Shown here piece by piece: positions 1 through 64,000 of a stretch of DNA of 64,000 nt (positions within the stretch are counted from its first letter, which is position 1; each line of letters begins with the position of its first letter). This DNA is from Streptomyces hundungensis (GTDB lineage: Bacteria; Actinomycetota; Actinomycetes; Streptomycetales; Streptomycetaceae). The translations under genes and the position numbers were made by a program. The stretch lies in assembly GCF_003627815.1 (NCBI RefSeq), contig NZ_CP032698.1, forward strand, positions 930,001 to 994,000, in the 5' to 3' direction. Under the pieces are notes generated by a model. It did not search any database. It had not been told where the DNA came from and saw nothing but the letters and a program-made list of their open reading frames with translations.

Positions 1-165
1 AATGCTGGCATTCAGAGCCTCATGTTGACCCCTGAGGAAGCAGCGCGACGGACTTTCACAGGTAAGATGGCTTCGAAATATGGATTCAACGGGAGAGTCG
101 AATTCATCAAACTCGAAGGTACTCCTGGGGAGTACACCAAGGTTGAGGTGGTGTTTCACCGATGA
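1..165 (+). CDS. 3' end of an unrecognised protein (truncated by window edge)
   Basis: Frame 1 is open from the first base to a TGA at 163-165 and gives 54 residues ending KLEGTPGEYTKVEVVFHR. It is hydrophilic and I do not recognise a family. The stop overlaps the ATG of the next gene (ATGA), so the two are translationally coupled. A C-terminal fragment coupled to a small acidic protein is the usual layout of a polymorphic toxin tip and its immunity protein. That is an inference from layout only, because the N-terminal part is outside the window. Confidence 0.6.
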   Translation, partial: NAGIQSLMLTPEEAARRTFTGKMASKYGFNGRVEFIKLEGTPGEYTKVEVVFHR

Positions 166-455
166 AAGATCCGAAGCTGGTCGCGATTGGCCTCCGCGAA
201 CGAGCAGTACGCGGCGATGACACGCTGAATATTGCACTGTGGGTAAAGGAGGAGCTCGGAAGTGGGGCCACCTTCTTCGCTTTCGTCAGCTGCTTCTTTC
301 ACGGCCTGAGCGTTCCGATCTCGGCGATCAGGCAGCTCGAGGGGTGGAGAGGCGTAGGGGGGAATCGAGACGTGTCGGACGCGGAAGTAAGAATGAGTCT
401 GGATCCGTATGTCCTTCCGCTCAGGCATCAGTCGCCGGACCGGGAGCCGGGATGA
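162..455 (+). CDS. Small hypothetical protein coupled to the upstream gene; possible immunity protein
   Basis: The product has 97 residues. Its start ATG lies inside the stop of the preceding frame (ATGA), which supports this start without a separate ribosome site. The centre is hydrophobic (TFFAFVSCFFHGLSVPISAI), followed by a polar tail with a DVSDAEV motif. I recognise no catalytic motif. The local base composition is less GC-rich than most of the window, which fits recently acquired toxin/immunity cargo. Role is inferred from coupling only; it could equally be an unrelated small protein. Confidence 0.6.
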   Translation: MKDPKLVAIGLRERAVRGDDTLNIALWVKEELGSGATFFAFVSCFFHGLSVPISAIRQLEGWRGVGGNRDVSDAEVRMSLDPYVLPLRHQSPDREPG

Positions 456-542
456 GGGCCTTCGTGGCGACGTGATGCACAGGCCTCACCCCGCCCTATG
501 AGGCCCTGCAACACCTTTATGCATGAGCGCTGAAACACAGAA

Positions 543-584
543 AGGTCCCCGTCGCCCGGACCGGATCCGCGGCGGCGGGGACCT
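543..584. terminator. Hairpin, probable terminator of the minus-strand genes from 1245 to 593
   Basis: Arms AGGTCCCCGTCGCC and GGCGGCGGGGACCT pair over 14 positions with one mismatch, with a 14-base loop. It lies just after the minus-strand stop at 593. No T-tract follows, as is common in actinobacteria. Confidence 0.55.
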
Positions 585-592
585 CTGAGGTG

Positions 593-728
593 TCAGGCAC
601 TCATGCTGGTGTCGGGCGGCCAGTCCCGCCCCGCGAAGGCGTGGGTGAGGAGCCGGCGCGACGGCCTTCTTGTCGCCGGGGTTCATCGGTCCGCTGCCGT
701 GTCCGTATCTGCGGACTCGGGCGGTCAT
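593..728 (-). CDS. Short coupled ORF, frame apparently disturbed
   Basis: An ATG at 728-726 overlaps the stop of the ParB-like frame (ATGA). The first residues read MTARVRRYGHGSGPMN and then DKKAVA. After that a more natural continuation, RLLTHAFAGRDWPPDTSMSA followed by a stop at 595-593, lies in another frame. Removing one C near 668 would join the two into a protein of about 44 residues. No family is recognised. If the frame is not shifted, the reading runs on without meaning to about 486. Confidence 0.25.
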
Positions 729-1245
729 GAGCGCGCCTCCTGGTGGCACAGCCACGCCTGCCCGTCCGGCCCCAGCGTGTGGTGCGAGTACGGCTCGTGC
801 TCGACGGCCTGGACGTCCGGGTCCCAGAACCACCGGAAGGGGAAGGATTGCACGCCCAGTTCGAGGGCGGTGGCAGCCCGGTGGTGTCCCTCGAAGACGT
901 AGACGAGCCGGTCGGCTGCGCGGACGCCCAGCAGGAGCGGTTCCCGGATCCCGTCCTTGGGGATCGAGGCCCGCAGTTTCTCGAGCACTCGGCGGTACCG
1001 GCCGTGCCGCTCGTGATACCGGCGAGCACCGACCCACGTGGAGAACTCGGCAGGCCGGACCAGCCCCGCCGGAGCGCCGCGGTGCGCATGCGCCCGGTCC
1101 AAGACTTGCCGTCGACCGCGCGGCACTTCAGCGCCGGCTCGGGTTCATTGAAGAAGGTCGCCTCCGCGACCAAGTCTTCTCCGGTGGCCGGCACCACGAT
1201 CTCGTCATCATGGGCTTGCTCGCTGAGGAGTTCGCCCACCTCCAC
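725..1245 (-). CDS. ParB/Srx-like domain protein, frameshifted
   Basis: Two frames together make one sensible protein. The GTG at 1245 begins an N-terminal part (MEVGELLSEQAHDDEIVVPA, then EPALKCRAVDGKSWTG). The C-terminal part is in a second frame and contains YRRVLEKLRASIPKDGI, REPLLLGV, VFEGHHRAATALELG and the end CHQEARS. The GHHRAAxA block with the preceding DGIREPL is typical of ParB-like nuclease folds, which bind nucleotides or DNA. The switch is near 1062; one extra G in the GGGG run would restore a single frame. It may be a real inactivating deletion or a homopolymer sequencing error. A terminator-like hairpin lies downstream. Confidence 0.6.
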
Positions 1246-1386
1246 TCACCGGGCGGACGACCTGCCGCGCAGTAGGTGCGTTCATGGCAGCACCGGCTCA
1301 CGCCACATGACCGGCGCAGCCACCACCCCGCCGCCACCGCACCGCCGTACGCACGGCGCGTAGGGCCGCGGATTGCAACCGTTGCC

Positions 1387-2118
1387 TCAGAAGGCCGTTG
1401 CCGGGCGCATTCCTGAGGTGCCTGAGGCACGGGCGGTGGCGATTCCGTGCTCGTAGGCGAACACCACGGCCTGCGCGCGGCTGCGCAATTCCAGCTTGGT
1501 CATCATGCGGTGTACATGGGATTTCACGGTTCCCACCGAGACGCAGATGCGCTGGGCGATGTCCTCGTTGTCCAATCCCTGAGCGACGAACTGGAGAACC
1601 TGTAGTTCCCTCTGCGTGAGCTGGGCGGGAAGCCGCTCGGGCGGCTGCGGCTGCGGCTGCGACAGCGGCCCCGGCACTGAAGGGGCCTCGGGAACGGCGT
1701 GGTACTCAACAAGCGTGCGCAGCCGAGCGGGTGCGACGAGCACGTCGGACTGGGACAGGGCGATGACGGCGCTCAGCAGTTGCCCCGGCGGCATGTCCTT
1801 GAGGAGGAATCCGCTGCATCCCGCGCGTAAGGCGGCGTAGAGCAAGGCGTCCTGGTCGTAGGTGGTCAGAATGACCACGCGCGGAGGCTCGGCCACGGGA
1901 AGCCGCAGAATGGTTCTGGCGGCGTCTATCCCGTTGAGGCCGGGCATGCGGATGTCCATCAGGACGAGGCCGGGCTGCTCCGCGGTCACCGCGGCGATCG
2001 CCGCCTGCCCGTCGGCCGCCTCGTGAATGGGGCCGAGTTCGTCCTGCCGGGTGCCAAGGAGTGTGGCGATGCCGGTACGTATGAGGTGCTGGTCGTCGAC
2101 TACCAGAACACCTGACAT
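1387..2118 (-). CDS. NarL/LuxR-family response regulator
   Basis: The 243-residue protein has a receiver domain at about 1-125, with phospho-acceptor Asp55 in LVLMDIRMPG and Lys107 in FLLKDMP. A proline/glutamine-rich linker follows (about 145-165). A LuxR-type HTH at about 168-230 includes LTQRELQVLQFVAQGL and VSVGTVKSHVHRMMTKL. It would bind promoter DNA after phosphorylation by the histidine kinase encoded 22 bases upstream in the same operon. Target genes cannot be read from the sequence; the divergent cell-wall genes starting at 3606 are candidates by position. The protein extends about 15 residues past the HTH, which is slightly long for the family. Confidence 0.93.
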   Translation of the reverse strand: MSGVLVVDDQHLIRTGIATLLGTRQDELGPIHEAADGQAAIAAVTAEQPGLVLMDIRMPGLNGIDAARTILRLPVAEPPRVVILTTYDQDALLYAALRAGCSGFLLKDMPPGQLLSAVIALSQSDVLVAPARLRTLVEYHAVPEAPSVPGPLSQPQPQPPERLPAQLTQRELQVLQFVAQGLDNEDIAQRICVSVGTVKSHVHRMMTKLELRSRAQAVVFAYEHGIATARASGTSGMRPATAF

Positions 2119-2140
2119 GGTTGTCCCCCCGTGTCGCTGA

Positions 2141-3349
2141 TCATGGCTGTGGTGCCGCCCAGGGTGGTCGGCCGCGGGGAATGGGCAGGACGAGCCGCAC
2201 TGCGTAGCCTCCCCCTGGACGATGGCCCGTGGTCAGTGAGCCGGACCAGATTTTGGCGCGCTCGGCCATCCCTATCAACCCGAGTCCGGAACCCGGGCCG
2301 GATATCGCCCCCGTCCCCCGCCCGTCGTCCTCCACGAGAACGTGCAGTTCCGTCGCGCCGTAGGTGACGGTTACCTGCGCGTCGGCGGCGCCCGAGTGCT
2401 TGAGGGCGTTGGTCAGCGCCTCTTGGACGACTCGGTAGACGCAGAGTTCCAGGCCGCCGTTGAGGGGACGTATCCGGCCTTCCAGATGGACGGCGACAGG
2501 GAGGCCAGCGGCAGTGATCCGTTCGGCCACCTCCGGGATCCTGCCGATGGTCGCAAATGACGTGTCGTCGTCGCAGGTTGTTCCGTCCCCGGAGTCCGCG
2601 ACTCGTAGCACCGTCAAGAGCCGGCGCAGTTCTTCCATGGCCTCCCTGCCCGCTCCGGCGGTGGCTTTCAGGGCTTCACGGGCCGTTTGCGGGTCACTGG
2701 TGAACACGAACTCGGCGAGGCCCGACTGCACCGTGACGGCGGTCATGTGCTGGGAGATGGCGTCGTGGAGCTCGCGGGCGATGCGCAGGCGTTCGTCGGT
2801 GACAGCGCGCCGAGCCTCTTCCTTTTCGTATCGCGCCAACAGCGTTGTCAGGCGCAGCAGTTCGGCGTTCTGCGCGGCAACTCGTCGATGCGCGAAGCCG
2901 ATTGCCAGGGCCGCCGCGGGTGTGATGAGGGATTGCACGACGGTGACGACCGGATGCAGAACGGCGGCAATGCCACTGTAAGCAATAGCGCCCGCCACCA
3001 GGAGCGCCGGGATTACGGTGGCTCGGGAGGGGCGCCTCCCCGCCAGGCTGATCAGCGCCAGCACCGGCACCCAGTAGTTCAACGACGGCTGGTAGCCGCA
3101 CGCGAGATAGGTGCACAGCCCGCCACAGCAGGCGGCCAGCGCGCCCAACGGGTACAACCGACGGGCGGCCAGCGGCAACGCGGTCGCCACGCTCAACACA
3201 TGGGCCCGGGCATCGAACTCCGGCCACGGCGCCGGGTGGTAGTACCTCCCGGCCAGGCAGGCGCTGACGGCCAGCGCCACGGCAAGGGCGACGTCGACCA
3301 AGGGCGGGGTCCGGTACGTGGTCCCATGCATCGGCGCATCGTAGGGCAC
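2141..3349 (-). CDS. Sensor histidine kinase, NarL-partner (HisKA_3) type
   Basis: The 402-residue membrane protein has about four to five hydrophobic segments in the first 155 residues. A coiled stretch (NAELLRLTTLLARYEKEEAR) leads into the HisKA_3 dimerisation domain with His195 in RIARELHDAISQHMTAV. The HATPase domain has N-box VVQEALTNALKHS and G-box motifs DDGRG and GSGLGLIGMAERA. It would autophosphorylate and pass the phosphate to Asp55 of the adjacent regulator. There is no large extracellular sensor domain, so the signal is probably sensed in or at the membrane. It is co-transcribed with the regulator (22-base gap). Confidence 0.93.
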   Translation of the reverse strand: MPYDAPMHGTTYRTPPLVDVALAVALAVSACLAGRYYHPAPWPEFDARAHVLSVATALPLAARRLYPLGALAACCGGLCTYLACGYQPSLNYWVPVLALISLAGRRPSRATVIPALLVAGAIAYSGIAAVLHPVVTVVQSLITPAAALAIGFAHRRVAAQNAELLRLTTLLARYEKEEARRAVTDERLRIARELHDAISQHMTAVTVQSGLAEFVFTSDPQTAREALKATAGAGREAMEELRRLLTVLRVADSGDGTTCDDDTSFATIGRIPEVAERITAAGLPVAVHLEGRIRPLNGGLELCVYRVVQEALTNALKHSGAADAQVTVTYGATELHVLVEDDGRGTGAISGPGSGLGLIGMAERAKIWSGSLTTGHRPGGGYAVRLVLPIPRGRPPWAAPQP

Positions 3350-3605
3350 CGAGTGCGGCCCCCGCGATCAACCTGAGGCATACGCCCGGAGTACAACCGC
3401 GGTTGCAGGCGGGGTGAGAAGTTCGGACAGGGGTTTACTGACGCGGCTCGTCGCCCCTCCTAAGGTCGGTCACATCGCCCCACCCGAAGCGCTGCCGAAG
3501 CACTTTCGGAGCACTGCCGAAGCACCAGCGCCTCAAGTAGGCGCCGTACAGGGGTTGTTCTGCCGGACACGTCCGATGCCTGGCCCGTCCCATTGGAGTC
3601 CTCGC

Positions 3606-4343
3606 TTGCGATCTCAACCTGTCCTGCGTGCAGTCCTGTTCACCGTGCTGGTCCTCCTGGTGGGTACGGCCCAGGGCGCGTTCACCAGCACTCGCGCCCT
3701 GGCCGCCGACACGGTCACCTGGCGGCAGACCAACCTCGCGGGCCTGGGGTACCTGGCCTCCGGGGAGATCGACGGGGCCGACGGACCACGAACTCATGCC
3801 GCCCTCAAGGCCTTTCAACGCGACAACGGCCTGGACGAGGACGGTGTGTACGGCGCCCGCAGCGAACTGGCTCTGCACCGTCAAGTGCAAGCCGTCCAGA
3901 GCAAGGTGGGGGCGGCTGCCGACGGACAGTACGGCGCCGGGACCCGCTCCGCCGTGGCCAACTGGCAGAGGAACCACGGCCTGTCGGCGGACGGTACCGC
4001 CGGTCCGGCGACGATGAACGCGCTCGCCCTCGGGCGTACGGTCGAGCTGACCGCCCAGCGCATGTTCGCCGCCCACGGCTGGAGTGTCTCCGCCCAGTTC
4101 TCCTGCCTCCAGCGCCTGTGGGACGGCGAGAGCAACTGGAAGGTGTACGCCACCAATCCCTCCAGCGGCGCCTACGGCATACCCCAGGCCCTGCCCGGCT
4201 CCAAGATGGCCACCGCCGGCTCCGACTGGCAGAACAACCCCGCAACCCAGATCAAGTGGGGTCTGACGTACATCGACGGCCGCTACCACACACCCTGCGG
4301 CGCCTTGAGCGCCTGGCAGTCACGCTCGCCGCACTGGTACTGA
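3606..4343 (+). CDS. Secreted peptidoglycan-binding, lytic-transglycosylase-like protein
   Basis: I place the start at TTG 3606, where GGAG lies 7 bases upstream and a clean signal peptide begins (MRSQPVLRAVLFTVLVLLVG, cleavage near ALA-ADT). The mature protein has two peptidoglycan-binding repeats, seen in DGPRTHAALKAFQRDNGL and YGAGTRSAVANWQRNHGL. A C-terminal transglycosylase-like domain carries a Glu in DGESNWKVYATNPSSGAYG and ends in SPHWY. It probably cleaves or remodels glycan strands outside the cell. The same C-terminal fold recurs in the gene at 57329-57733. It is followed by two more secreted wall proteins in the same direction. The frame is also open upstream to 3414, but that extension has no signal character. 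Confidence 0.82.
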   Translation: MRSQPVLRAVLFTVLVLLVGTAQGAFTSTRALAADTVTWRQTNLAGLGYLASGEIDGADGPRTHAALKAFQRDNGLDEDGVYGARSELALHRQVQAVQSKVGAAADGQYGAGTRSAVANWQRNHGLSADGTAGPATMNALALGRTVELTAQRMFAAHGWSVSAQFSCLQRLWDGESNWKVYATNPSSGAYGIPQALPGSKMATAGSDWQNNPATQIKWGLTYIDGRYHTPCGALSAWQSRSPHWY

Positions 4344-4410
4344 TCCGCATCCGCCTCCACCGACCACCCACCCATCCACACTCCCACCCACCCACTTCGA
4401 AGGGACCCTC

Positions 4411-4929
4411 GTGTACATCCGACGCCGCCCTCTCCTCCTGTCCGGGATGCTCGCCGCATCCGCGACCCTCGCCTTGTCGGGCACCGCGGACGCCGCCGTC
4501 GCGAAGCTCAGTCAGTCCGTCGCCGCCTCCCAGCTCGCCGCGGCCGGCGTGACCCACAGCTCCTCAGGTGGCTGCACCACGCGCTCCAACGCCCACTGCA
4601 CCTCCTACGACCAGATCAACAAGGCCACCGTGGACGGCCTCAAAACCCTCAAGTCGGCGAGTGGATGCGCCATCAACGTCACCGGCGGCACCGAGGTCGG
4701 CCACGCGTCGGGGACGTACAGCCACTACAACGGCTACAAGGCCGACACCGCCCGCAACTCCTGCATCGACGGCTATGTCACCCGCAGCTTCACCCACATC
4801 TCCACGCGCGGTGACGGCGCCACCCGCTGGCGCTCCTCGGCGGGCAACGTCTACGCCAACGAAGGCTCGCACTGGGACATCACGTACTGCGGTGGCAACA
4901 CGTCCTGCACCGCGGCCGCCAGCGCCTGA
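4411..4929 (+). CDS. Secreted peptidase M15-like (D,D-carboxypeptidase fold) protein
   Basis: A GTG start with AAGGGA upstream gives 172 residues and a signal peptide ending around GTADAA. The core reads VTGGTEVGHASGTYSHYNGY, then KAD, then NEGSHWDITYC. The spaced His-Asp-His pattern (SH..GYKAD and SHWDI) matches the zinc ligands of M15/VanY-type peptidases, which trim peptidoglycan stem peptides. Four or more cysteines suggest disulfide bonds. It lies 67 bases after the transglycosylase-like gene, so the two probably form an operon for wall turnover. Assignment to M15 is by motif only; the family is diverse. Confidence 0.75.
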   Translation: MYIRRRPLLLSGMLAASATLALSGTADAAVAKLSQSVAASQLAAAGVTHSSSGGCTTRSNAHCTSYDQINKATVDGLKTLKSASGCAINVTGGTEVGHASGTYSHYNGYKADTARNSCIDGYVTRSFTHISTRGDGATRWRSSAGNVYANEGSHWDITYCGGNTSCTAAASA

Positions 4930-5036
4930 GCCGCGTCCTGGCACAGGCACCCGATACGGCGCCGCCACCACGACTCCCCCCTCTCACCCTCTGACCCCTC
5001 TCACCCCGAAGTCCCCTCAAGAATCGGAGAACAGCC

Positions 5037-5411
5037 ATGCGCTTCAACCCCACGGCTCTCAAGGCCGCAGCCGTCGCCACGCTCGCCGCCGCCACCCTCG
5101 GCGGGGCCTTGGCTGCGCCCGCGAGCGCCGCGCCGGGCGTGCCGACGATCTCGGTCGGTTCCAAGAGCACCCACGGCGTCTGGTGTGTGCAGAAGGCCGT
5201 CAACAACTGGGCGGAGCGCACCGGACACGGTCGCCCCCTCGGGGAGGACGGCGTGTTCGGCGCCGGGACCAAGGCCTGGGTCGTCAAGTTCCAGGTGGCG
5301 TCCGGTCTCAACAACGACGGCAAGGTCGGCCCGCAGACCGGCAAGAGCATCCTCGACAACGCCGGCGGCTACCGCAACTACTGCTGGACGTACGTGCCCA
5401 GCCCCAACTAG
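5037..5411 (+). CDS. Secreted peptidoglycan-binding domain protein
   Basis: The 124-residue protein starts with ATG preceded by GGAGAA. A signal peptide (MRFNPTALKAAAVATLAAAT, cleavage near ASA-APG) is followed by one PG_binding_1-like domain: DGVFGAGTKAWVVKFQVASG and DGKVGPQTGKSIL. Two cysteines, in VWCVQK and NYCWTY, may form a disulfide. There is no catalytic domain, so it probably acts as a wall-anchoring or accessory protein for the two enzymes encoded just upstream. It ends this three-gene secreted cluster. Confidence 0.82.
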   Translation: MRFNPTALKAAAVATLAAATLGGALAAPASAAPGVPTISVGSKSTHGVWCVQKAVNNWAERTGHGRPLGEDGVFGAGTKAWVVKFQVASGLNNDGKVGPQTGKSILDNAGGYRNYCWTYVPSPN

Positions 5412-5489
5412 GTCCTCCTCGGCAACGCAACCGGGCCCCGCGTACACGCGAGGCCCGGCTTCCGTTCCCGGCGGCGGCCGACGCACGCC

Positions 5490-5640
5490 GGGGCAGCGTC
5501 GCCGCCTCCGCGTACGTCAGGTGCTCGGGTATCGCCACGAGCGAGGCCGCGTCGACCAGGGCGAAATCGGTGAGCATGCCGTCCAGCGAGCCGCCGCGCT
5601 GGTCGAGGCGCGTCGTGCGACAACCCTTGATCGGTGTGAC
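5490..5640 (-). pseudogene. Remnant of a zinc-type (MDR) alcohol dehydrogenase / quinone oxidoreductase
   Basis: In one minus-strand frame the sequence reads QRGGSLDGMLTDFALVDAAS followed by LVAIPEHLTYAEAATLP. This is the recognisable segment of medium-chain dehydrogenases that precedes the cofactor domain (GG-LDG-L-EY---P--LSYEEAATLP). There is no start codon context, no N-terminal zinc-binding part and no Rossmann domain around it. It is therefore a leftover fragment of about 50 codons. It abuts the 3' end of the SnoaL-like gene. Confidence 0.6.
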
Positions 5641-5642
5641 GC

Positions 5643-6050
5643 CTAAGCGTCCTCGGACCCGGTTACGGACTCGGTAGCCAGCGGGACCTCGCCCGCCGTC
5701 TTGCTGAAACCGAGCGCCTCCACGATCTGGCCGTTGGCCACACGCATGACGTTGACACCGCTCACCCACTCCTCGGGCCCCGCCCCGAAGCGGTAGCTCC
5801 ACACGATCGTCGCGCGGTCGTCGGCCACGATCACCTCCTGCGGGGTGAACTGCGTGGACCGGTCGTCGACGAGCGTCGCCCACCACCGGGTGCATGCCTC
5901 GCGACCCACGACCCGCTCACCTCTCGGCGCGGGCTGGACGCTCTCCATGACGCAGTCCTCGGCGATCAGGTCCAGCAGGAGGTCCGCTTCCCGGTCGGTG
6001 AAGGCGCGGTTGAAGCGATCGATGACCTCGACGGTGCTGCGTACGGGCAT
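5643..6050 (-). CDS. SnoaL-like / NTF2-fold protein (SgcJ/EcaC type)
   Basis: The 135-residue product starts at ATG with GAGGAG 5 bases upstream. The sequence VIDRFNRAFTDREADLLLDL and the ending in a strand containing VNVMRVANGQIVEALGF are typical of the SnoaL-like NTF2 cone fold. Such proteins act as small isomerases, hydratases or binding proteins; the substrate cannot be told. It is divergent from the TetR gene at 6198, and two palindromes lie between them, so the TetR protein probably controls it. Confidence 0.8.
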   Translation of the reverse strand: MPVRSTVEVIDRFNRAFTDREADLLLDLIAEDCVMESVQPAPRGERVVGREACTRWWATLVDDRSTQFTPQEVIVADDRATIVWSYRFGAGPEEWVSGVNVMRVANGQIVEALGFSKTAGEVPLATESVTGSEDA

Positions 6051-6125
6051 GACATCTCCTCAAGTGCCCAGCACGTGCTGGGTAGTTGCTGCTGGCTGAT
6101 CCCGTTCCGGACGACCCGGGCCGAG

Positions 6126-6141
6126 TAGACCATTCGGTCTA
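6126..6141. promoter_or_regulatory. Probable TetR operator, perfect palindrome
   Basis: TAGACC-ATTC-GGTCTA is a perfect inverted repeat in the region between the divergent SnoaL-like gene and the TetR gene at 6198. A related copy lies 28 bases further on. Probably bound by the adjacent TetR protein. Confidence 0.65.
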
Positions 6142-6153
6142 CGACCTAAGAGA

Positions 6154-6169
6154 TAGACCGGTTGATCTA
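6154..6169. promoter_or_regulatory. Second copy of the TAGACC operator, imperfect
   Basis: TAGACCGGTTGATCTA shares the TAGACC half-site and the TCTA end with the perfect palindrome at 6126-6141 and has the same length. It lies upstream of the ATG chosen for the TetR gene. Confidence 0.5.
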
Positions 6170-6197
6170 CCGTGTCAAGGGCTGGCACAATCACGCG

Positions 6198-6773
6198 ATG
6201 AGCACTTCCGCCAAGCCGGGCCCCCGCGAGCGACTCCTGTCCGCCGCCCAGGAGTTGACCTACACCCAGGGCGTCGGAGTGGGCGTGGACGCTCTGCTCA
6301 AGGCGGCCGGGGTAGCCCGGCGTTCGCTGTACGAGCACTTCGGGGGCAAGGACGGTCTCGTCGCGGAGGTACTGCGCCGCAGCTCCGCCGAGGATCTCGA
6401 TCAGTACCGGTCCACCATGGAAAAGGCCGGAGACGACCCCCGCGCCCGGTTGCTCGCCGTCGTCGACCGGCTCAACCTCATCGCCGCCGCACCCGACTTC
6501 CACGGCTGCCGCTATCTCGCCGCCGACCTCGCCCTGACGCAGCCGGAGCACCCCGGGCACGAGGTCACCCGGGCCTATCGGCGCACCCTTCAGGGGCTGT
6601 TCGCGGACGAGTTCGTCGCCCTCGGGCACAGCCGCCCGGAGTTCGCCGCGCAGCAACTGCTGCTCCTCGTCGACGGCCTGCTCGCCGCCGGCGCGACCCG
6701 CTCCGACCTCGCGCCCGCCGCCTCCCGCGAACTCGCCGAGCACATCATCGACGCGGGGCTCAAAGGGGCGTAG
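6198..6773 (+). CDS. TetR/AcrR-family transcriptional regulator
   Basis: Starting at ATG 6198 the protein has 191 residues; an upstream in-frame TTG would place the start inside the operator. The N-terminal HTH is clear: PRERLLSAAQELTYTQG, then VDALLKAAGVARRSLYEHFG. The C-terminal ligand domain has HGCRYLAADLALTQPEHPGH and AAQQLLLLVDGLLAAGATRS, the pattern of regulators whose C-terminal domain resembles TetR_C_33-type families. Divergent to the SnoaL-like gene, with two TAGACC palindromes between them. Confidence 0.9.
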   Translation: MSTSAKPGPRERLLSAAQELTYTQGVGVGVDALLKAAGVARRSLYEHFGGKDGLVAEVLRRSSAEDLDQYRSTMEKAGDDPRARLLAVVDRLNLIAAAPDFHGCRYLAADLALTQPEHPGHEVTRAYRRTLQGLFADEFVALGHSRPEFAAQQLLLLVDGLLAAGATRSDLAPAASRELAEHIIDAGLKGA

Positions 6774-6835
6774 GCCATGGGGTGTTGGTGTGGCTCTCCG
6801 GAGCCGTGGGGCCCGTCTCGACGAGCATGAGTCCC

Positions 6836-7399
6836 TCAGCGCGCCACGCGGTGGCGGAGGTAGACGACGCCTGAGCTGAGCGTGCGGCTCTCGACGAGTT
6901 CGAGGTCCACCCGGCGCTCGCGCTGGGGGAAGAACGGAACGCCACCGCCGAGCAACACGGGGTAGACCCGGGGCCGGTATTCGTCGATCAGATCCGACGC
7001 GGCCGCCTCGGCGGCGAGGGCGGCGCCGCCGATGGCGATGTCGCCCTCCCCCGGCTCGGCTCGCAACCGTTCGACCTCCTCGGACAGGGTGCCGGAGGCC
7101 AGGCGCGCGTTCCCCTCCACCGCCGACAGCGTGGTGGAGAACACCACCTTGGGGAGCCGCTTCCAGAGCGCGGCGAACTCGCGCGTCGAGAAGTCGAGGG
7201 ACGGGTTCTGGTCGGCGGTCTCCCAGTACAGCATCGTCTCGTACAGCCGTCGTCCCAGCAGATGGGCGCCGAGCTCTCGCACCTCGTCGGTCGCCAGCCG
7301 GAAGACCTCCTCGTCGGGAGCCGTCCAGTCGAAACGTCCGTCCGGCCCGACGATGTAGCCGTCGAGCGAGACGCTCATCGAATAGGTGACGCGGCGCAC
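6836..7399 (-). CDS. Dihydrofolate-reductase-like (RibD C-terminal) family protein
   Basis: I choose GTG 7399, with GGGAGG 6 bases upstream, giving 187 residues (VRRVTYSMSVSLDGYIVGPD). The RibD_C/DHFR-like fold is shown by SMSVSLDGYI, GAHLLGRRLYETM, IAIGGAALAAEA and YRPRVYPVLLGGGVPFFP. Such stand-alone proteins bind NADPH, but their substrates are mostly unknown; they are not true folate enzymes. A second member of the family is encoded at 38583-39113. The frame is open further upstream without good coding character. Confidence 0.88.
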   Translation of the reverse strand: MRRVTYSMSVSLDGYIVGPDGRFDWTAPDEEVFRLATDEVRELGAHLLGRRLYETMLYWETADQNPSLDFSTREFAALWKRLPKVVFSTTLSAVEGNARLASGTLSEEVERLRAEPGEGDIAIGGAALAAEAAASDLIDEYRPRVYPVLLGGGVPFFPQRERRVDLELVESRTLSSGVVYLRHRVAR

Positions 7400-7529
7400 G
7401 GCGGTCCTCCCTGATGGCGGGCTTCGACAGTACGCCCGCCGGACGCCGCGCACCGCGAGACACGGACCGCCAGACATGGACCGCGGGACACGGACCGCCG
7501 GACACGGACCGCAGGCCGCCGGGCCCCGC

Positions 7530-8354
7530 TCAGCCCGGGGCGAGGCGGCTGAGGCTCTCCCAGGATCGGTACAGCTCCGTTCGGGCCCGGCCCATCTCCA
7601 TGACGTGGTCGAAGGACTGGCTGCCGACGATCAGCCGTCGCGGCGGGTCCGGCAGTGCGGCCAGCTCCATGATGACCGGGGCGGCGGTTTCCGGCTCCGG
7701 TGAGACGGCGTCACCCCACATCGCCTCCATTTCGGTACGCACGGGCTGATACTGCGACAGGGGCTCGGTGGCCGTGGTGCCGGCGGTGAACAGGCCGGTG
7801 TTGTAGCCGCCCATCTGCACGACGGTGACCTTGATGCCGAAGCCCTCGACCTCCCTCGCCAGCGCCTCGCTGACCGAATCCAGCGCGGACTTGCCCGCTC
7901 CGTAGAAGCCGACGGTCGCCATACCGCCGCCGGTCCCCATGGAGGTGACCTGAAGGAGTCGTCCTCCTCCTTGGGCACGCAAGTGAGGGAGGACCGCCTG
8001 GGTCACCCACAGAGCGCCGAAGAAGTTCACGTCCATATGGGCCCGGATCTGCTCCTCCGTGGCTTCCTCCACCATGCCGTAGAGCATTCCGCCGGCGTTG
8101 TTCACGACCACGTCCAACCTGCCGAACGCGGACACCGCCCGCCCGACCCCGTCGAACACGGCCTGTCGATCGGCGACGTCCAACGAGAGCGGGACCAGGT
8201 GGTCGGGGTACTTCTCCGCCAACTCGGCCAAGGGAGCGGTGTTTCGGGCGGCCGCCACCACCCGGTCCCCGGCCGCCAGGGCCGCCTCGGCGAAAGCCCT
8301 GCCCAGACCACGGGACGCACCGGTTATCAACCAGACTCGCGCATGCTGCGTCAT
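7530..8354 (-). CDS. Short-chain dehydrogenase/reductase
   Basis: The 274-residue protein is a classical SDR. The cofactor loop TGASRGLGRAFAEAAL is at 11-26 and NNAGG is near 87. The catalytic Ser and Tyr-Lys are in VTSMGTGGGMATVGFYGAGK. A basic residue after strand 2 (VVAAARNTAPL) suggests NADP(H). The C-terminal part matches the SDR group often annotated as oxidoreductases of unknown substrate. It is divergent from the TetR gene at 8483 and shares with it an operator-bearing promoter region. Confidence 0.9.
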   Translation of the reverse strand: MTQHARVWLITGASRGLGRAFAEAALAAGDRVVAAARNTAPLAELAEKYPDHLVPLSLDVADRQAVFDGVGRAVSAFGRLDVVVNNAGGMLYGMVEEATEEQIRAHMDVNFFGALWVTQAVLPHLRAQGGGRLLQVTSMGTGGGMATVGFYGAGKSALDSVSEALAREVEGFGIKVTVVQMGGYNTGLFTAGTTATEPLSQYQPVRTEMEAMWGDAVSPEPETAAPVIMELAALPDPPRRLIVGSQSFDHVMEMGRARTELYRSWESLSRLAPG

Positions 8355-8375
8355 AGCACCTCACCCCAAGTAAAA

Positions 8376-8390
8376 GAGACGAGCCGTCTC
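8376..8390. promoter_or_regulatory. Operator-like palindrome GAGAC-N5-GTCTC
   Basis: A perfect inverted repeat 22 bases upstream of the SDR start. It includes the word CCGTCTCG (to 8391), which recurs in the second site. A GGTTCGTTTC extension follows to 8400. Probably bound by the TetR protein encoded from 8483. Confidence 0.55.
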
Positions 8391-8442
8391 GGTTCGTTTC
8401 GGCTCATGGTGTGAGGCTAGGGCATCCCCCCTCAAGAGGCAA

Positions 8443-8460
8443 TACGAACCGTCTCGTTTC
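8443..8460. promoter_or_regulatory. Second operator-like site with CCGTCTCG core
   Basis: TACGAACCGTCTCGTTTC reads as an imperfect palindrome (ACGAACC/GTCTCGT) and repeats the CCGTCTCG and CGTTTC words of the site at 8376-8400. It lies 22 bases before the TetR ATG, which fits autorepression. Confidence 0.55.
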
Positions 8461-8482
8461 ATCATGGGGGTACGCTGCCCAC

Positions 8483-9082
8483 ATGTCCGACGAGATGGGG
8501 CCGGGCCACTCCCGGCGCAAGGAACGGTCCCGGCAGGCGATCCTCGCGGCGACCCGCGCGCTCGTCGCGGAGGAGGCGTACGAGAAGGTCACGGTCGAGG
8601 CCATCGCCGCCCGTGCGGGCGTCGGCAAGCAGACGATCTATCGGCGCTGGCCGTCGAAGAGCGCGGTCGTCTTCGCCGCACTCCTGGACCTGAGTGAGGA
8701 TGCGGACGGGCAGTCGATCACGCTGCCCGACACGGGGGACCTCGAGGCGGACCTCAAGCTCGTCATGCGCGCCTCGGTGAAGGAGTTCGCCGACCCGGCC
8801 TTCGACCGGCTGATCCGGGCCCTCACCACCGAGATCGCCCAGGATGCCGCGCTGGCGGCCGAGTACCGCGAGAAGCTGGCCGAGCCGATGGCCGCGGCGA
8901 AGAAGGCACGCTTGCGCAGCGCCCAAAGGGCCGGCCGGCTCGACGCCGAAGCCGACCTCGATCTGGTCCTCGAAGTGCTCTACGCCCCGCTCTTCCAACG
9001 CTGGCTGCACCGCAGCGGGCCCTTGACCACCGCATACGCCGACTCGCTCGTCGATGTGACCCTCAGAGCCTTCGGCCCCTGA
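8483..9082 (+). CDS. TetR/AcrR-family transcriptional regulator
   Basis: ATG 8483 gives 199 residues (MSDEMGPGHSRRKERSRQAI). The HTH reads TVEAIAARAGVGKQTIYRRW and is preceded by LAATRALVAEEAYEKV. The C-terminal domain (LTTEIAQDAALAAEYREKLA, then a final DVTLRAFGP) belongs to the TetR_C_16-like group. Divergent from the SDR gene with two CCGTCTCG-type sites between them. An in-frame extension upstream to 8411 would overlap the second operator and lacks sensible sequence. Confidence 0.9.
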   Translation: MSDEMGPGHSRRKERSRQAILAATRALVAEEAYEKVTVEAIAARAGVGKQTIYRRWPSKSAVVFAALLDLSEDADGQSITLPDTGDLEADLKLVMRASVKEFADPAFDRLIRALTTEIAQDAALAAEYREKLAEPMAAAKKARLRSAQRAGRLDAEADLDLVLEVLYAPLFQRWLHRSGPLTTAYADSLVDVTLRAFGP

Positions 9083-9089
9083 AGACTCT

Positions 9090-9587
9090 TCACTCAGAGC
9101 GCTGCCCAGGGTGCGAGCCGCCTTGGCTTCCGCACGCGCCCTCTTCCTCCGTGCGCGGCCAGTGCCGCCCTTCGACCGCTTCGGCGCTGCGGTTGAGGCG
9201 GGCCAAGGCGTCCTCCAGCTGACGCACCTCCTCGGGGGACCAGTCGGCCACCACCTCGGCCAGGCAGGACCGATTGATCTCACGATCGGCTCTCAGCCGG
9301 CGCCCGCCCTCGTCGGTGATGCGCAGCTTGCGGGCCGTGCCGCCGTCCGGATCCATGACGCGCTCGGCCAGTCCGCAGCGCAGCAGCGCGGCCGTCTGAC
9401 GGTTCACGGTGGAGGTGTCGAGCCCGAAGGCATCCGCCAACTGCCCGATGGACATGGGACCTTGGGTGTCGATCCGGCAGAGCAGCAGATACGCCGACCG
9501 GTCGAGACGTTCGGGGTCGCGCTCGCGGCGGGCCAGCACCTGGTGCCGCGACAGCAGCATGAGCTCCCGCTCCAGTTTCTCCAGCAC
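9090..9587 (-). CDS. MarR-family transcriptional regulator
   Basis: A GTG start follows GGGAGG by about 5 bases; the product has 165 residues. The winged helix is recognisable: SAYLLLCRIDTQGPMSIGQL, LDTSTVNRQTAALLRCGL, then a wing with MDPDGGTARKLRITDEG. The C-terminal helix ends in a polar tail. It is divergent from the Old Yellow Enzyme gene at 9784. A palindrome at 9705-9719 lies between them, so it probably represses that gene until an electrophile or oxidant is sensed. It contains a Cys near the DNA-binding domain (RCGLAERV), which would suit redox sensing, but this is not proved. Confidence 0.88.
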   Translation of the reverse strand: MLEKLERELMLLSRHQVLARRERDPERLDRSAYLLLCRIDTQGPMSIGQLADAFGLDTSTVNRQTAALLRCGLAERVMDPDGGTARKLRITDEGGRRLRADREINRSCLAEVVADWSPEEVRQLEDALARLNRSAEAVEGRHWPRTEEEGACGSQGGSHPGQRSE

Positions 9588-9704
9588 CGCGCCTCCCGCT
9601 CCTTCCGCTCTGCCCCTCCCGGCGCCCCATTATCGCGGGCCCCTCGACCGGCGAGCCCCTCGAGGGGCCCGGGTACGGCTCGCCAGGATGCCCAGGGACC
9701 GCAA

Positions 9705-9719
9705 TATGCATGATACATA
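9705..9719. promoter_or_regulatory. Probable MarR operator
   Basis: TATGCATGATACATA is an imperfect inverted repeat (TATG/CATA ends) in an AT-rich island, itself notable in this GC-rich DNA, between the MarR gene and the OYE gene. A similar word (TGTGTACTATGCAC) follows at once. Confidence 0.5.
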
Positions 9720-9783
9720 AGATGTGTACTATGCACTTCTGTTGTCATCCCGATGAGGTACCGCCTCAACCCGGAGGATCCGC

Positions 9784-10914
9784 ATGTCCGACACCACGCC
9801 CACCGCATCCCGCGCGGCCGAGATCCTCTCCCGGCCCGTCACGCTGAACGGGCTGACCGTCCCCAACCGCATCGCTATGGCTCCGATGACGCGGATGTTC
9901 TCCCCGGGCGGCGTGCCCGGCGAGGACGTGCAGGAGTACTACGCGAGCCGGGCCGCCGCGGGTGTGGGTCTCATCGTCACCGAGGGCACCTATGTCGGTC
10001 ACGACTCCGCCGGACAGAGCGACCGCGTGCCGCGGTTCCACGGCGAGGACCAGCTCGCGGGATGGTCGAAGGTCGCGGCGGCCGTGCACGAGGCGGGCGG
10101 CACGATCGTGCCCCAGCTGTGGCACATAGGCATGGTCCGCAAGCAGGGCGAGGCGCCGTACCCCGACGCCCCCGCCGTCGGCCCCTCCGGCATCCGTGTC
10201 GACGGCACCGAGGGCACGGGCAACGCGATGACCCGCGCCGACCTCGACGACGTCATCGGCGCGTTCGCCGACGCCGCCGCGGAGGCCGCGCGCATCGGCT
10301 TCGACGGCGTCGAACTGCACGGCGCCCACGGCTACTTGCTCGACCAGTTCCTGTGGGAGCGCACCAACCGCCGCACCGACGAGTACGGCGGCGACGCGGT
10401 GGCCCGTACCAAGTTCGCCGCGGAGATCGTGGCGGCCGTCCGCGAGCGCGTTCCGGCCGACTTCCCGGTGATCTTCCGCTACTCGCAGTGGAAGCAGGAG
10501 GCCTACGACGCCCGGCTCGCCCAGACCCCGCAGGAGCTGGAGGCGATCCTGGCCCCGCTGGCGGCGGCCGGCGTCGACGCCTTCCACGCCTCCACCCGGC
10601 GCTACTGGGTCCCGGAGTTCGAGGGTTCGGACCTCAACCTGGCGGGCTGGACCAAGAAGCTCACCGGCCGTCCGACCATCACCGTCGGCTCGGTCGGCCT
10701 CGACGGCGACTTCCTCCGCTCGTTCGCCGGCGAGGGGGCCGCGCTGGGCGACATCGACAACCTCCTGGACCGCATGGAGCGCGACGAGTTCGACATGGTC
10801 GCCATCGGGCGGGCGCTGCTCCAGGACCCGCAGTGGGCGGCGAAGGTCCTCGCCAACCGCTTCGACGAGCTGAAGCCGTACGACGCGGCGGCGCTCACGT
10901 CGCTCAGCCGCTAG
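9784..10914 (+). CDS. Old Yellow Enzyme family NADH:flavin oxidoreductase
   Basis: ATG with GGAGG 7 bases upstream; 376 residues, the normal length. The TIM barrel begins LTVPNRIAMAPMTRMFSPGG. Further family motifs are QLWHIGMVRK, the substrate-binding HGAHGYLLDQFLWERTNRR, DEYGG, FRYSQWKQ and the FMN-phosphate region ITVGSVGLDGDFL with MVAIGRALLQDPQWAAKVLA. It uses FMN and NAD(P)H to reduce activated C=C bonds, nitro compounds or similar electrophiles. The divergent MarR regulator fits an electrophile-stress role. A strong hairpin follows the gene. Confidence 0.93.
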   Translation: MSDTTPTASRAAEILSRPVTLNGLTVPNRIAMAPMTRMFSPGGVPGEDVQEYYASRAAAGVGLIVTEGTYVGHDSAGQSDRVPRFHGEDQLAGWSKVAAAVHEAGGTIVPQLWHIGMVRKQGEAPYPDAPAVGPSGIRVDGTEGTGNAMTRADLDDVIGAFADAAAEAARIGFDGVELHGAHGYLLDQFLWERTNRRTDEYGGDAVARTKFAAEIVAAVRERVPADFPVIFRYSQWKQEAYDARLAQTPQELEAILAPLAAAGVDAFHASTRRYWVPEFEGSDLNLAGWTKKLTGRPTITVGSVGLDGDFLRSFAGEGAALGDIDNLLDRMERDEFDMVAIGRALLQDPQWAAKVLANRFDELKPYDAAALTSLSR

Positions 10915-10961
10915 CGGTTGGCCGCGGTCCGCCGGCCGTAGCGGAACGTGTGCTGAAAGCG

Positions 10962-11011
10962 TGACCGTGCCGGTCACAGCCTCGCATCGAGGACTGTGAC
11001 CGGCACGGTCA
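10962..11011. terminator. Strong hairpin terminator after the OYE gene
   Basis: TGACCGTGCCGGTCACAG and its exact reverse complement CTGTGACCGGCACGGTCA form an 18-bp perfect stem with a 14-base loop, 47 bases after the OYE stop. No T-tract follows. Confidence 0.75.
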
Positions 11012-11103
11012 TGTCCGGACGGCATTGGGTTCTCATGACGTTCCGTCAATTCCCTTTGCCTACACGCACCTTGACGTGCCACCGCCAACCTGACTTCATG
11101 AAC

Positions 11104-11117
11104 TGGGAGCGCTCCCA
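11104..11117. promoter_or_regulatory. CebR-type operator (cellulose utilisation)
   Basis: TGGGAGCGCTCCCA is a perfect 14-bp palindrome identical to the well-known CebR box of Streptomyces, at which the LacI-family repressor CebR binds until cello-oligosaccharides release it. It lies 46 bases upstream of the cellulase start. CebR itself is not encoded in this window. Confidence 0.92.
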
Positions 11118-11162
11118 CGCACCATTCTCCGTCCCCCACTCCCCCGAGGAAGGCCCCTTCCC

Positions 11163-13640
11163 GTGCCTCCTGCCCCCTTCGCGCGCGGCGCGTCACGTCG
11201 TGCGGCCACCGTACTCGCCGGGTTCGCCCTGGCCGTCGGCGGCCTGACCGCCACCGCGCTTCCGGCGCACTCGGCCGACGCGGTCGCCACCGCCCTGCCC
11301 GCCGACTCCCCCGTACGAGTCAACCAACTCGGCTACCTGCCCGACGGGCCCAAGCGGGCCGTCGTGGTCAGTGCCGCGAGCGGGCCACTGACCTGGCAAC
11401 TGCGTGACGCCTCCGGCGCGGTGGTCGCCTCGGGCGCGACCGTGGTGCACGGCGCCGACCAGGCGTCGGGCCAGTCCACGCACTTGGTGGACTTCGGCGC
11501 GTACACCGGGGGCGGTACCGGCTTCACGCTGGTCGTCGGTGACCGGTCCAGCCACCCGTTCGACATCTCCGCGTCGCTGTACGACGGGCTGCGCGCCGAC
11601 AGCATGTCGTTCTTCCACCAGCAGCGCAGCGGCATCGCGATCGACGCGGCCCTCGCCGGCAGCGCCTACGCCCGCCCCGCCGGACACCTGGGCGTCGCCC
11701 CGAACAAGGGCGACACCAGCGTTCCCTGCCAGGCCGGCGTGTGTGACTACCAACGTGACGTACGCGGCGGCTGGTACGACGCCGGTGACCAGGGCAAGTA
11801 CGTCGTGAACGGCTCCATCGCCACTTGGGAGTTGGTCAACTCCTTTGAACGGGCCAAGCGTTCGGGGGGCGAGGCGGCACTCGGCGATGGGACGCTGCGC
11901 GTTCCGGAGCGCGGCAACGGCATCCCGGACGTGCTGGACGAGGCCCGCTGGGAGCTGGAGTTCCTGCTGCGGATGCAGGTTCCCGCGGGTAAGCCGATGG
12001 CCGGGATGGCCTTCCACAAGGTGCATGACGCCCAGTGGACCGCGCTGCCCACGCGGCCCGAACTGGACGACGTACAGCGCGAGTTGCACGCTCCGTCGAC
12101 GGCCGCCACGTTGAACCTGGCCGCCACGGCAGCGCAGTGTGCCCGGGTGTACGCGCCCTATGACGCCGCGTTCGCCGCCCGCTGTCTGGACGCGGCCCGC
12201 CGCGCCTGGGCGGCCGCCAAGGCCCACCCCGATGTCCTCGCCCCGGCGACCGACAACACGGGTGGCGGCGCGTACGAGGACGCCGATGTCTCCGACGAGT
12301 TCTACTGGGCGGCGGCCGAACTCCTCGCCACCACCGGCGAGTCGCAGTTCCGGGACAGCGTCACCTCCTCGCCGCACCACACCAAGCCGGCCGATGACTT
12401 CTGGTGGGGCGGCACCGCGACACTCGGCCGGATCACTCTCGCCACCGTCCCCGGTGTGGCCCTGCCCGCCGATGACACGGCCCGGCTGCGCGGGGTACTG
12501 ACCACGGCCGCCGACGCGCACCTGTCCACCATGTCCGGACAGGGCTACCGGGTGCCGCTGCCCGCCACCGGTTATGTGTGGGGCTCCAACAGCGCCGTCA
12601 CCAACAACGCGATGATGCTGGCCGTCGCGTACGAGCTGACCGGACAACAGCGGTATCGCGCGGGCGCGTTGGAGTCCCTGGACTATCTGCTCGGCCGCAA
12701 TGCGCTCGACCTCTCCTACGTGACCGGCTACGGCGAGCGCTTCTCCGAGAACCAGCACCACCGTTTCTGGGCGCACCAGAACGACGCCTCGCTGCCGCAC
12801 CCGCCCAACGGCTCCTTCGCCGGCGGCCCCGACGCGGGCCTGGACGACCCCGTGGCCAAGGCCAAGCTCCAGGGCTGCGCGCCGGCGGCATGCTATGTGG
12901 ACGACATCGGCTCGTACTCCACCAACGAAGTGGCGATCAACTGGAACGCCTCGCTGGCCTGGCTGGCGGCGTTCGCGGCGGAGCGGCACGGAGCCCCGGC
13001 GCTGCCCGCGGTGCAGGTGACACCGGCGACGGCCGTCGTCCCGGAGGGCGGGACGGCGACGGTGGGCGTACGGCTCTCGGCGGCGCCCGCGCAGAACGTC
13101 ACCGTGACGGTCGCCCGAAGCTCCGGTGACCAGGACCTGACGGTGGCGGCGGGGGCGAGCCTGACCTTCACTCCCGCCAACTGGGCTGTGCCGCAACAGG
13201 TTTCGCTGTCTGCCGCGCAGGACGCGGACGCGGTGTCGGGCAGCGCCACCTTCATGGCGGGCGGGCCGGCGGTGCGGGCGGCGACGTTCACGGCGACGGA
13301 AGCGGACGACGACGCGACATCAGGGGCGGCCTGTTCCGTGGCGTACCGGATCGACAGCGCGTGGAACGACGGCTTCACCGCGACGGTGACCGTGAAGAAC
13401 ACCGGGACCTCGGCGATCTCGGGCTGGGCCCTGGGCTGGAGCTTCGCGGGCGACCAGCGGATCAGCAGCGCCTGGAACGCCACGGTGACCCAGTCCGGCG
13501 CCGCCGTGACGGCCAGGGACGCCGGATGGAACGGCACGCTGGCGCCCGGCGGCAGCACGAGCCTGGGGTTCCAGGCCGGGTACTCGGGTACGAACGCGAC
13601 GCCGACGCACTTCACCCTGAACGGCGCGACCTGCTCCTGA
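11163..13640 (+). CDS. Secreted GH9 endoglucanase with C-terminal CBM2
   Basis: A GTG start with GAGGAAGG upstream gives 825 residues. The signal peptide ends near PAHSA (about 37). A cellulase N-terminal Ig-like domain ([20 protein letters not shown]) spans about 50-135. The GH9 catalytic domain runs from about 145 to 620. It has the catalytic Asp pair in [12 protein letters not shown] (206, 209), the His region [10 protein letters not shown] and the proton-donor Glu region [21 protein letters not shown] Calx-like/Ig linker domain follows (about 618-710, [15 protein letters not shown]). The C-terminal CBM2 (about 720-825) has [28 protein letters not shown] and a terminal Cys. It hydrolyses cellulose outside the cell and is controlled through the CebR box upstream. 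Confidence 0.95.
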
Positions 13641-13726
13641 CGGATGGCAGGCGAAGACCGCCACCGGGCCCTCAGCCTGCCACCCGGTAGCGCAGGTGCG
13701 CACGAGCTCGTAAGAGGAGGCCGGAG

Positions 13727-14122
13727 CTAGACCGTGAAGCCGTTGACGCGTTCCGGGGTGATGCGGACGATCAGCCGGCTCGCGGTCTCCGGCGGCGGGT
13801 CCTCGCCCAGGTAGCGCTGCGAGAGCCGCTTCGGCAACACCTTGTCCGGGTCGGGCAACAGCTCCGCGGTGCCCCGGATCTCGGCCGAGCGGTACGGGTT
13901 GCTCAGGTCGAAGACGGCGAGGCTCACGCGTGGGTCGCGCTCGATGTTCCGGGCCTTCTTGCGGTTGGCGGTCACGGAGATGAGTACCGTGTCACCTTCG
14001 CGTACGTACCAGACCACCGAAGTCTGCGGCCCGCCATCGGGGTTGACCGTGGCGAGGGTGGCGAAGTTCTTGTCGTCGAGCAGGCTGGTGGTGACGGAGT
14101 CGAAGCCGCCGAATGGTGTCAT
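13727..14122 (-). CDS. PPOX-class F420/FMN-dependent protein
   Basis: ATG 14122 overlaps the stop of a 34-residue ORF (ATGA); a TTG 12 bases upstream is the alternative. The 131-residue product has the split-barrel flavin/F420 fold. Diagnostic stretches are FATLATVNPDGGPQTSVVWY, ISVTANRKKARNIERDPRVS and AEIRGTAELLPD. Family members reduce small substrates using F420 or FMN. The coupling chain from the DUF3592 gene suggests one transcript. The end RITPERVNGFTV is typical, so the gene is complete. Confidence 0.9.
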   Translation of the reverse strand: MTPFGGFDSVTTSLLDDKNFATLATVNPDGGPQTSVVWYVREGDTVLISVTANRKKARNIERDPRVSLAVFDLSNPYRSAEIRGTAELLPDPDKVLPKRLSQRYLGEDPPPETASRLIVRITPERVNGFTV

Positions 14123-14223
14123 GTTCCGTGACAACGACGCGTCGGCGCCAGTTCTTCCCGCGCGCGTTCGCCCAGCCTCCGCAACTCGGCCGCATATGGC
14201 GTCAGTTGCCGAGCCGCGCTCAT
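14119..14223 (-). CDS. 34-residue ORF bridging two genes through ATGA overlaps
   Basis: The ATG at 14223 overlaps the DUF3592 stop, and the TGA at 14121-14119 overlaps the PPOX start. The product begins MSAARQLTPYAAELRRLGER and ends EELAPTRRCHGT; it is predicted to be one amphipathic helix. Two coupling overlaps bracketing it argue for translation. It could also be a degraded remnant kept only as a coupling relay. I recognise no family. Confidence 0.45.
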   Translation of the reverse strand: MSAARQLTPYAAELRRLGERAREELAPTRRCHGT

Positions 14224-14645
14224 TGAGTCATCAGCAGGATGAGGAAGGCCACCGACGCGCCTGCGGTGAGCGCCGCTCCCACCGCGGTGAACATCACGAA
14301 GAACGACTTCGAGTCCCAGCCGGGCAGCGCGAATCGGCCGGGGTTCCGCTCGTCATAGACGACCGTGACGGAGGCACCGACGCCGAAGCCCCGAGTGACC
14401 GTGCTCCGGCCGAACAGGGAGGGGTGCGTGCACGCGCGCCCGTCGCGGGTCGTCCAGCACACGACCGGGTGGTGGTACCGGGACCCCTCGTCGTCCCGCC
14501 GGGTGTCGTGCCGCACTATGTGCCCCACCGTGGTGATGCCCGTACGACGGAGCGAGCCGGCGCGGCGCAGTCCGTACACACCGACGCAGAGAAAGCTCAC
14601 GCCGATCAGCACGGGTATGAGCAAGAAGAGCCATTCGCGTTCCAT
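14220..14645 (-). CDS. DUF3592 membrane protein
   Basis: The 141-residue protein has an N-terminal TM (LFLLIPVLIGVSFLCVGVYG) and a C-terminal TM (about 115-140, FVMFTAVGAALTAGASVAFL). Between them is a small beta domain with YHHPVVCWTTRDGRACTHPS and GASVTVVYDERNPGRFALPG. The V-V-YDPxNP motif after a short extracytoplasmic or cytoplasmic beta domain is the DUF3592 signature. Function is unknown. Its stop overlaps the start of the next small ORF. Confidence 0.85.
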   Translation of the reverse strand: MEREWLFLLIPVLIGVSFLCVGVYGLRRAGSLRRTGITTVGHIVRHDTRRDDEGSRYHHPVVCWTTRDGRACTHPSLFGRSTVTRGFGVGASVTVVYDERNPGRFALPGWDSKSFFVMFTAVGAALTAGASVAFLILLMTQ

Positions 14646-14788
14646 GTGGTGTCCGACGCGTGCGGGTCACTCTTGGTTGCCCACACATGTGCGACCACCC
14701 CATGGCGGCGACAGCGGCTTCCGGGACATGTGCGCCCGCCCCATGTCCACGGCCGCGGTGGCTGGGGCATGTGTGCCCGTCCCCCACC

Positions 14789-15664
14789 TCAACACGTGCG
14801 ATCGCGGCAGCGTACGGCGTTGAACTGGGCTCCCGCGAGCAGCGACAGGTTGGTGAACCACAGCCAGATGAGGAACACCACGATGCCGGCCAGTGAACCG
14901 TACAGGCGGGTGTACGAGGCGAAGTGGTCGGCGTAGAGCGTGAATCCGGCGGATGCCGCGCACCACAGCACTACCGCGACGACGCCTCCCGGCAGTCCTC
15001 GGCGTATGCCGCGTGCCTCGCGCGGGCCTGTGCGGAACAGCACGAGGAGCAGGACCGTGACGACCCCCAGCACGATCGGCCAGCGCAGCATGGACCACGT
15101 TCCCAGGCTGTCCAGACCGAGCAGGGCTGCCGCCCGGTGGTCGAGCGGTCCCGACAGCACGATCGCGGCCGAGCCGGTGAGGAGGAGGGCGAGCAGGAGG
15201 AGTGCGGTGGCCACGATGGTGTGTGCGGTGCGCAGGGCCGGCCTGCTGTCCGGGAGGCGATGCATGGCGTGCAGCGCCCGGCGGAAGACCGCCAGGTAGC
15301 TCGCCGCCGACCACAGGGCGCTCGCCGTCCCGGTCACCACCAGCACCCACACCCCGGATTGCGCGGTGGTCATCTCGCGCAGCGCGCCGCGCAGGGCGCT
15401 CGCGGACTGCGCGGGGGCGTACGACGTGAGCTCGTCGATCAGACGGTCCGTCGCCCGCGGGGCGGCCAGCCCGATGATTGAGACCGTGACCAGGAGGGCG
15501 GGAACCAGGGCCAGGACGGCGTAGTAGGTCAGTGCGGCTGCGAAGTCGGACACGTTGTCGTCCCACAGCGCCACCCCTGTCGCACGCAGCTCACCACGGA
15601 GTCGCTTCACCATGGCGGTGGCGCGGGCGCGTCTTGTGCTGGGGCGCGGGGAGGGGTCGGGCAC
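14789..15664 (-). CDS. YihY/BrkB family membrane protein
   Basis: A GTG start gives 291 residues with about six TM segments. The family signature DNVSDFAAALTYYAVLALVPALL lies near residue 35, and the end GIVVFLIWLWFTNLSLLAGA with FNA near the C-terminus is typical. Members were once called ribonuclease BN, but the present view is that they are inner-membrane proteins of uncertain, possibly transport, function. It is the first of a run of minus-strand genes. Between it and the DUF3592 gene (14646-14788) there are only short CATGTG-type repeats. Confidence 0.9.
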   Translation of the reverse strand: MPDPSPRPSTRRARATAMVKRLRGELRATGVALWDDNVSDFAAALTYYAVLALVPALLVTVSIIGLAAPRATDRLIDELTSYAPAQSASALRGALREMTTAQSGVWVLVVTGTASALWSAASYLAVFRRALHAMHRLPDSRPALRTAHTIVATALLLLALLLTGSAAIVLSGPLDHRAAALLGLDSLGTWSMLRWPIVLGVVTVLLLVLFRTGPREARGIRRGLPGGVVAVVLWCAASAGFTLYADHFASYTRLYGSLAGIVVFLIWLWFTNLSLLAGAQFNAVRCRDRTC

Positions 15665-15819
15665 GGGGCTCTCTCTTCATGTGGTGTCGGGCGAAGTGTG
15701 CGTACCCGCCGTGGCGCGTGCCACGCCATCCGGGCCGGCGAAGACAGTACCGGCCGAAGAGTCGAGGGCCCTTCGTGTGGTGCGTGAGCGGCCTCGTCCG
15801 TCGGGGCGCACACGCGGGT

Positions 15820-15857
15820 GGGGGATGTGAGCGGCGTCTGTGCCCCTCACATCCCCC
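15820..15857. terminator. Hairpin terminator downstream of the minus-strand gene at 15875
   Basis: GGGGGATGTGAG and CTCACATCCCCC form a perfect 12-bp stem with a 14-base loop, 17 bases beyond the stop of the 15875-16273 gene. Confidence 0.65.
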
Positions 15858-15874
15858 ATCCTTCTACCGCTTCG

Positions 15875-16273
15875 TCAGAAGCGACCGCCCGTGGCACGAG
15901 TGAGGGGGCCGTGTCCGCGTCGTACGGATACTCGGCCGAGACTGTAGGCGCCCGCCAGGGCCGCCAGTACGCCTCCTCCCACACCGGCCGCGATCTGCTT
16001 GCGGTTCCGCACCACCGTCCATGCGGTCGATGCCATGTGAACCGACTTTCCGGGCACCGTGGCCAGCATCTCGCCGCCGGACTTGGCCTTGGAACGCAAC
16101 GCCAGCACCTTGCTGCCCGTCGTGTCCTTGGCCTCGGACGCCGCCGACTTGGTGTCGCTCGCAGCCGACGCGGCCTTGGTCGTGGCCGACCGAACTCCGC
16201 TCCTCGCAGAGCGCGCCGTGTTCTTGGCCGCAGTGCTTTCCGTCGCCTCGTTCTTCTTCGCTGTTTCCGACAT
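15875..16273 (-). CDS. Ala/Ser/Lys-rich membrane-anchored hypothetical protein
   Basis: The 132-residue product begins with a low-complexity region rich in Ala, Ser, Thr and Lys (MSETAKKNEATESTAAKNTA), probably helical or disordered. A segment VRNRKQIAAGVGGGVLAALA follows, with a likely TM or amphipathic helix (about 93-112), then a basic Arg/His tail. The N-terminal part resembles histone-like Lys/Ala-rich or stress-associated tails, but I do not recognise a family. It stands alone between the BrkB-like gene and the halogenase operon, and has its own hairpin terminator. Confidence 0.7.
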   Translation of the reverse strand: MSETAKKNEATESTAAKNTARSARSGVRSATTKAASAASDTKSAASEAKDTTGSKVLALRSKAKSGGEMLATVPGKSVHMASTAWTVVRNRKQIAAGVGGGVLAALAGAYSLGRVSVRRGHGPLTRATGGRF

Positions 16274-16416
16274 GAGGTCCGTTTAGCCGCTGTTTTGAAA
16301 TCGAAACGGTCAAGTGCGGGTGAAAACTGGCCCGTTCTTCTCCGGCCCGTTTCGACGTCTTCGGGGAGAGCCGTTCGGTCGGCACGGCCCACGTGACGGC
16401 GGCGGCCCGGGGGGCG

Positions 16417-17919
16417 TCAATCTCGGGACGCGTACTCCTTGGGCCGTGCTTCTGCCGTGGCGAGCGGCGAAGCAGCGCCCCGCTCCCCGGTGCCCGCGGC
16501 TTTGAGCAGGCGCAGGAGCGGGCTGGTCATGATGGTGGTGCCGAGGGCGACGAGGGTGAGGATGGCGAGCATCCGGGCGTCGATGATCCCGGCGTCGTAA
16601 CCGATCTGGATGACGATGAGTTCGGTCAGGCCGCGGGCGTTGAGCAGGACGCCGAGGACCAGCGCCGGGCGCCGCGGCATACCGGTGAGCCATGCGCACA
16701 GGCCGGGGCCCGCGACCTTGCCGACCGTGGCCAGGGCCAGCAGCCCGAGGAAGACCAGGACCGTCGTGCCGTCCCAGGTCAGGGCGCTGAGGTCGGCGGT
16801 GAGGCCGAAGCCGAAGAAGAAGAACGGCAGCAGCACTGTCTTCGCGGTGCCGGTCAGGCCTTCCACGACGGGCCCGGTCCGGTTCTTCGGCCAGACGAGC
16901 CCGACCAGGAGCGCCCCGATCAGCTGGTGCACGCCGAGCACGGCCGTGAGCGCCGCCGCCGAGGCGACCCCGACCACAAGGACGATGCCCGAGTCGGCCC
17001 CGCCCCCCTTCCGGGAGGCCCACCGGGCCAGCAGCCGCTTGACCGGTCCGAGGAACAGGGCCACCACCGCCATCGTGGCGGCGGCGTTGACCAGCACCAT
17101 GGTGGGGTCGGAGCCGTGGGCGGTGGCCAGGATCCCCGCGAGGACCAGCCACCCCGCCCCGTCACCGATCGCCGCCGCGAACAGACTCAGGCGTCCCGGT
17201 TCGGTACGGGAGATGCCGAGGTCGGACAGGAGCCGGGCGAGGACGGGGAACGCGGTGATGCTCAGTGCGCAGCCGACGAACAGGACGAAGGCGACGCCGT
17301 GCCCGCGGGGACCCGCGTAACGCGCCGCCAGGGGCACGGCGACGAGCGCTCCGAGGGCGAACGGGACGAGGACGGAGGACTGGCTGACCAGGAGGGCCCG
17401 GGTCGCCGCGCCGCGCAGCCGCATTCCGGCGAGCTCCTGGCCCACCCCGAACATGAAGAGGATCAGGCCGAGTTGGGCCAGTCCGTCGAGGGGTCCGAGC
17501 GTGCCGCGCGGGAAGAGCCAGCCCATGGCGCCGGGTGCCAGGTTGCCCAGGAGGGAGGGCCCGAGGGCTAGGCCCGCGCAGATCTCGCCTACCACCGGGG
17601 GCTGGCCGAGGCGGCGGGCGAGCGCGCCCCCGAGGTGGGCGGCGGTCAGCACGACGGCGACGGCGAGCAGGGAGTGCCCGGCCGCGCCGAGCTTCGGCCC
17701 CGAGGCGGCAGCGGCGGCCACGTCCGTGCCGGGCATGGCCAGGGCGCTGCCGGCGATGAGGAGGAGCGGCAGGACGGCGGTCACGGTGATCGCCGTCCCC
17801 TGGCGATGCCTGGGCGTCGACGCGGGGGCCACTTCGCCTCGGCGGTCGTTGCGGCCATGGCCGAGGTCGGATCCCGGGGGCGCGGACGACAGCGGGGCGG
17901 TGGTGGGTTCGTGGGCCAT
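16417..17919 (-). CDS. CPA2-type cation/proton antiporter, last gene of the halogenase operon
   Basis: The 500-residue protein has about 12-13 TM segments. Monovalent cation:proton antiporter-2 motifs include LGQPPVVGEICAGLALGPSL, FGVGQELAG, GCALSITAFPVLARLLSDLG, AAIGDGAGWLVLAGI and NARGLTELIVIQIGYDAGII. It begins one base after the stop of the acyl-CoA dehydrogenase-like gene, so it is part of that operon. Homologues of this type accompany several antibiotic clusters, where they are assumed to export product or balance protons; that role is inferred here. The N-terminal 40 residues are an unusual hydrophilic extension. Confidence 0.9.
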   Translation of the reverse strand: MAHEPTTAPLSSAPPGSDLGHGRNDRRGEVAPASTPRHRQGTAITVTAVLPLLLIAGSALAMPGTDVAAAAASGPKLGAAGHSLLAVAVVLTAAHLGGALARRLGQPPVVGEICAGLALGPSLLGNLAPGAMGWLFPRGTLGPLDGLAQLGLILFMFGVGQELAGMRLRGAATRALLVSQSSVLVPFALGALVAVPLAARYAGPRGHGVAFVLFVGCALSITAFPVLARLLSDLGISRTEPGRLSLFAAAIGDGAGWLVLAGILATAHGSDPTMVLVNAAATMAVVALFLGPVKRLLARWASRKGGGADSGIVLVVGVASAAALTAVLGVHQLIGALLVGLVWPKNRTGPVVEGLTGTAKTVLLPFFFFGFGLTADLSALTWDGTTVLVFLGLLALATVGKVAGPGLCAWLTGMPRRPALVLGVLLNARGLTELIVIQIGYDAGIIDARMLAILTLVALGTTIMTSPLLRLLKAAGTGERGAASPLATAEARPKEYASRD

Positions 17920-17920
17920 G

Positions 17921-19105
17921 TCAGTGCGCCTCGTAGATCATGTCGCGCATCAGCTCGCTGGCTCCGGCCGCGATCGTTCCCGCCGTCGCGTCGCGGTGCA
18001 CGCGCGCCGCCGCTGAATCCTCCAAGTAGCCCTGCGCGCCGTGGAGTTGGGAGCAGGCCTGGGCCGCGGAGAGGGCCAGTTCGGTGGCGCGCAGTTTCAG
18101 CACCGACGCCGTACGCGTGTCGAGCCGCCCCCGGGTGTGCAGCCATGCCGCGTGGTAGGCGTAGCGGCGCACCATGTCGAACTCGCCGTACAGCTCGCCC
18201 AGTCGGTGCCGCACGGACTGGTGTGTCCCCAGGGGCACGCCCTTGATGCGGCGGGAGCGGACATGGGCGTCGACCAGGCGCAGGGTGTGGCGCGCGCCGC
18301 CGACCGCCAGCAGGCCCGCCACCAGACGTTCGAAGTCGAGGGCGCGCATCAGCTGGGTGAGGGCCCGGTCGCGTCGGCCGAGGACCGCGTCCGCGGGCAG
18401 TTCGACGCCCTCGAAGGTGATCGTGGCCAGGTCGGCGGAGCGCCAGCCGAGCATCGGCTGGGGGCGCCGGGTGATGCCCGGGCTTTCGGCGTCGACGAGC
18501 AGCATGCTCGCTCCGGTCAGCCCTCGTTCGGGGCCGGAGCCGGGGGCGGGCAGACGGGTGCGGGCGAGCACGACGAGCAGGCCGGCGCCGGTGCCGTTGG
18601 CGACATAGCTCTTGTGGCCGTCGAGTAAGAACCCCGCGTTCTCGCCGTCGCCCCTGGGGGCGGCGTAGGTGCGCAGGTCACGGAGGTCGGAGCCCGCGTC
18701 GGGTTCGCTGATGGCCAGCGCGGTCACGCGCTCGCCCCGGTAGGCGGGCGGCAGATGGGCCGCTCGCTGCTCGGCCGAGCCGAACATGAGGAGGTAGGAG
18801 AGCGCCATGTAGGCATGGACTCCTACGGCGGCCCGAATACCCGCGTAGCCGCTCCCTCCCAGCTCTTCCAGGAGGACGGCGCTGCGCAGGAAGTCCTCGC
18901 CCGTGTGCCCGATCTCCAGCAGACCTGCCGCGCCGAGCGCCTTCCAGCCCTCGGCTCCCACCCGGCGCCGCTCCTCCCACGCGTCGGCGTGGGGCAGCAC
19001 GCACTCGGCGAGCCGCTCCCGCACCTGGAGGCGGAAGGCGTCGTGTTCGGCGGTGAGGAAGGGGAATTCACTCGCCAGGTCCCGGTCGGGAAGGGAGGTG
19101 CTCAT
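17921..19105 (-). CDS. Acyl-CoA dehydrogenase-like flavoprotein, KtzA-like candidate for cyclopropane formation
   Basis: The true start is ATG 19105, overlapping the stop of the adenylation gene (ATGA); 394 residues. The FAD/acyl domains are clear: ALAISEPDAGSDLRDLRTYA (130-147), DGHKSYVANG and ITFEGVELPADAVLG. The Glu that serves as base in medium-chain enzymes (usual IYEGT) is replaced: TIAAGASELMRDMI at 377-390 has Ala. A Glu259 in RALDFERLVAG sits at the position used by isovaleryl-CoA and long-chain dehydrogenases. In kutzneride biosynthesis a protein of this type (KtzA) closes a cyclopropane on a chlorinated isoleucyl carrier-protein thioester without net oxidation. Here the partners are the same, so that role, or alpha,beta-desaturation, is plausible. 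Confidence 0.88.
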   Translation of the reverse strand: MSTSLPDRDLASEFPFLTAEHDAFRLQVRERLAECVLPHADAWEERRRVGAEGWKALGAAGLLEIGHTGEDFLRSAVLLEELGGSGYAGIRAAVGVHAYMALSYLLMFGSAEQRAAHLPPAYRGERVTALAISEPDAGSDLRDLRTYAAPRGDGENAGFLLDGHKSYVANGTGAGLLVVLARTRLPAPGSGPERGLTGASMLLVDAESPGITRRPQPMLGWRSADLATITFEGVELPADAVLGRRDRALTQLMRALDFERLVAGLLAVGGARHTLRLVDAHVRSRRIKGVPLGTHQSVRHRLGELYGEFDMVRRYAYHAAWLHTRGRLDTRTASVLKLRATELALSAAQACSQLHGAQGYLEDSAAARVHRDATAGTIAAGASELMRDMIYEAH

Positions 19106-20709
19106 GACGCCGCTCCCGCGGCGACGGGACGGTTGTCCAGGGTGGCGAGCAGGGCGTGCCGGTCGACCTTGCCGGTGGCGGTCAGCGGGAGTTGCGCGCA
19201 CAGCCGCAGATCGGCCGGGACCATGTAGGGAGGCAGGAGAGCCCTCAAGTGCGCCCGAAATGCTTCGGGTTCGCGCTCGTCCGTGTCCGGCACGACGAAG
19301 GCGATGAGTTCCTGGCCGCCCTGTGCGTTGGGCCGGGTGGTCACGAAGCTCTGGCGTACGGCGTGGTGGGCGTCCAAGTGGTAGGAGATCTCGCCCAGTT
19401 CGATGCGGTAGCCGTGGACCTTGACCTGGTCGTCGAGGCGGCCCTGGAACACCAGGTGGCCCCGCTCGGACAGGAACGCGCGGTCGCCGGTGCGGTACAG
19501 GCGCCGCGGTTCGCCGTCGAGGTCGAGTTCGGTGAAGTGGCGGGCGCTGGTCTCGGACGCCCCGAGGTAGCCGGGGGTGAGGCCGGGTCCGGCGAGCAGG
19601 ACCTCGCCGGTCTCGCCGGGCTCGCACAGGCGCCCGTCGTGGACCACATAGGCGCGGGTGTTCTGGATGGGTCGGCCGATGGGGAGGCTGGTCTCGTCCG
19701 GGGGGAGCGTGCGGACGGGGTGGTAGGTGGCGAAGGTGGTGCACTCGGTGGGTCCGTAGACGCTGACGATCCGGTCGGGTCCGTACCGTCGCAGGGCGGC
19801 GGCCATATGGGTCAGGGAGTGTGCCTCGCCGCCGGTCAGGACCGTGGTGACGCCGGCCAGGATGTCCGGGGCCTCGTCCACGACCGTGTTGAACAGGGCG
19901 GTGGTGAGGAAGAGGACGTTCACCCGGTGCTCGGCCAGCACCTTGCCCAGCCGGCTGAGGCGGACGAAGTGCTCCGGGTACAGCACACAGGTGCCGCCGT
20001 TCAACAGGGCGCCCCAGATCTCGAAGGTGGCCGCGTCGAACGAGGCGGGTGCCAGCTGGAGCAGGACGGTGTCGTGGTCCAGTCGCGCGTAGCGGGCGCC
20101 GTGGACGAGCCGGACGATGCTCCGGTGTCTGATCGGTACGCCTTTGGGAGCGCCGGTGGAGCCGGAGGTGAAGTTGATGTAGGCGATGTCGTCCGGGGAT
20201 CCGCGGTACGGGGGCGTTTCTTGACGGATTGTCAGCGATGTCAGGTCGACCGGGATCATGTGTCGTCCCGGCAGCCGGACGGCGATCCTGTCGGCCTCGG
20301 AGGCCCGGGTCAGGACATGGCGGCCGTCGGTGCGCTCCAGCAGGGCGCGCAGCCGTCCGTCGGGCCAGGACGCGTCGGCGGGGAGGTAGGCGGCTCCGCA
20401 TTTGACGGTGGCCAGCAGGGCGATGATGAGCTCCGCGGAGCGGGTGATGAGCACGGTGACGGTGTCGCCGGGGCGGACGCCTGCCTCCCGCATACGTGTC
20501 GCGAGGTCGTTGGCCAGTCCGTCCAGGGTGCGGTAGTCGAGCCGGCCGCCGGGGTGAACGAGCGCGGTGGCCGCGGGTCGGCGGGCCGCCTGTTGCTCGA
20601 ACAGTTCCTTGACGCCGAGCTCCGGAAAGGCGGTGGCCGTACCGTGGTTGAGCGCCCGGTGGGCTGCCAGTGCCGTGGGTGTCGGCGTCGGGTGGTGCGG
20701 TGCGGTCAT
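19102..20709 (-). CDS. Stand-alone amino-acid adenylation protein, isoleucine-like code
   Basis: The 535-residue protein is one NRPS adenylation domain with no fused carrier or condensation domain. Core motifs: A3 YINFTSGSTGAPKGVPIRHR, A4 SFDAATFEIWGALLNGG, A5 VYGPTECTTFATY, A7 RLYRTGDRA, A8 GRLDDQVKVHGYRIELGEI and A10 LTATGKVDRHAL. Aligned by eye to GrsA-Phe, the ten pocket residues read D-A-F-F-L-G-V-T-F-K. This is close to known isoleucine codes, so Ile or a similar branched aliphatic acid is predicted. It would load the carrier protein at 21482-21745. Start and stop both overlap neighbours by ATGA, giving tight coupling to the thioesterase and the flavoprotein. Confidence 0.93.
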   Translation of the reverse strand: MTAPHHPTPTPTALAAHRALNHGTATAFPELGVKELFEQQAARRPAATALVHPGGRLDYRTLDGLANDLATRMREAGVRPGDTVTVLITRSAELIIALLATVKCGAAYLPADASWPDGRLRALLERTDGRHVLTRASEADRIAVRLPGRHMIPVDLTSLTIRQETPPYRGSPDDIAYINFTSGSTGAPKGVPIRHRSIVRLVHGARYARLDHDTVLLQLAPASFDAATFEIWGALLNGGTCVLYPEHFVRLSRLGKVLAEHRVNVLFLTTALFNTVVDEAPDILAGVTTVLTGGEAHSLTHMAAALRRYGPDRIVSVYGPTECTTFATYHPVRTLPPDETSLPIGRPIQNTRAYVVHDGRLCEPGETGEVLLAGPGLTPGYLGASETSARHFTELDLDGEPRRLYRTGDRAFLSERGHLVFQGRLDDQVKVHGYRIELGEISYHLDAHHAVRQSFVTTRPNAQGGQELIAFVVPDTDEREPEAFRAHLRALLPPYMVPADLRLCAQLPLTATGKVDRHALLATLDNRPVAAGAAS

Positions 20710-21470
20710 CGGGATCCCTCCAGCCGCGCGTTGATCGTTTCCAGCAGTCGGTCCCGGTGGGTGTCGAGGAAGAAGTGGCCTCCGGGCAGCTCCACCACCT
20801 CACAGTCGCCGCTGGTGTAGAGCTTCCAGTCGCGCATGGCGGCGTACCCGTCGACCGGGTCCTCGCGCCCGTAGAGGGCGGTGAGGGGAACGTCAACACC
20901 CGGCGCGCCGTGGCGGTCGTCCCACAGCTCGGCGAGCCTCATGTCGGCGCGCATCGTCGGCAGGAACAGCCGCATCATCATCGGGCTGTCCAGGATCTCG
21001 GCGGGTGTGCCGCCCATGGCGCGCACCGCGTCGAGGTAGCGGTCCCCCGGCAGTTCGTGGAGGTACGGGCGGGCCTGCGGCGCGTTGGGGCTGCGGCTGC
21101 CGGACACGAACAGGCGCCGGGTGGCGCCGGGGTGTGCCGACGCGGCCAAGTGAGCCATTTCGTAAGCCAGTCGGGCGCCGAAGCTGTGTCCGTAGAAGGC
21201 GTGGGGCGAGTCGAGCAACCCGGCCGCGGAGAGCGCGTCGAAGGTCTCCGCGAGCAAGGAGTCCCAGTTCTCGTACATCGTCTCGCGCAGCCGGGGGCCC
21301 CGGCCGGGCAGCCTGACAGCGACCAGTTCGACCCCGGCGTCCAGGCCCTCGGCCCAGCTCCTGAAGAGGTCGGGGCCGCCTCCCGCGTAGGGGAAGCAGA
21401 TCAGCCGGATGCGGCGGGGGCCCGCCGCGCGCCGCAGGACCGGCGCCCATCGATCGCTGTCGGACCGCAC
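20706..21470 (-). CDS. Type II thioesterase
   Basis: GTG 21470 with GAGGAGG 6 bases upstream; 254 residues. The fold starts with IRLICFPYAGGGPDLFRSWA. The nucleophile motif is FYGHSFGARLAYEMAH (Ser96), the acid lies in ALYGREDPVDGYAAMRDW and the His in VELPGGHFFLDTHRD. Such enzymes remove stalled groups from carrier proteins or release a finished free amino acid. With no condensation domain in the operon, release of the modified amino acid is the more likely use. Overlaps the adenylation gene by ATGA and follows the carrier gene by 11 bases. Confidence 0.92.
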   Translation of the reverse strand: MRSDSDRWAPVLRRAAGPRRIRLICFPYAGGGPDLFRSWAEGLDAGVELVAVRLPGRGPRLRETMYENWDSLLAETFDALSAAGLLDSPHAFYGHSFGARLAYEMAHLAASAHPGATRRLFVSGSRSPNAPQARPYLHELPGDRYLDAVRAMGGTPAEILDSPMMMRLFLPTMRADMRLAELWDDRHGAPGVDVPLTALYGREDPVDGYAAMRDWKLYTSGDCEVVELPGGHFFLDTHRDRLLETINARLEGSR

Positions 21471-21481
21471 GGCCGTCCTCC

Positions 21482-21745
21482 TCAGTCCCGGTCGTTCTGG
21501 AGAATGGAGGCGGCGATGTCCCGCACGGCGCTCCGGGCGAACAGGTCGTCCGGGGTCAGGGCGTCCTCGCCGTAGGTCTCCTCGGCCTGGGCGATCAGCC
21601 GGATGGCGGTGAGCGAGGTGCCGCCCGCCTCGAAGAAGTCGTCGGCAGCGGTCTCCACCGTGAGACCGAGGTCTCGGCAGGTGGTGAGGACCCACTGCTC
21701 CAGTTCTTCCTGAGTGGAAGTCTGGGTCTGCACGCTGTTCGACAC
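21482..21745 (-). CDS. Stand-alone peptidyl/acyl carrier protein
   Basis: I choose GTG 21745, preceded by AAAGGA; 87 residues. The phosphopantetheine site is DFFEAGGTSLTAIRLI with Ser44, in the peptidyl-carrier style (GGTSL). It would hold the aminoacyl thioester for halogenation and later steps. It sits directly after the halogenase and before the thioesterase. A phosphopantetheinyl transferase is not present in the window and would have to come from elsewhere in the genome. Confidence 0.93.
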   Translation of the reverse strand: MSNSVQTQTSTQEELEQWVLTTCRDLGLTVETAADDFFEAGGTSLTAIRLIAQAEETYGEDALTPDDLFARSAVRDIAASILQNDRD

Positions 21746-21762
21746 CGTGGTGATCCTTTCGT

Positions 21763-22719
21763 TTACTGGTTGGTCCGGAACGGGTGACCGTTGACCGTGC
21801 TGTCGACGAAGCGGTTGTGGCCGTAGGTGTCGGTGCCCGAGGTGAGGACGTTGCCGAACCGGTCGAGGCTGGCCTGGCCGCCGAACTCCTCCAGCTCGGT
21901 GGAGTACGGGTACACCTTCACCGACGTCGGCAGGTAGCGGCCCGCGAAGCCCAGGCGCATCTGGTCGGTGAGGCCGCTGTGCGGGTGGGACGCGTGCATC
22001 AGCGTCGACCAGAAGACGATGAACTGGCCCTGGCGCATGACCTGGGAGACGGCCTTGGACTCGTCCGGGCTCCAGTTGGGGTCCTTCTGGAGCTGGCGGT
22101 AGTCGTGACCGAAGAAGCCGCGGCGGATGCCGTTCTTCTCGGTGGCGTTGATGGCGTCCGGGTTGTAGTCCATCGTCTTGGACTCGTCGTAGTTCATCGT
22201 CTTGTGGGACCCCGGGATGAACTGGAGGCAACCGTTCTCGACGCTGGCGTCCGTGAACGCGGTCCAGACGGTGATGGTGCCGCCGAAGTCGGCGTCCTCG
22301 GGCCAGACGATCTGGGGGTGCTTGGACCCGGCGACGTTGGAGAAGTTGTCGGCCTGGTGCCAGTCGGTGCCTTCGTCACCCGGGTACTTGGGGAAGAACT
22401 CCGAGCGCCAGCACAGGGTGTCCGGGCCCAGGATGCTGGAGACCCGGTCGACGATCTCGGGCCGCGTGATGTGGTCCGCGAGGAAGTCGATGTCCAGATG
22501 CCGGTCGTAATTCGCGAGGTTGGTGTTGCCGGACACCGCGCGGCCGCCGCCGTAAATGGCCTTCTTGGTATTCAGCAGCTTCGGACGGAGGGCCTGCAAG
22601 TTGGCCTCCATCTCGTCCTTCTCGTACAGGTCGAAAGGACCGATGTATCCGTCGCGCTGGAACTTCTCGAGCTCCTCCGCGCTGAGGGAGAACTTCTTGG
22701 TATCGGTTATCTGGTTCAT
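21763..22719 (-). CDS. Non-heme Fe(II)/2-oxoglutarate-dependent aliphatic halogenase, SyrB2/CytC3/KtzD type
   Basis: The 318-residue protein begins [20 protein letters not shown] and is SyrB2-like along its whole length. The key site reads [11 protein letters not shown]: His121-Gln-Ala123, where hydroxylases have Asp or Glu in place of Ala123. This HxA motif opens a site for chloride on iron and marks true halogenases. The second iron ligand is His242 in [10 protein letters not shown] and the 2-oxoglutarate anchor Arg255 in [12 protein letters not shown]. Other shared blocks are [27 protein letters not shown] and [12 protein letters not shown]. It should chlorinate an unactivated carbon of an aminoacyl carrier thioester. 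It heads the operon. The frame extends upstream to 22779 without homology. Confidence 0.95.
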
Positions 22720-24118
22720 ATCTCCACTTTCTTGTGTGGGGGGCCATGCGCAAGCAGGCAGGCAAGCAGGAGCACGCATGGGGAATCTGGCCGGAGTCGC
22801 AGGAAAACAACTCGTCGAGCCACTCCGCCTGACGCAAAAGGCTCAAATGAGCCCGCGGGGAACATTCACCCGGTGAAAGCGAGTCCATCACGTCGATTTC
22901 GCCGAGGTCAATAAGAATCCTGGCTCTCTTGCCGGTCCTTCTGTCCGCGTGAGGAACGGCGGCAGCGGTCTGCCACCACGGCTTCCGGGCGGGGGCGCAG
23001 ACCGGGTCCGACGCATCGCGGTTACACGTGATACGAGAACGCAAGCCTCGGTTCGCGATGAGGGATATGCGCGGGTGAGGGGGAGGTGACGATGGGGCGG
23101 CGCACAGGCGCGCACGAGTGTGAAGCCGGGGGCACACCGCCGGACGCCGTCCTGGAGTCGGCCGTCAGCCGGACATCACGCGGCCCTCAGCCGGTCGTCA
23201 GCCAGCCGGCCGTCAATCGGACGGGGGTGGCCCAGCTCTGCCGGGCGATGGGCATACTCTCGGGCCGCGCGGACATGCCCGGCGATCGGCGCACGGGCGC
23301 CTGCCCATGGCCTCGGATGGGGCGTCCGAGTTCGAGGTGAACGCGCGTACCCGCCTTCTTGAAACAGGGTGTACGGCGGCGCTGTGACGGTGCCCGAAAC
23401 GCGTCGTTCGGGTACCCGAAAGGAAAAGGTGGGTGCTACCTGGTGTTAATACGTCGGTGTCCCGCATCAGCATCCCCCGGTGAACAAGCCGTGCTCAACA
23501 TCAGCGCGGGGTTCCGCACCTTCGCCTTTGGGCCGGGTAAGCCGCAGCAATCCGCGGACCGGAACGAGGTTTGTGGCTTCGATCCAGGCCGCTCAATCAC
23601 ATTCGCATCCCCCGCCGTAGAGATCAAGTTCTAATTCCCACACAGGAGTTGAAAAGGTCATCTGCGCAGGTCAGGGCGGTTATGACAAGGCGTCAGGGGT
23701 GTCCAAGGAGTGGACGTCTTACGGCGCGGCGCCCGGACCCATGGCGAAGGCGCGGGCGGGCGCCGCCGCGGTGTGACCATGATCACCCGCCGGGCTGGCG
23801 GGCAGGTGTTCACGGCGCGCCGAACTCTCGGCGCACGCCGGGCAGTTGGCACCGCGCGGAGGCGGGCCGAACCCTCGGCGTGCGTACGGCAGTGGGCAAC
23901 GCGCCGAGACGGGCCGAACCCTCGCCGCGCATACGGCAGTGGGCAACGCGCCGAGACGGGCCGAACCCTCGCCGCGCATACGGCAGTTGGCAACGCACCC
24001 ATACGGGCCGAACCCTCGCCGCGTAGGGCAGTTGGCATCGCGAGAGGCGGCCCGCAGCAGCCTCACCGCGCCCCAAAGGTGCCCCACCCCCCGCCGGAGG
24101 GTGTGGTGGCGGACGCGT
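22720..24118. other. Gene-poor 1.4-kb region upstream of the halogenase operon
   Basis: I find no convincing protein gene on either strand. The region must contain the halogenase promoter near its left end. A relatively AT-rich patch lies at about 23440-23640 (including GTGTTAATACG). The right third holds the 47-bp tandem repeats. The frames that are open here have no family motifs, no good ribosome sites and a composition that follows the repeats. Confidence 0.6.
23816..24047. repeat. Tandem array of about five 47-bp repeats
   Basis: Units start at about 23816 (degenerate), 23863, 23910, 23957 and 24004, exactly 47 bases apart. Each begins CGGGCCGAACCCTCG and carries a GCAGTTGGCA or GCAGTGGGCA word near base 28. 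The middle copies are nearly identical and the outer ones are diverged. There are no spacers between units, so it is a minisatellite and not a CRISPR. It lies 70 bases from the 3' end of the benE-like gene. Confidence 0.85.
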
Positions 24119-25423
24119 TTAGGCGTCATCTTCCGTACGGGTGCCGGTGGTTGAGCGGACCGGACCGACCGCCGGGGCGGGAGTGCGGGCGGCAGGAACA
24201 GTGGGGTCCTTGCCCGGCGGTGGTGGACGGCGCGGCAGACGGACGCGCATCACCACCAGCGTCAGCGCCCCCGCCAGCAGACCCCAGAACGCCGATCCGA
24301 TCCCGAGCAGCGTCACACCGGAGGCGGTCGCCAGGAAGGTGATGACGGCGGCCTCCCGTGAACCGTCGTCGGCCAGCGCCGAGGCCAGCGAGTTGCCGAT
24401 GGTGCCGAGCAGTCCGAGCCCTGCGATGCCGAGGACGAGGGCGCTGGGCAGCGCGGTGAGGAGCGCACCCACGGCGCCGCCGAACACTCCGACGAAGAGG
24501 TAGAACACACCGGCCCACACCCCGGCCAGATAGCGCCGGTCGGGATCCTCGTGTGCCTCGCGCCCGGTGCAGATGGCGGCCGTGATGGCCGCGAGGTTCA
24601 GACCGAAGCAACCGAAGGGCGCGAGGAGCAGGTTGACCGCACCGGTCCAGCTGATCAACGGCGATATCGGCACACGCTCGTACCCTGCGCCGCGCAGCAC
24701 CGCGACGCCCGGCAGGTTCTGCGAGGCCATCGTCACGACGTACAGCGGCAGCGCGACGCTGATGATCACCTGCAAGGAGAACTCCGGTGCGGTGAACACC
24801 GGTTGGGCGATGTCGAAGCGCACACCGGCCGGTCGCAGCGAGCCCTGCGCGGCGGCGACCGCCACACCCACCGCGAGCGCTCCGATGATGGCGAATCGGG
24901 GCGCGAGCCGCCGCCCCACGAGGTAGACCGCGAACATCGAGAAGACGAGCGCGAAATGGCCGTGCATACGGGCGAACAGGCCGGTGCCGAACTGCACGAG
25001 CACCCCGGCCAGCAGCCCCGCCGCGATGGGGACCGGGATCCGGCTCATGACCCGCTCGAACCAGCCCGTCAGACCGCTGAGCACGATCAGCGCGGCCGAG
25101 ACGAGGAAGGCGCCGATCGCCTGGGCCATCGTCACGCCGCCGAGCCCCGATACCAGGAGCGCGGCGCCCGGGGTGGACCAGGCCGTCACGACCGGCGCTC
25201 GGTAGCGCAGGGAGAGCCCGATGCAGGTGGTCCCCATGCCGACGCCGAGCGCCAGCATCCAGGAGGTGAGTTCTCCGGGCCCGGCGCCGGCGGCCTGGGC
25301 GGCGGTGAAGACGATCGCGGCGGAGCTGGTGACTCCGACCAGTACCGCGATGAGACCCGCCGTGACGGCGGACGCCGGCGCGACGCGGCGTATCTTTCGC
25401 TCGGTCACGCTCACCACTCCCAC
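24119..25423 (-). CDS. BenE-family benzoate/H+ symporter-like transporter
   Basis: The 434-residue protein has about 12 TM segments. BenE family blocks are MAQAIGAFLVSAALIVLSGL, ASQNLPGVAVLRGAGYERVP, PFGCFGLNLAAITAAICTGR, DPDRRYLAGVWAGVFYLFVG and the end-of-barrel GSAFWGLLAGALTLVV. It probably imports benzoate or a related aromatic acid with a proton; the substrate is not certain. Neighbours are a YbaK-like gene in the same direction and an XRE-cupin regulator in divergent orientation. No ring-degradation genes are nearby. Confidence 0.9.
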   Translation of the reverse strand: MGVVSVTERKIRRVAPASAVTAGLIAVLVGVTSSAAIVFTAAQAAGAGPGELTSWMLALGVGMGTTCIGLSLRYRAPVVTAWSTPGAALLVSGLGGVTMAQAIGAFLVSAALIVLSGLTGWFERVMSRIPVPIAAGLLAGVLVQFGTGLFARMHGHFALVFSMFAVYLVGRRLAPRFAIIGALAVGVAVAAAQGSLRPAGVRFDIAQPVFTAPEFSLQVIISVALPLYVVTMASQNLPGVAVLRGAGYERVPISPLISWTGAVNLLLAPFGCFGLNLAAITAAICTGREAHEDPDRRYLAGVWAGVFYLFVGVFGGAVGALLTALPSALVLGIAGLGLLGTIGNSLASALADDGSREAAVITFLATASGVTLLGIGSAFWGLLAGALTLVVMRVRLPRRPPPPGKDPTVPAARTPAPAVGPVRSTTGTRTEDDA

Positions 25424-25529
25424 TCTCTTGGGCGCTGTTCCTCGGGAAGGTCGCCGTGCACGATCCGATCGCGTCGCGGCGTGCTGTCGGCCGCCCTGCC
25501 GCTCGGCGGCCCGGGCGTTGCGCGCGCCC

Positions 25530-26021
25530 TCACGAAGTGACCGCGAGCAGTGTTCCGTTGGTCAGTCGCAGGAGTTCCGACGCGGTCGTCGGGAAGACGG
25601 TGCGCGGTGTGCCGGCGGCGGCCCAGATCTGGGGATAGTCGGTGAGCGCCTCGTCGACGACCGTCGGCAGCTGCCCGGGGTGGCCGACCGGGGCGACTCC
25701 CCCGATGGCCTGCCCGGTGGCCTCGCGGACCTGTTCCGCCGAGGCGCGCCGAAGCCGGCCGCGCCCCCAGCGCGCCGCGAGCGCGTCCGTGTCGACCTTG
25801 TGGCGGCCGCTGGTCAGCACCAGGACGGGCTCGTTGTCGGAGAGGAACACCAGGCTGTTGGCGATCGCGCCGACGTCGCAGCCGAGCGCGGCGGCGGCCT
25901 CGGCGGCGGTGCGGGTGGACTCGGCGAGCTCGCGCACCTGTCCCGGTACGCCCGCCTCGGCGAGGCAGGCGGCCACCTGTCGGCTCCGGGTGGGAAGGGC
26001 ATCATGCTGGGGGGAGGACAT
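25530..26021 (-). CDS. YbaK/EbsC-family (aminoacyl-tRNA deacylase-like) protein
   Basis: The 163-residue product has the YbaK fold: CDVGAIANSLVFLSDNEPVL, then LTSGRHKVDTDALAARWG and TGQAIGGVAPVGHPGQLPT. The last block (GGVxPxG) is diagnostic. Family members hydrolyse mischarged Cys- or Ala-tRNA(Pro) or act as free-standing editing domains. It lies upstream of the BenE gene on the same strand (about 105 bases apart) and divergent from the XRE-cupin gene. Confidence 0.9.
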   Translation of the reverse strand: MSSPQHDALPTRSRQVAACLAEAGVPGQVRELAESTRTAAEAAAALGCDVGAIANSLVFLSDNEPVLVLTSGRHKVDTDALAARWGRGRLRRASAEQVREATGQAIGGVAPVGHPGQLPTVVDEALTDYPQIWAAAGTPRTVFPTTASELLRLTNGTLLAVTS

Positions 26022-26041
26022 ACTGCTCCTAGACGTATCCT

Positions 26042-26061
26042 GCGTTCCATATACAGAACGC
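26042..26061. promoter_or_regulatory. Palindrome between the YbaK and XRE-cupin genes
   Basis: GCGTTC-CATATACA-GAACGC is an inverted repeat with 6-bp arms around an AT-rich centre. It lies 20 bases upstream of the YbaK ATG and 85 bases before the regulator. Possible operator of the XRE-cupin protein. Confidence 0.5.
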
Positions 26062-26146
26062 CATGCTCGCGAAACGTTAGGCCGAGGGCGTCGTCGCAGT
26101 CAACGCCCGACAGATGAAGCGCCCGACAGATGAACGGAGAAGAGTC

Positions 26147-26680
26147 GTGGGACTGGCGGACCAGGTGGGGAGCCGTTTGAAGGAGCTCCGAACCGGCCGG
26201 GGGCTCTCCCTGTCCGAGTTGGCGCGGCGCTCCGCGATCGGCAAGGGCACCCTTTCGGAGCTGGAGACCGGCCGGCGCAACCCGACCTTGGAAACCCTGT
26301 ACGCGCTCACCCGCGCCCTGGACGTTCCCCTCAGCAGCGTTTTGAACGTCGACGAGCCGGTCAGGGTGTCGGGCGAGGCCGTGGACGCGTATCTCACCGA
26401 GAAGTTCGAGAACGCCGAGGCGGTCACCGAGGTGTTCCGCATACGGATCCGGGCCCATGCGCACCAGCGGTCGGCCGCCCACGCCCCCGGCACCGAGGAA
26501 CGCATCGTCGTCCTGACGGGAACGGCTCAGGTGGGCCCCGCCGATTCGCCTCAACTGGTCCGCCCGGGCGAGCAGGCACACTGGGCCGCCGACGTCCCCC
26601 ATGTGTACGGAGCGCCCTCGGAAGACGTCGAGGCTGTCCTGTTCGTGCGCTATCCGGCGGCGGCCCCGTCGCCGGCGTGA
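26147..26680 (+). CDS. XRE-cupin transcriptional regulator
   Basis: I place the start at GTG 26147, with GGAGA six bases before it; an in-frame ATG at 26114 is possible. The N-terminal HTH_3 reads VGSRLKELRTGRGLSLSELA, then IGKGTLSELETGRRNPTLET. The C-terminal cupin barrel (about 100-165) includes EERIVVLTGTAQVGP, VRPGEQAHWAADVPHVY and AVLFVRYP. Such proteins sense a small ligand in the cupin and regulate adjacent genes. The divergent YbaK and BenE genes are the obvious targets. Confidence 0.9.
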   Translation: MGLADQVGSRLKELRTGRGLSLSELARRSAIGKGTLSELETGRRNPTLETLYALTRALDVPLSSVLNVDEPVRVSGEAVDAYLTEKFENAEAVTEVFRIRIRAHAHQRSAAHAPGTEERIVVLTGTAQVGPADSPQLVRPGEQAHWAADVPHVYGAPSEDVEAVLFVRYPAAAPSPA

Positions 26681-26871
26681 CCCGCGCGCGCGGCCCACCG
26701 GGCGTGCCGCACCTGAAAGCCGCGCCGGACCAACTCGCCGTCACCGTCGCGTTTTTGCGTCAATGATCGGGCAACTCGCAAGCAGAGCAACCCCGTTGAG
26801 TCCTGGGTGGGCCTGTCAAAGGGCGCCCCGGCAGTTTTCATCGGTGTCATCGTCGGAACAGGAGCACGTTC

Positions 26872-27477
26872 ATGCGTCTCTACGCCCAGACCCCGGCGCG
26901 CCGGAGTCGTCAGCTCTTCGCGGACCTCGTCGCGCTGCTCCTGATCGCGATCGCGGTGAAGTTCGCCCTGGTCGTCCGTGACGCGATCCTGACGCTGGCC
27001 GAGCCGGGACGCAAGGCCCAGAGCGCGGGCGACAGCCTGGCGTCCGGTCTGCACGACGCCGGCAACGCGGCCTCCAAAGTCCCCTTCGTGGGCGACTCAT
27101 TGAAGAAGCCGCTCCAGTCCGCCGCCGACGCCGGGACCGGCCTCTCCGAGGCCGGACGGTCGCTCCAGGACACCGTGGGCCACGTCGCCACCCTGACCGC
27201 GGTCGTCCTGATCCTCCTGCCGACCGTGTTCATCCTCGTGGTGTGGCTCATTCCGCGGATGCGGTGGATCCGGCGCACCGCCACCACCCGGCGCCTCCTC
27301 GACTCCCCCGGCGGCGCCGACCTCCTCGCCCTGCGGGCGCTCACCGGGCCGCAGCGGCAGTTGGCCGCGATCCCGACTCCGCCGGGCGGTCTGGCCGACG
27401 CCTGGCGGCGCGGGGACCCTGACGTCATCGCCGAATTGTCGACCCTGACGCTCCGGCGAGCGGGGCTTCGACACTGA
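26872..27477 (+). CDS. Two-TM hypothetical membrane protein
   Basis: ATG with GGAGCA upstream; 201 residues. TM1 lies at about 15-35 (LFADLVALLLIAIAVKFALV), then an Ala/Ser/Gly-rich amphipathic section (about 44-100), TM2 at about 107-127 (TAVVLILLPTVFILVVWLIP) and a cytoplasmic tail with LRALTGPQRQLAAIPTPPGG. This layout recurs in Streptomyces as an uncharacterised conserved membrane protein. I know no function. It stands alone between the XRE-cupin gene and the convergent molybdenum hydroxylase gene. Confidence 0.85.
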   Translation: MRLYAQTPARRSRQLFADLVALLLIAIAVKFALVVRDAILTLAEPGRKAQSAGDSLASGLHDAGNAASKVPFVGDSLKKPLQSAADAGTGLSEAGRSLQDTVGHVATLTAVVLILLPTVFILVVWLIPRMRWIRRTATTRRLLDSPGGADLLALRALTGPQRQLAAIPTPPGGLADAWRRGDPDVIAELSTLTLRRAGLRH

Positions 27478-27607
27478 CGAGCCACGACAAGCCCGGGCCG
27501 GACACGAGGGGCTCGCGCACGGCCCGCGCACCCGGGCGGCGGTCCGGCGTCTCGGCACCACGCGCCGCCCGGGGCGAGGCCGCAGAGCAAGGCCGATCAG
27601 ACGCCGG

Positions 27608-29992
27608 TCAGACGCCGGTGAGGTGCTCCGGGCGGACCGGCGTCTTGGTGAGTTCCAGACCGGTCGCCGCCCGGATCGCCGCGAGGACCGCCGGGGTGGA
27701 CGACAGGGTCGGGGCCTCGCCGATGCCGCGCACACCGTACGGCGCGTTCGGGTCCGCCAGTTCGAGGTAGTCGACGGGGATCGTGGGGGTGTCGAGGATC
27801 GTCGGCAGGAGATAGTCCGTGAAGGAGGGGTTGCGCACCTTCGCGGTCTTCGGGTCCACGATGATCTCCTCCATCACCGCGACGCCCAGACCCTGGACGG
27901 TGCCGCCCTGGATCTGGCCGACGACGGAGAGCGGGTTGAGCGCCTTGCCCACGTCCTGGGCACAGGCCAGCTCGACGACCTTGACCAGGCCGAGCTCCGT
28001 GTCGACCTCCACCACCGCGCGGTGCGCCGCGAAGGAGTACTGGACGTGGCCGTTGCCCTGGCCGGTCTTCAGGTCGAAGGGCTCGGTAGGGCGGTGTCGC
28101 CACTCCGCCTCGACCTCCACGACCTCCTCCTCCAGGACGTCCACGAGGGCGCGGAGGGTCTCGCCGTCCTCGGTGACGACCTTGCCGCCCTCCAGGCGGA
28201 GTTGGGCGCTCGTCCACGCCGGATGGGACGAGCCGAACTTGCGCCGGCCGATCTCCATGACCTTCTCGCGGACCAGTCCACAGGAGTTCTTGATGGAGCC
28301 GCCGGTCATGTACGTCTGACGCCCCGCGGAGGTCGAACCGGCCGATCCCACCTGGGTGTTGGCGGGGTGGATGGTGACCTGCCGGACGCCGAGTTCGGTC
28401 CGGGCGATCTGGGCATGGATGGTGACGCCGCCCTGGCCGACCTCCGCCATGGCGGTGTGGACCATCGCGACGGCCTCGCCGTTGATGACCTCGAGACGCA
28501 CCCGGGCGGTCGAGTAGTCGTCGAAGCCCTCGGAGAAGCCGACGTTCTTGATGCCGACCGCGTAACCGACACCGCGTACGACACCCTCGCCGTGCGTGGT
28601 GTTGGACAGGCCGCCCGGCAGCGCACGGACGTCGGACTCGCCGTCGGCGGTCTCCCACTGGCGCTCGGGCGGCAGCGGACGCTCCTTGACCAGGCGCAGC
28701 AGTTCGGCGACCGGTGCGGGCGAGTCGACCGGCTGCCCCGTGGGCATGATGGTGCCCTGCTCCATGGCGTTGAGCTGGCGGAACTCCACCGGATCCAAGC
28801 CTAGTTGGGCCGCGAGCTTGTCCATCTGGGCCTCGTAGGCGAAGCAGGCCTGGACCGCGCCGAAGCCGCGCATCGCGCCACACGGCGGGTTGTTGGTGTA
28901 GAGCCCGATCGCCTCGATGTCGACGTCGTTGATGACGTACGGCCCGGCCGACAGGGACGAGGCGTTGCCCACGACCGATGCGGTGGACGACGCGTAGGCG
29001 CCGCCGTCGAGCACGATCTTGCACTTCATGTGGGTGAGCTTGCCGTCCTTGGTGGCGCCGTGCTCGTAGGACAGCTTCGCGGGGTGGCGGTGCACGTGCC
29101 CGAAGAAGGACTCGTACCGGTTGTAGACCATCTTCACCGGCTTGCCCGTGCGCAGCGCGAGCACGCTGGCCAGGATCTGCATCGAGATGTCCTCGCGCCC
29201 GCCGAACGCGCCGCCGACACCGGCCATCGTCATGCGCACCATCTCCGGCGGCAGGCCGAGACACGGCGCGATCTGCTGGAGGTCGGAGTGCAGCCACTGC
29301 GTGGCGACGTACAGATCGACGCCGCCGTCCTCACACGGCACGGCGAGACCGGACTCCGGGCCGAGGAAGGCCTGGTCCTGCATGCCGAAGGTGTACTCGC
29401 CCTTGACGATCACGTCGGCGCGCTTGCGGGCCTCCTCCACGTTGCCGCGGATGATCGGCTGGCGGTGCACGATGTTGGGGTGCGGGACGTGACCCGCGTG
29501 GTGGTCCTCGCGGTTCTCGTGGACGAGGATCGCGTCCGGCGCGGTCGCCGAGGCCTCGTCCGTGATGAGGGGCAGCTCCCGGTACTCGATCCTGATCTTC
29601 GCGGCGGCGCGGCGCGCGGTCTCCGGGTGGTCGGCGGCCACCAGGGCCACGGGCTCACCGTGGTGCCGGACCTTGCCGTAGGCGAGTACCGGTGTGTCCT
29701 GGAACTCCATGCCGTAATTCTTCGCGGCCGGCAGGTCCTCGTGCGTCATGACGGCGAAAACGCCGTCCATGGCGAGCGCCTCGGAGGTGTCGATGGACAC
29801 GATCTCGGCGTGCGCGACCGTACTGCGCAGGGTGTGGCCCCACAACATGTCTTCGTGCCACATGTCCGAGGAGTACGCGAACTCACCGGTCACCTTGAGG
29901 GTGCCGTCCGGGCGGAGGGTGGACTCCCCGATGCCGCCCTTGGTGTGGTTCTGGGTGACGTTGGCGGGGATGCCCGTGGTGGTGCCTGCCAT
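27608..29992 (-). CDS. Xanthine dehydrogenase family molybdopterin-binding subunit
   Basis: I choose ATG 29992 (794 residues). Typical blocks: FAYSSDMWHEDMLWGHTLRS (the a/b hammerhead domain), MAGVGGAFGGREDISMQILA, NNPPCGAMRGFGAVQACFAY and GQGGVTIHAQIARTELGV. The catalytic-Glu motif RGIGEAPTLSSTPAVLAAIR lies near the C-terminus. It should hydroxylate a purine or related heterocycle at a Mo centre. Oddly, no FAD or 2Fe-2S subunit gene lies next to it; 29993-30323 has no such gene and beyond that is a divergent PucR gene. Its electron-transfer partners must be elsewhere or lost. Confidence 0.93.
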   Translation of the reverse strand: MAGTTTGIPANVTQNHTKGGIGESTLRPDGTLKVTGEFAYSSDMWHEDMLWGHTLRSTVAHAEIVSIDTSEALAMDGVFAVMTHEDLPAAKNYGMEFQDTPVLAYGKVRHHGEPVALVAADHPETARRAAAKIRIEYRELPLITDEASATAPDAILVHENREDHHAGHVPHPNIVHRQPIIRGNVEEARKRADVIVKGEYTFGMQDQAFLGPESGLAVPCEDGGVDLYVATQWLHSDLQQIAPCLGLPPEMVRMTMAGVGGAFGGREDISMQILASVLALRTGKPVKMVYNRYESFFGHVHRHPAKLSYEHGATKDGKLTHMKCKIVLDGGAYASSTASVVGNASSLSAGPYVINDVDIEAIGLYTNNPPCGAMRGFGAVQACFAYEAQMDKLAAQLGLDPVEFRQLNAMEQGTIMPTGQPVDSPAPVAELLRLVKERPLPPERQWETADGESDVRALPGGLSNTTHGEGVVRGVGYAVGIKNVGFSEGFDDYSTARVRLEVINGEAVAMVHTAMAEVGQGGVTIHAQIARTELGVRQVTIHPANTQVGSAGSTSAGRQTYMTGGSIKNSCGLVREKVMEIGRRKFGSSHPAWTSAQLRLEGGKVVTEDGETLRALVDVLEEEVVEVEAEWRHRPTEPFDLKTGQGNGHVQYSFAAHRAVVEVDTELGLVKVVELACAQDVGKALNPLSVVGQIQGGTVQGLGVAVMEEIIVDPKTAKVRNPSFTDYLLPTILDTPTIPVDYLELADPNAPYGVRGIGEAPTLSSTPAVLAAIRAATGLELTKTPVRPEHLTGV

Positions 29993-30323
29993 GATCTGGT
30001 CGCCTCTTCCCGATGTTCCTGACATTCCTGAGTTCGTTCGTCCGAGGCGCTCGCCCGAGGCAGTCGTTGCGGATCAGTCCTCGCGGGTTCCGTCGTGGCG
30101 GGGTCCGTCGTCGCGGTCAGTCGTTTCGCGTCAGGGGCTCGAAATCGCCGTCGGCCGTACGCCGTGAAGTAGACAGGGCGACCCAGGCGACGGGGCAGTC
30201 ACCGATCGCTCAGAACCGGCCCCGCCGTCCCTTGTGGACGACCGTGCGTTCACCCGGCCTCACCGCGCTGAACTGGGACAACCCCCCTGCCCCAGCTACC
30301 GATCGCATGAGAGAGTGACGATC
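29993..30323. other. Divergent promoter region between the Mo-hydroxylase and PucR genes
   Basis: No FAD-binding or ferredoxin-like gene can be read here on either strand. A short minus-strand open stretch of about 30 codons ends in DGDFEPLTRND with a TGA at about 30118, but it has no start and no known homology. Repeated CGTCGTGGCGGGGTCCGTCG-like words are present. The region probably holds the PucR-controlled promoters. Confidence 0.45.
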
Positions 30324-31994
30324 GTGCTGCTCCGGGAACTCCTCGACATCGACAAGCTGGGACTGCGTCTGCTCGTGGGCGACCCCGACGGCACCGCACT
30401 CGATCGCGCCGTCCGCGCTGTCCCGACCATCGACCGCGCCGATCCCGGCCGCTTCCTGACGGGCGGCGAACTCGTCCTCACGGGGCTCGCCTGGTGGCAG
30501 CGGGACGGAGACGCGGACTCTTTCGTACGCATCCTCGACCGGGGCGGGGTCGCGGCGCTCGCCGCCGGGGAGGTGGAACACGGACACGTCCCGGACGACC
30601 TCGTACGCGCCTGCCGGCGGCACGGCCTGCCGCTCTTCGCCGTGCGACCGGAAACGTCGTTCGCCGCGATCACCGAACACGTCCTGCACCGTCTGCACCG
30701 CAGGGACGGGAGCGGACTCGCCGCCATGGTCGAACGCCATCGGCGTCTCCTGTCCGACGACCAGTCCGACTCCGACCCCGTACTGGAGCTCTTGCAGCAC
30801 AGCCTCGGCCTGGACGTACGCGTCCTGTCCTCGACCGGACGCCAGATCGCCGGCGCCCAACCTCCCCCGCGCGCCCGGACGGCGGTGGCACTGGCGGCCA
30901 GGTATCTCGCCGCGCGCCGCGCCCAAGAGGCGGCTCCCCACCGGGTCACCCTCGGGAATCGGCCCTACTCGCTCCTGCCGGTACGCAATGCCGACGCTCC
31001 CCCAACACCCCTGCCGGATACGGCGGGACACGGCGCTGAGCTCGGCGACTGGCTACTCGTCGTGGAGGCCGACACGTCGTCGTGGCCCGCGACGGACCAC
31101 GAACTCCTGGACCGTATAGCCGAGTTGGCGGCGGACGCGCGAGCCGAACACGACCGGGGCAAGGCCGTGCGCAATGACCTGGCCCGCTGGATTCTGGACC
31201 TGCTGCGCAGCCGCGTCCCGTTCGACGAGATACCCGTCCGGCTCCGCGGGACCGCGTACGGCGTCCTCACCGGGACCGAGGACTGGTTGCTCTGCCAAGT
31301 CGTGGTCGCGCAGGGGCAGTTGCACGGCGCCGGGCCCATCCCGGCCGTCGCGCTGCGCGAACTCCTGGAGGAGGCCCTGGTCGACGCGGAAGGGCCGGGG
31401 CCGGTCCCGGCGGAACACATCGCGGCCACCGTCGACAACGGGCAGGCCGTCCTGTTCGTACTGGTCCCCGAGCCCACGGACGGCCCACCCCAACTCGTCC
31501 TGGACTGCGCCGCCTTGGAGCAGCGGCTCGGCACGGTACTCGCGCGCTGGCTCGGCCCGGGTGACAGCGTCTCGGTCGGCATCAGCTCGCCCGTGGCAGG
31601 GCCGGAGAACGCGCCGCGAGCACTCGACGACGCCCGCACGGCGATGCGGGTCGCCGCGGGCAGCCCGGGAAAGGTGCGGGTGCGCGGACCCGACGACCTC
31701 ACCTCCCACATCCTGACGCTGCTCCCCCTCATCCCCGCCCGCACCAGGCACGCCTTCGCCACCCGTCTCCTCGGCCCCCTGCGCGATCACGACAGCCGTC
31801 ACCGGACGGAGCTCCTGCCCACACTGGAGGCCTTCCTCGACTGCGACGCGTCCTGGACGATGTGTGCCGCCCAACTTCGCCTGCACGTCAACTCGTTGCG
31901 CCAGCGCGTCGCCCGTATCGAGCAGATCACGGGCAGGGATCTGTCCCGACTGGAGACCAGACTCGACTTCCTCGCGGCCCTCAGAGCGATCTGA
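30324..31994 (+). CDS. PucR-family transcriptional regulator
   Basis: GTG 30324, with GAGAG 8 bases upstream, gives 556 residues; GTG 30315 is an alternative. The N-terminal PucR domain (VLLRELLDIDKLGLRLLVGD, ending near residue 120) resembles the purine-catabolism regulator. A GGDEF-like central region contains SVGISSPVAGPENAPRALDD. The C-terminal HTH_30 domain has TLEAFLDCDASWTMCAAQLR, then LHVNSLRQRVARIEQITGRD. It is divergent from the Mo hydroxylase gene and probably activates or represses it in response to a purine or its breakdown product. Confidence 0.92.
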   Translation: MLLRELLDIDKLGLRLLVGDPDGTALDRAVRAVPTIDRADPGRFLTGGELVLTGLAWWQRDGDADSFVRILDRGGVAALAAGEVEHGHVPDDLVRACRRHGLPLFAVRPETSFAAITEHVLHRLHRRDGSGLAAMVERHRRLLSDDQSDSDPVLELLQHSLGLDVRVLSSTGRQIAGAQPPPRARTAVALAARYLAARRAQEAAPHRVTLGNRPYSLLPVRNADAPPTPLPDTAGHGAELGDWLLVVEADTSSWPATDHELLDRIAELAADARAEHDRGKAVRNDLARWILDLLRSRVPFDEIPVRLRGTAYGVLTGTEDWLLCQVVVAQGQLHGAGPIPAVALRELLEEALVDAEGPGPVPAEHIAATVDNGQAVLFVLVPEPTDGPPQLVLDCAALEQRLGTVLARWLGPGDSVSVGISSPVAGPENAPRALDDARTAMRVAAGSPGKVRVRGPDDLTSHILTLLPLIPARTRHAFATRLLGPLRDHDSRHRTELLPTLEAFLDCDASWTMCAAQLRLHVNSLRQRVARIEQITGRDLSRLETRLDFLAALRAI

Positions 31995-32161
31995 GCCCAC
32001 CGAGCCGCCGCTCCGCCACCTCCAACTTCACCACCCCGTACACCAGGGCGTGGTGCACAGTCCCGATAGCGGATTCGGGTGCCCGCAGGAGGGCATGTGG
32101 GTAGGCTGATCCGCGTCGTTCGGGGACGGCAACAGGGGGATAAGCGGGGGGGGATACGTTC

Positions 32162-32569
32162 ATGAAGTCGCCTTTCAGCCCGTTGTTCGACAGCAGACTC
32201 GCCACGTCGCATGCCGTCACCAGTTTGGACATCGAGGAGACGGCGGACCTCTCACAGGTGACCACGTTTCTCCTGGCCATCTTTCAAGCAGACCCACACA
32301 CCGGAGACATCGCCCTGTGTGTCGGTGGTGAACGGTTGGGCGTGGTGGGCCGGGCTCGCTTCGAGGCGATCACCGATACGTCGCATGGGGCGCACCGAGG
32401 TGTCGAGATCGGCGCGGGAGACGGTGCGACCCTGCCCGGGGCCCCGACCTGCTTCACCCTCATCAGGTTGACCTGCGGCAGCTGCCCCCAGATCGTCTTC
32501 CGGGTGGCCGGTGACGAGCCGCCTCCGGTGTGCCCGGAGGGGCACGGCCCCATGGCGGACGGAGCATGA
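32162..32569 (+). CDS. Small hypothetical protein, first gene of the CHAT operon
   Basis: ATG after a G-rich ribosome-site region; 135 residues. The middle is ALCVGGERLGVVGRARFEAI, and the C-terminus carries two near CxxC-type pairs (CFTLIRLTCGSCPQIVFRV; VCPEGHGPM), which may bind zinc. I recognise no family. Its stop overlaps the start of the next gene by ATGA. Similar small proteins precede CHAT genes in some Streptomyces operons, by my recollection only. Confidence 0.75.
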   Translation: MKSPFSPLFDSRLATSHAVTSLDIEETADLSQVTTFLLAIFQADPHTGDIALCVGGERLGVVGRARFEAITDTSHGAHRGVEIGAGDGATLPGAPTCFTLIRLTCGSCPQIVFRVAGDEPPPVCPEGHGPMADGA

Positions 32570-33522
32570 AACTCGACGCTCTGGCAGGCTCGCCCGCGTC
32601 GCTGATCTCTGGCCGGTTTCTGCTGGTCGGGTATGTGCCCACATGTGCCGGGGCTCTCTATCTCCTCACCCTGCTATGGGCAGGGGCACCTCATACACCA
32701 CTGGCATTTCACCGCGCTTGGCATACCGCCAACACACTGGGGGCCGGAGAGATCCTCGCGCTGTTTCTGCTGATGTTGGTCGTGGCCATCCTGCTCCATC
32801 CCCTACAACTGCCCCTCGTCAGGCTGCTTGAGGGCTATTGGCCCGTCCGCGTCTCGGCCATCACGGCGTACGGTGTGCGGCGACAGAACCGCCACCGGGC
32901 GCGGGTGTCCGCGAACACCGCCCTCGCAGGGGGGACCGCGCCGACGCCGGACGAAGTCCGTCGGGCCGGTCTGGCACTGGTCGCGTTGCGCCAAACGTTT
33001 CCCTCCGAGGTCGCTCTCACACGGCCGACCCGTCTGGGCAACGCCTTGGCCGCGGCCGAGGACCGAGCGGGCCGCTCCTACGGCTGGGACGCCCCGGTCG
33101 CATGGCCTCGGCTGTACCCCTTGCTGGGTGATCCGGTGCGCGCCATGGTGGACAACCGCCGCGACGTCCTCGACGCGACCGTACGGCTGTCCGTGACCGG
33201 TCTGCTCTGTGGGCTGGCCTCCGTGCTGCTGCTGGCTCCGACCGGCTGGTGGGTCCTGCTGTCGGCCGCGCCCCTGGTCATCGCCCGCCTCGCGTACGGC
33301 ACGGCGGTCGCGGCCGCCATCGCGTACGGCGAGTCGCTGAGGGCGGCGTTCGATCTCCACCGGTTCGAGCTGTACGGAGCGCTGCGCGTCGAACTCCCCG
33401 CGACCCGGGACGAAGAGCGCGCGGTCAATGCGCAGTTGTGCGACTTCTGGAGGCAGGGCCGAGACCTGGGCCAGATCTATGTGCACCCTCCGGCCGGGCC
33501 GGGGCCCGGACCCGGACCCTGA
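32566..33522 (+). CDS. Membrane protein of the CHAT operon
   Basis: ATG 32566 overlaps the previous stop; 318 residues. Two N-terminal TM segments (FLLVGYVPTCAGALYLLTLL and ILALFLLMLVVAILLHPLQL) are followed by a soluble section. That section holds PTRLGNALAAAEDRAGRSYG and DAPVAWPRLYPLLG, a block I have seen in actinobacterial membrane proteins of unknown role. A second TM pair follows (about 205-250), then a cytoplasmic tail ending in a Pro/Gly stretch. It lies 69 bases before the CHAT gene. A membrane protein paired with a CHAT protease suggests a substrate or effector relationship; this is inference. Confidence 0.85.
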   Translation: MKLDALAGSPASLISGRFLLVGYVPTCAGALYLLTLLWAGAPHTPLAFHRAWHTANTLGAGEILALFLLMLVVAILLHPLQLPLVRLLEGYWPVRVSAITAYGVRRQNRHRARVSANTALAGGTAPTPDEVRRAGLALVALRQTFPSEVALTRPTRLGNALAAAEDRAGRSYGWDAPVAWPRLYPLLGDPVRAMVDNRRDVLDATVRLSVTGLLCGLASVLLLAPTGWWVLLSAAPLVIARLAYGTAVAAAIAYGESLRAAFDLHRFELYGALRVELPATRDEERAVNAQLCDFWRQGRDLGQIYVHPPAGPGPGPGP

Positions 33523-33591
33523 GCCGACCCGGCACCGACATCGGCACGACGACCGGACCAACTCGCCGAACAGCCCATCACAGGGGGGGCC

Positions 33592-36500
33592 ATGCTCGAA
33601 GAAGCCGTCCGCCGGTTGGAAGAACGTACCGCCCGCTACACAGCGGAAGGCGACGCCTCCGTCCTGCGCACACAGGACGCCCAGGCAGATGTGGATGCCG
33701 TGCTTGAAGCGATGTCCGCCAACGGCCTTACGCCCGAAGTGGCTTGCGTCCTAGGTGTCTTCCTCTTCCATCGGTGCGAGACGAACCCCGAAACGCGCAC
33801 GGACGACGCCTTGCTCACCCTTGAGATTTTCAGCCACATCCCGGACAGGGCGGACGCGCTGCCGCGCCGTGCGCGCAACTCGGCCGCCCACATCTGGAAC
33901 GACCGGGCGACGGCACTCCTGCAAGGCGTCGACGGCGTACCACCGGACCTGCGCGAGGTCGACGAAGCGATACGTCTCTACTGCATCGCGGTGCTGATGC
34001 TGGGGCCGGGCCATGCGATGGCGTCGATCGTCGCCGCGCGCGTCGGCACCGCGCTCATGCGCCGCTTTCGCATGACCGGCGTTGCGACCGACCTGGACGA
34101 GGCCATCGACCGCATGAGGTCTCCCCTCGAAGATCCACAGCAGGACGACGAGCGTACCCGCGCGGCGTGCCTGGTCAACCTCGGGACAGCGCTCCGACTG
34201 CGGTTCTCTCTCCGGGGCGCCCTGGAGGATCTCAGCGAGGCGGTGCTTCGATGGCGCGACGCCCGTCAGTTGGAGTCGGTGGCCCTGGAACCACTGGGTC
34301 GGCTCTCCGGGCAGCCCTCCCGCCAGCCCTCCGTTCAGCGCGCCGTCCCGCCCCACTTGGGGGATGAGTTCGTTCTTGCCTGCGCGCTCCTGCTGCACTG
34401 GAAGGGGGCGGCTGACCCGCTGTTGATCTCCGTACGCGAGCACATGACGCCGACGGAGTGGGAGGCTGTCGCCCAGGCGCGTCCACCTGGTTGGCAGTGG
34501 GCTCAGCCGGCCGGCGAAGCCCTGCGCCATGCGAGCACCACCGGTGACCTGGTTGTTCTCGACCACGCTCTCGCCCTACTCCTCAACGCAGCCGAGGTCT
34601 GCCAGCGGGGCAGCGCCGACCACTTGGCCGTCCTGCGAAGGATGGAATCCGCCCTGATGTCGCGCCTCTCATTGACGGACGACCTCGAGGACGCGTCGGA
34701 ACTGGCGATCTCTGCCCGACTGAATGTCGACCTCGCCGCTGCCACACCCGACCTCCTCATCGAGCAACTTCCCTATCTGACCGCCTCACTACGGGCCTGC
34801 CATCGCCACAGTCGCTTGGTCCCCCTACTCGACGAGGCGATCGACTGGCTCCAGTACGGCCTGGAACACATCGGCCCCGGTCATCCCGCTTGGGGGACGC
34901 TCCACTCCAACCTCGGCGTGGTGTACCAGGATCGGTATGCCGCCACCGACGACGACGCCGATGGCGCGGCGGCCGAAGCGGCCCTGCGCTCCGCCCTCGC
35001 CCACCTGCCCGCGGATCAAGCCGACCGCCCACGGCTGGAAGAGCGCCTTGTACGCGTCCAGTTGAGCCGCGGCACGCTGGACGACGTGGAATCGGCGCTC
35101 ACACGGCAACGGAAGAAGGTGGGCGACGGCTCCGATGCCGTATCGAACCCCGACGACCGGATCCTGTTGGGACTCCTGCTCACGAACCGGGCCTCGCGGA
35201 GCGGTAGCGCCGCCGGCTGGGAGGAGGCCGCCGCCGAGATCGAGCGTCTGATCGCCGTGATCGGCCACCAGGCCGAGGACTTCCCCGAACACGCCTCCGC
35301 GCTCAGCACCTGCGAGTGGGAGCTGTATCAACTCACCGGAGAACAGGCCCGGTTGGACCGCGCGGTGACGCTCGCGGAATGGACCCTGGACGCCTTTCCG
35401 CCCGACCACCCCGACGGCGCCACGGTCGCCTCCAATCTGTGCAACCTGCTGGCCGACAGGGCGTACGCAACGGGCTCGCTCGACGATGTGCACGCGGCCG
35501 TCGCCTACGGGCGGAAGGCCGTCGCCCTGTCCCTCGAACCCGATCCAGCCGCGATCGTCAACCTCGCCAAGGCGCTCAGCGAACGCTTCCGCCTCCATGG
35601 GAATCTGGCCGACCTGGACGAAGCCATCGCCCTGTGCCGCACCACCGACGCCGAGAGCGCCATCGCGGATTCACCCGCTGTCCAGGGGAGCCTCGCCCTT
35701 CACCTCGCGATGCGGTACGACGAGACGCACCGGGCCGAGGACCTCGCCGAGGCGATCGAGGTGGGCCGTGGCGTCATACGAAACGAACGTCTGCCCGGGC
35801 CGCGCAGAGCCGGATATCACTCGAATCACGCCGCCGCGCTGCTCACCCGCCACCGTTTGCACCACGACATCGCGGATCTCGACGAAGCGGTCGCGACGGC
35901 CCGCCAAGCACTGGCCCTCGTGGGCCCGTCCGCCCCCGACCGGTCCACCTTCCTGTCCCATCTGGCCGGTGCTCTCGCCGAGCGCCATGCGGTGCGCCCC
36001 GCGGCGGGTGACCTCCACGAAGCCATCGACTGTCTGCGCACGGCGATCGACGCCACCCCGGAACACCACTCCGACTTTCCTCGCTTGCTCCACAACCTGG
36101 CCACGCTCCTCGGTTTTCGGGACGGGCGTTCGTCGGCGGCTCCGGACGAGGCGATGGAGGTCTGGCGTCGGGCCGCTTCGCTCACGGCGCACCCGACCAT
36201 GCGCCTGCGGGTGGCACTGGACTGGGGTGCCGAGGCGGCCGCCCGGGACAACTGGGAGCAAGCCCTCGACGCCTACACCACGGCGGTCGGGCTCCTCCCA
36301 CAGCTGGCCTGGATCGGCCTCGGGCGGACCGACCAGCAACGCCTTCTGGCGAAGGCGAGTGGTCTCGCCTCCGACGCCGCCGCGAGTGCCCTCTTCGCCG
36401 GACGCCCGGACCGGGCGGTCGAGGTCCTCGAACAGGCCCGCGCCGTTCTCTTCACCGGCGAATGGCAGTGGACAGCCGACGTGGCGGCCCTCCGAGCGAT

Positions 36501-37823
36501 CGCCCCGGATCTCGCGGACCAACTCACCGACATCCGCGAACAGCTCGGCGGCCAGTTGGTCGACGAGTCCGCCAGCAGGCTGCTGGACGCCGTGCGCGGA
36601 GCCGGCGCGAACGCCGACGCCAGGATGGCGCTGGGACGCCGATGGGACGAGGCGGTGGATGCGGCACGCCGGCTTCCCGGCCTCGCCGCCTTTCTGCGCG
36701 ACCGGCCCTCCCCCGTTCTCGAACTGCCGGAGAGCAGCGCGGCGGTCATCGTCAACGTCAGCCGGTACAGGTGCGACGCCCTGCTGATCACCGACCACGA
36801 CGTGCGCGTCGTGCCGCTCCGGGTATCGGCGCGCGAGATCGCCGACGTCGCCGTGAGCCATCTCGTCATGCAGTCCCAGCACGCGTACGAGACGTCGTTC
36901 AAAGCCACCGCGCCGGCGGCAGCCCTCGTCCGCGAACATTCCCTCACCGAGACACTCGCCTGGCTCTGGGAACACATCGCACGACCGGTGCTCGACGCCC
37001 TCGGCCACACCGGCCCACCGGCTCAGGGGCAGCCCTGGCCGCGTGTGTGGTGGTGTCCCACGAGCATGCTGACCCACCTTCCCCTGCACGCGGCGGGCGA
37101 GCACGAATCCCTCGGTGCGGCCCACGGCGCATCCGACGAACCGGCCCGCGACAGTGTCATGGACCGTGTCGTCTCCTCGTACACACCGACCCTTCGAGCG
37201 CTCGCGACGGCGCTCACGACACCCGTGCGGCACACCGAACCACGCCTGCTCTCCGTCGCACCAGAGCCTCCGGACCAGCGCGCGCTACCGGGCGCGAGGC
37301 GCGAGCCCTGTCCACGTGGGTGTCCGGGGCCCGCCTGACGAGTCTCCACGGGTCACAAGCGACCGTTCAGGCCGTCAAAGAAGCCTTGGCGCACCACACT
37401 TGGGTGCACTTCAGCTGCCACGGCGACCAGAGCATCACGGACCCGTCCACCGGCGGACTGATCCTGCACGACGGCAGGCTCACCGTGGCGGATCTCGTAC
37501 GGGCCCGGCACCCGGACAGCGTGCTGGCGTTCCTCGCCGCCTGCAAGTCGGCTTCCGGAGGAGCCGCCGTCCCGGATGAGGTCCTGACACCCGCGGCGGC
37601 CTTCCAGTACGCCGGATTCCGCCATGTCATCGGCACGATGTGGGCGATCGACGACGACGCGGCGAGTGACCTGACGGAGCGGATGTACAGCGACCTCTTC
37701 CAGCACGAGCCCCTCGACGCGCGTGACACGGCGCCCGCCCTCCATCGGGCCGTACGCGACATGCGGAACGCATCGCCGTACCGGCCCAGCACCTGGGCGT
37801 CCGTGGTGCACCTCGGCGCCTGA
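33592..37823 (+). CDS. TPR-CHAT domain protein (caspase-like), frame broken near 37298
   Basis: The first frame runs from ATG 33592 to a TGA at 37338 (1248 residues). It contains many helical TPR-like repeats, such as DLDEAIDRMRSPLEDPQQDD and DIADLDEAVATARQALALVG, then the start of a CHAT domain (VVWWCPTSMLTHLPLHAAGE-like region at about 37050). The rest of CHAT is in the frame one base back: RALSTWVSGARLTSLHG, WVHFSCHGDQS and LAFLAACKSASGG. It ends ASVVHLGA at 37823. The catalytic His (SCHG) and Cys (AACKS) lie only in this second part. One extra G at the AGG near 37297 would give a single protein of about 1410 residues. CHAT proteins are caspase-like proteases or scaffolds, several of them in bacterial defence. 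Confidence 0.88.
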
Positions 37824-37946
37824 CGTTCCCGTCGGGCGCCCTCGGTACTGATCGGACGATCCGCGACCTTCACGCCCTCCATGTCGAGGACGGCGGATCT
37901 TGTTGGCGCCTCCTACCCCTTCCTGTTCCTGCCGTCGTGGAGCTCA

Positions 37947-37972
37947 TTAATAATTGAGCCGCCATTTATTAA
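37947..37972. promoter_or_regulatory. AT-rich palindromic operator upstream of the TetR gene
   Basis: TTAATAATTG and CATTTATTAA are 10-base arms (one mismatch) around a 6-base centre. Such an AT-rich palindrome stands out in this GC-rich DNA. It lies 32 bases before the TetR ATG and probably mediates autoregulation. Confidence 0.65.
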
Positions 37973-38004
37973 CGTGTAGGGTCCGGTGTCGAAGGGAGGC
38001 ACTG

Positions 38005-38586
38005 ATGCCACGACCACGCGTCACCAGTGACACCGAGATCCTCGCCGCCGCCGCGCGCGCCATCGGCGCCCACGGCCCCGGCACGCTCACCCTGGCGCAC
38101 GTCGCCGCGGAGGCGGGCGTATCGCCGGCGACGTTGTCCCAGCGGTTCGGGTCGAAGCGGGGGCTGCTGCTTGCGTTCGCCGCGGACGCCGCCGACAGGG
38201 CCGCCGAGCCCTACCGCAGGGCGCGGGCCGCACATGACTCACCGCTGGCGGCCCTGCACGCCGTCGCCGACGCGTTCGCCGGCGTCATGTCCACCCCCGA
38301 GGAGATGGCCAACCACCTCGGCATGCTCCAACTCGACCTGTGCGACGTCGAGTTCCGCGCCCATGCCGCCGCACACATCCGCGCCGTCAACGAGGCCCTG
38401 AGGGAGCTGCTCACCGACGCCGTCGCGCACGGTGAACTCCCCCCGGGCACGGACGTGCCGCGCCTGGCCCGCGCGGTCCAGATCACCACCGACGGCTCCC
38501 TTCTGCGCTGGGCGCTCACCGGCGACGGCGATCCCGCCGCCCTCCTCCATGACGACCTCGACCACCTGCTCGGGAGGACCCCATGA
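38005..38586 (+). CDS. TetR-family transcriptional regulator
   Basis: ATG 38005 with GAAGGGAGG upstream; 193 residues (MPRPRVTSDTEILAAAARAI). The HTH reads LTLAHVAAEAGVSPATLSQR, then FGSKRGLLLAFAADAADRA. The ligand domain has MANHLGMLQLDLCDVEFRAH. The stop overlaps the start of the reductase-like gene by ATGA, so the two are co-expressed and probably both regulated through the AT-rich palindrome upstream. The frame upstream of this ATG overlaps that palindrome and is not coding in appearance. Confidence 0.9.
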   Translation: MPRPRVTSDTEILAAAARAIGAHGPGTLTLAHVAAEAGVSPATLSQRFGSKRGLLLAFAADAADRAAEPYRRARAAHDSPLAALHAVADAFAGVMSTPEEMANHLGMLQLDLCDVEFRAHAAAHIRAVNEALRELLTDAVAHGELPPGTDVPRLARAVQITTDGSLLRWALTGDGDPAALLHDDLDHLLGRTP

Positions 38587-39113
38587 CCTTCACCGCGACC
38601 GTGTTCATCGGCACCAGCCTCGACGGCTTCATCGCCCGTCCCGACGACGACATCGAATGGCTGACCTCGCGCGGCGAACAGGCCGGCGAGATGGGCTTCT
38701 CCGCGTTCCTCGACTCCGTGGACGCCGTCATCATGGGACGCAACACCTACGAGAAGGTCGTCGGCTTCGGCACGGAGAGCTGGCCCTACGGAGACCGCCA
38801 CATCGGCGTCCTCAGCACCACGCTCCCCGAGGACGTCGACCCGCGCGTCACTGTTTACCGCGACATGGACAGCCTTCTCGCGGACCTGGACGAACGCGGG
38901 ACGAAGCACGTCTATCCCGATGGCGGACGCCTCATCCAGAGCTTCGTCCGCGCCGGACGCGTGGACCGGTTCATCATCAGCGTCGCCCCGGTCCTGATCG
39001 GCGCCGGCCACCGGCTCTTCGGCGAGCTGCTCCAGGACGTCCCGCTGCGCCTGGACTCGGTCGCCGATGTCGGCGGCGGCTTCGCGCAGCTGCGCTACAC
39101 GGTGGAGAAGTAG
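38583..39113 (+). CDS. Dihydrofolate-reductase-like (RibD C-terminal) family protein
   Basis: The 176-residue protein starts at ATG inside the TetR stop. Family blocks: VFIGTSLDGFIARPDDDIEW, DAVIMGRNTYEKVVGFG, HVYPDGGRLIQSFVRAG and ISVAPVLIGAGHRLFGEL. It should bind NADPH; its substrate is unknown. It belongs to the same family as the gene at 6836-7399 but is a different subgroup. Coupled to the TetR gene, it is the likely output of that regulator. Confidence 0.9.
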   Translation: MTFTATVFIGTSLDGFIARPDDDIEWLTSRGEQAGEMGFSAFLDSVDAVIMGRNTYEKVVGFGTESWPYGDRHIGVLSTTLPEDVDPRVTVYRDMDSLLADLDERGTKHVYPDGGRLIQSFVRAGRVDRFIISVAPVLIGAGHRLFGELLQDVPLRLDSVADVGGGFAQLRYTVEK

Positions 39114-39151
39114 CGGGACGCCTCAGGCAAGCCCACGTCGCACAGCCCTCC

Positions 39152-39213
39152 GGCTCCCGGCTCCCGGTCCCGGCTCCTGGCTCCTGGCTCCTGGCTCCTG
39201 GCTCCTGGCTCCT
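39152..39213. repeat. Heptamer tandem repeat (GGCTCCT/C)
   Basis: About nine units of GGCTCCC or GGCTCCT run head to tail; the last six are identical, and one early unit is 6 bases long. It lies between the reductase-like gene and the alpha/beta hydrolase. It is a simple low-complexity tract, probably a slipped-strand expansion. Confidence 0.85.
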
Positions 39214-39343
39214 ACCGTCGCGTAACGCCTTTGCGGATCAAGGCAGTTGTGTGTGACGTTCGGGTCGGGGGCAGGAGCACGCATGACCGTACAGCCGGTT
39301 CGGAGCCCGTCGGGCCGACGACGCCGAGGACGGAAGGTGAGCC

Positions 39344-39976
39344 GTGTTCGAGGGCTTTGAGACCAGGCGGGTCCAGGTCGAAGAGGCGTCGATCTTCGTT
39401 CGTCATGGCGGAGAGGGGCCGCCCGTGGTGCTGCTGCACGGCCACCCCCGGACCTCCGCGACCTGGCACCGCGTCGCCCCGCTCCTGGTCGGACGCGGAT
39501 TCACCGTGGTCTGTCCCGACCTGCGGGGGTACGGCCGGTCCACCAGTCCGGCGCCCACCGCGGACCACTCCGGACACTCCAAGCGGGCCGTCGCCGGAGA
39601 CGTGGTGGAGGTGATGCGCTCCCTCGGCCACACCCGCTTCGCGCTCGTCGGGCACGACCGCGGGGGCTGTGTCGCGCTGCGTCCCGATGTGGTGCGGGCG
39701 ATGCTGGAGGACTACAGGGCCGGCCTCACCATCGACCGACGGCACGAGGAGGAGGATCGCGCCGCCGGAACAGGGATCCAGTGCCCGACCCAGATCCTCT
39801 GGTCGCTCCGGGACGACCTCGAAGACCTGTACGGGGACCCGCTGAAGATATGGCGCGCCTGGGCACCGGACGTACGCGGCCACGGGATCGACGCCGGGCA
39901 CCACGTGGCGAAGGAGGCCCCGGAAGCGCTGGCGTCCTCCCTCGCGGGGTTCTTCGGCGGACGGCGTGACGAGTAG
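39344..39976 (+). CDS. Alpha/beta hydrolase (haloacetate dehalogenase-like) lacking its cap region
   Basis: GTG 39344; 210 residues against roughly 290 for the family. The N-terminal core is normal: PPVVLLHGHPRTSATWHRVA, VVCPDLRGYGRSTSP and the nucleophile Asp in LVGHDRGGCVAL. It then jumps straight to RPDVVRAMLEDYRAGLTIDR, and the rest is normal (ILWSLRDDLEDLYGDPLKIW, final His in DAGHHVAKEAPEAL). In relatives about 80 residues forming most of the cap lie between these two points. The deletion is in frame. The catalytic triad is intact, but substrate pocket and activity are doubtful. Confidence 0.85.
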   Translation: MFEGFETRRVQVEEASIFVRHGGEGPPVVLLHGHPRTSATWHRVAPLLVGRGFTVVCPDLRGYGRSTSPAPTADHSGHSKRAVAGDVVEVMRSLGHTRFALVGHDRGGCVALRPDVVRAMLEDYRAGLTIDRRHEEEDRAAGTGIQCPTQILWSLRDDLEDLYGDPLKIWRAWAPDVRGHGIDAGHHVAKEAPEALASSLAGFFGGRRDE

Positions 39977-39997
39977 CCCCCCGGGGCCCCCGGCACC

Positions 39998-40025
39998 CCG
40001 GGCTCCCGCGCACCTGGGAGCCCGG
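39998..40025. terminator. Hairpin terminator after the hydrolase gene
   Basis: CCGGGCTCCC and GGGAGCCCGG form a perfect 10-bp stem with an 8-base loop, 22 bases after the hydrolase stop. Confidence 0.65.
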
Positions 40026-40173
40026 AGGAAACATTCGTAACCGAAAGATGTCGTCAACAGGCATAACTTCGTCAGACAGGGCACATTGCATGGTGACCGT
40101 CCAGGACGCGGCGGCCCGGGGTGACGCCAGCCTCTAGGGGGATGTGCACCCGTTCAATGGGAGTGACGGCCAC

Positions 40174-40647
40174 ATGGACCGTACGGAATCCGGTGACGAT
40201 TCCCTCGATGCCTTTGCCCGGCAGGTGTCTGAACAGGCAGAAGCCCTGGTGGCGGCGTGGAACGAGGTCGAGCGGACAGCAGTGCCCCGCCTGTCCGGTT
40301 TGCAGCTCCAAGCCCTGTTGATCACCTATCGGACGCCGGGGATCAATCTCACCGGGATGGCGGAACGGGTGGGGGCCGCGCCTCCCACGGTCAGCAGGCT
40401 CTGCGACCGGCTGGAGGCGGCGGGGCTCCTGGTCCGCCGGCGTGCCACGACCAGTCGCCGGGAAATCGGGCTCACCCTGACCGCCCAGGGGCACGACATA
40501 CTGGCCGCCCTGGCCGAGCGCCGTTTCCTGGCTGTCCGCCGAGTGCTCCAGCAGGTCCCGGCCGCCCAGCGTGAAGCGCTCCTCGCGGGCCTGCGGGCCT
40601 TCTCCGAAGCCGCGGAACCGTTGAACGACGGCGGCCCCAGCCTCTGA
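40174..40647 (+). CDS. MarR-family regulator 1, facing a PP2C phosphatase gene
   Basis: ATG 40174 with GGGAG 10 bases upstream; 157 residues. GTG 40144 is possible but its G-tract is too close. The winged helix reads LQLQALLITYRTPGINLTGM, APPTVSRLCDRLEAAGLLVR, then RRATTSRREIGLTLTAQG. It is clearly paralogous to the MarR gene at 43302-43850 (shared VSR-CDRL and SRRE-L-LT). It is convergent with the PP2C gene at 40736, so MarR/PP2C is a repeated pairing here. Its ligand is unknown. Confidence 0.88.
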   Translation: MDRTESGDDSLDAFARQVSEQAEALVAAWNEVERTAVPRLSGLQLQALLITYRTPGINLTGMAERVGAAPPTVSRLCDRLEAAGLLVRRRATTSRREIGLTLTAQGHDILAALAERRFLAVRRVLQQVPAAQREALLAGLRAFSEAAEPLNDGGPSL

Positions 40648-40735
40648 GGCACCCCCGCCGCGCCCCTACGTCACCACGCTTAAGGTGCTCCAGCAGCTGA
40701 TCCGCGGCGCGGGCGGCACGGTCGCCTGACGGAAG

Positions 40736-41923
40736 CTAGGGACGGCCTCGCCAGTGCAAGCAGACGACGGCCGCATCGGAGGGCAGGTCTCCCCCGCCGT
40801 GGTACTGCACCAGCCCGTCGACGAGAGAGCGCGCCGTTTCGTGCGTGGACGCGCTACGGGTGGCGGCGATGGTCTCGCGAAGGGCTCGTTCGCCGAAGGC
40901 GCTGGTGTCGGCCCGCTGAGCGGCGTGAACGCCGCTGCTCACGATGACGAGCCGGTCGCCCGGTTCGAGAGCGAACTGTTCCGCCCGGTACTCGGTCTCC
41001 TCGAACATGCCCAGGGGCAGCTGGGCGTCGAGCGGGACCTGCTGGGCCGTGCTGTCGCGAAGGCGGAAGAGCTGGGGAGAACCGGCGTCCACGACGTGCG
41101 TGAGGCCGGACGCCAGGTCGATGCTCAGCAGCAGCGTCGGGGCGGACAGTTTGCCGCCGTACTCCCCGTAGACCGCCTGGTCGGCGAGGCATGCCTGGTC
41201 TTCCAGGGAGATGCCCGCCCTGCGCGCGTTGCGCAGCGCGTTCACGGTGAGGTTGGTCAAGAGGGCGGCCTGGATGCCGTGGCCCTGTCCGTCGGTGACG
41301 GTGATGGTCAGCGAGTCGTCAGTGACGGTCCAGTCGAAGTTGTCACCGCCCACGGCGTAAGCGGGTTCCAGATGGGCGCCGAGGGTGAATTCCTCGCGGC
41401 TGAAGCCTCGGCCGGGCAGGAGCTGCCACTGCATCTCCGCGGCGAGCGTGAGTCTCTTGCGGCGCCGGGCCTGGAGGTACAGGTCGGTGTCGCGCTCGGC
41501 GACGAGCAGTTCATGGCCCAGCGCGGTGGCGAAGGCCGCGAGTTCCAGCACGCCCGACGCGCCCCGGGTGGCGTGCTCCGGCAGGTGGACCGAGAGGATG
41601 CCGAGCCGGTCCCCCCGCACGCTGACGGGCAGGTGGACGACGACCATCCCGGGGTCACCGGTGACCTCGATGACGGGTGCCTCGGCGGTGAAGGCGCGGC
41701 CTGCGGCTCCTCCGTCGCGCACGTCCGTCGCGTCACCGGTGCAGGGCAGGTGCGTCACCGGCTGGAGCACGGTGAGCCCGTAATCCGCCAACAGGAGGTG
41801 CACCTGGGCGGCCTGGGCGTGCTTGGCGAGCAGCGCGCTGGCCGTGGAGACGAGCGCCGTCGGCGGCGCCGCCCTCAGGGCGCTCTCGGCCACACCCAGC
41901 CAGGTTGACGAATCCTTGTTCAT
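40736..41923 (-). CDS. PP2C/SpoIIE-family phosphatase 1, with altered metal-site residue
   Basis: The 395-residue protein has an N-terminal GAF-like sensor region (about 20-150) and a C-terminal PP2C domain (about 160-392). GGDNFDWT (Asp194, Asp197) and TVTDGQGHGIQAALLTNLTV (Asp211) are intact. The distal motif normally reading SDG is VIVSSGVHAAQ, with Ser330 where Asp is expected, and the end is PSDAAVVCL. Dephosphorylation of an anti-sigma antagonist would be the family role, but loss of a metal ligand may weaken catalysis. It is a close paralogue of the gene at 42068-43243. Confidence 0.9.
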   Translation of the reverse strand: MNKDSSTWLGVAESALRAAPPTALVSTASALLAKHAQAAQVHLLLADYGLTVLQPVTHLPCTGDATDVRDGGAAGRAFTAEAPVIEVTGDPGMVVVHLPVSVRGDRLGILSVHLPEHATRGASGVLELAAFATALGHELLVAERDTDLYLQARRRKRLTLAAEMQWQLLPGRGFSREEFTLGAHLEPAYAVGGDNFDWTVTDDSLTITVTDGQGHGIQAALLTNLTVNALRNARRAGISLEDQACLADQAVYGEYGGKLSAPTLLLSIDLASGLTHVVDAGSPQLFRLRDSTAQQVPLDAQLPLGMFEETEYRAEQFALEPGDRLVIVSSGVHAAQRADTSAFGERALRETIAATRSASTHETARSLVDGLVQYHGGGDLPSDAAVVCLHWRGRP

Positions 41924-42067
41924 GGCCTTCTTTCCGCACCACCTCGGGCGGCGACCTTGGATGAGCGGCGGCTCCAGCCCCCGCCGGCCTCTGCCGACCG
42001 TACTCTCATCTCTCTCCCCGTGGGAGAACAGTCCACTTTCGTCCGGGCCGAACCCGCCCGGCCCGGG

Positions 42068-43243
42068 TCAGTCCGTGTCCTGACGGCCCCGCCAGTCGAG
42101 ACAGACGACCATCGCGTCGTCGTCGGCGTCGATCGGGCCGCGGTGTCCGGCCAGCTCCTGGAGGACCGCGCGGGGGACCTGGGAGGCCGGCAGCAGTCGT
42201 GTGCTGGTGAGGGCGCGCATCAGTGCCTTCTCGCTGTAGGGCTCGCCCGCGGGAGAGGCCACGTTGTAGACGCCGTCACTGACGAAGACCAGGCGGTCGC
42301 CCGGTTCGACCTGGAAGGGCTCGGCCGTGTAGAGGGTGTCCTCGAACATGCCGAGCGGAAGCTGGGCTTCCAGCTGGATCTGCTCGGCCTTGCCCTGCCT
42401 GAGGCGCCACATGCGGGGCGAGCCGGCGTCGACGATCTGCGTCTCACCGGTGGCGACGTCGAAGCGCAGCAGCAGCGTGGAGAGGTAGGCCTGGCCGTGG
42501 TAGTGGCCGTATACGGCCTGGTCGGCGAGGCAGGCCTGGTCGGCGAGGGACAGGCCGGCGCGGCGGGCGTTGCGCAGGGCGTTGACGGCCAGGTTGGTGA
42601 GGAGAGCGGCTTCGATCCCCTCGCCCATGCCGTTGGTGACGACGAGGGTGAGGTGGCTGGCGGAGGCCGACCAGTCGAAGTTGTCGCCGTAGATCGCGTA
42701 CGCGGGCTCCAGCTGGGCCCCGATCTCGTACTCGGGGCGGGAGCAGGACCGGCCGGGCAGGAGCTGCCACTGCATTTCGGCGGCGAGCGTCAGACGGTTG
42801 GCGCGCCGGGCCTGGAGGTACACATCGGTGTCGCGTTCGCCCACGACGATCTCGTGTCCGAGCACTTCGGCGACATCCTGGAGTTCTTGCTGCGCCCGGG
42901 CGTCGTAGAGGTCTTGGGGCAGGGTCACGGTGAGGACGCCGATGCGGTCTCCCCGCACGCTGATGGGCAGGTGGGCCGTCAGCTGTCCTGTGCGATCGTC
43001 GTTCTCGACGTAGGGTTGCTGCGCACCGAAGGCTCGCCCCGGAGAGCTCTGGTAGACAGAAATCGGTTCGCCGGTGTAGGGGAGCGCGCTGACCGGTTGC
43101 AGTATGGTCATCGCGTAGTCGGCCATGAGCAGGTCAACGGAGACGGCCCCGTAGTGCTGGGTCAGAGCGTCCTGCACCGCTTGCAGCAGAGCGTGCGGCG
43201 CCGCCTGGCGCAGTGCGCGTTCTGCCGCCGTGAATCTGTCCAC
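42068..43243 (-). CDS. PP2C/SpoIIE-family phosphatase 2, with a different altered metal site
   Basis: I choose GTG 43243 (391 residues, MDRFTAAERALRQAAPHALL). The layout matches phosphatase 1: GAF-like N-terminus, then PP2C. Here the proximal site is changed: YGDNFDWS is kept, but LVVTNGMGEGIEAALLTNLA has Asn204 and Glu208 where phosphatase 1 has Asp and His. The distal VFVSDGVYN (Asp323) and DDDAMVVCLDW are normal. The two paralogues thus carry complementary substitutions. The gene is divergent from MarR 2. A longer in-frame extension upstream overlaps that MarR gene and is not coding in style. Confidence 0.88.
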   Translation of the reverse strand: MDRFTAAERALRQAAPHALLQAVQDALTQHYGAVSVDLLMADYAMTILQPVSALPYTGEPISVYQSSPGRAFGAQQPYVENDDRTGQLTAHLPISVRGDRIGVLTVTLPQDLYDARAQQELQDVAEVLGHEIVVGERDTDVYLQARRANRLTLAAEMQWQLLPGRSCSRPEYEIGAQLEPAYAIYGDNFDWSASASHLTLVVTNGMGEGIEAALLTNLAVNALRNARRAGLSLADQACLADQAVYGHYHGQAYLSTLLLRFDVATGETQIVDAGSPRMWRLRQGKAEQIQLEAQLPLGMFEDTLYTAEPFQVEPGDRLVFVSDGVYNVASPAGEPYSEKALMRALTSTRLLPASQVPRAVLQELAGHRGPIDADDDAMVVCLDWRGRQDTD

Positions 43244-43301
43244 TGTTCGGTTACCGCCTGTTCGGGAAGATGAAGACAAAGAGGCGCGGGAGGGGCTTTT
43301 T

Positions 43302-43850
43302 GTGCCGCAGCGACTGCCAAGGCGGTTGAACACCGTGACTGTTGAAAGCGGGCACTCCGACGGTGCTGCCACCGACGGCCGGAGAGCCGCCGCGCTAGCG
43401 GCCCGCGAGGCTATCGAAGTGCTTGAGATCCTGTGGAGCAAGGGTGGAGATTTGGCACCCATCGCTCCAGTGTCGACCTCTCAGCTGAGGGTTCTGTACA
43501 TCCTCGCGGACAACGACGGGATCAACCTGCGCGCCCTGGGTAACGAACTGGGTTCGACTCCCTCGTCGGTGAGCCGTATGTGCGACCGTCTTCACGCGAT
43601 CGGCTTCGTCGAGAGGACCCCCAGCTCGGCCAGCAGGCGGGAAGTCGAACTGCGCCTGACGGGCGCGGGCACCCGCTACCTCAGCGATCTCAGGACGCGC
43701 CGGGAGGCGGCGCTGGCCGAGGTGGTCGCCACTATGGCGCCCGAGGAACAGGCCGCTTTCGCGCGGGGGCTGGCCTTCTTCCGGTCGGCGGTGCTGCGCG
43801 GCGCGGGCGATGCCGCTTCGGTGCGCGGCACGGTGGCGGACACGGCCTGA
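43302..43850 (+). CDS. MarR-family regulator 2, divergent from PP2C phosphatase 2
   Basis: GTG 43302 is preceded at 6 bases by a strong GGAGGGG site, which decides the start (182 residues); GTG 43335 is a second option. The winged helix reads TSQLRVLYILADNDGINLRA, TPSSVSRMCDRLHAIGFVER, then SASRREVELRLTGAG. It is paralogous to MarR 1. Only 58 bases separate it from phosphatase 2 in divergent orientation, so it probably regulates that gene and itself. Confidence 0.88.
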   Translation: MPQRLPRRLNTVTVESGHSDGAATDGRRAAALAAREAIEVLEILWSKGGDLAPIAPVSTSQLRVLYILADNDGINLRALGNELGSTPSSVSRMCDRLHAIGFVERTPSSASRREVELRLTGAGTRYLSDLRTRREAALAEVVATMAPEEQAAFARGLAFFRSAVLRGAGDAASVRGTVADTA

Positions 43851-44112
43851 GGCCGACCTCCCGCAGGCGGGGGCAACAACACATCACAGTCGTCAGTCCT
43901 CCACACCGGCTGATGCGCACGTCCGACCGTGAGCCGGGTCCAGAGTGCGGCCTCCCGTCACTGTTGTCAAACGGCAAGTATTTCCGTACGGAAACTAAAT
44001 CGTGCTCCGTTCCACGGCCCCGGCCACTGCCCGCCGCGCAGGACCGCAGAGCGTGTCCAGCTCCCGCTCCGGCCCCCCTTTCGAGCGCGCCGCGACGGAC
44101 AGAACCGTGGCG

Positions 44113-44319
44113 TCAGTTGGCCGGGACGGGCCCCGTGACTTTCTCCAGGCGCACCAGGTCGTGCGGGTTGAGCCCGGACAGGTCGCAGATGGCGTCCACG
44201 GCGCCCCCCTTGCGCAGGGCCGCGACCGCCTCCAGTTCGACATCGGCACGCGCGGCGTCCAGTGCCTCCTGGGCATCGCGCAGACGGTTGACGGCCAGTT
44301 CCAGCGAAACGAGTTCCAT
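44113..44319 (-). CDS. Small helical, HTH-like protein
   Basis: ATG 44319 gives 68 residues, MELVSLELAVNRLRDAQEAL onward. A heptad-like helix is followed by DAICDLSGLNPHDLVRLEKV, which looks like a small HTH (a helix with a GLNPHDL turn). It ends TGPVPAN. I recognise no named family. It lies alone before the Rsb operon, on the other strand. No clear ribosome site is seen, so the start is less certain. Confidence 0.65.
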   Translation of the reverse strand: MELVSLELAVNRLRDAQEALDAARADVELEAVAALRKGGAVDAICDLSGLNPHDLVRLEKVTGPVPAN

Positions 44320-44596
44320 GGGCGGATGATGACACGCCCCGACCTCTTCCCCGTCGCACGTTCCCGACATCCACCCTCCGGTGGGGCGGGGCGGAGGTGA
44401 GACCGGGTGTCCTGATTGTGGCGGTGGTGTGAGGAAAGGGGCCGCTGCCCGACCGGCAGACGGGAGGGGGTTCCGCGTTCGTCTCACACGTGCGTATATT
44501 TGCCGCACGACAACAGTTGGCACGCGGGCCGTGCCGTTCAGCCTATGAGGGGCGCCAGTACCTGCCGCGGCATCGGTACTGATGAAGGGAGACCGG

Positions 44597-45469
44597 GTGG
44601 GTGCCAGCGAGGCCGTGGTCCGTCAGCGGGTGGCGAAGGCGTTGCGGGACAGCGGCGACGCGGTGTCCGACCGATGGGTCGAACTACAGCTGGCACAGGG
44701 CGAGTTGAGAGGGAGCGTCGGCGAGCGCGAGCTGCGCGAAGAGGCCGACGCCCTGGTCGCTGCGCTCGCCGCGGGGCTTGCCACCGGCCTGCCGGTGACC
44801 CAGGTGGTCAACTCCCACCAGGAGCTGCGACAGGCCGTCGTCGACCTGTCGCTGCGCAGGGCCAGGGGCGGTGCCACGCCGACCGCGACGTCGCTGGCCG
44901 TCCTCGTCCTCAAAGAGGCGGTCCTGGAGACGGTGCAGACCACCACCGATGACGCGGGGGAACTCTTCGGGGCCGCCCTGCTGATCAACCGTCTGCTGGA
45001 CGCGGCCGGGGCGCTGTCGTTCGACACCTATGTCGAGGGCCGCGAAGAGATCATCCGCCGACAGAGCCGGCAACTCCTCGAGCTGTCCACGCCGGTGGTA
45101 CGGCTGTGGCGGCACGTACTGGCGGTTCCGCTCATCGGCACCCTCGACACCGCCCGCACCCAGGTCGTCATGGAGAACCTCCTCCAGGCGATCCAGGACC
45201 ACGAGGCACAGGTGGCGATCATCGACATCACGGGGGTGCCGACCGTCGACACGGCGGTGGCCCAGCATCTGATGCAGACGGTCAACGCGGTACGCCTGAT
45301 GGGCGCGGACTGCGTCATCAGCGGCATCCGTCCGCCGATCGCGCAGACCATCGCGCAACTGGGCATCGACCTGTCGAAGATCCTCACGCGGGCCAGCCTG
45401 GCCGACGCCCTGTCCGAAGCCATCAAACTGACCGCGGACCCCGCCGTCGAATCGCGGGCCCTGCGGTGA
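44597..45469 (+). CDS. RsbR-like stressosome scaffold protein (STAS domain)
   Basis: GTG 44597 has AGGGAG at a good distance; an in-frame ATG at 44582 lacks one. The 290-residue protein has an N-terminal RsbRD-type helical globin-like region (LRDSGDAVSDRWVELQLAQG) and a C-terminal STAS domain from about residue 165 (TPVVRLWRHVLAVPLIGTLD). The STAS core IIDITGVPTVDTAVAQHLMQ contains the Thr residues phosphorylated in B. subtilis RsbR. It should assemble with the RsbS encoded next into a stressosome that holds RsbT. Its stop overlaps rsbS by GTGA. Confidence 0.92.
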   Translation: MGASEAVVRQRVAKALRDSGDAVSDRWVELQLAQGELRGSVGERELREEADALVAALAAGLATGLPVTQVVNSHQELRQAVVDLSLRRARGGATPTATSLAVLVLKEAVLETVQTTTDDAGELFGAALLINRLLDAAGALSFDTYVEGREEIIRRQSRQLLELSTPVVRLWRHVLAVPLIGTLDTARTQVVMENLLQAIQDHEAQVAIIDITGVPTVDTAVAQHLMQTVNAVRLMGADCVISGIRPPIAQTIAQLGIDLSKILTRASLADALSEAIKLTADPAVESRALR

Positions 45470-45876
45470 GGACACAGCAGAGCGGCGGCGTCCCGATCCT
45501 GCGCCTGGGCGACGTCCTGATCACCGGTCTCCTCAACGAGCTCGACGACAAGGCCGCGCTGGCCTTCACCGACGAGCTCACGGAGCGCATCGCTTCGGAC
45601 CGGGCCAGCGGTGTTCTGATCGACATCTCGCGTCTGGAGATGATCGACTCCTTCGTCGCGCGCATGCTGATGGAAATGACGTCCATGGCGCGCCTGCTGG
45701 GAGCCCGGGTCATCGTGGCGGGCATGCGGCCCGCGGTGGCCATCACTCTGGTCGAACTGGGCCTGGAACTCGACGGCGTCGAAACAGCCCTGAACGCGGA
45801 ACGGGGCATCGCCGCACTCGGGTGGCACCAGGGCCCCCGGCCCCCGGGAGGGGCAGGACATGACCCAACTCGCTAA
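45466..45876 (+). CDS. rsbS: RsbS-like STAS protein of the stressosome
   Basis: GTG 45466 overlaps the RsbR stop (GTGA); 136 residues. It is a single STAS domain: VPILRLGDVLITGLLNELDD, then VLIDISRLEMIDSFVARMLM. Ser62 in IDSFVARM matches the serine phosphorylated by RsbT in B. subtilis RsbS. The core with RsbR should sequester the switch kinase until stress. The 3' end overlaps the rsbT start by 17 bases. The C-terminal tail (about 120-136) is Pro/Gly-rich. Confidence 0.93.
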   Translation: MRTQQSGGVPILRLGDVLITGLLNELDDKAALAFTDELTERIASDRASGVLIDISRLEMIDSFVARMLMEMTSMARLLGARVIVAGMRPAVAITLVELGLELDGVETALNAERGIAALGWHQGPRPPGGAGHDPTR

Positions 45877-46318
45877 CCGTCACGCCACCACCGCCGCACC
45901 CCGCGCCACCGACGACACGGCTGGCGAACGTCTCGTCCTGCACTCGGAGGAGGACCTGCTGGCGGTACGGCACGCGGTGCGCGCGGCCAGCGTGACGGCC
46001 GGTTTCGGCATCATCGACCAGACCCGGGTCGTGACCGCGGCCAGCGAACTGGCGCGCAACGCCTACATCCACGGCGGTGGCGGGACCCTGACGATCGAGT
46101 ATCCGGGCCGTGGCGCCGGCCAGGGGTTGCGCCTGACCATAAGCGACTCCGGGCCGGGCATTCCCGACCTCGACGCGGCTCTCGCCGACGGGTTCACCAC
46201 CGGCGCGGGCCTGGGCCACGGGCTGGGCGGCGCGCGGCGCCTCATGCACGACTTCGAGGTGCACACCGGCGCGGGCCGGGGCACGACCGTGATCGTCACC
46301 CGCTGGGCCGGCCGGTGA
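45860..46318 (+). CDS. rsbT: RsbT-like switch kinase (HATPase)
   Basis: The 152-residue protein has the GHKL ATPase motifs: N-box VVTAASELARNAYIHGGGG, G1 SDSGPGIPDLDAAL, and glycine-rich lid GAGLGHGLGGARRLMHDFEV. These are standard for RsbT and related anti-sigma kinases. It would phosphorylate RsbS and RsbR, leave the stressosome and then activate a downstream PP2C phosphatase. It overlaps rsbS at its start and the next gene at its stop. Confidence 0.92.
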   Translation: MTQLANRHATTAAPRATDDTAGERLVLHSEEDLLAVRHAVRAASVTAGFGIIDQTRVVTAASELARNAYIHGGGGTLTIEYPGRGAGQGLRLTISDSGPGIPDLDAALADGFTTGAGLGHGLGGARRLMHDFEVHTGAGRGTTVIVTRWAGR

Positions 46319-47325
46319 CCCTGGCCGGCACGCCGACAGTCCATGTCCGCATCGATCACTACAGCGCCGTGCACCTGGCCGCCGCGACCGCCCGCTCCCT
46401 CGGGGAGCGATGCGGACTGCCCGGTGCCATGCCGGATCAAGCCGCGGTGCTCGCCTCGGAACTGGCCAGCAACATCGACAAGCACGCCCGGGACGGCGCC
46501 CTGTACATCCAGCCGCTCGCGGTGGGCGGCGGAGTGGAGATCCTCGCCGCGGACCGCGGCCCGGGCATGCCCGAACTCGAACGCTGTCTCACGGACGGCT
46601 ACACCACCGTGGGAACGCTGGGCGCGGGCCTGGGCGCCGTTCACCGCATAGCCACGGAGTTCACCATCCGGACCCAGGCCGGGGTGGGCACCTATGCGTC
46701 CGCCCGCCTCGTCCCACCCGGCCCGGCCGACGCGGCCCGGCAGCGCGCCGGGTTGACCTGTCTCCCCGCCGACCTCGAAGAACACTGCGGAGACGCCGGC
46801 GCGATCGTGGACACCGGCCCCGTCCGCACCGCCGCGGTCATCGACGGGCTCGGACACGGCAGCGAAGCCGCCGAAGCCGCACAGAGCGCGCTGCGATCCT
46901 TTCGTACGGCGGCCGCGGCGCCCCTGCCCGACCTTCTCACCGCGATGCACCGCGCGCTGCGTCACTCCCGCGGCGCGGCCGTGGGTCTCCTGCGGGTCGA
47001 GGGAGAACGGGCCCAGTACTGCGGAATCGGCAACGTCCGCGCGGTGGCCCTCTCGCACGAGGGCGTCCATCACCGCCTGACCGGACAACCCGGCGTCGTC
47101 GGATGGCGGATGCCGAGCCCGCGAACCCACTCCTTCCCGCTGTCCGCCGGTGCCACGGCGCTCCTGCACTCCGACGGCATAGACGCCCGCTGGACCCAGG
47201 CGCCCTCCCTGTTCGTGCTGCGTCTGCCGCCGGAGCTGCTCACCGCTTCGGTGACGCACCACCATCGCAACACCCGCGACGACGCGACAGTCCTCGCGAT
47301 CCAACCCCCGCGAAGGCACCCATGA
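46315..47325 (+). CDS. RsbX-like phosphatase fused to an HATPase-like domain
   Basis: GTG 46315 overlaps the rsbT stop; 336 residues. The N-terminal half is GHKL-like: AAVLASELASNIDKHARDGA, AADRGPGMPELERCLTDGY and GTLGAGLGAVHRIATEFTI. The C-terminal half is a small PP2C/RsbX domain: AAVIDGLGHGSEAAEAAQSA, YCGIGNVRAVALSH and ALLHSDGIDARW. In B. subtilis RsbX is a separate phosphatase that resets RsbR and RsbS; the fusion of a kinase-like and a phosphatase domain is typical of actinobacterial versions. Its stop overlaps the next start by ATGA. Confidence 0.9.
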   Translation: MTLAGTPTVHVRIDHYSAVHLAAATARSLGERCGLPGAMPDQAAVLASELASNIDKHARDGALYIQPLAVGGGVEILAADRGPGMPELERCLTDGYTTVGTLGAGLGAVHRIATEFTIRTQAGVGTYASARLVPPGPADAARQRAGLTCLPADLEEHCGDAGAIVDTGPVRTAAVIDGLGHGSEAAEAAQSALRSFRTAAAAPLPDLLTAMHRALRHSRGAAVGLLRVEGERAQYCGIGNVRAVALSHEGVHHRLTGQPGVVGWRMPSPRTHSFPLSAGATALLHSDGIDARWTQAPSLFVLRLPPELLTASVTHHHRNTRDDATVLAIQPPRRHP

Positions 47326-48562
47326 ACGGCACGTTCCACTCCCTGGCGGCGCTCCGGTCGGCCGTGCGCAGCGCCGCGCGGCGCCATGGACTGCCCCCGA
47401 GGTCCGTTCCCGCCTGGTCCTCTCGGTCGCCGATGCGGCGGAAGCCGAGGTCACCGTGGGCCGCCCCGTCACCTTCGCCGCCGGCATCGAGACGAACCCC
47501 GACAGCGGCACCTCTTTCATGACCGCCACGCTGACCGCGCCCGGAGCCCCTGGCCCGCTCGCCAGGATGGGCCTGCCGCTGCCCCCGGCCCCGGCGCCCC
47601 CGTCCACCACGCTGACCTGGCACATGCCCGTACCCGCCGCACACGATGCGCACTCCGGCGTGGTGCAGCACAGCGAAGCGGGGACCGTGGACGAGGAGCT
47701 GCGCGCCGCGCTCGCGATCACGGACGCCCTCAGGGCCGAGCACCGCCGGCTCAAGCACGAACTGGCCGAGACCAACGGCGGTGTTCTCGCCCTGTACGTC
47801 CAACTCGAGGAGCGGGACGAGCAGTTGCGCCGGGCTCACGGTGCCATGTTGCAGGAGCTCGAAGACGCCCTGCGGCCCGCCCCGTTGACGGTCGAAGGTC
47901 TGGAACTCGCCGTCCACTACGCGCCCGCCGACCCGCATGCTCCCACCGGCGGCGATCTCTACGACTGGTTCACGCTGCCCGACGGCACGCTCCACATCAC
48001 GGTCGTCGACGCGCTCGGCCACGGGGTGGGCAGTACCAGAACCGCCCTCGCCGTGACCCATGCCGTCCGCACCCTCGCCCTCGAAGGCCACCCTCTGCGG
48101 TCCCTCGTGGGACGCGCCCACGAGCTGCTGACCCCACTGACGCCGGGGCTCATGGCCACGGCCCTGCTCGTCCGGATCGATCCCGCCACCGGCGAGGTGG
48201 AGCTGGCCAACGGAAGCCATCCGCCCGCACTGCTGCTCCGGGCGGACGGCGGCGCACGCTACCTCGAAGTCCCCGGAAGGGGTGTGGGCTTCCCCCTCCC
48301 CGGCAGCGAGCGCCTGCTGCGGGCCCGGCTCGCGCCCGGTGACCTCCTCCTCCTGTACACCGACGGTCTTACCGAGAGCCGGCGCAACCCCTGCGAGGGC
48401 GAGGTCCGCCTCGTCGAAGCGGCGCGCCTCCACGCCACCAAGCCCGTCATGGACATCCCGGGCGCCATCGCCGCCGACATGCACACCGTCGTCCTCCATC
48501 CCGACGACACCCTGGCGCTGGCCATCCGCGTACTCGGGCCGCCCCACGCGCCACAGAGGTAA
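47322..48562 (+). CDS. PP2C/SpoIIE phosphatase (RsbU-like), frame broken at a C-run near 47394
   Basis: ATG 47322 overlaps the previous stop and reads MNGTFHSLAALRSAVRSAAR, then RHGLP. The remaining sequence is in another frame: EVRSRLVLSVADAAEAEVTV, then the long continuation to 48562. At 47394-47398 there are five Cs; six would join the frames (LPPEVRSR). The main part has a coiled-coil (about 125-160), then PP2C motifs PTGGDLYDWFTLPDGTLHIT, VVDALGHGVGSTRTALAV, LLLYTDGLTESR and DDTLALAI, with all metal ligands present. It is probably the output phosphatase of the Rsb module. Without the extra base the protein could start internally at GTG 47456. Confidence 0.85.
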
Positions 48563-48716
48563 CGACTCCGGGAGGACTGGCGCAGTAATTCAGGGGAAGA
48601 CGGCCTCTGTCGTCTCATCGTTGCCGCCCGAAAGGTGAACCGCCTGAACCACCACGTTCCTGACCATCCGGCGTTCAGCAAGCCTGCAACGGCATCTCTG
48701 TGATTGTGACAACTCT

Positions 48717-50003
48717 GTGCCTCGAAGACTGTCGCGCCCGTCCCCAACGCGGCCAACGGCCTCCACGCATCCCGCAGAACCCCCTGCTGCCTTTCAGCCC
48801 CACGACCCGCCCCCCGTACCGGACATCGCGGCTCTGACCGAGCGCGAGATCCAACTGGTACGCGCCGGCCTGGCGGTCGTCGAATCGCAGGCAGCAGAGA
48901 TGACGGTGTACTTCTACGCCATCCTCTTCTCCCGCTACCCCCAGGTGCGCCAGCTCTTCCCCGCCGACATGGACGTGCAGCGCGACCGGCTGCTGCGGGG
49001 GTTGTTGCGCATCATCGAGCTGGTCGACGACCCGCACCGCCTCGTGCAGTTCTGCTCGCTCCTCGGCCGCGACCACCGCAAGTTCGGAACGGTCGACGCG
49101 CACTATCCGGCGGTCGGCGAGTGCCTGCTGGCCGCGCTGGCCCGGTACGCCGGGGATGCCTGGACCCACGAGATGGCCGCGGCCTGGACACGCGCGTACA
49201 ACACGGCGGCCCGCGTGATGATTCTCGCGGCCCAGGACGACAGCCGCGTACGGCCCGCCACCTGGAAGGCAGAAATCGTCGGCCACCTCCCCCGCGGCCA
49301 CGGCATCGCGGAGATAACCGTGCGCCCCGACCAGGCGTACCCCTATGTCGCGGGCCAGTACGTCACCATGGAAACGCCGTGGCGGCCACAGGCCTGGCGG
49401 CACTACTCCCCGGCCAACGCGCCGCGCCCGGACAACACGCTCACCTTCCACGTCCGGGCCGTCTCCGGCGGCACCGTCAGCAGTGCTCTCGTCCACCACG
49501 CGAGGGTGGGCGACATCGTCCAACTCGGCTCTCCCCAGGGCGAGATGGCCCTCACGTCCGCCGAGGACCGCGATCTGGTGTGTGTGGCCGGCGGCACCGG
49601 TCTGGCCCCTATCCGCGCCATCCTGGAGGAGGCGGCCCGTACGGGCATCCGCCGTTACGTCGACCTCTTCATCGGCGCCCGTACCGCGGAGGAGCTCTAC
49701 GGCCTCGACGACATGCTGCGCATGGCCCAGCGCCAGCACTGGCTGTCCGTCCGTGCCGCCGTCTCCCACCAGCACATCGTGGGCCGGGAGGGAACGCTGC
49801 CGCAGGTACTGCACGAATTCGGGCCCTGGGACCAGCACGAAGCGTTCCTGTGCGGGCCGCCCGCCATGGTCACCACCGCCGCCCGCACCCTGATCCATGA
49901 CGGTGTGCCCCCGTCCCGGATCCACTACGACCCGCTCGAAACACCCGTCCTCAACACCCCGCTCGCCCCGGCACGACACCCCCAGGAGAACGCACCACTG
50001 TGA
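48717..50003 (+). CDS. hmp: Flavohemoprotein (nitric oxide dioxygenase-like)
   Basis: GTG 48717 has no clear ribosome site and the first 35 residues are Pro-rich, so the start is uncertain; 428 residues. The globin domain (about 40-170) includes the region around the proximal His, CSLLGRDHRKFGTVDAHYP. The FAD domain has the motif WRHYSPANAPRPDNTLTFH and the NAD domain VCVAGGTGLAPIRAILEEAA plus FLCGPPAMVTTAARTLI. It should convert NO to nitrate, or act as an oxygen-dependent oxidoreductase. It follows the Rsb operon in the same direction, and its stop overlaps the next gene (GTGA). Confidence 0.9.
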   Translation: MPRRLSRPSPTRPTASTHPAEPPAAFQPHDPPPVPDIAALTEREIQLVRAGLAVVESQAAEMTVYFYAILFSRYPQVRQLFPADMDVQRDRLLRGLLRIIELVDDPHRLVQFCSLLGRDHRKFGTVDAHYPAVGECLLAALARYAGDAWTHEMAAAWTRAYNTAARVMILAAQDDSRVRPATWKAEIVGHLPRGHGIAEITVRPDQAYPYVAGQYVTMETPWRPQAWRHYSPANAPRPDNTLTFHVRAVSGGTVSSALVHHARVGDIVQLGSPQGEMALTSAEDRDLVCVAGGTGLAPIRAILEEAARTGIRRYVDLFIGARTAEELYGLDDMLRMAQRQHWLSVRAAVSHQHIVGREGTLPQVLHEFGPWDQHEAFLCGPPAMVTTAARTLIHDGVPPSRIHYDPLETPVLNTPLAPARHPQENAPL

Positions 50004-50668
50004 CCAGTCCCCACCCCGTGCCCTCTCCGGGGGAACGCGCCCTCCAGGCCCACCTCGCCACGCAGGAACGTGCCGACGCCTTCTACTCGCGCCAGGTGCA
50101 CCAGGCGCTGACGCCGCCGATGCGGGAGTTCATCGGCCGCCAGTCGATGGTGTTCCTCTCCACCGCCGACCGGGCGGGTCACTGCGACGCGAGCTTCCGG
50201 GCCGGGCCCCCCGGCTTCGTCACCGTGCTCGACGACGGCACCCTCACCTATCCGGAATACCGCGGCAACGGCGTCCTCGCCAGCGCCGGGAACATCGCCG
50301 AGAACCCCCATATCGGCCTGCTCTTCATGGACTTCACCCAGCACCACATCGGCCTGCACATCAACGGGACGGCCGCGCTGCTGGCCGCCGACGACCCGCT
50401 CGCGGCCCACGCCCGGATCCCCGCCGACCTCGCGCCCGGGCGCAAACCGGAACTGTGGATCCGCATCACGGTGCAGGAGGCGTACGTCCACTGCTCCAAG
50501 CACATACCCCACCTCGAACCGGCGGCGCGCCCCCGACGTCGCCAGCCGGACCAACGCCCCAAGGACAGCGAGTACTTCATCGCCCCCGTGCCCGCCCAGC
50601 CGTCAGCCGTTCCGTTCCCCCAGGAACCCCACTACCCGCCGATGCCCCAGCAGGTCCCCCAGTACTGA
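50000..50668 (+). CDS. Pyridoxamine 5'-phosphate oxidase-like (PNPOx split-barrel) protein
   Basis: GTG 50000 overlaps the flavohemoprotein stop; 222 residues. The flavin split-barrel shows GRQSMVFLSTADRAGHCDAS, then GPPGFVTVLDDGTLTYPEYR, ENPHIGLLFMDFTQHHIGLH and INGTAALLA. After a conserved SKHIPHL block near 165 comes a Pro/Gln/Arg-rich tail (about 175-222), an unusual disordered extension. Translational coupling to the flavohemoprotein suggests a joint redox role, perhaps nitrosative stress; this is inferred. Confidence 0.88.
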   Translation: MTSPHPVPSPGERALQAHLATQERADAFYSRQVHQALTPPMREFIGRQSMVFLSTADRAGHCDASFRAGPPGFVTVLDDGTLTYPEYRGNGVLASAGNIAENPHIGLLFMDFTQHHIGLHINGTAALLAADDPLAAHARIPADLAPGRKPELWIRITVQEAYVHCSKHIPHLEPAARPRRRQPDQRPKDSEYFIAPVPAQPSAVPFPQEPHYPPMPQQVPQY

Positions 50669-50857
50669 CCGCATGGCGGCGGTCCCCCGGTCCGGCGCTG
50701 CGGCATGGGTGAGCGAGGGGTGCTCACCGTGCCGCCGCGCGGGACGGGCCGGTACGTGCTAGGTGTGGCAGGTCACATGTCGTCGTGAGGACGGCCCGTG
50801 TCGCAGCGGCCGGTGTGCCCGTGCCGGCCGATCCGTACGGCCTGACCTGGAGGATTC

Positions 50858-52327
50858 ATGCCCGAGCTGTTCATCGCCGGCCGGTGGACGTCGGCCGCGG
50901 AAGGGGGCAAGCGGGACATCCGGTGCCCCGCGGACGGCTCCCTGGTCGCCCAGGTGGACGAGGCCGGGCCCAAGGACGCGGCCGCGGCGGTGGCCGCCGC
51001 GCGGGACGCGTTCGACCGCGGTCCGTGGCCGCGCACCTCCGTCGCGGACCGGGCCGCACTGCTGGTCAAGGTGGCCGACCTCCTCGTCCGCGACAAGGCC
51101 GATTTCGCCCGGGCGGAGTCCCTCGACACGGGCAAGCGCCTGGTCGAGTCGGAGTACGACATGGACGACATCGCGAACTGCTTCCGCTACTTCGGCAACC
51201 TCGTCGCCTCAGCCGGCACGGACCGGGTCGTCGACACCGGCACCGCGTCCGTCGACAGCCGTGTCGTGCACGAGCCGGTCGGAGTCTGCACGCTGATCAC
51301 GCCGTGGAACTACCCCCTGCTGCAAACCGCGTGGAAGGTCGCGCCCGCGCTCGCCGCGGGCAACACCTTCGTACTCAAGCCGAGCGAGCTGACCCCGCAC
51401 ACCGCGATCATGCTGATGCGGCTCCTTCAGGAGGCCGGCCTTCCGGACGGGGCCGCCAATCTCGTACTCGGCCCAGGGGCGGTGGTCGGCGCGCCGCTGA
51501 CCACGGACGAGCGGGTCGACCTGGTCTCCTTCACCGGCGGCCTGAGCACCGGCCGGAGCATCATGGCGGCCGCCGCTCCCACGGTGAAGAAGGTGGCCCT
51601 CGAACTCGGCGGCAAGAACCCCAACATCGTCTTCGCCGACGCCCACTTCGACACCGCCGTCGACTACGCGCTCATGGCCGTCTTCCTGCATTCGGGGCAG
51701 GTCTGTTCGGCCGGTGCCCGGCTGCTGGTGGAGGACGAGCTGCACGACCGCTTCGTCGGCGAACTCGCCGCGCGCGCCGGGCGGATCCGCATGGGCGGCC
51801 CCTTCGACGAGCACGCCCGCACCGGCCCCCTCATCTCCGCCGCCCACCGCGACAAGGTCGAGGCGTACGTCGCCGCCGGTGTCGCGGAGGGCGCCGTGCT
51901 GCGGCTCGGCGGTGCCCGGCCCGACGACCCGGCACTCGCCGACGGCTTCTACTACCCGCCCACCATCCTCGACGAGTGCACCCCGCAGATGTCCGTCGTC
52001 CAGGACGAGTCGTTCGGCCCGGTCGTGACGGTCGAGCGGTTCCGGGGCGAGGCGGAGGCGCTGGCGCTGGCGAACGACACCGTGTACGGCCTGGCCGGGG
52101 CGGTGTGGACGACGGACGAGGGCCGGGCGCACCGGATGGCCGCCGGTCTGCGTGTCGGCACGGTCTGGATCAACGACTTCCACCCCTATGTCCCGCAGGC
52201 CGAGTGGGGCGGGATGAAGCAGTCCGGTGTGGGCCGCGAACTGGGTCCCGCCGGGCTCGCCGAGTACACCGAGGCCAAGCACATCTGGCGCAACACGGCG
52301 CCGGAACCGCAGCGCTGGTTCGACTGA
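50858..52327 (+). CDS. NAD-dependent aldehyde dehydrogenase (betaine-aldehyde type)
   Basis: ATG with GGAGG about 6 bases upstream; 489 residues, normal length. ALDH motifs: ITPWNYPLLQTAWKVAPALA, FVLKPSELTPHTAIML, VSFTGGLSTGRSIM, catalytic Glu in VALELGGKNPNIVFAD, catalytic Cys in HSGQVCSAGARLLVEDEL and QDESFGPVVTVERFRGEAE. It oxidises an aldehyde to an acid. In operon with a permease and a GMC oxidoreductase it probably oxidises betaine aldehyde or another amino-aldehyde; the exact substrate is not proven. Confidence 0.93.
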   Translation: MPELFIAGRWTSAAEGGKRDIRCPADGSLVAQVDEAGPKDAAAAVAAARDAFDRGPWPRTSVADRAALLVKVADLLVRDKADFARAESLDTGKRLVESEYDMDDIANCFRYFGNLVASAGTDRVVDTGTASVDSRVVHEPVGVCTLITPWNYPLLQTAWKVAPALAAGNTFVLKPSELTPHTAIMLMRLLQEAGLPDGAANLVLGPGAVVGAPLTTDERVDLVSFTGGLSTGRSIMAAAAPTVKKVALELGGKNPNIVFADAHFDTAVDYALMAVFLHSGQVCSAGARLLVEDELHDRFVGELAARAGRIRMGGPFDEHARTGPLISAAHRDKVEAYVAAGVAEGAVLRLGGARPDDPALADGFYYPPTILDECTPQMSVVQDESFGPVVTVERFRGEAEALALANDTVYGLAGAVWTTDEGRAHRMAAGLRVGTVWINDFHPYVPQAEWGGMKQSGVGRELGPAGLAEYTEAKHIWRNTAPEPQRWFD

Positions 52328-52370
52328 CCGCCGGCCTGCTCCCTGCCCGCACGGAACGAGGAGACCTGCC

Positions 52371-53939
52371 ATGGCGGACACCCCGCCCGGTCCGGAGGGA
52401 CCGGCCGAGAGCGCGTCCTCCGACCAGGACGCGGCGCTCACCGAGCTGGGCTACAAGCCCGGGCTCAAGCGAACCCTCGGCAACTTCCACACCTTCGCCG
52501 CCGGGATCAGCTACATCTCCATCCTGACCGGCACCTTCCAGCTGTTCTACTTCGGCGTCAGCTTCGGCGGGCCCGCCTACTGGTGGTCCTGGCCGATGGT
52601 CTTCCTCGGCCAGCTGATGGTGGCCCTGTGCTTCTGTGAGCTCGCCGCACGGTTCCCCGTCGCGGGCTCGGTCTACAACTGGTCCAAGCACTGCGGCGGC
52701 CCGCACGTCGGATGGCTGGCGGGCTGGATGATGACGGTCGCGACGATGGTGTCGCTGGCCGCCGTGGCCCTCGCCTACCAACTGACGCTCCCTCAGATCT
52801 CCAGCGTCTTCCAGGTGATCGGCGACGGCACCGGCAAGTACGACGCGGCCGCCAACGCGGTGCTGCTCGGCGCCATCCTGATCCTGTTCACCACCTTGGT
52901 CAACGCGTTCGGCGTCAAGCTCATGGCCACCATCAACTCCGGTGGCGTCTTCATCGAGCTGATCGCGGCCGTCGCCCTGGTGGTGCTGCTCGGGGTGCAC
53001 ATCACCCGGGGCCCGAGCGCCATCGTGGAGACCGGTGGTTATGGACAGGGGCAGTCGCTCGGCTACCTCGGCGCGTTCCTGACCGCCTCGCTCGCTTCGG
53101 CGTATGTGATGTACGGCTTCGACACGGCCTCCTCGCTCGGTGAGGAGTCCATCGACCCCGCCCACAACGCGCCCCGCGCCATTCTGCGCGCGCTCGTCGC
53201 CTCCTTCCTGATCGGCGGTCTGATCCTGCTCTTCGCGCTGCTGGCCGCTCCGGACCTGCACGCCAAGGAGCTGTCCGTGGACGGTCTTCAGTACGTGGTG
53301 AAGGCGGCGCTCGGCCATACGATCGGCGTGGTCGTGCTGTGGTGCGTGGTCATCGCCATCACCGTGTGCGCCCTTTCCGTGCAGACGGCGGGGCTGCGGC
53401 TGGCGTTCGCGATGGCCCGGGACAACAACCTGCCGGGCGGCACGAAACTGGCCCGGATCAGCCCCAGGTTCCAGACGCCGGTCCTCGCCACCTGTCTGAT
53501 CGGGGTCGTGGCCGTCGTCATCCTGGTCGTCAACATCAACCAGCCGCAGATCTTCTCCGTCGTCACCAGCATCGCCATCGTCATGATCTACGTCGCCTAT
53601 CTCCTGGTGACGCTGCCCCTGCTGGTCCAGCGGCTGCGCGGCCAGTGGACCACGGCGCCCGGCAGCTTCTCGCTGGGGCGGTTCGGGATCCCCGTCAACA
53701 TCCTGGCGGTGCTCTGGGGCGCCGCGATGACCGTCAACCTGCTGTGGCCGCGCGCCGCCGTCTACAACGCCACCGGGCCGCAGCACTGGTATCTGCGCTG
53801 GGGCGGCGTCCTGTTCGTCGGTGTTGTCGGTGTCGGGGGTTTCCTCTACTACTGGTTCGTCCAGCGCAGGCAGACCGGCGTACTGGCCGAGCACGCCGTC
53901 GACGACCTCCCCGAACCCATGGCCCACGGCGGGCCGTAG
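52371..53939 (+). CDS. APC-family amino acid/amine permease
   Basis: ATG 52371 with GAGGAG 8 bases upstream; 522 residues. About 12 TM segments, with APC family features YKPGLKRTLGNFHTFAAGIS, CELAARFPVAGSVYNWSKHC, GFDTASSLGEESIDPAHNAP and AFAMARDNNLPGG. It belongs to the amine/choline/ethanolamine group (BAT-like) of the superfamily. It lies between the aldehyde dehydrogenase and the GMC oxidoreductase, with gaps of 43 and 29 bases, and is expected to import their substrate. Confidence 0.92.
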   Translation: MADTPPGPEGPAESASSDQDAALTELGYKPGLKRTLGNFHTFAAGISYISILTGTFQLFYFGVSFGGPAYWWSWPMVFLGQLMVALCFCELAARFPVAGSVYNWSKHCGGPHVGWLAGWMMTVATMVSLAAVALAYQLTLPQISSVFQVIGDGTGKYDAAANAVLLGAILILFTTLVNAFGVKLMATINSGGVFIELIAAVALVVLLGVHITRGPSAIVETGGYGQGQSLGYLGAFLTASLASAYVMYGFDTASSLGEESIDPAHNAPRAILRALVASFLIGGLILLFALLAAPDLHAKELSVDGLQYVVKAALGHTIGVVVLWCVVIAITVCALSVQTAGLRLAFAMARDNNLPGGTKLARISPRFQTPVLATCLIGVVAVVILVVNINQPQIFSVVTSIAIVMIYVAYLLVTLPLLVQRLRGQWTTAPGSFSLGRFGIPVNILAVLWGAAMTVNLLWPRAAVYNATGPQHWYLRWGGVLFVGVVGVGGFLYYWFVQRRQTGVLAEHAVDDLPEPMAHGGP

Positions 53940-53968
53940 CGGCACCGACCGTACGAGAAGGAGCTGAT

Positions 53969-55525
53969 GTGGACGAGTTCGACTATGTCGTGGTCGGCGG
54001 CGGGACCGCCGGATGCGTCGTCGCCGCCCGGCTGAGCGAGGACCCGTCGGTCACGGTCTGTCTCCTGGAGGCGGGGCCCAGCGACGTCGGCGACGACAAC
54101 GTCCTGCGTCTGGAGCGCTGGATGGGCCTGCTCGAGTCCGGTTACGACTGGGACTACCCGGTCGAACCGCAGGAGCACGGCAACAGCTTCATGCGGCACG
54201 CCCGCGCCCGGGTCCTCGGCGGCTGCTCCTCGCACAACTCCTGCATCGCCTTCTGGGCGCCCGCCGAGGACCTCGACGCCTGGGCCACCGCCGGCTGTAC
54301 GGGATGGGGCGCGGCCGACACCTTCCCGCTCTACCGGCGTCTGGAGAGCAACGACGGGCCCGGCGACCACCACGGCCGCTCCGGTCCCGTCACGATCCGC
54401 ACTGTGCAGCCCAACGACCCTTGCGGAACAGCCCTGTTGGAGGCGTGTGCGCAGGCCGACGTCCCCACCACCTCCTTCAACACCGGCACGACCGTGGTGC
54501 GGGGCGCGGGCTGGTTCCAGATCAACTCCGACGAGAACAACATGCGCCAGTCCTCGTCCGTCGCCTATCTGCACCCGGTGCTCGGCAAGCGGCCGAACCT
54601 CGAGGTACGTACCGGGATCCGGGCCCAGCGGCTGCTGATCGACGCCGACCGCCGCTGCACGGGCGCGGCTTACCTCGCCCCGGACCTGGTCCACTCCCGT
54701 ACGGTCACCGCGCGACGCGAGACCATCGTCAGCTGCGGCGCCATCGACACCCCGAAGCTCCTGATGCTCTCGGGCATCGGCCCGGCCGACCACCTGCGCG
54801 ACGTGGGCGTGGACGTGGTCCTGGACGCACCGGGCGTGGGCGAGAACCTCCAGGACCACCCGGAGGGGGTGATCATGTGGGAGGCCAAGCAACCCATGGT
54901 GGCCACGTCCCAGCAGTGGTGGGAGATCGGCATCTTCGTCGACACCGAACCCGGCCTGGACCGGCCCGACTTGATGTTCCACTACGGTTCGATGCCCTTC
55001 GACATGAACACCTACCGACGTGGCTACCCGACGAGCGAGAACGCGTTCTGCCTGACACCGAACGTCACCCGCGCCCGCTCCCGCGGCACCGTACGGCTGA
55101 GGACACGCGACTACCGCGACAAGCCGCGCGTCGACCCGCGCTACTTCACCGACGAGCACGACGTACGCGTCATGACGTACGGCCTGCGGCTGGCCCGCCG
55201 GATCGCCGCGCAGCCCGCACTCGCCCCGTGGGCCGGGGCCGAACTCGCGCCGGGGCCGGACGTCCAGACCGACGCCGAGCTTCTTCATTACATCGCGGAG
55301 ACCCACAACACCGTCTACCACCCGTCCTGCACGGTGAAAATGGGCGCCGACGACGACACGAGCGCCCCGCTCGACGCCCGGCTGCGCGTCAAGGGCATCG
55401 AGGCGCTCCGTGTCGCGGACGGCTCGGCGATGCCGGACCTGGTCACGGTCAACCCGTGCATCACGACGATGATGATCGGCGAGAAGTGCGCCGACATGCT
55501 CAAGGAGGATGCACGGCCGGCCTGA
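53969..55525 (+). CDS. GMC-family oxidoreductase (choline dehydrogenase-like)
   Basis: GTG 53969 with AAGGAG 6 bases upstream; 518 residues. FAD motif DYVVVGGGTAGCVVAARLSE, GMC signatures ARVLGGCSSHNSCIAFWAPA and CGAIDTPKLLMLSGIGPADH, catalytic His in NTVYHPSCTVKMGADDD and Asn in LVTVNPCITTMMIGEKCAD. It oxidises an alcohol to the aldehyde that the ALDH of this operon would finish. Choline to betaine is the classical pair; other amino-alcohols are possible. A strong terminator follows. Confidence 0.93.
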   Translation: MDEFDYVVVGGGTAGCVVAARLSEDPSVTVCLLEAGPSDVGDDNVLRLERWMGLLESGYDWDYPVEPQEHGNSFMRHARARVLGGCSSHNSCIAFWAPAEDLDAWATAGCTGWGAADTFPLYRRLESNDGPGDHHGRSGPVTIRTVQPNDPCGTALLEACAQADVPTTSFNTGTTVVRGAGWFQINSDENNMRQSSSVAYLHPVLGKRPNLEVRTGIRAQRLLIDADRRCTGAAYLAPDLVHSRTVTARRETIVSCGAIDTPKLLMLSGIGPADHLRDVGVDVVLDAPGVGENLQDHPEGVIMWEAKQPMVATSQQWWEIGIFVDTEPGLDRPDLMFHYGSMPFDMNTYRRGYPTSENAFCLTPNVTRARSRGTVRLRTRDYRDKPRVDPRYFTDEHDVRVMTYGLRLARRIAAQPALAPWAGAELAPGPDVQTDAELLHYIAETHNTVYHPSCTVKMGADDDTSAPLDARLRVKGIEALRVADGSAMPDLVTVNPCITTMMIGEKCADMLKEDARPA

Positions 55526-55537
55526 CCCGAGCACGAC

Positions 55538-55572
55538 AAGGGCCGACCCCGTGGGTGCTGGGTCGGCCCTTT
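55538..55572. terminator. Terminator of the ALDH-permease-GMC operon
   Basis: AAGGGCCGACCC and GGGTCGGCCCTT form a perfect 12-bp stem with a 10-base loop, followed by T, 12 bases after the GMC stop. Confidence 0.85.
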
Positions 55573-56042
55573 CGGCAGGGTCACGCGCCAACGTGACCGT
55601 GCGGTGTTCCCCGTTCTGCCGTGGTTGGAGCCAGGAGCGATCAGGGAGGCGTCGCCGTACACCGACGCACTCCGGATGGTGGCAGTGTCCCCAAACAGCA
55701 GCAAATGAAATTGGGACAGAATGAGATGATCACCGAGGGCTACGGCGCTCTGGGCACCCGGCGCCCGAGGGGCCTCTCTCCGGCCCCAGGTCAAGCCGCA
55801 CGACGAGTTGACCCATTCGTTGTCCCATACGGACCGGCCGTCCTCGTCACGATGACCGCCGATTTCCATGCCAAGACACATCGGAATCAACTGGCCGCCC
55901 AGGCCCGGCGGGCCTGACACGATGCTCCCCGTCCTGCAAAGCCGGGTGGCGCCAACCACCCTTGCAGAGAACCGAGTTGGAGCCCACATACCGACGGTGT
56001 CCGATGCTTGGCCACCGGACCCCAGCCTTCAGGAGGCCGATC
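55573..56042. other. 470 bases without a convincing gene
   Basis: One frame is open on the plus strand (55705-55917, from MKLGQNEMITEGYGALGTRR), but it lacks family character and a clear ribosome site. The right end holds the AGGAGG ribosome site of the next gene at 56031-56036. Confidence 0.45.
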
Positions 56043-56312
56043 GTGTTTCCCCGCCGTCCGGTGGCTTCGTGCCTAGCGCACGGAGCCACCCCCACCCGCC
56101 GCTTCGGTGGTGCCGAAACCGCTGTGGTGATCGTCATCGTGGTGCTGTCAGGAGTTCTGACCCAGACCGGAACGCAGCAGGCCGTCGCCCTCCAACTCCC
56201 ATTGGTGGCAACGGTGTTGGGTGGCTGGGCAGTCCGTCTGGCGACCGCCGGACCGCCCAGGGCACTGCGCCTGACGGGCAGGGTGATGGCCCATCTCGCC
56301 GCGCAGGGGTGA
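56043..56312 (+). CDS. Small membrane protein upstream of the HTH gene
   Basis: GTG 56043 is preceded at 6 bases by a perfect AGGAGG, which fixes the start despite open sequence further upstream. The 89-residue product starts MFPRRPVASCLAHGATPTRR and has a TM segment (ETAVVIVIVVLSGVLTQTGT) and a second weaker hydrophobic stretch (LQLPLVATVLGGWAV). Function unknown. It ends 9 bases before the HTH/zinc-ribbon gene, so the two probably share a transcript. Confidence 0.7.
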   Translation: MFPRRPVASCLAHGATPTRRFGGAETAVVIVIVVLSGVLTQTGTQQAVALQLPLVATVLGGWAVRLATAGPPRALRLTGRVMAHLAAQG

Positions 56313-56321
56313 GGGGTTGCC

Positions 56322-57188
56322 ATGGCGCGTCCAGAGATTCCCCTGCCCTCCGCCACCAGCGCGCTCGGCCGGCTGGCCACGTATCTGCGCAGCGAACGAA
56401 CCCGTATGGGCCTCACTTACACACAGCTCAGCGAACGCGCGGAACTCAGCCCCTCCACCCTGCAACGCGCCGCCAGTGGAACGACCCTGCCCACGCTGGC
56501 CGTCGCCGTCGCCTTCGACCAGGCCTGCGGGGGGAAGGGCGAGGCACGCGAGCTGTGGCGGGCCGCGCAGCGCGAACAGCGCAGACAGCTGACGGGCCCC
56601 CGGCCGACCGGCCCTCTGCTCGATCTCGTGTCGGACCTCAAGGATTTGAGCGACGCGCTGATCGAACTCCACGACCGCAACGGAGCGCCTTCCATGCGCT
56701 TGATGGAGCAGCGCGCGGAGGCGAAAGCCTCGCAGCACGGGCCGCTCTCCCGATCGGCAGCCCACCGGATCCTTCGCCGGCGTGCCGTTCCCCGCACCCA
56801 GAAGCAGCTCCACGCCTTCCTCACCGCCTGCCAGGTCGCGGACGTCGAACGTCCCAAGTGGGTCCGCGCATGGCTGACCGCGCAGCGCGGCCATCGGCCC
56901 GAACCGACGTACAAGAGCCCGTACTACGCGGAACGGAAGGCGGACGCGGCCGTTTCCCTGGGCGGCCGCGGCAGCGCCCAGTGGGCCGCGTCGAGCTTCC
57001 GTGCCGTGGGACTTGAGCCCTTGGAGGCGTTCCACGGGTTCACGGCGCCCTGGTCCTTCCGTTGCACCCGGTGCAACTCGGTGGGGCGAGGCCGCCTCTC
57101 CGACCTGGGGCGGCCCAGCGGCGGCTGCCAGGTGTGCCGACGACGAAAAGAGGACGAGAACGAGGGGGGCGTGACCGCCGCCGATTGA
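56322..57188 (+). CDS. HTH protein with C-terminal zinc-ribbon-like domain
   Basis: The 288-residue protein has an N-terminal XRE-type HTH (MGLTYTQLSERAELSPSTLQ, then RAASGTTLPTLAVAVAF). A coiled linker includes DLVSDLKDLSDALIELHDRN. A second HTH-like region is LSRSAAHRILRRRAVPRTQK. The C-terminal domain has two CxxC knuckles, FRCTRCNSVGRG and GGCQVCRRRKED, resembling treble-clef or zinc-ribbon DNA-binding folds. It should bind DNA; its role is unknown. The preceding small membrane protein is probably a partner. Confidence 0.8.
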   Translation: MARPEIPLPSATSALGRLATYLRSERTRMGLTYTQLSERAELSPSTLQRAASGTTLPTLAVAVAFDQACGGKGEARELWRAAQREQRRQLTGPRPTGPLLDLVSDLKDLSDALIELHDRNGAPSMRLMEQRAEAKASQHGPLSRSAAHRILRRRAVPRTQKQLHAFLTACQVADVERPKWVRAWLTAQRGHRPEPTYKSPYYAERKADAAVSLGGRGSAQWAASSFRAVGLEPLEAFHGFTAPWSFRCTRCNSVGRGRLSDLGRPSGGCQVCRRRKEDENEGGVTAAD

Positions 57189-57265
57189 GACCGGGGGGGC
57201 ACTCCCTCACCGCCCATGGTCCGTATGGTCAGGTCCAGACCCAGTCGTCTCGGGGCGGGGATACG

Positions 57266-57300
57266 ACAACGCTCGGCCGGGGGTTCCGGCCGAGCGTTGT
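57266..57300. terminator. Bidirectional hairpin terminator
   Basis: ACAACGCTCGGCCGG and CCGGCCGAGCGTTGT form a perfect 15-bp stem with a 5-base loop between two converging genes (56322-57188 and 57329-57733). Confidence 0.88.
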
Positions 57301-57328
57301 GGTGTGTCTGGGTGTCGCTGGGTGTGGC

Positions 57329-57733
57329 TCAGTACCAGTGGTGGTTCTGCCAGAAGTTCCAGGCGCCGACGGGGCTGCCGTAGCGGGAGTTCATGTAGTC
57401 CAGGCCCCACTTGATCTGGGTTGCGGGGTTGGTCTTCCAGTCCGCACCGGCAGAGGCCATCTTCGACGCCGGCAGCGCCTGGACCAGACCATACGCACCC
57501 GAGGAGGAGTTCGTGGCGGTGTGGTCCCAGCCACTCTCCTGCGACACGATCTTGCTGAACGCCGCGAACTGAGCCGGGTCCTTGATCATCTGCTGGGCGA
57601 TCGCCTTCGCGTTCACCGGAGCCGCCTGAGCGGGAACCGTGGCGAACAGAGAACCGGCGACACCCACGGCGACGACGGTACCCGCGAGAGTCTTCTTCGA
57701 AGCGGCGATACGGCGGATGACAGCGTTGGACAC
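57329..57733 (-). CDS. Secreted transglycosylase-like protein
   Basis: GTG 57733 has GGAAGG 7 bases upstream and starts a signal peptide (MSNAVIRRIAASKKTLAGTV, cleavage near AQA-APV); 134 residues. The domain carries Glu in IVSQESGWDHTATNSSSGAY and ends NFWQNHHWY, with ASAGADWKTNPATQIKWGLD. This is the same domain as the C-terminal part of the 3606-4343 protein, here without peptidoglycan-binding repeats. It probably cleaves peptidoglycan outside the cell. Confidence 0.9.
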   Translation of the reverse strand: MSNAVIRRIAASKKTLAGTVVAVGVAGSLFATVPAQAAPVNAKAIAQQMIKDPAQFAAFSKIVSQESGWDHTATNSSSGAYGLVQALPASKMASAGADWKTNPATQIKWGLDYMNSRYGSPVGAWNFWQNHHWY

Positions 57734-58174
57734 AGAGAAGCCTTCCAAAGGGAACAAGGACGGTCGCGGCATGCCAGGGACATGCGGAAACCACTCACAC
57801 AAGCAAGGGGGTTCGTCTGCGGCGGGTGAAACCACCCGGTGCCGCCCGGCGACTCATCCAGTTCTACCCACCCCCCAGCCCCCTGGCAATGCCCCCCACC
57901 TACTACCCCACCCCACACCCAAGGACCTCCGACCCACCCACCGCCTGCACCAAACCCCCAGGTGACAGGCCTGCCCGCACACGGTCTCGCGGCACCTCAA
58001 CCCACTAACCCCGGCCGTATGTGACGTGGGTCCTGTGGGCCGCCTCACCACCCAAATGCCCGAAACTCACCCAATGTCACCGTACGTACCCTTCGAGAGG
58101 CGTGGCCCGGACCACACACCACCCCCAAAATCGAAGGAAACCACCCCACCCCACCACCCAATGTCGAGGAGCCC
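57734..58174. other. Upstream region of the transglycosylase-like gene, C-rich
   Basis: 440 bases with no convincing gene. 57840-58160 is a CCACCC/CCCCAC-rich low-complexity tract on the plus strand. Large regulatory leaders are common upstream of secreted lytic proteins in Streptomyces; a ydaO-type riboswitch would be worth testing here, but I cannot recognise its conserved bases with confidence. Confidence 0.4.
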
Positions 58175-58225
58175 GACGTAGCAACGGGGCCCCGGCGCAT
58201 CGCGCCAAGGCCCCGTTGCTACGTC
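58175..58225. terminator. Hairpin terminator of the small secreted protein gene
   Basis: GACGTAGCAACGGGGCC and GGCCCCGTTGCTACGTC form a perfect 17-bp stem with a 17-base loop, 11 bases past the stop of the minus-strand gene at 58237. Confidence 0.85.
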
Positions 58226-58236
58226 CCGGTGCTACG

Positions 58237-58431
58237 TCAGCGGGTGAACTTGATGGCCAGGAAACCCTCGCTACCCGTGTTCACGGCTCCGTGTCCGACA
58301 GAGGCGCCGGTCCGCTCGCCCTGCTGGTAGAGGAACGTGCCGGGGGCGTCGGCGGCGGTCGCGATGGGCGCCGCGACGAGGGTGGTGACGGCGGCGAATA
58401 CGGCAGCGGCCAATACGGAACGAATGCGCAT
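58237..58431 (-). CDS. Small secreted protein
   Basis: ATG 58431 with GGAGAA upstream gives 64 residues. The signal peptide (MRIRSVLAAAVFAAVTTLVA, cleavage near ATA-ADA) leaves a mature peptide of about 36 residues with YQQGERTGASVGHGAVNTGS and the end LAIKFTR. No cysteines. Function unknown. It has its own strong terminator. Confidence 0.75.
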   Translation of the reverse strand: MRIRSVLAAAVFAAVTTLVAAPIATAADAPGTFLYQQGERTGASVGHGAVNTGSEGFLAIKFTR

Positions 58432-58573
58432 GGTTTCTCCAGCGGTTCGGTGGTGGGTCCTCCGGGGATTACCCCGACCGGGAGGGTGGTCTACCAAGGA
58501 CTACCGAAACGGGTGATGTTCCCGAGCGAATGCCGGGCCGGGCGGATCCGCCCACGGCTCGGCGCCGGACCGG

Positions 58574-59434
58574 TCAGTGCCACCAGAAGGACCAGCACTT
58601 CTCCTCGACGAGTTCCTCGGCGTAGTCGGTGAGGCTCTCAGTGCCGCGAAAGACGTTGTCGGGGCAGAACGCGACATGCTCGGCCGCCACCGGCAGCGCC
58701 TCTTCCAGGCCGTCCGGCCGCGCCGTCACGCTCAGCCGCAGGCCGCCCGGGCCGACCTCGACAAGGCGGGCTCCATACCGCTGCTCCCACCCGCGCAGGA
58801 CCGCGGCGATCGCGCCGGTGTCCGCGTGGCGGGCCGCTCCGGTCCAGCCACAGGCGGCCAGCGCTTCGGCGCCGCTGTCCGCGCGGACGAGTCCGATCCG
58901 TAGCTTGGGGTCGTGGTCCAGCAGCCAGCCGGCCACGGCATCGGCGGCATCGGCGGCATCGGCCGGAGCGTCCCCGGCCGCCGGGCGCGGGGTGGGCGCG
59001 AGGCCGGGCCAGTCAGGACCGTACGGCTCCAGCATCTGAAGCCGCTCCGCCGCGTCCTGCGGATGGTCCGGGCTGCCGTCGACCAAGGCGTTCCACCAGC
59101 CTCGCAGGACGGCCTCGGGGTCGTGGAAGTCGGGCGCGGACGACTGCCCCGGGGCGAGTTCGCCCGTGGCCCAGGGGCGGAAGTCCGGGTCGTTTGCCGG
59201 ATGGGTCAGCAGCAGCGGCCACAGCCCCGATCGCGCATGCTCCCGATGCAGCTTCTCCCAGAGCCCGGTCGGAGTCGGCCCGTCGCTCAGCCACATGACC
59301 GGGGCGTTCCCCTCGGATCCCGCCGGGGTGATCAGCCGGCCCGGCGGCAGAGGAGTAGCGAGCGAGGACTGCTCGGCGGCGCCGTCGGGGAAGAGCGGGT
59401 GGAGGGTGGGCGGCAGGGGCGTCGGATCAACCAT
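58574..59434 (-). CDS. DUF4253 domain protein
   Basis: ATG 59434; 286 residues. The C-terminal third is the DUF4253 pattern: YGARLVEVGPGGLRLSVTAR, HVAFCPDNVFRG and the terminal LVEEKCWSFWWH. The N-terminal part contains GLWPLLLTHPANDPDFRPWA. Function of the family is unknown; members are often found near polymorphic-toxin or conflict genes. Its neighbours here do not show such a system. Confidence 0.88.
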   Translation of the reverse strand: MVDPTPLPPTLHPLFPDGAAEQSSLATPLPPGRLITPAGSEGNAPVMWLSDGPTPTGLWEKLHREHARSGLWPLLLTHPANDPDFRPWATGELAPGQSSAPDFHDPEAVLRGWWNALVDGSPDHPQDAAERLQMLEPYGPDWPGLAPTPRPAAGDAPADAADAADAVAGWLLDHDPKLRIGLVRADSGAEALAACGWTGAARHADTGAIAAVLRGWEQRYGARLVEVGPGGLRLSVTARPDGLEEALPVAAEHVAFCPDNVFRGTESLTDYAEELVEEKCWSFWWH

Positions 59435-59734
59435 GCCCCCACGGTAGAGGCCGGGTCGGACAACCCTTCTCACGGGCGGCCCTTCGGCCCTTCGGTCCTA
59501 CGACCCCTCGCGTCCCGCGCACGGAGCGCACCGGCCCCCCACCGCCGAGGGGACCCGGCCCTCACGTCGTCACCGTCAACCCCCTTGCACGGCAAGCTGG
59601 TTGACCGCGACGGCTCTCCGCTCGTGCGTGGTTGCCTCAGGGCCGACGGCGGGCAGCCCATCAGGAAAGGCGGCGACGGGCCGGGGCGGCCGGCTCCGCC
59701 GACGATGTCAGACCCGGCCCCTATCGTGGGCGGC

Positions 59735-60175
59735 ATGACCATTCAGCGCATGGACAATGTCGGCATCGTCGTCGACGACCTGGACGCCGCCGTCGCCTTC
59801 TTCACCGCCCTCGGCATGGAGCTCGAAGGCAGGATGCCGATCGACGGACGCTGGGCGGGAAGCGTCGTCGGACTCGACGAGATGCGGAGCGAGATCGCGA
59901 TGATGCGGATCCCGAACGCGCCGGGGCGGCTGGAGCTGGCGAAGTATCACAGCCCTGAGGCGATCACCCCTGAACCGGCGGTGACGCCGGCGAACACGCT
60001 GGGTCTGCATCGCGTCATGTTCGCCGTGGACGACATCGAGGACACCCTCGCCCGCCTGCGCCCGCACGGCGCCGAACTCGTCGGCGAGGTGACGCGCTTC
60101 GAGGACAGCTACCTGCTCTGTTACCTCCGCGGGCCGAGCGGGATCATCCTGGCACTGGCCGAACAACTGAGCTGA
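59735..60175 (+). CDS. VOC/glyoxalase-family protein
   Basis: ATG 59735; 146 residues. A beta-alpha-beta-beta-beta module begins MDNVGIVVDDLDAAVAFFTA, and the second copy HRVMFAVDDIEDTLARLRPH ends YLRGPSGIILALAEQL. Metal-binding His and Glu positions are only partly preserved. Such proteins include glyoxalases, dioxygenases and antibiotic-binding proteins; the role is open. 59435-59734 upstream has no gene I can support. Confidence 0.9.
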   Translation: MTIQRMDNVGIVVDDLDAAVAFFTALGMELEGRMPIDGRWAGSVVGLDEMRSEIAMMRIPNAPGRLELAKYHSPEAITPEPAVTPANTLGLHRVMFAVDDIEDTLARLRPHGAELVGEVTRFEDSYLLCYLRGPSGIILALAEQLS

Positions 60176-60197
60176 GTCCTCGGTAGCCTTCGTCCTC

Positions 60198-60635
60198 ATG
60201 ATGCGCGCTTGGACTGTGCCGATACTGCTGATGCTCTGTGGATCGGCCCTTGCGGCCGGACTGGTTTCCAGTGGGACGGCCGGGACGGCTGCGGCCGTCC
60301 TGCTGCTGTTCGTACTGCTCGCGGGTGTGAATTCGCCGCTGATCTTTCCGAAGTCGGTCGGCGCGTCGGAGGCACGGCGTCTCAGCGAGATCGACGGCCG
60401 ACCCGTCGTCTTCTGGCGGCCGGGCTGCCAGTACTGCATCCGGTTGCGTATCCGATTGGGCCGCGGCGCCCGTCAGTTGTACTGGGTCAACATCTGGCGC
60501 GATCCCGACGGCGCGGCAGAGGTGAGAACGGCCAACGACGGCAACGAGACCGTGCCGACGGTCGTCGTGGCGGGTCGGCCCCACACCAACCCCGACCCGG
60601 CGTGGGTGCGCGAACAGCTCTCGCCGTCCGCGTGA
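60198..60635 (+). CDS. Membrane-anchored glutaredoxin/mycoredoxin-like protein
   Basis: 145 residues (ATG 60198 or 60201). Two hydrophobic segments (ILLMLCGSALAAGLV; AAAVLLLFVLLAGVNSPLIF) precede a thioredoxin-fold domain. The redox motif is FWRPGCQYCIRLR (Cys77, Cys80), followed by LYWVNIWRDPDGAAEVR and the cis-Pro loop ETVPTVVV. It is expected to reduce disulfides or mycothiol mixed disulfides, probably on the cytoplasmic face of the membrane. Confidence 0.9.
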   Translation: MMRAWTVPILLMLCGSALAAGLVSSGTAGTAAAVLLLFVLLAGVNSPLIFPKSVGASEARRLSEIDGRPVVFWRPGCQYCIRLRIRLGRGARQLYWVNIWRDPDGAAEVRTANDGNETVPTVVVAGRPHTNPDPAWVREQLSPSA

Positions 60636-60875
60636 GGTCCGGCCGGACGCCGGCCCCAAGCCGTCCCGGTCCGCCGACGACCGGTCCGACGGCGACCGGT
60701 CTGGCGAGCTCCGCGTCGCGCCTCGGCCGTTCGGCGGCTCGTGGACCGGTCCGTTTCGTGCGAGGCGGTGAGTGCGTCCCGCCGTTCGGGTGGAGTCTTG
60801 CCGTCGCCCCTCTGGGAACGGTGCGCAAGGGGGATCTCCTATCGTCCGCATGTTCGTCATGAGGGAAGGATTCCC

Positions 60876-61121
60876 ATGCGTATCGGTACCGTATTGGCCG
60901 CCACCGCTCTGACCGCGACCGCCCTGTTGGGCGCGACCGGCACCGCCTTCGCGCACGACTACGACAATGACCACGACAACTGCGGCGGCGGCTTCACCAA
61001 CCAGGGCTCGGCCGGCAACCTCAGCATCGTCGGCGGCCTGGACGGCGTGGTGGACAAGAACTGGGACAACTACAACAAGGAAGCCGGGTTCGACCTCGGC
61101 GGGTCCCGCTTCTGCCACTGA
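60876..61121 (+). CDS. Small secreted protein with a Cys pair
   Basis: ATG 60876 follows GAGGGAAGGA; 81 residues. The signal peptide (MRIGTVLAATALTATALLGA, cleavage near AFA-HDY) leaves a mature peptide of about 55 residues. It begins HDYDNDHDNCGG, continues GFTNQGSAGNLSIVGGLDGV and ends SRFCH. Two Cys (near the ends) may bridge. The repeated Asp/His start could bind metal. No known family. Confidence 0.8.
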   Translation: MRIGTVLAATALTATALLGATGTAFAHDYDNDHDNCGGGFTNQGSAGNLSIVGGLDGVVDKNWDNYNKEAGFDLGGSRFCH

Positions 61122-61143
61122 CGGTCGCGCATCCCGCTCCGTA

Positions 61144-61182
61144 CGGCCCCGTCTTCGCGACGTTCTCGCGAGGGCGGGGCCG
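61144..61182. terminator. Hairpin terminator
   Basis: CGGCCCCG and CGGGGCCG arms with additional internal pairing (TTCGCGA/TCGCGA) lie 22 bases after the small secreted protein gene. Confidence 0.6.
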
Positions 61183-61232
61183 TCCGCCGATCGGCCGCCG
61201 TCCCAGGGCCAGCGCCCGCGCCCCAACTACCC

Positions 61233-61793
61233 TCAGCCATCCGCGCCTTGACGGCGGAGGCCGTCGAAGATGACGTTCATCAGTGGCCGCGCCATCGCTT
61301 CCCACTCGTCGTGACGCACCCGACTGAGGTAGGCGATGAGCAGAAGGACCCCGCGCGCGCCCACATCCGTACGGATGGAGCCGGCCGCCTTCGCGGCGTC
61401 CAGCAGTAGGCCGAGGGCTCCTTCGATGGGGTTGTGGCTGTGGGCGACGAGGTCCTGCCACGCCTCCGGTTCGAGCGCCGCCAGGACACCCCGCTTGACC
61501 TCGGCGTAGTCGATCACCCGGTCGAGCCACTTCCGTAGGGCCTCCCCGGGCTCGTGCGCCGCCAGCAGGTCGGTGGCGGCGGCGACGAGTTCATCGACGT
61601 CACGTCGGTAGACCTCGGCAAGCAGCGCTTCGCGGTTGGAAAAATTCCGGTAGAGCGTCCCCTGCCCCACCCCGGCCCGCTTGGCGATCTCGTTGAGGTG
61701 GACGTGCTGGGACTCGGCCAGGGCCGCCCGGGCGGCCTCCACGATGCGGGTCCGATTCTGCGCCGCATCCGGACGGCGCCCCGTCGTGCTCAT
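61233..61793 (-). CDS. TetR/AcrR-family transcriptional regulator
   Basis: ATG 61793, after GAGAGG; 186 residues. The HTH reads LNEIAKRAGVGQGTLYRNFS, preceded by NRTRIVEAARAALAESQHVH. The C-terminal ligand domain has RGVLAALEPEAWQDLVAHSH and GARGVLLLIAYLSRVRHDEW, a TetR_C_33/SbtR-like pattern. It is divergent from the SDR gene, with two perfect GGACACGTGTCC palindromes between them. Confidence 0.92.
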   Translation of the reverse strand: MSTTGRRPDAAQNRTRIVEAARAALAESQHVHLNEIAKRAGVGQGTLYRNFSNREALLAEVYRRDVDELVAAATDLLAAHEPGEALRKWLDRVIDYAEVKRGVLAALEPEAWQDLVAHSHNPIEGALGLLLDAAKAAGSIRTDVGARGVLLLIAYLSRVRHDEWEAMARPLMNVIFDGLRRQGADG

Positions 61794-61823
61794 GGACCTC
61801 TCCTGACGTTCACACCTGACAAG

Positions 61824-61837
61824 CGGACACGTGTCCG
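61824..61837. promoter_or_regulatory. TetR operator, site 1
   Basis: CGGACACGTGTCCG is a perfect 14-bp palindrome containing GGACACGTGTCC, 30 bases upstream of the TetR start. Confidence 0.8.
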
Positions 61838-61854
61838 ATACAGTCGATCGCGCG

Positions 61855-61870
61855 GTGGACACGTGTCCAC
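61855..61870. promoter_or_regulatory. TetR operator, site 2
   Basis: GTGGACACGTGTCCAC is a perfect 16-bp palindrome with the same GGACACGTGTCC core, 32 bases (three helical turns) from site 1 and 22 bases before the SDR start. Confidence 0.8.
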
Positions 61871-61892
61871 TTTACCTTTCCTGGAGACGCCA

Positions 61893-62669
61893 GTGCTCTC
61901 TCTTCACGACTCACGTCACGACTCATTTCACGACTCTCTTCACGACAAGACCGTGGCCATCACCGGCGCGAGCGGCGGCATCGGCGAAGCCACGGCCCGC
62001 CTTCTCGCGCGGCGCGGCGCCGCGGTCGTCCTCTCGGCACGACGCGCCGAGCGGGTCGACGCGATAGCGCGGGACATCCGGGAGGAGGGTGGCCGGGCGG
62101 TCTCGTGCGCCGTCGACGTCACCGAGGCCGAGGACCTGCAACGCCTGGTCTCCACCGCCGTCGAGGCGTACGGCCGGCTCGATGTCCTGGTGAACAACGC
62201 GGGCATCGCCCCGATCAGTCCGCTCGCCGCCCTCGACACCGAGGGGTGGACGGCCATGATCGACGTGAACCTCCGTGGCATGCTCAACGGTGTCGCCGCC
62301 GCACTGCCCGTCTTCCGGGAGCAGGGTTCGGGCCACCTGGTCAGCATCGTCTCCGTGGCCGGCCTGTCCGTATCTCCCTCGATGGCCGTCTACGCCGCGA
62401 CCAAGAACGCGGTGCGCACCGTGCACGAAGGGCTGCGGGCGGAGTCCACTGACGGAGTGGTGCGCACGACGGCCATCTCTCCGGGGTACGTCCGCACCGA
62501 TCTCGCCGACTCCATGGCGGACCCGCACTTCCGCGAGCGGACGCGCCGGAACATGGACGCGATGGGCATCCCACCGGCCGCGGTCGCCCGCGCGGTGGCC
62601 TTCGCCATCGAGCAGCCCGGGGATGTCGAGATCGGCGAGATCAACGTCCGCCCCACCGCCCAGGGTTGA
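61893..62669 (+). CDS. Short-chain dehydrogenase/reductase with a histidine-rich N-terminal repeat
   Basis: GTG 61893 with GGAG about 6 bases upstream; 258 residues. The SDR core starts VAITGASGGIGEATARLLAR; NNAG follows near residue 98, and the catalytic Ser-Tyr-Lys are in SIVSVAGLSVSPSMAVYAAT then KNAVRTVHEG. It is NADP(H)-type by the basic residue in LSARRAERVDA. The first 19 residues read MLSLHDSRHDSFHDSLHDK, a short repeated HDS unit encoded by a repeated CACGACTC. It is controlled by the divergent TetR. Confidence 0.9.
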   Translation: MLSLHDSRHDSFHDSLHDKTVAITGASGGIGEATARLLARRGAAVVLSARRAERVDAIARDIREEGGRAVSCAVDVTEAEDLQRLVSTAVEAYGRLDVLVNNAGIAPISPLAALDTEGWTAMIDVNLRGMLNGVAAALPVFREQGSGHLVSIVSVAGLSVSPSMAVYAATKNAVRTVHEGLRAESTDGVVRTTAISPGYVRTDLADSMADPHFRERTRRNMDAMGIPPAAVARAVAFAIEQPGDVEIGEINVRPTAQG

Positions 62670-62716
62670 GGCTTGCCGACGTGAGGTGGGCAGACCCTCT
62701 CGGTGCCGCCCGGCTC

Positions 62717-63493
62717 TCAGCGACAGATGAGGTACCGGAAGACGTTCTCCTGACGGTACGAGCCGTCGGGTTGGCGAGCGGGCGCGAAGGCCTTTCGCAA
62801 CGTCTCGCGGGTCGCGTCCTCGCCCGCCACCTCGATGGCACATCGAAACGGCCCCGCCGACATCTGGATCCGTACCGCTGAGTCCACGTCGGGGAAGGTG
62901 AAGGGGGCTTCGGCCTCGCCGTCGTCCTCGGGGGTGAGGCCGGCGCGCTGGACGAGAGCCTCCAGCGCGCCGGGGGCGCTGAGGGCGAACGGACCGGCCG
63001 CACCCGCCGGCGGTGGCGGCAGGAGTTCCGCGATGGCCTCGAAGACGTGCCGGGTCTCGCACCGCGCGGGATCGCCCCAGGTCAACACCGCCACCCGGCC
63101 GCCGGGAGCGGTGACGCGTTTCGTTTCCCTCAGCGCCGCCACCGGGTCGGCGGCGAACTGAACGGCGTTGAACGAGGTCACCGCGTCGAAGGAGGCGTCG
63201 GCGTAAGGGAGTTCCTCCAGTTCGCCCTGGCGCAGATCGGCTCCCGGCAGGCGTCGGCGGGCGATGTCGAGCAGCCCCTCGGACGCGTCCAGACCGGTTA
63301 CGTCGGCCCCGCGTTCCACCGCCATCCGCAGCGCCAGACCGGCCCCGCACCCCACATCCAGCAGACGCACCCCTGCACCGATCCGCAGGAGGTCGAACAC
63401 CGCCTCGTACGACGGAACAGCGAAACGCTCGACACCCAACCAGTCCTCGGAGGCCTGTCCCCAGAGCCTCCCCTGCACATCAGAAGAACCCAT
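62717..63493 (-). CDS. Class I SAM-dependent methyltransferase
   Basis: ATG 63493 has GGAAGG 8 bases upstream; 258 residues. Motif I is RLLDVGCGAGLALRMAVERG, motif II region GADVTGLDASEGLLDIARRR, then ELEELPYADASFDAVTSFNA and VTAPGGRVAVLTWGDP. The C-terminal part (SAVRIQMSAGPFRCAIEVAG, ending FRYLICR) suits the UbiE/Methyltransf_11 group acting on small molecules. The substrate is unknown. The frame extends upstream past the likely start. Confidence 0.9.
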   Translation of the reverse strand: MGSSDVQGRLWGQASEDWLGVERFAVPSYEAVFDLLRIGAGVRLLDVGCGAGLALRMAVERGADVTGLDASEGLLDIARRRLPGADLRQGELEELPYADASFDAVTSFNAVQFAADPVAALRETKRVTAPGGRVAVLTWGDPARCETRHVFEAIAELLPPPPAGAAGPFALSAPGALEALVQRAGLTPEDDGEAEAPFTFPDVDSAVRIQMSAGPFRCAIEVAGEDATRETLRKAFAPARQPDGSYRQENVFRYLICR

Positions 63494-63594
63494 CCTCCGC
63501 ACCTTCCGCTCGGCCCCGGCACACAGTAGGAGGCCGAGCGGAGCAGGCAGGAGGTCACACGAAGGGCGAACGGGTGACGGGCGCCCCGGAGCCG

Positions 63595-64000
63595 TCACCA
63601 GCGGGTACGCGATCGCCCTCCGAGGCGTGAGGACGCGACGCTGCCGCGGGTGGCACTGCGGTAGGTGGAAACGCCCAGGCCCAGCATCCAGTAGCTGAAG
63701 ATCGCGCCCATCAGGGCCGTGGTGCCCCAGCCGTTCGCCGCGTAGAAGTGCGCTGGGTCGTTGCCGAAGAACAGGGACGGCACGAAGAACAGGTTGATTC
63801 CCGCGAGGACGAAGGCCGAACGGCCCGCCCAGCGCGGCAGCAGGCGCGTACGGGCGATTGCGTAGCCCAGCGCGGTCAGGAACAGCGCCAGCATGAGCCG
63901 GCTGATGGACCCGTACAGGATGTAGGTGCCGCTGACCGTGATGGTCGGGTCGATCGGGTGGTCGGCGGCGATGACGGCGCCGGCTTCCAGCCCGCTGGAG
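63595..64000 (-). CDS. Membrane protein, 5' end outside the window
   Basis: The minus-strand frame is open from the window edge to a stop at 63595. Visible segments include HPIDPTITVSGTYILYGSIS, TM LMLALFLTALGYAIART, TM AFVLAGINLFFVPSLFFGND and TM TALMGAIFSYWMLGLG, ending in an Arg-rich tail. I do not recognise a family from this fragment. At least three TM segments are present. Confidence 0.75.
   Translation of the reverse strand, partial: SSGLEAGAVIAADHPIDPTITVSGTYILYGSISRLMLALFLTALGYAIARTRLLPRWAGRSAFVLAGINLFFVPSLFFGNDPAHFYAANGWGTTALMGAIFSYWMLGLGVSTYRSATRGSVASSRLGGRSRTRW

Follow-up and report, generated by a model that had tools for sequence, protein, structure and literature searches.

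The locus described here raises the question of what is made by a compact set of halogenation genes that is not surrounded by a peptide synthetase. The window, a stretch of 64,000 nucleotides from Streptomyces hundungensis (contig NZ_CP032698.1), features six contiguous genes on the minus strand (22719-16417), located where the original prediction had placed them. They encode, in order, a halogenase (HAL), a carrier protein (CP), a thioesterase (TE), an adenylation protein (A), a flavoprotein resembling acyl-CoA dehydrogenases (ACAD) and an antiporter (Table 1). From HAL to the antiporter, adjacent genes are spaced by 17, 11, -4, -4 and 1 bp. The window likely hosts a free-standing cassette for a cyclopropane alpha-amino acid of the allocoronamic or norcoronamic type, built through a cryptic chlorination step and set free by the thioesterase.

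Table 1. Genes of the halogenase operon and neighbouring genes in the window
Feature	Coordinates	Strand	Length	Profile match
Fe(II)/2OG halogenase, KtzD-like, HQA motif (residues 121-123)	21763..22719	-	318 aa	TIGR01762, 439.3 bits
Free carrier protein, GGTS phosphopantetheine site	21482..21745	-	87 aa	PF00550, 38.7 bits
Type II thioesterase (GHSFG)	20706..21470	-	254 aa	PF00975, 129 bits
Stand-alone adenylation protein, code DAFFLGVTFK (Ile/Val)	19102..20709	-	535 aa	TIGR01733, 364.2 bits
KtzA-like flavoprotein of the acyl-CoA dehydrogenase fold, putatively cyclopropane-forming	17921..19105	-	394 aa	PF00441, 110.9 bits
CPA2-type monovalent cation:proton antiporter	16417..17919	-	500 aa	PF00999, 151.8 bits
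BenE-family transporter, possible product transporter, pathway membership uncertain	24119..25423	-		PF03594, 475.6 bits
Aminoacyl-tRNA editing domain protein, ProXp-x-like, pathway membership uncertain	25530..26021	-		PF04073, 102 bits
XRE regulator, divergent from the editing gene	26114..26680	+		PF01381, 53.3 bits

The likely course of the pathway is chlorination of an isoleucine-like amino acid followed by closure of a three-membered ring. The adenylation protein would load an Ile-like, possibly Val, residue onto the free carrier protein, and the halogenase would chlorinate the gamma carbon of the bound residue. The KtzA-like flavoprotein would then take the alpha proton, the alpha carbon displacing chloride to close the ring, and the thioesterase would free the cyclopropyl amino acid from the carrier. 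Ile as substrate would yield allocoronamic acid or a stereoisomer, Val would yield 2-methyl-ACC (norcoronamic acid).

The score of the halogenase against the TIGR01762 model 'chlorinating enzyme' exceeds the curated cut-off of 226.3 bits, and its solved relatives are SyrB2 (2fct, E 8e-133) and CytC3 (3gja, E 4e-120). His121-Gln122-Ala123 is present as predicted. H121, Q122, H242, R255 and R261 are invariant in a 10-row alignment, and A123 is kept in a 6-row alignment, the other four of the 10 rows carrying Val. The window enzyme thus has what marks carrier-dependent Fe/2OG halogenases: HxA in place of HxD/E, the second His and the Arg. WHQA is found in all of the best 80 halogenase loci surveyed, and apart from the window enzyme the genome yields just one halogenase-like match, an HQV protein 40% identical to it. 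In the tree the window enzyme falls in a 43-row Ile/KtzD clade together with the Kutzneria locus L072 (96/93), and both SyrB2 and CytC3 fall outside. It is the HQA motif, together with the TIGR01762 score, that rules out a hydroxylase. The tree does not contribute to this: the four weak PhyH rows that represent hydroxylases there form very long branches at two places; by a simple pattern, two of these carry WHQD or WHQE, and two have no such motif.

The adenylation code, read by motif anchoring, is also found in 30 of the 36 Ile-type loci with an ACAD gene in which A could be read. DAFFLGVTFK has been printed as an Ile/Val code (PMC2533009). The code makes no distinction between Ile and Val, and the predicted substrate is Ile-like, possibly Val.

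The closest described system is the KtzD-KtzC-KtzB-KtzA cassette of kutzneride biosynthesis in Kutzneria sp. 744, with which L072 was equated by record name, not by the deposited KtzD sequence. The order HAL-CP-A-ACAD is common to both, with identities of 75, 57, 62 and 56%, respectively, as are the halogenase clade and the KtzA-like flavoprotein. The adenylation codes are one letter apart, L072 having DAFFLGMTFK. Gene order, identity, code and trees thus bear out the likeness to KtzD/C/B/A proposed earlier. The window differs in that a thioesterase is inserted between CP and A, no NRPS adjoins the operon, and transporter and editing genes are found around it. The CmaA-E/CmaT pathway to coronamic acid, in which cryptic chlorination on a carrier leads to a cyclopropane and a thioesterase delivers the free amino acid, is a parallel to what is proposed here. 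In that pathway, however, adenylation and carrier domains are fused in CmaA, and both proteins are free in the window; the CmaC cyclase has a fold other than that of the window flavoprotein. Pseudomonas Ps834 is reported to host genes for coronamic acid in a cluster that lacks the remainder of the coronatine pathway (PMC8719888).

The survey sample, the best 80 halogenase loci, comprises 37 Ile-type loci with a KtzA-like ACAD gene, 12 Thr-type loci with an ACAD gene and 31 others. As many as 21 of the 37 share the order HAL-CP-TE-A-ACAD, which therefore is not due to chance; in 11 of these 21, A and ACAD are separated by an editing gene. A homolog of the antiporter, which in the window begins 1 bp past ACAD, lies within 600 bp after ACAD in 8/37 loci. 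BenE homologs, of which the window gene is the only PF03594 match above cut-off in the genome, were found in 10 of the 37 Ile-type and 5 of the 12 Thr-type ACAD loci, and in none of the 31 others. LysE-type transporters are found in three Pseudomonas loci. The antiporter gene recurs, yet so do these other transporters, which leaves the earlier assignment of export to the antiporter a guess; the product may be exported by at least one of the membrane proteins encoded nearby.

The cyclopropyl residue could instead be passed in trans to an NRPS encoded elsewhere, the thioesterase merely clearing misloaded carrier. Such a role is unlikely, although the genome contains 30 condensation-domain matches, and hence other NRPSs, L072 adjoins an NRPS, and the window thioesterase resembles stand-alone type II enzymes, its best solved relatives being 3qmw/3qmv and RifR (3fla). 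As an enzyme of this kind it could proofread rather than release. In the complete genome, however, the condensation domains closest to the operon by profile search are ~369 and ~379 kb off, in agreement with the original statement that no peptide synthetase surrounds it. Moreover, the operon has no further acyltransferase-like gene, in contrast with the Thr-type locus L095, in which an alpha/beta-hydrolase gene follows the halogenase. Of the 37 Ile-type loci with an ACAD gene, 27 have the thioesterase in their core and 10 do not, and a condensation domain was detected in only three. Because of these counts release of a free amino acid, also suggested before, is plausible.

Other readings concern the nature of the product. 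In one, which is improbable, the flavoprotein acts as a dehydrogenase and the pathway ends in a chlorinated, hydroxylated or unsaturated amino acid. The fold and a weak match to the RedW prolyl-carrier dehydrogenase model (NF045652) would fit, as would the Glu of the FERL motif, conserved in the window protein, which is the base of some dehydrogenases of the ACAD fold. Against this, the RedW score is 153.6 bits, below the cut-off of 650, the L072 protein, in the KtzA position, shows the same motif DFERLVAGLL, and the adenylation code is unlike the proline code. In the tree the window flavoprotein lies inside a 50-row halogenase-linked group, separate from 17 paralogs of its own genome; a 29-row Ile-type clade obtained with FastTree (local support 99) contains both the window and L072 proteins, nine further Ile-type rows falling outside. 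Its top identity to ACADs of the same genome is 35.6% (29 of the 35 other matches compared). A prolyl dehydrogenase is ruled out by the RedW score and the tree. A pathway of the CytC/armentomycin type, ending in free chlorinated aminobutyrate, is very improbable. CytC1-C4 similarly comprise free A, CP, HAL and TE, and CytC3 is a close solved relative of the halogenase; but CytC3 pairs with the locus L033 (100/100), outside the window clade, the window code is Ile-type, and the window has an ACAD gene, which is not known from the CytC/armentomycin system. The close kinship to CytC originally claimed is ruled out by the code and the halogenase tree. CytC3 is reported to dichlorinate aminobutyrate bound to a carrier, and armentomycin is depicted as a product of this kind (PMC8407142).

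The cyclopropane product was also supposed to mimic ACC, the ethylene precursor, in plants. This is weakened by stereochemistry, the KtzA product being reportedly (1S,2R), as given in a reference title. Plant ACC oxidase is reported to convert mainly the 1R,2S stereoisomer of 1-amino-2-ethylcyclopropane-1-carboxylate, a compound that can also compete with ACC (PMC9510837).

The span 16417-22719 may be too narrow, because the adjoining editing, BenE and XRE genes are found again next to some closely related loci; XRE regulators are found near HAL also in L038, L040, L067 and L049. The three genes occur in other Streptomyces genomes without the halogenase as well. The Cupin_2 match in the regulator (19.5 bits) is under its cut-off. 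Search of the 15800-27000 interval for RNA leaders or riboswitches gave a single sub-threshold match (27 bits, gathering score 71), taken as chance.

The upstream tRNA-editing gene had not been mentioned in the original prediction. Its product and the copy from PA7 have as best solved relative ProXp-x (PDB 2cx5; E 4e-34 for the window protein), a trans-editing family from which they differ in being encoded in or beside a biosynthetic operon. A ProXp-x-like editing gene separates A from ACAD in 12 of the 37 loci, which come from Streptomyces, Nocardia, Pseudomonas, Pseudoalteromonas and a myxobacterium; the related gene of the window is found 2.8 kb upstream of the operon. The Lys usual in the editing fold, a conserved residue with a role in its function, is replaced in the alignment by Asn in the window, L038 and L067, and kept in L052, L046, L079, L075 and 2cx5. 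The editing-protein tree, with its long branches and scant support at most forks, is compatible with one recruitment as well as with two.

Controls weaken the view of the editing gene as pathway-specific in the window. Among 149 other Streptomyces genomes, window-like copies (77-81% identity) are found in four, and 101 further genomes have copies of 40-53% only. An XRE gene adjoins in all four neighbourhoods (16.5-17 kb), and no halogenase was found in any; genome-wide, none of the window kind was found in G017, G038 and G078, a 1.5e-4 match being the only one in G017. BenE relatives of at least 63% identity occur in 11 of the 149 genomes. Of six such neighbourhoods examined, one (L209) hosts a halogenase and five do not, though in one of these five cases (G178) a different contig of the genome gave a halogenase match.

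The editing enzyme, frequent in related sets of distant bacteria, may keep a cyclopropyl-type amino acid out of proteins. Such self-protection is harder to argue for the window than for relatives whose operon itself contains the editing gene. More broadly, and tentatively, stand-alone ktzDCBA operons with a thioesterase might make free cyclopropane amino-acid antimetabolites in several phyla, producers being protected by a dedicated ProXp-x-like enzyme, encoded in the operon, that hydrolyses tRNAs mischarged with the product or its gamma-chloro precursor; this is less probable than the cassette itself, and somewhat less likely than not. Among the matches listed from the open-licence literature, no description was found of a stand-alone ktzDCBA-like operon, or of a cluster of this type that encodes an editing enzyme.

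The cyclopropyl residue of the kutznerides themselves is not allocoronamate but 2-(1-methylcyclopropyl)glycine. If the free-standing cassette proposed here is correct, the purpose of the allocoronamate made by KtzA-D would become testable, and the Kutzneria cassette would belong, as one NRPS-linked case, to a wider pathway to cyclopropyl amino acids that is mostly free-standing. Such loci would provide compact enzyme sets for these compounds, and would allow one to test whether producers protect themselves through tRNA editing.

The six-gene halogenase operon of the original prediction is borne out in gene content, coupling and protein families. It lies in a complete, single-contig genome of 8.39 Mb (window, bases 930001-994000), and the closest named locus is that of Streptomyces sp. 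ASQP_92, with a 99% identical halogenase.

Features of the halogenase operon and its upstream region (within-window positions)
Feature	Position	Strand	Description
Six coupled genes	22719 to 16417	minus	gaps of 17, 11, -4, -4 and 1 bp; PhyH/TIGR01762 chlorinating enzyme, PP-binding, Thioesterase, AMP-binding, Acyl-CoA dehydrogenase, Na_H_Exchanger
Tandem repeat	23819-24042		4.8 copies of a 47-bp unit, lying between the BenE and halogenase genes
BenE	24119-25423		transporter
Editing gene (PF04073)	25530-26021		upstream of operon, with BenE and divergent XRE gene
XRE	26114-26680		regulator

GTDB genome contigs were scanned, and 235 stretches encode a halogenase relative. The best 80 of these were kept as loci (L-numbers) and all examined, a sample of closest relatives and not a census; WHQA is found in all 80. 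The window adenylation protein carries, by motif anchoring, the ten-letter code DAFFLGVTFK, the anchors being placed against the GrsA positions. Thirty-seven loci are Ile-type and encode a KtzA-like flavoprotein (ACAD), L066 and L070, with code missing or partial, being assigned by kinship. The code is exactly DAFFLGVTFK in 30 of the 36 with a readable adenylation protein, differs by one letter in L048, L072, L079 and L084, and is incomplete in L051 and L070. The other 12 ACAD loci have DFW-type (Thr-type) codes, e.g. DFWNVGMVHK. Among the 31 loci without ACAD, 30 yielded a code: five DAFF-type (L057, L060, L064, L071, L083), 15 DFW-type and ten others, of which that of L085 is garbled. In the cyanopeptolin table of PMC2533009, DAFFLGVTFK corresponds to positions holding Ile, sometimes Val, and DFWNIGMVHK to Thr.

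In L057, L060, L064 and L071 the Ile-like code is DAFFLGVVFK, and next come genes for a KS III-like protein and for an aminotransferase of class III. The Thr-type loci, which combine DFW code, halogenase and KtzA-like ACAD (L081, L091, L094, L095, L099, L100, L102, L104, L108, L111, L112, L113), form a second set, with a thioesterase in 9/12, an alpha/beta hydrolase in L095, and an FkbM-methyltransferase/carrier protein after the halogenase in L095 and L099.

Across a 10-row alignment the halogenase residues H121, Q122, H242, R255 and R261 do not vary; Ala123 is common to six rows, and is Val in the four more distant ones. SyrB2 (E 8e-133) and CytC3 (E 4e-120) are the nearest solved relatives (next best, 9e-11). 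Both fall outside the 43-row clade (support 96/93; IQ-TREE, 92 rows) that includes the window, Kutzneria sp. 744 (L072), three Pseudomonas loci and, of the 37 Ile-type ACAD rows, 33 (all except L075, L079, L080 and L084). The gene is sporadic in the genus, since 24/392 genomes have a match at E <= 1e-130, ten of which, own included, reach at least 70% identity. The Pseudomonas operons (L050, P. lactis; L051, P. lactucae; L052, P. aeruginosa PA7) nest within this mostly actinobacterial clade, which suggests lateral transfer. Putative halogenase-like proteins with His-Gln-Val at the HxA/HxD position are encoded by L034 (G000:C1:1323091-1323969), L035, L036 and L037; one of them is in the window's own genome, with a condensation-domain region ~8 kb away.

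The ACAD of the window shares 56% identity with that of L072 and some 38-94% with the first ACAD in the other halogenase loci, but no more than 35.6% with the 29 other own-genome matches compared (of 35 found). In a 67-row FastTree phylogeny, built after setting aside the second ACADs of L058, L062 and L065 (27-35% identity) as well as 11 own-genome rows that were short or weak, 50 halogenase-linked ACADs separate from 17 own-genome paralogs (support 99), and 29 of 38 Ile-type ACADs, window and L072 included, form one clade (99). A prolyl-carrier dehydrogenase was discarded as identity (model score 153.6, 650-bit cut-off).

Kutzneria sp. 744, source of the KtzD-C-B-A cassette, has halogenase clade, ACAD clade and the DFERLVAGLL motif of the flavoprotein in common with the window; L072 differs in one code letter, an adjoining NRPS and the lack of a core thioesterase (on the halogenase strand, <=3.5 kb after it). 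That the operon is real, and a variant of this known cassette with an added thioesterase, is well supported. Gene order varies, being HAL-A-CP-TE-ACAD in L053, L054, L056, L059 and L076.

The condensation domains nearest to the halogenase end ~369 kb and begin ~379 kb away. Own-genome domains used as tblastn queries (E 1e-10, >=120 residues) detected condensation domains in 3/37 Ile-type ACAD loci (L058, L069, L072; five of the 37 span <19 kb, and divergent domains could escape), 1/12 Thr-type ACAD loci and 8/31 others. Since a core thioesterase occurs in 27/37 Ile-type ACAD loci but is absent from NRPS-adjoining L072, the pattern fits release of the amino acid where no peptide synthetase would take the residue. 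Contrary to this, L043, L044, L048, L061, L062, L065, L066 and L070 show no condensation domain and have no core thioesterase either, while in L069 both are present. The product is most likely a free cyclopropyl amino acid. ATP-grasp genes near some operons (L038:3614-4843, L056:16356-17864) could make a peptide of it.

A CPA2 antiporter gene lies <=600 bp after the ACAD gene in 8/37 Ile-type loci; BenE genes are found in 10/37 Ile-type and 5/12 Thr-type ACAD loci, inside the operon in the latter, and a LysE-type gene follows in all three Pseudomonas loci. One of these candidate transporters may move the product. The proposed mimicry of ACC in plants is narrowed to weak inhibition or to a product of other stereochemistry, because ACC oxidase, according to PMC9510837, mainly uses 1R,2S 1-amino-2-ethylcyclopropane-1-carboxylate, which also competes with ACC, whereas the KtzA product is (1S,2R) in a primary-paper title among the references of PMC12615548. 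DL-allocoronamic acid is named in a list in PMC4048297. Further sources are PMC8407142, PMC8719888 and PMC11295145.

In L038, L040 and L067 the halogenase gene has the XRE-editing pair no more than 10 kb away, but the kin L039 and L041 do not have it there; close editing copies with XRE and no halogenase nearby occur in 4/149 other Streptomyces. Linkage repeats in the window's subclade but is not exclusive. The window, L038 and L067 editing proteins have Asn where four aligned in-operon proteins and 2CX5 have Lys. Position upstream, Asn for Lys and copies without halogenase make the window's case weaker than that of in-operon relatives, and catalysis by its predicted protein is uncertain.

Among relatives, PF04073-type genes are found in 17/37 Ile-type ACAD loci vs 0/43 others (Fisher p 1.6e-7, kinship ignored), and in 16/27 with vs 1/10 without core thioesterase (p 0.010). 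In 12 loci (L042, L045, L046, L050, L051, L052, L055, L068, L070, L075, L079, L084) the gene sits between adenylation and ACAD genes; hosts are Streptomyces, Nocardia, Pseudomonas (P. aeruginosa PA7 included), Pseudoalteromonas and an Archangium MAG. L080 has three aminoacyl-tRNA editing genes around a single halogenase operon. The best solved relative of both window and in-operon proteins is 2CX5, labelled ProXp-x in a review. Protection against a plant antimetabolite, canavanine, is known from a free-standing editing protein that belongs to a different family (PMC10018355). Given this kinship and precedent, a sensible reading is that the in-operon enzyme would counter an aliphatic amino acid in free form, or else leaked gamma-chloro-Ile. 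Of all these findings, the in-operon editing gene of the distant relatives most deserves to be pursued.
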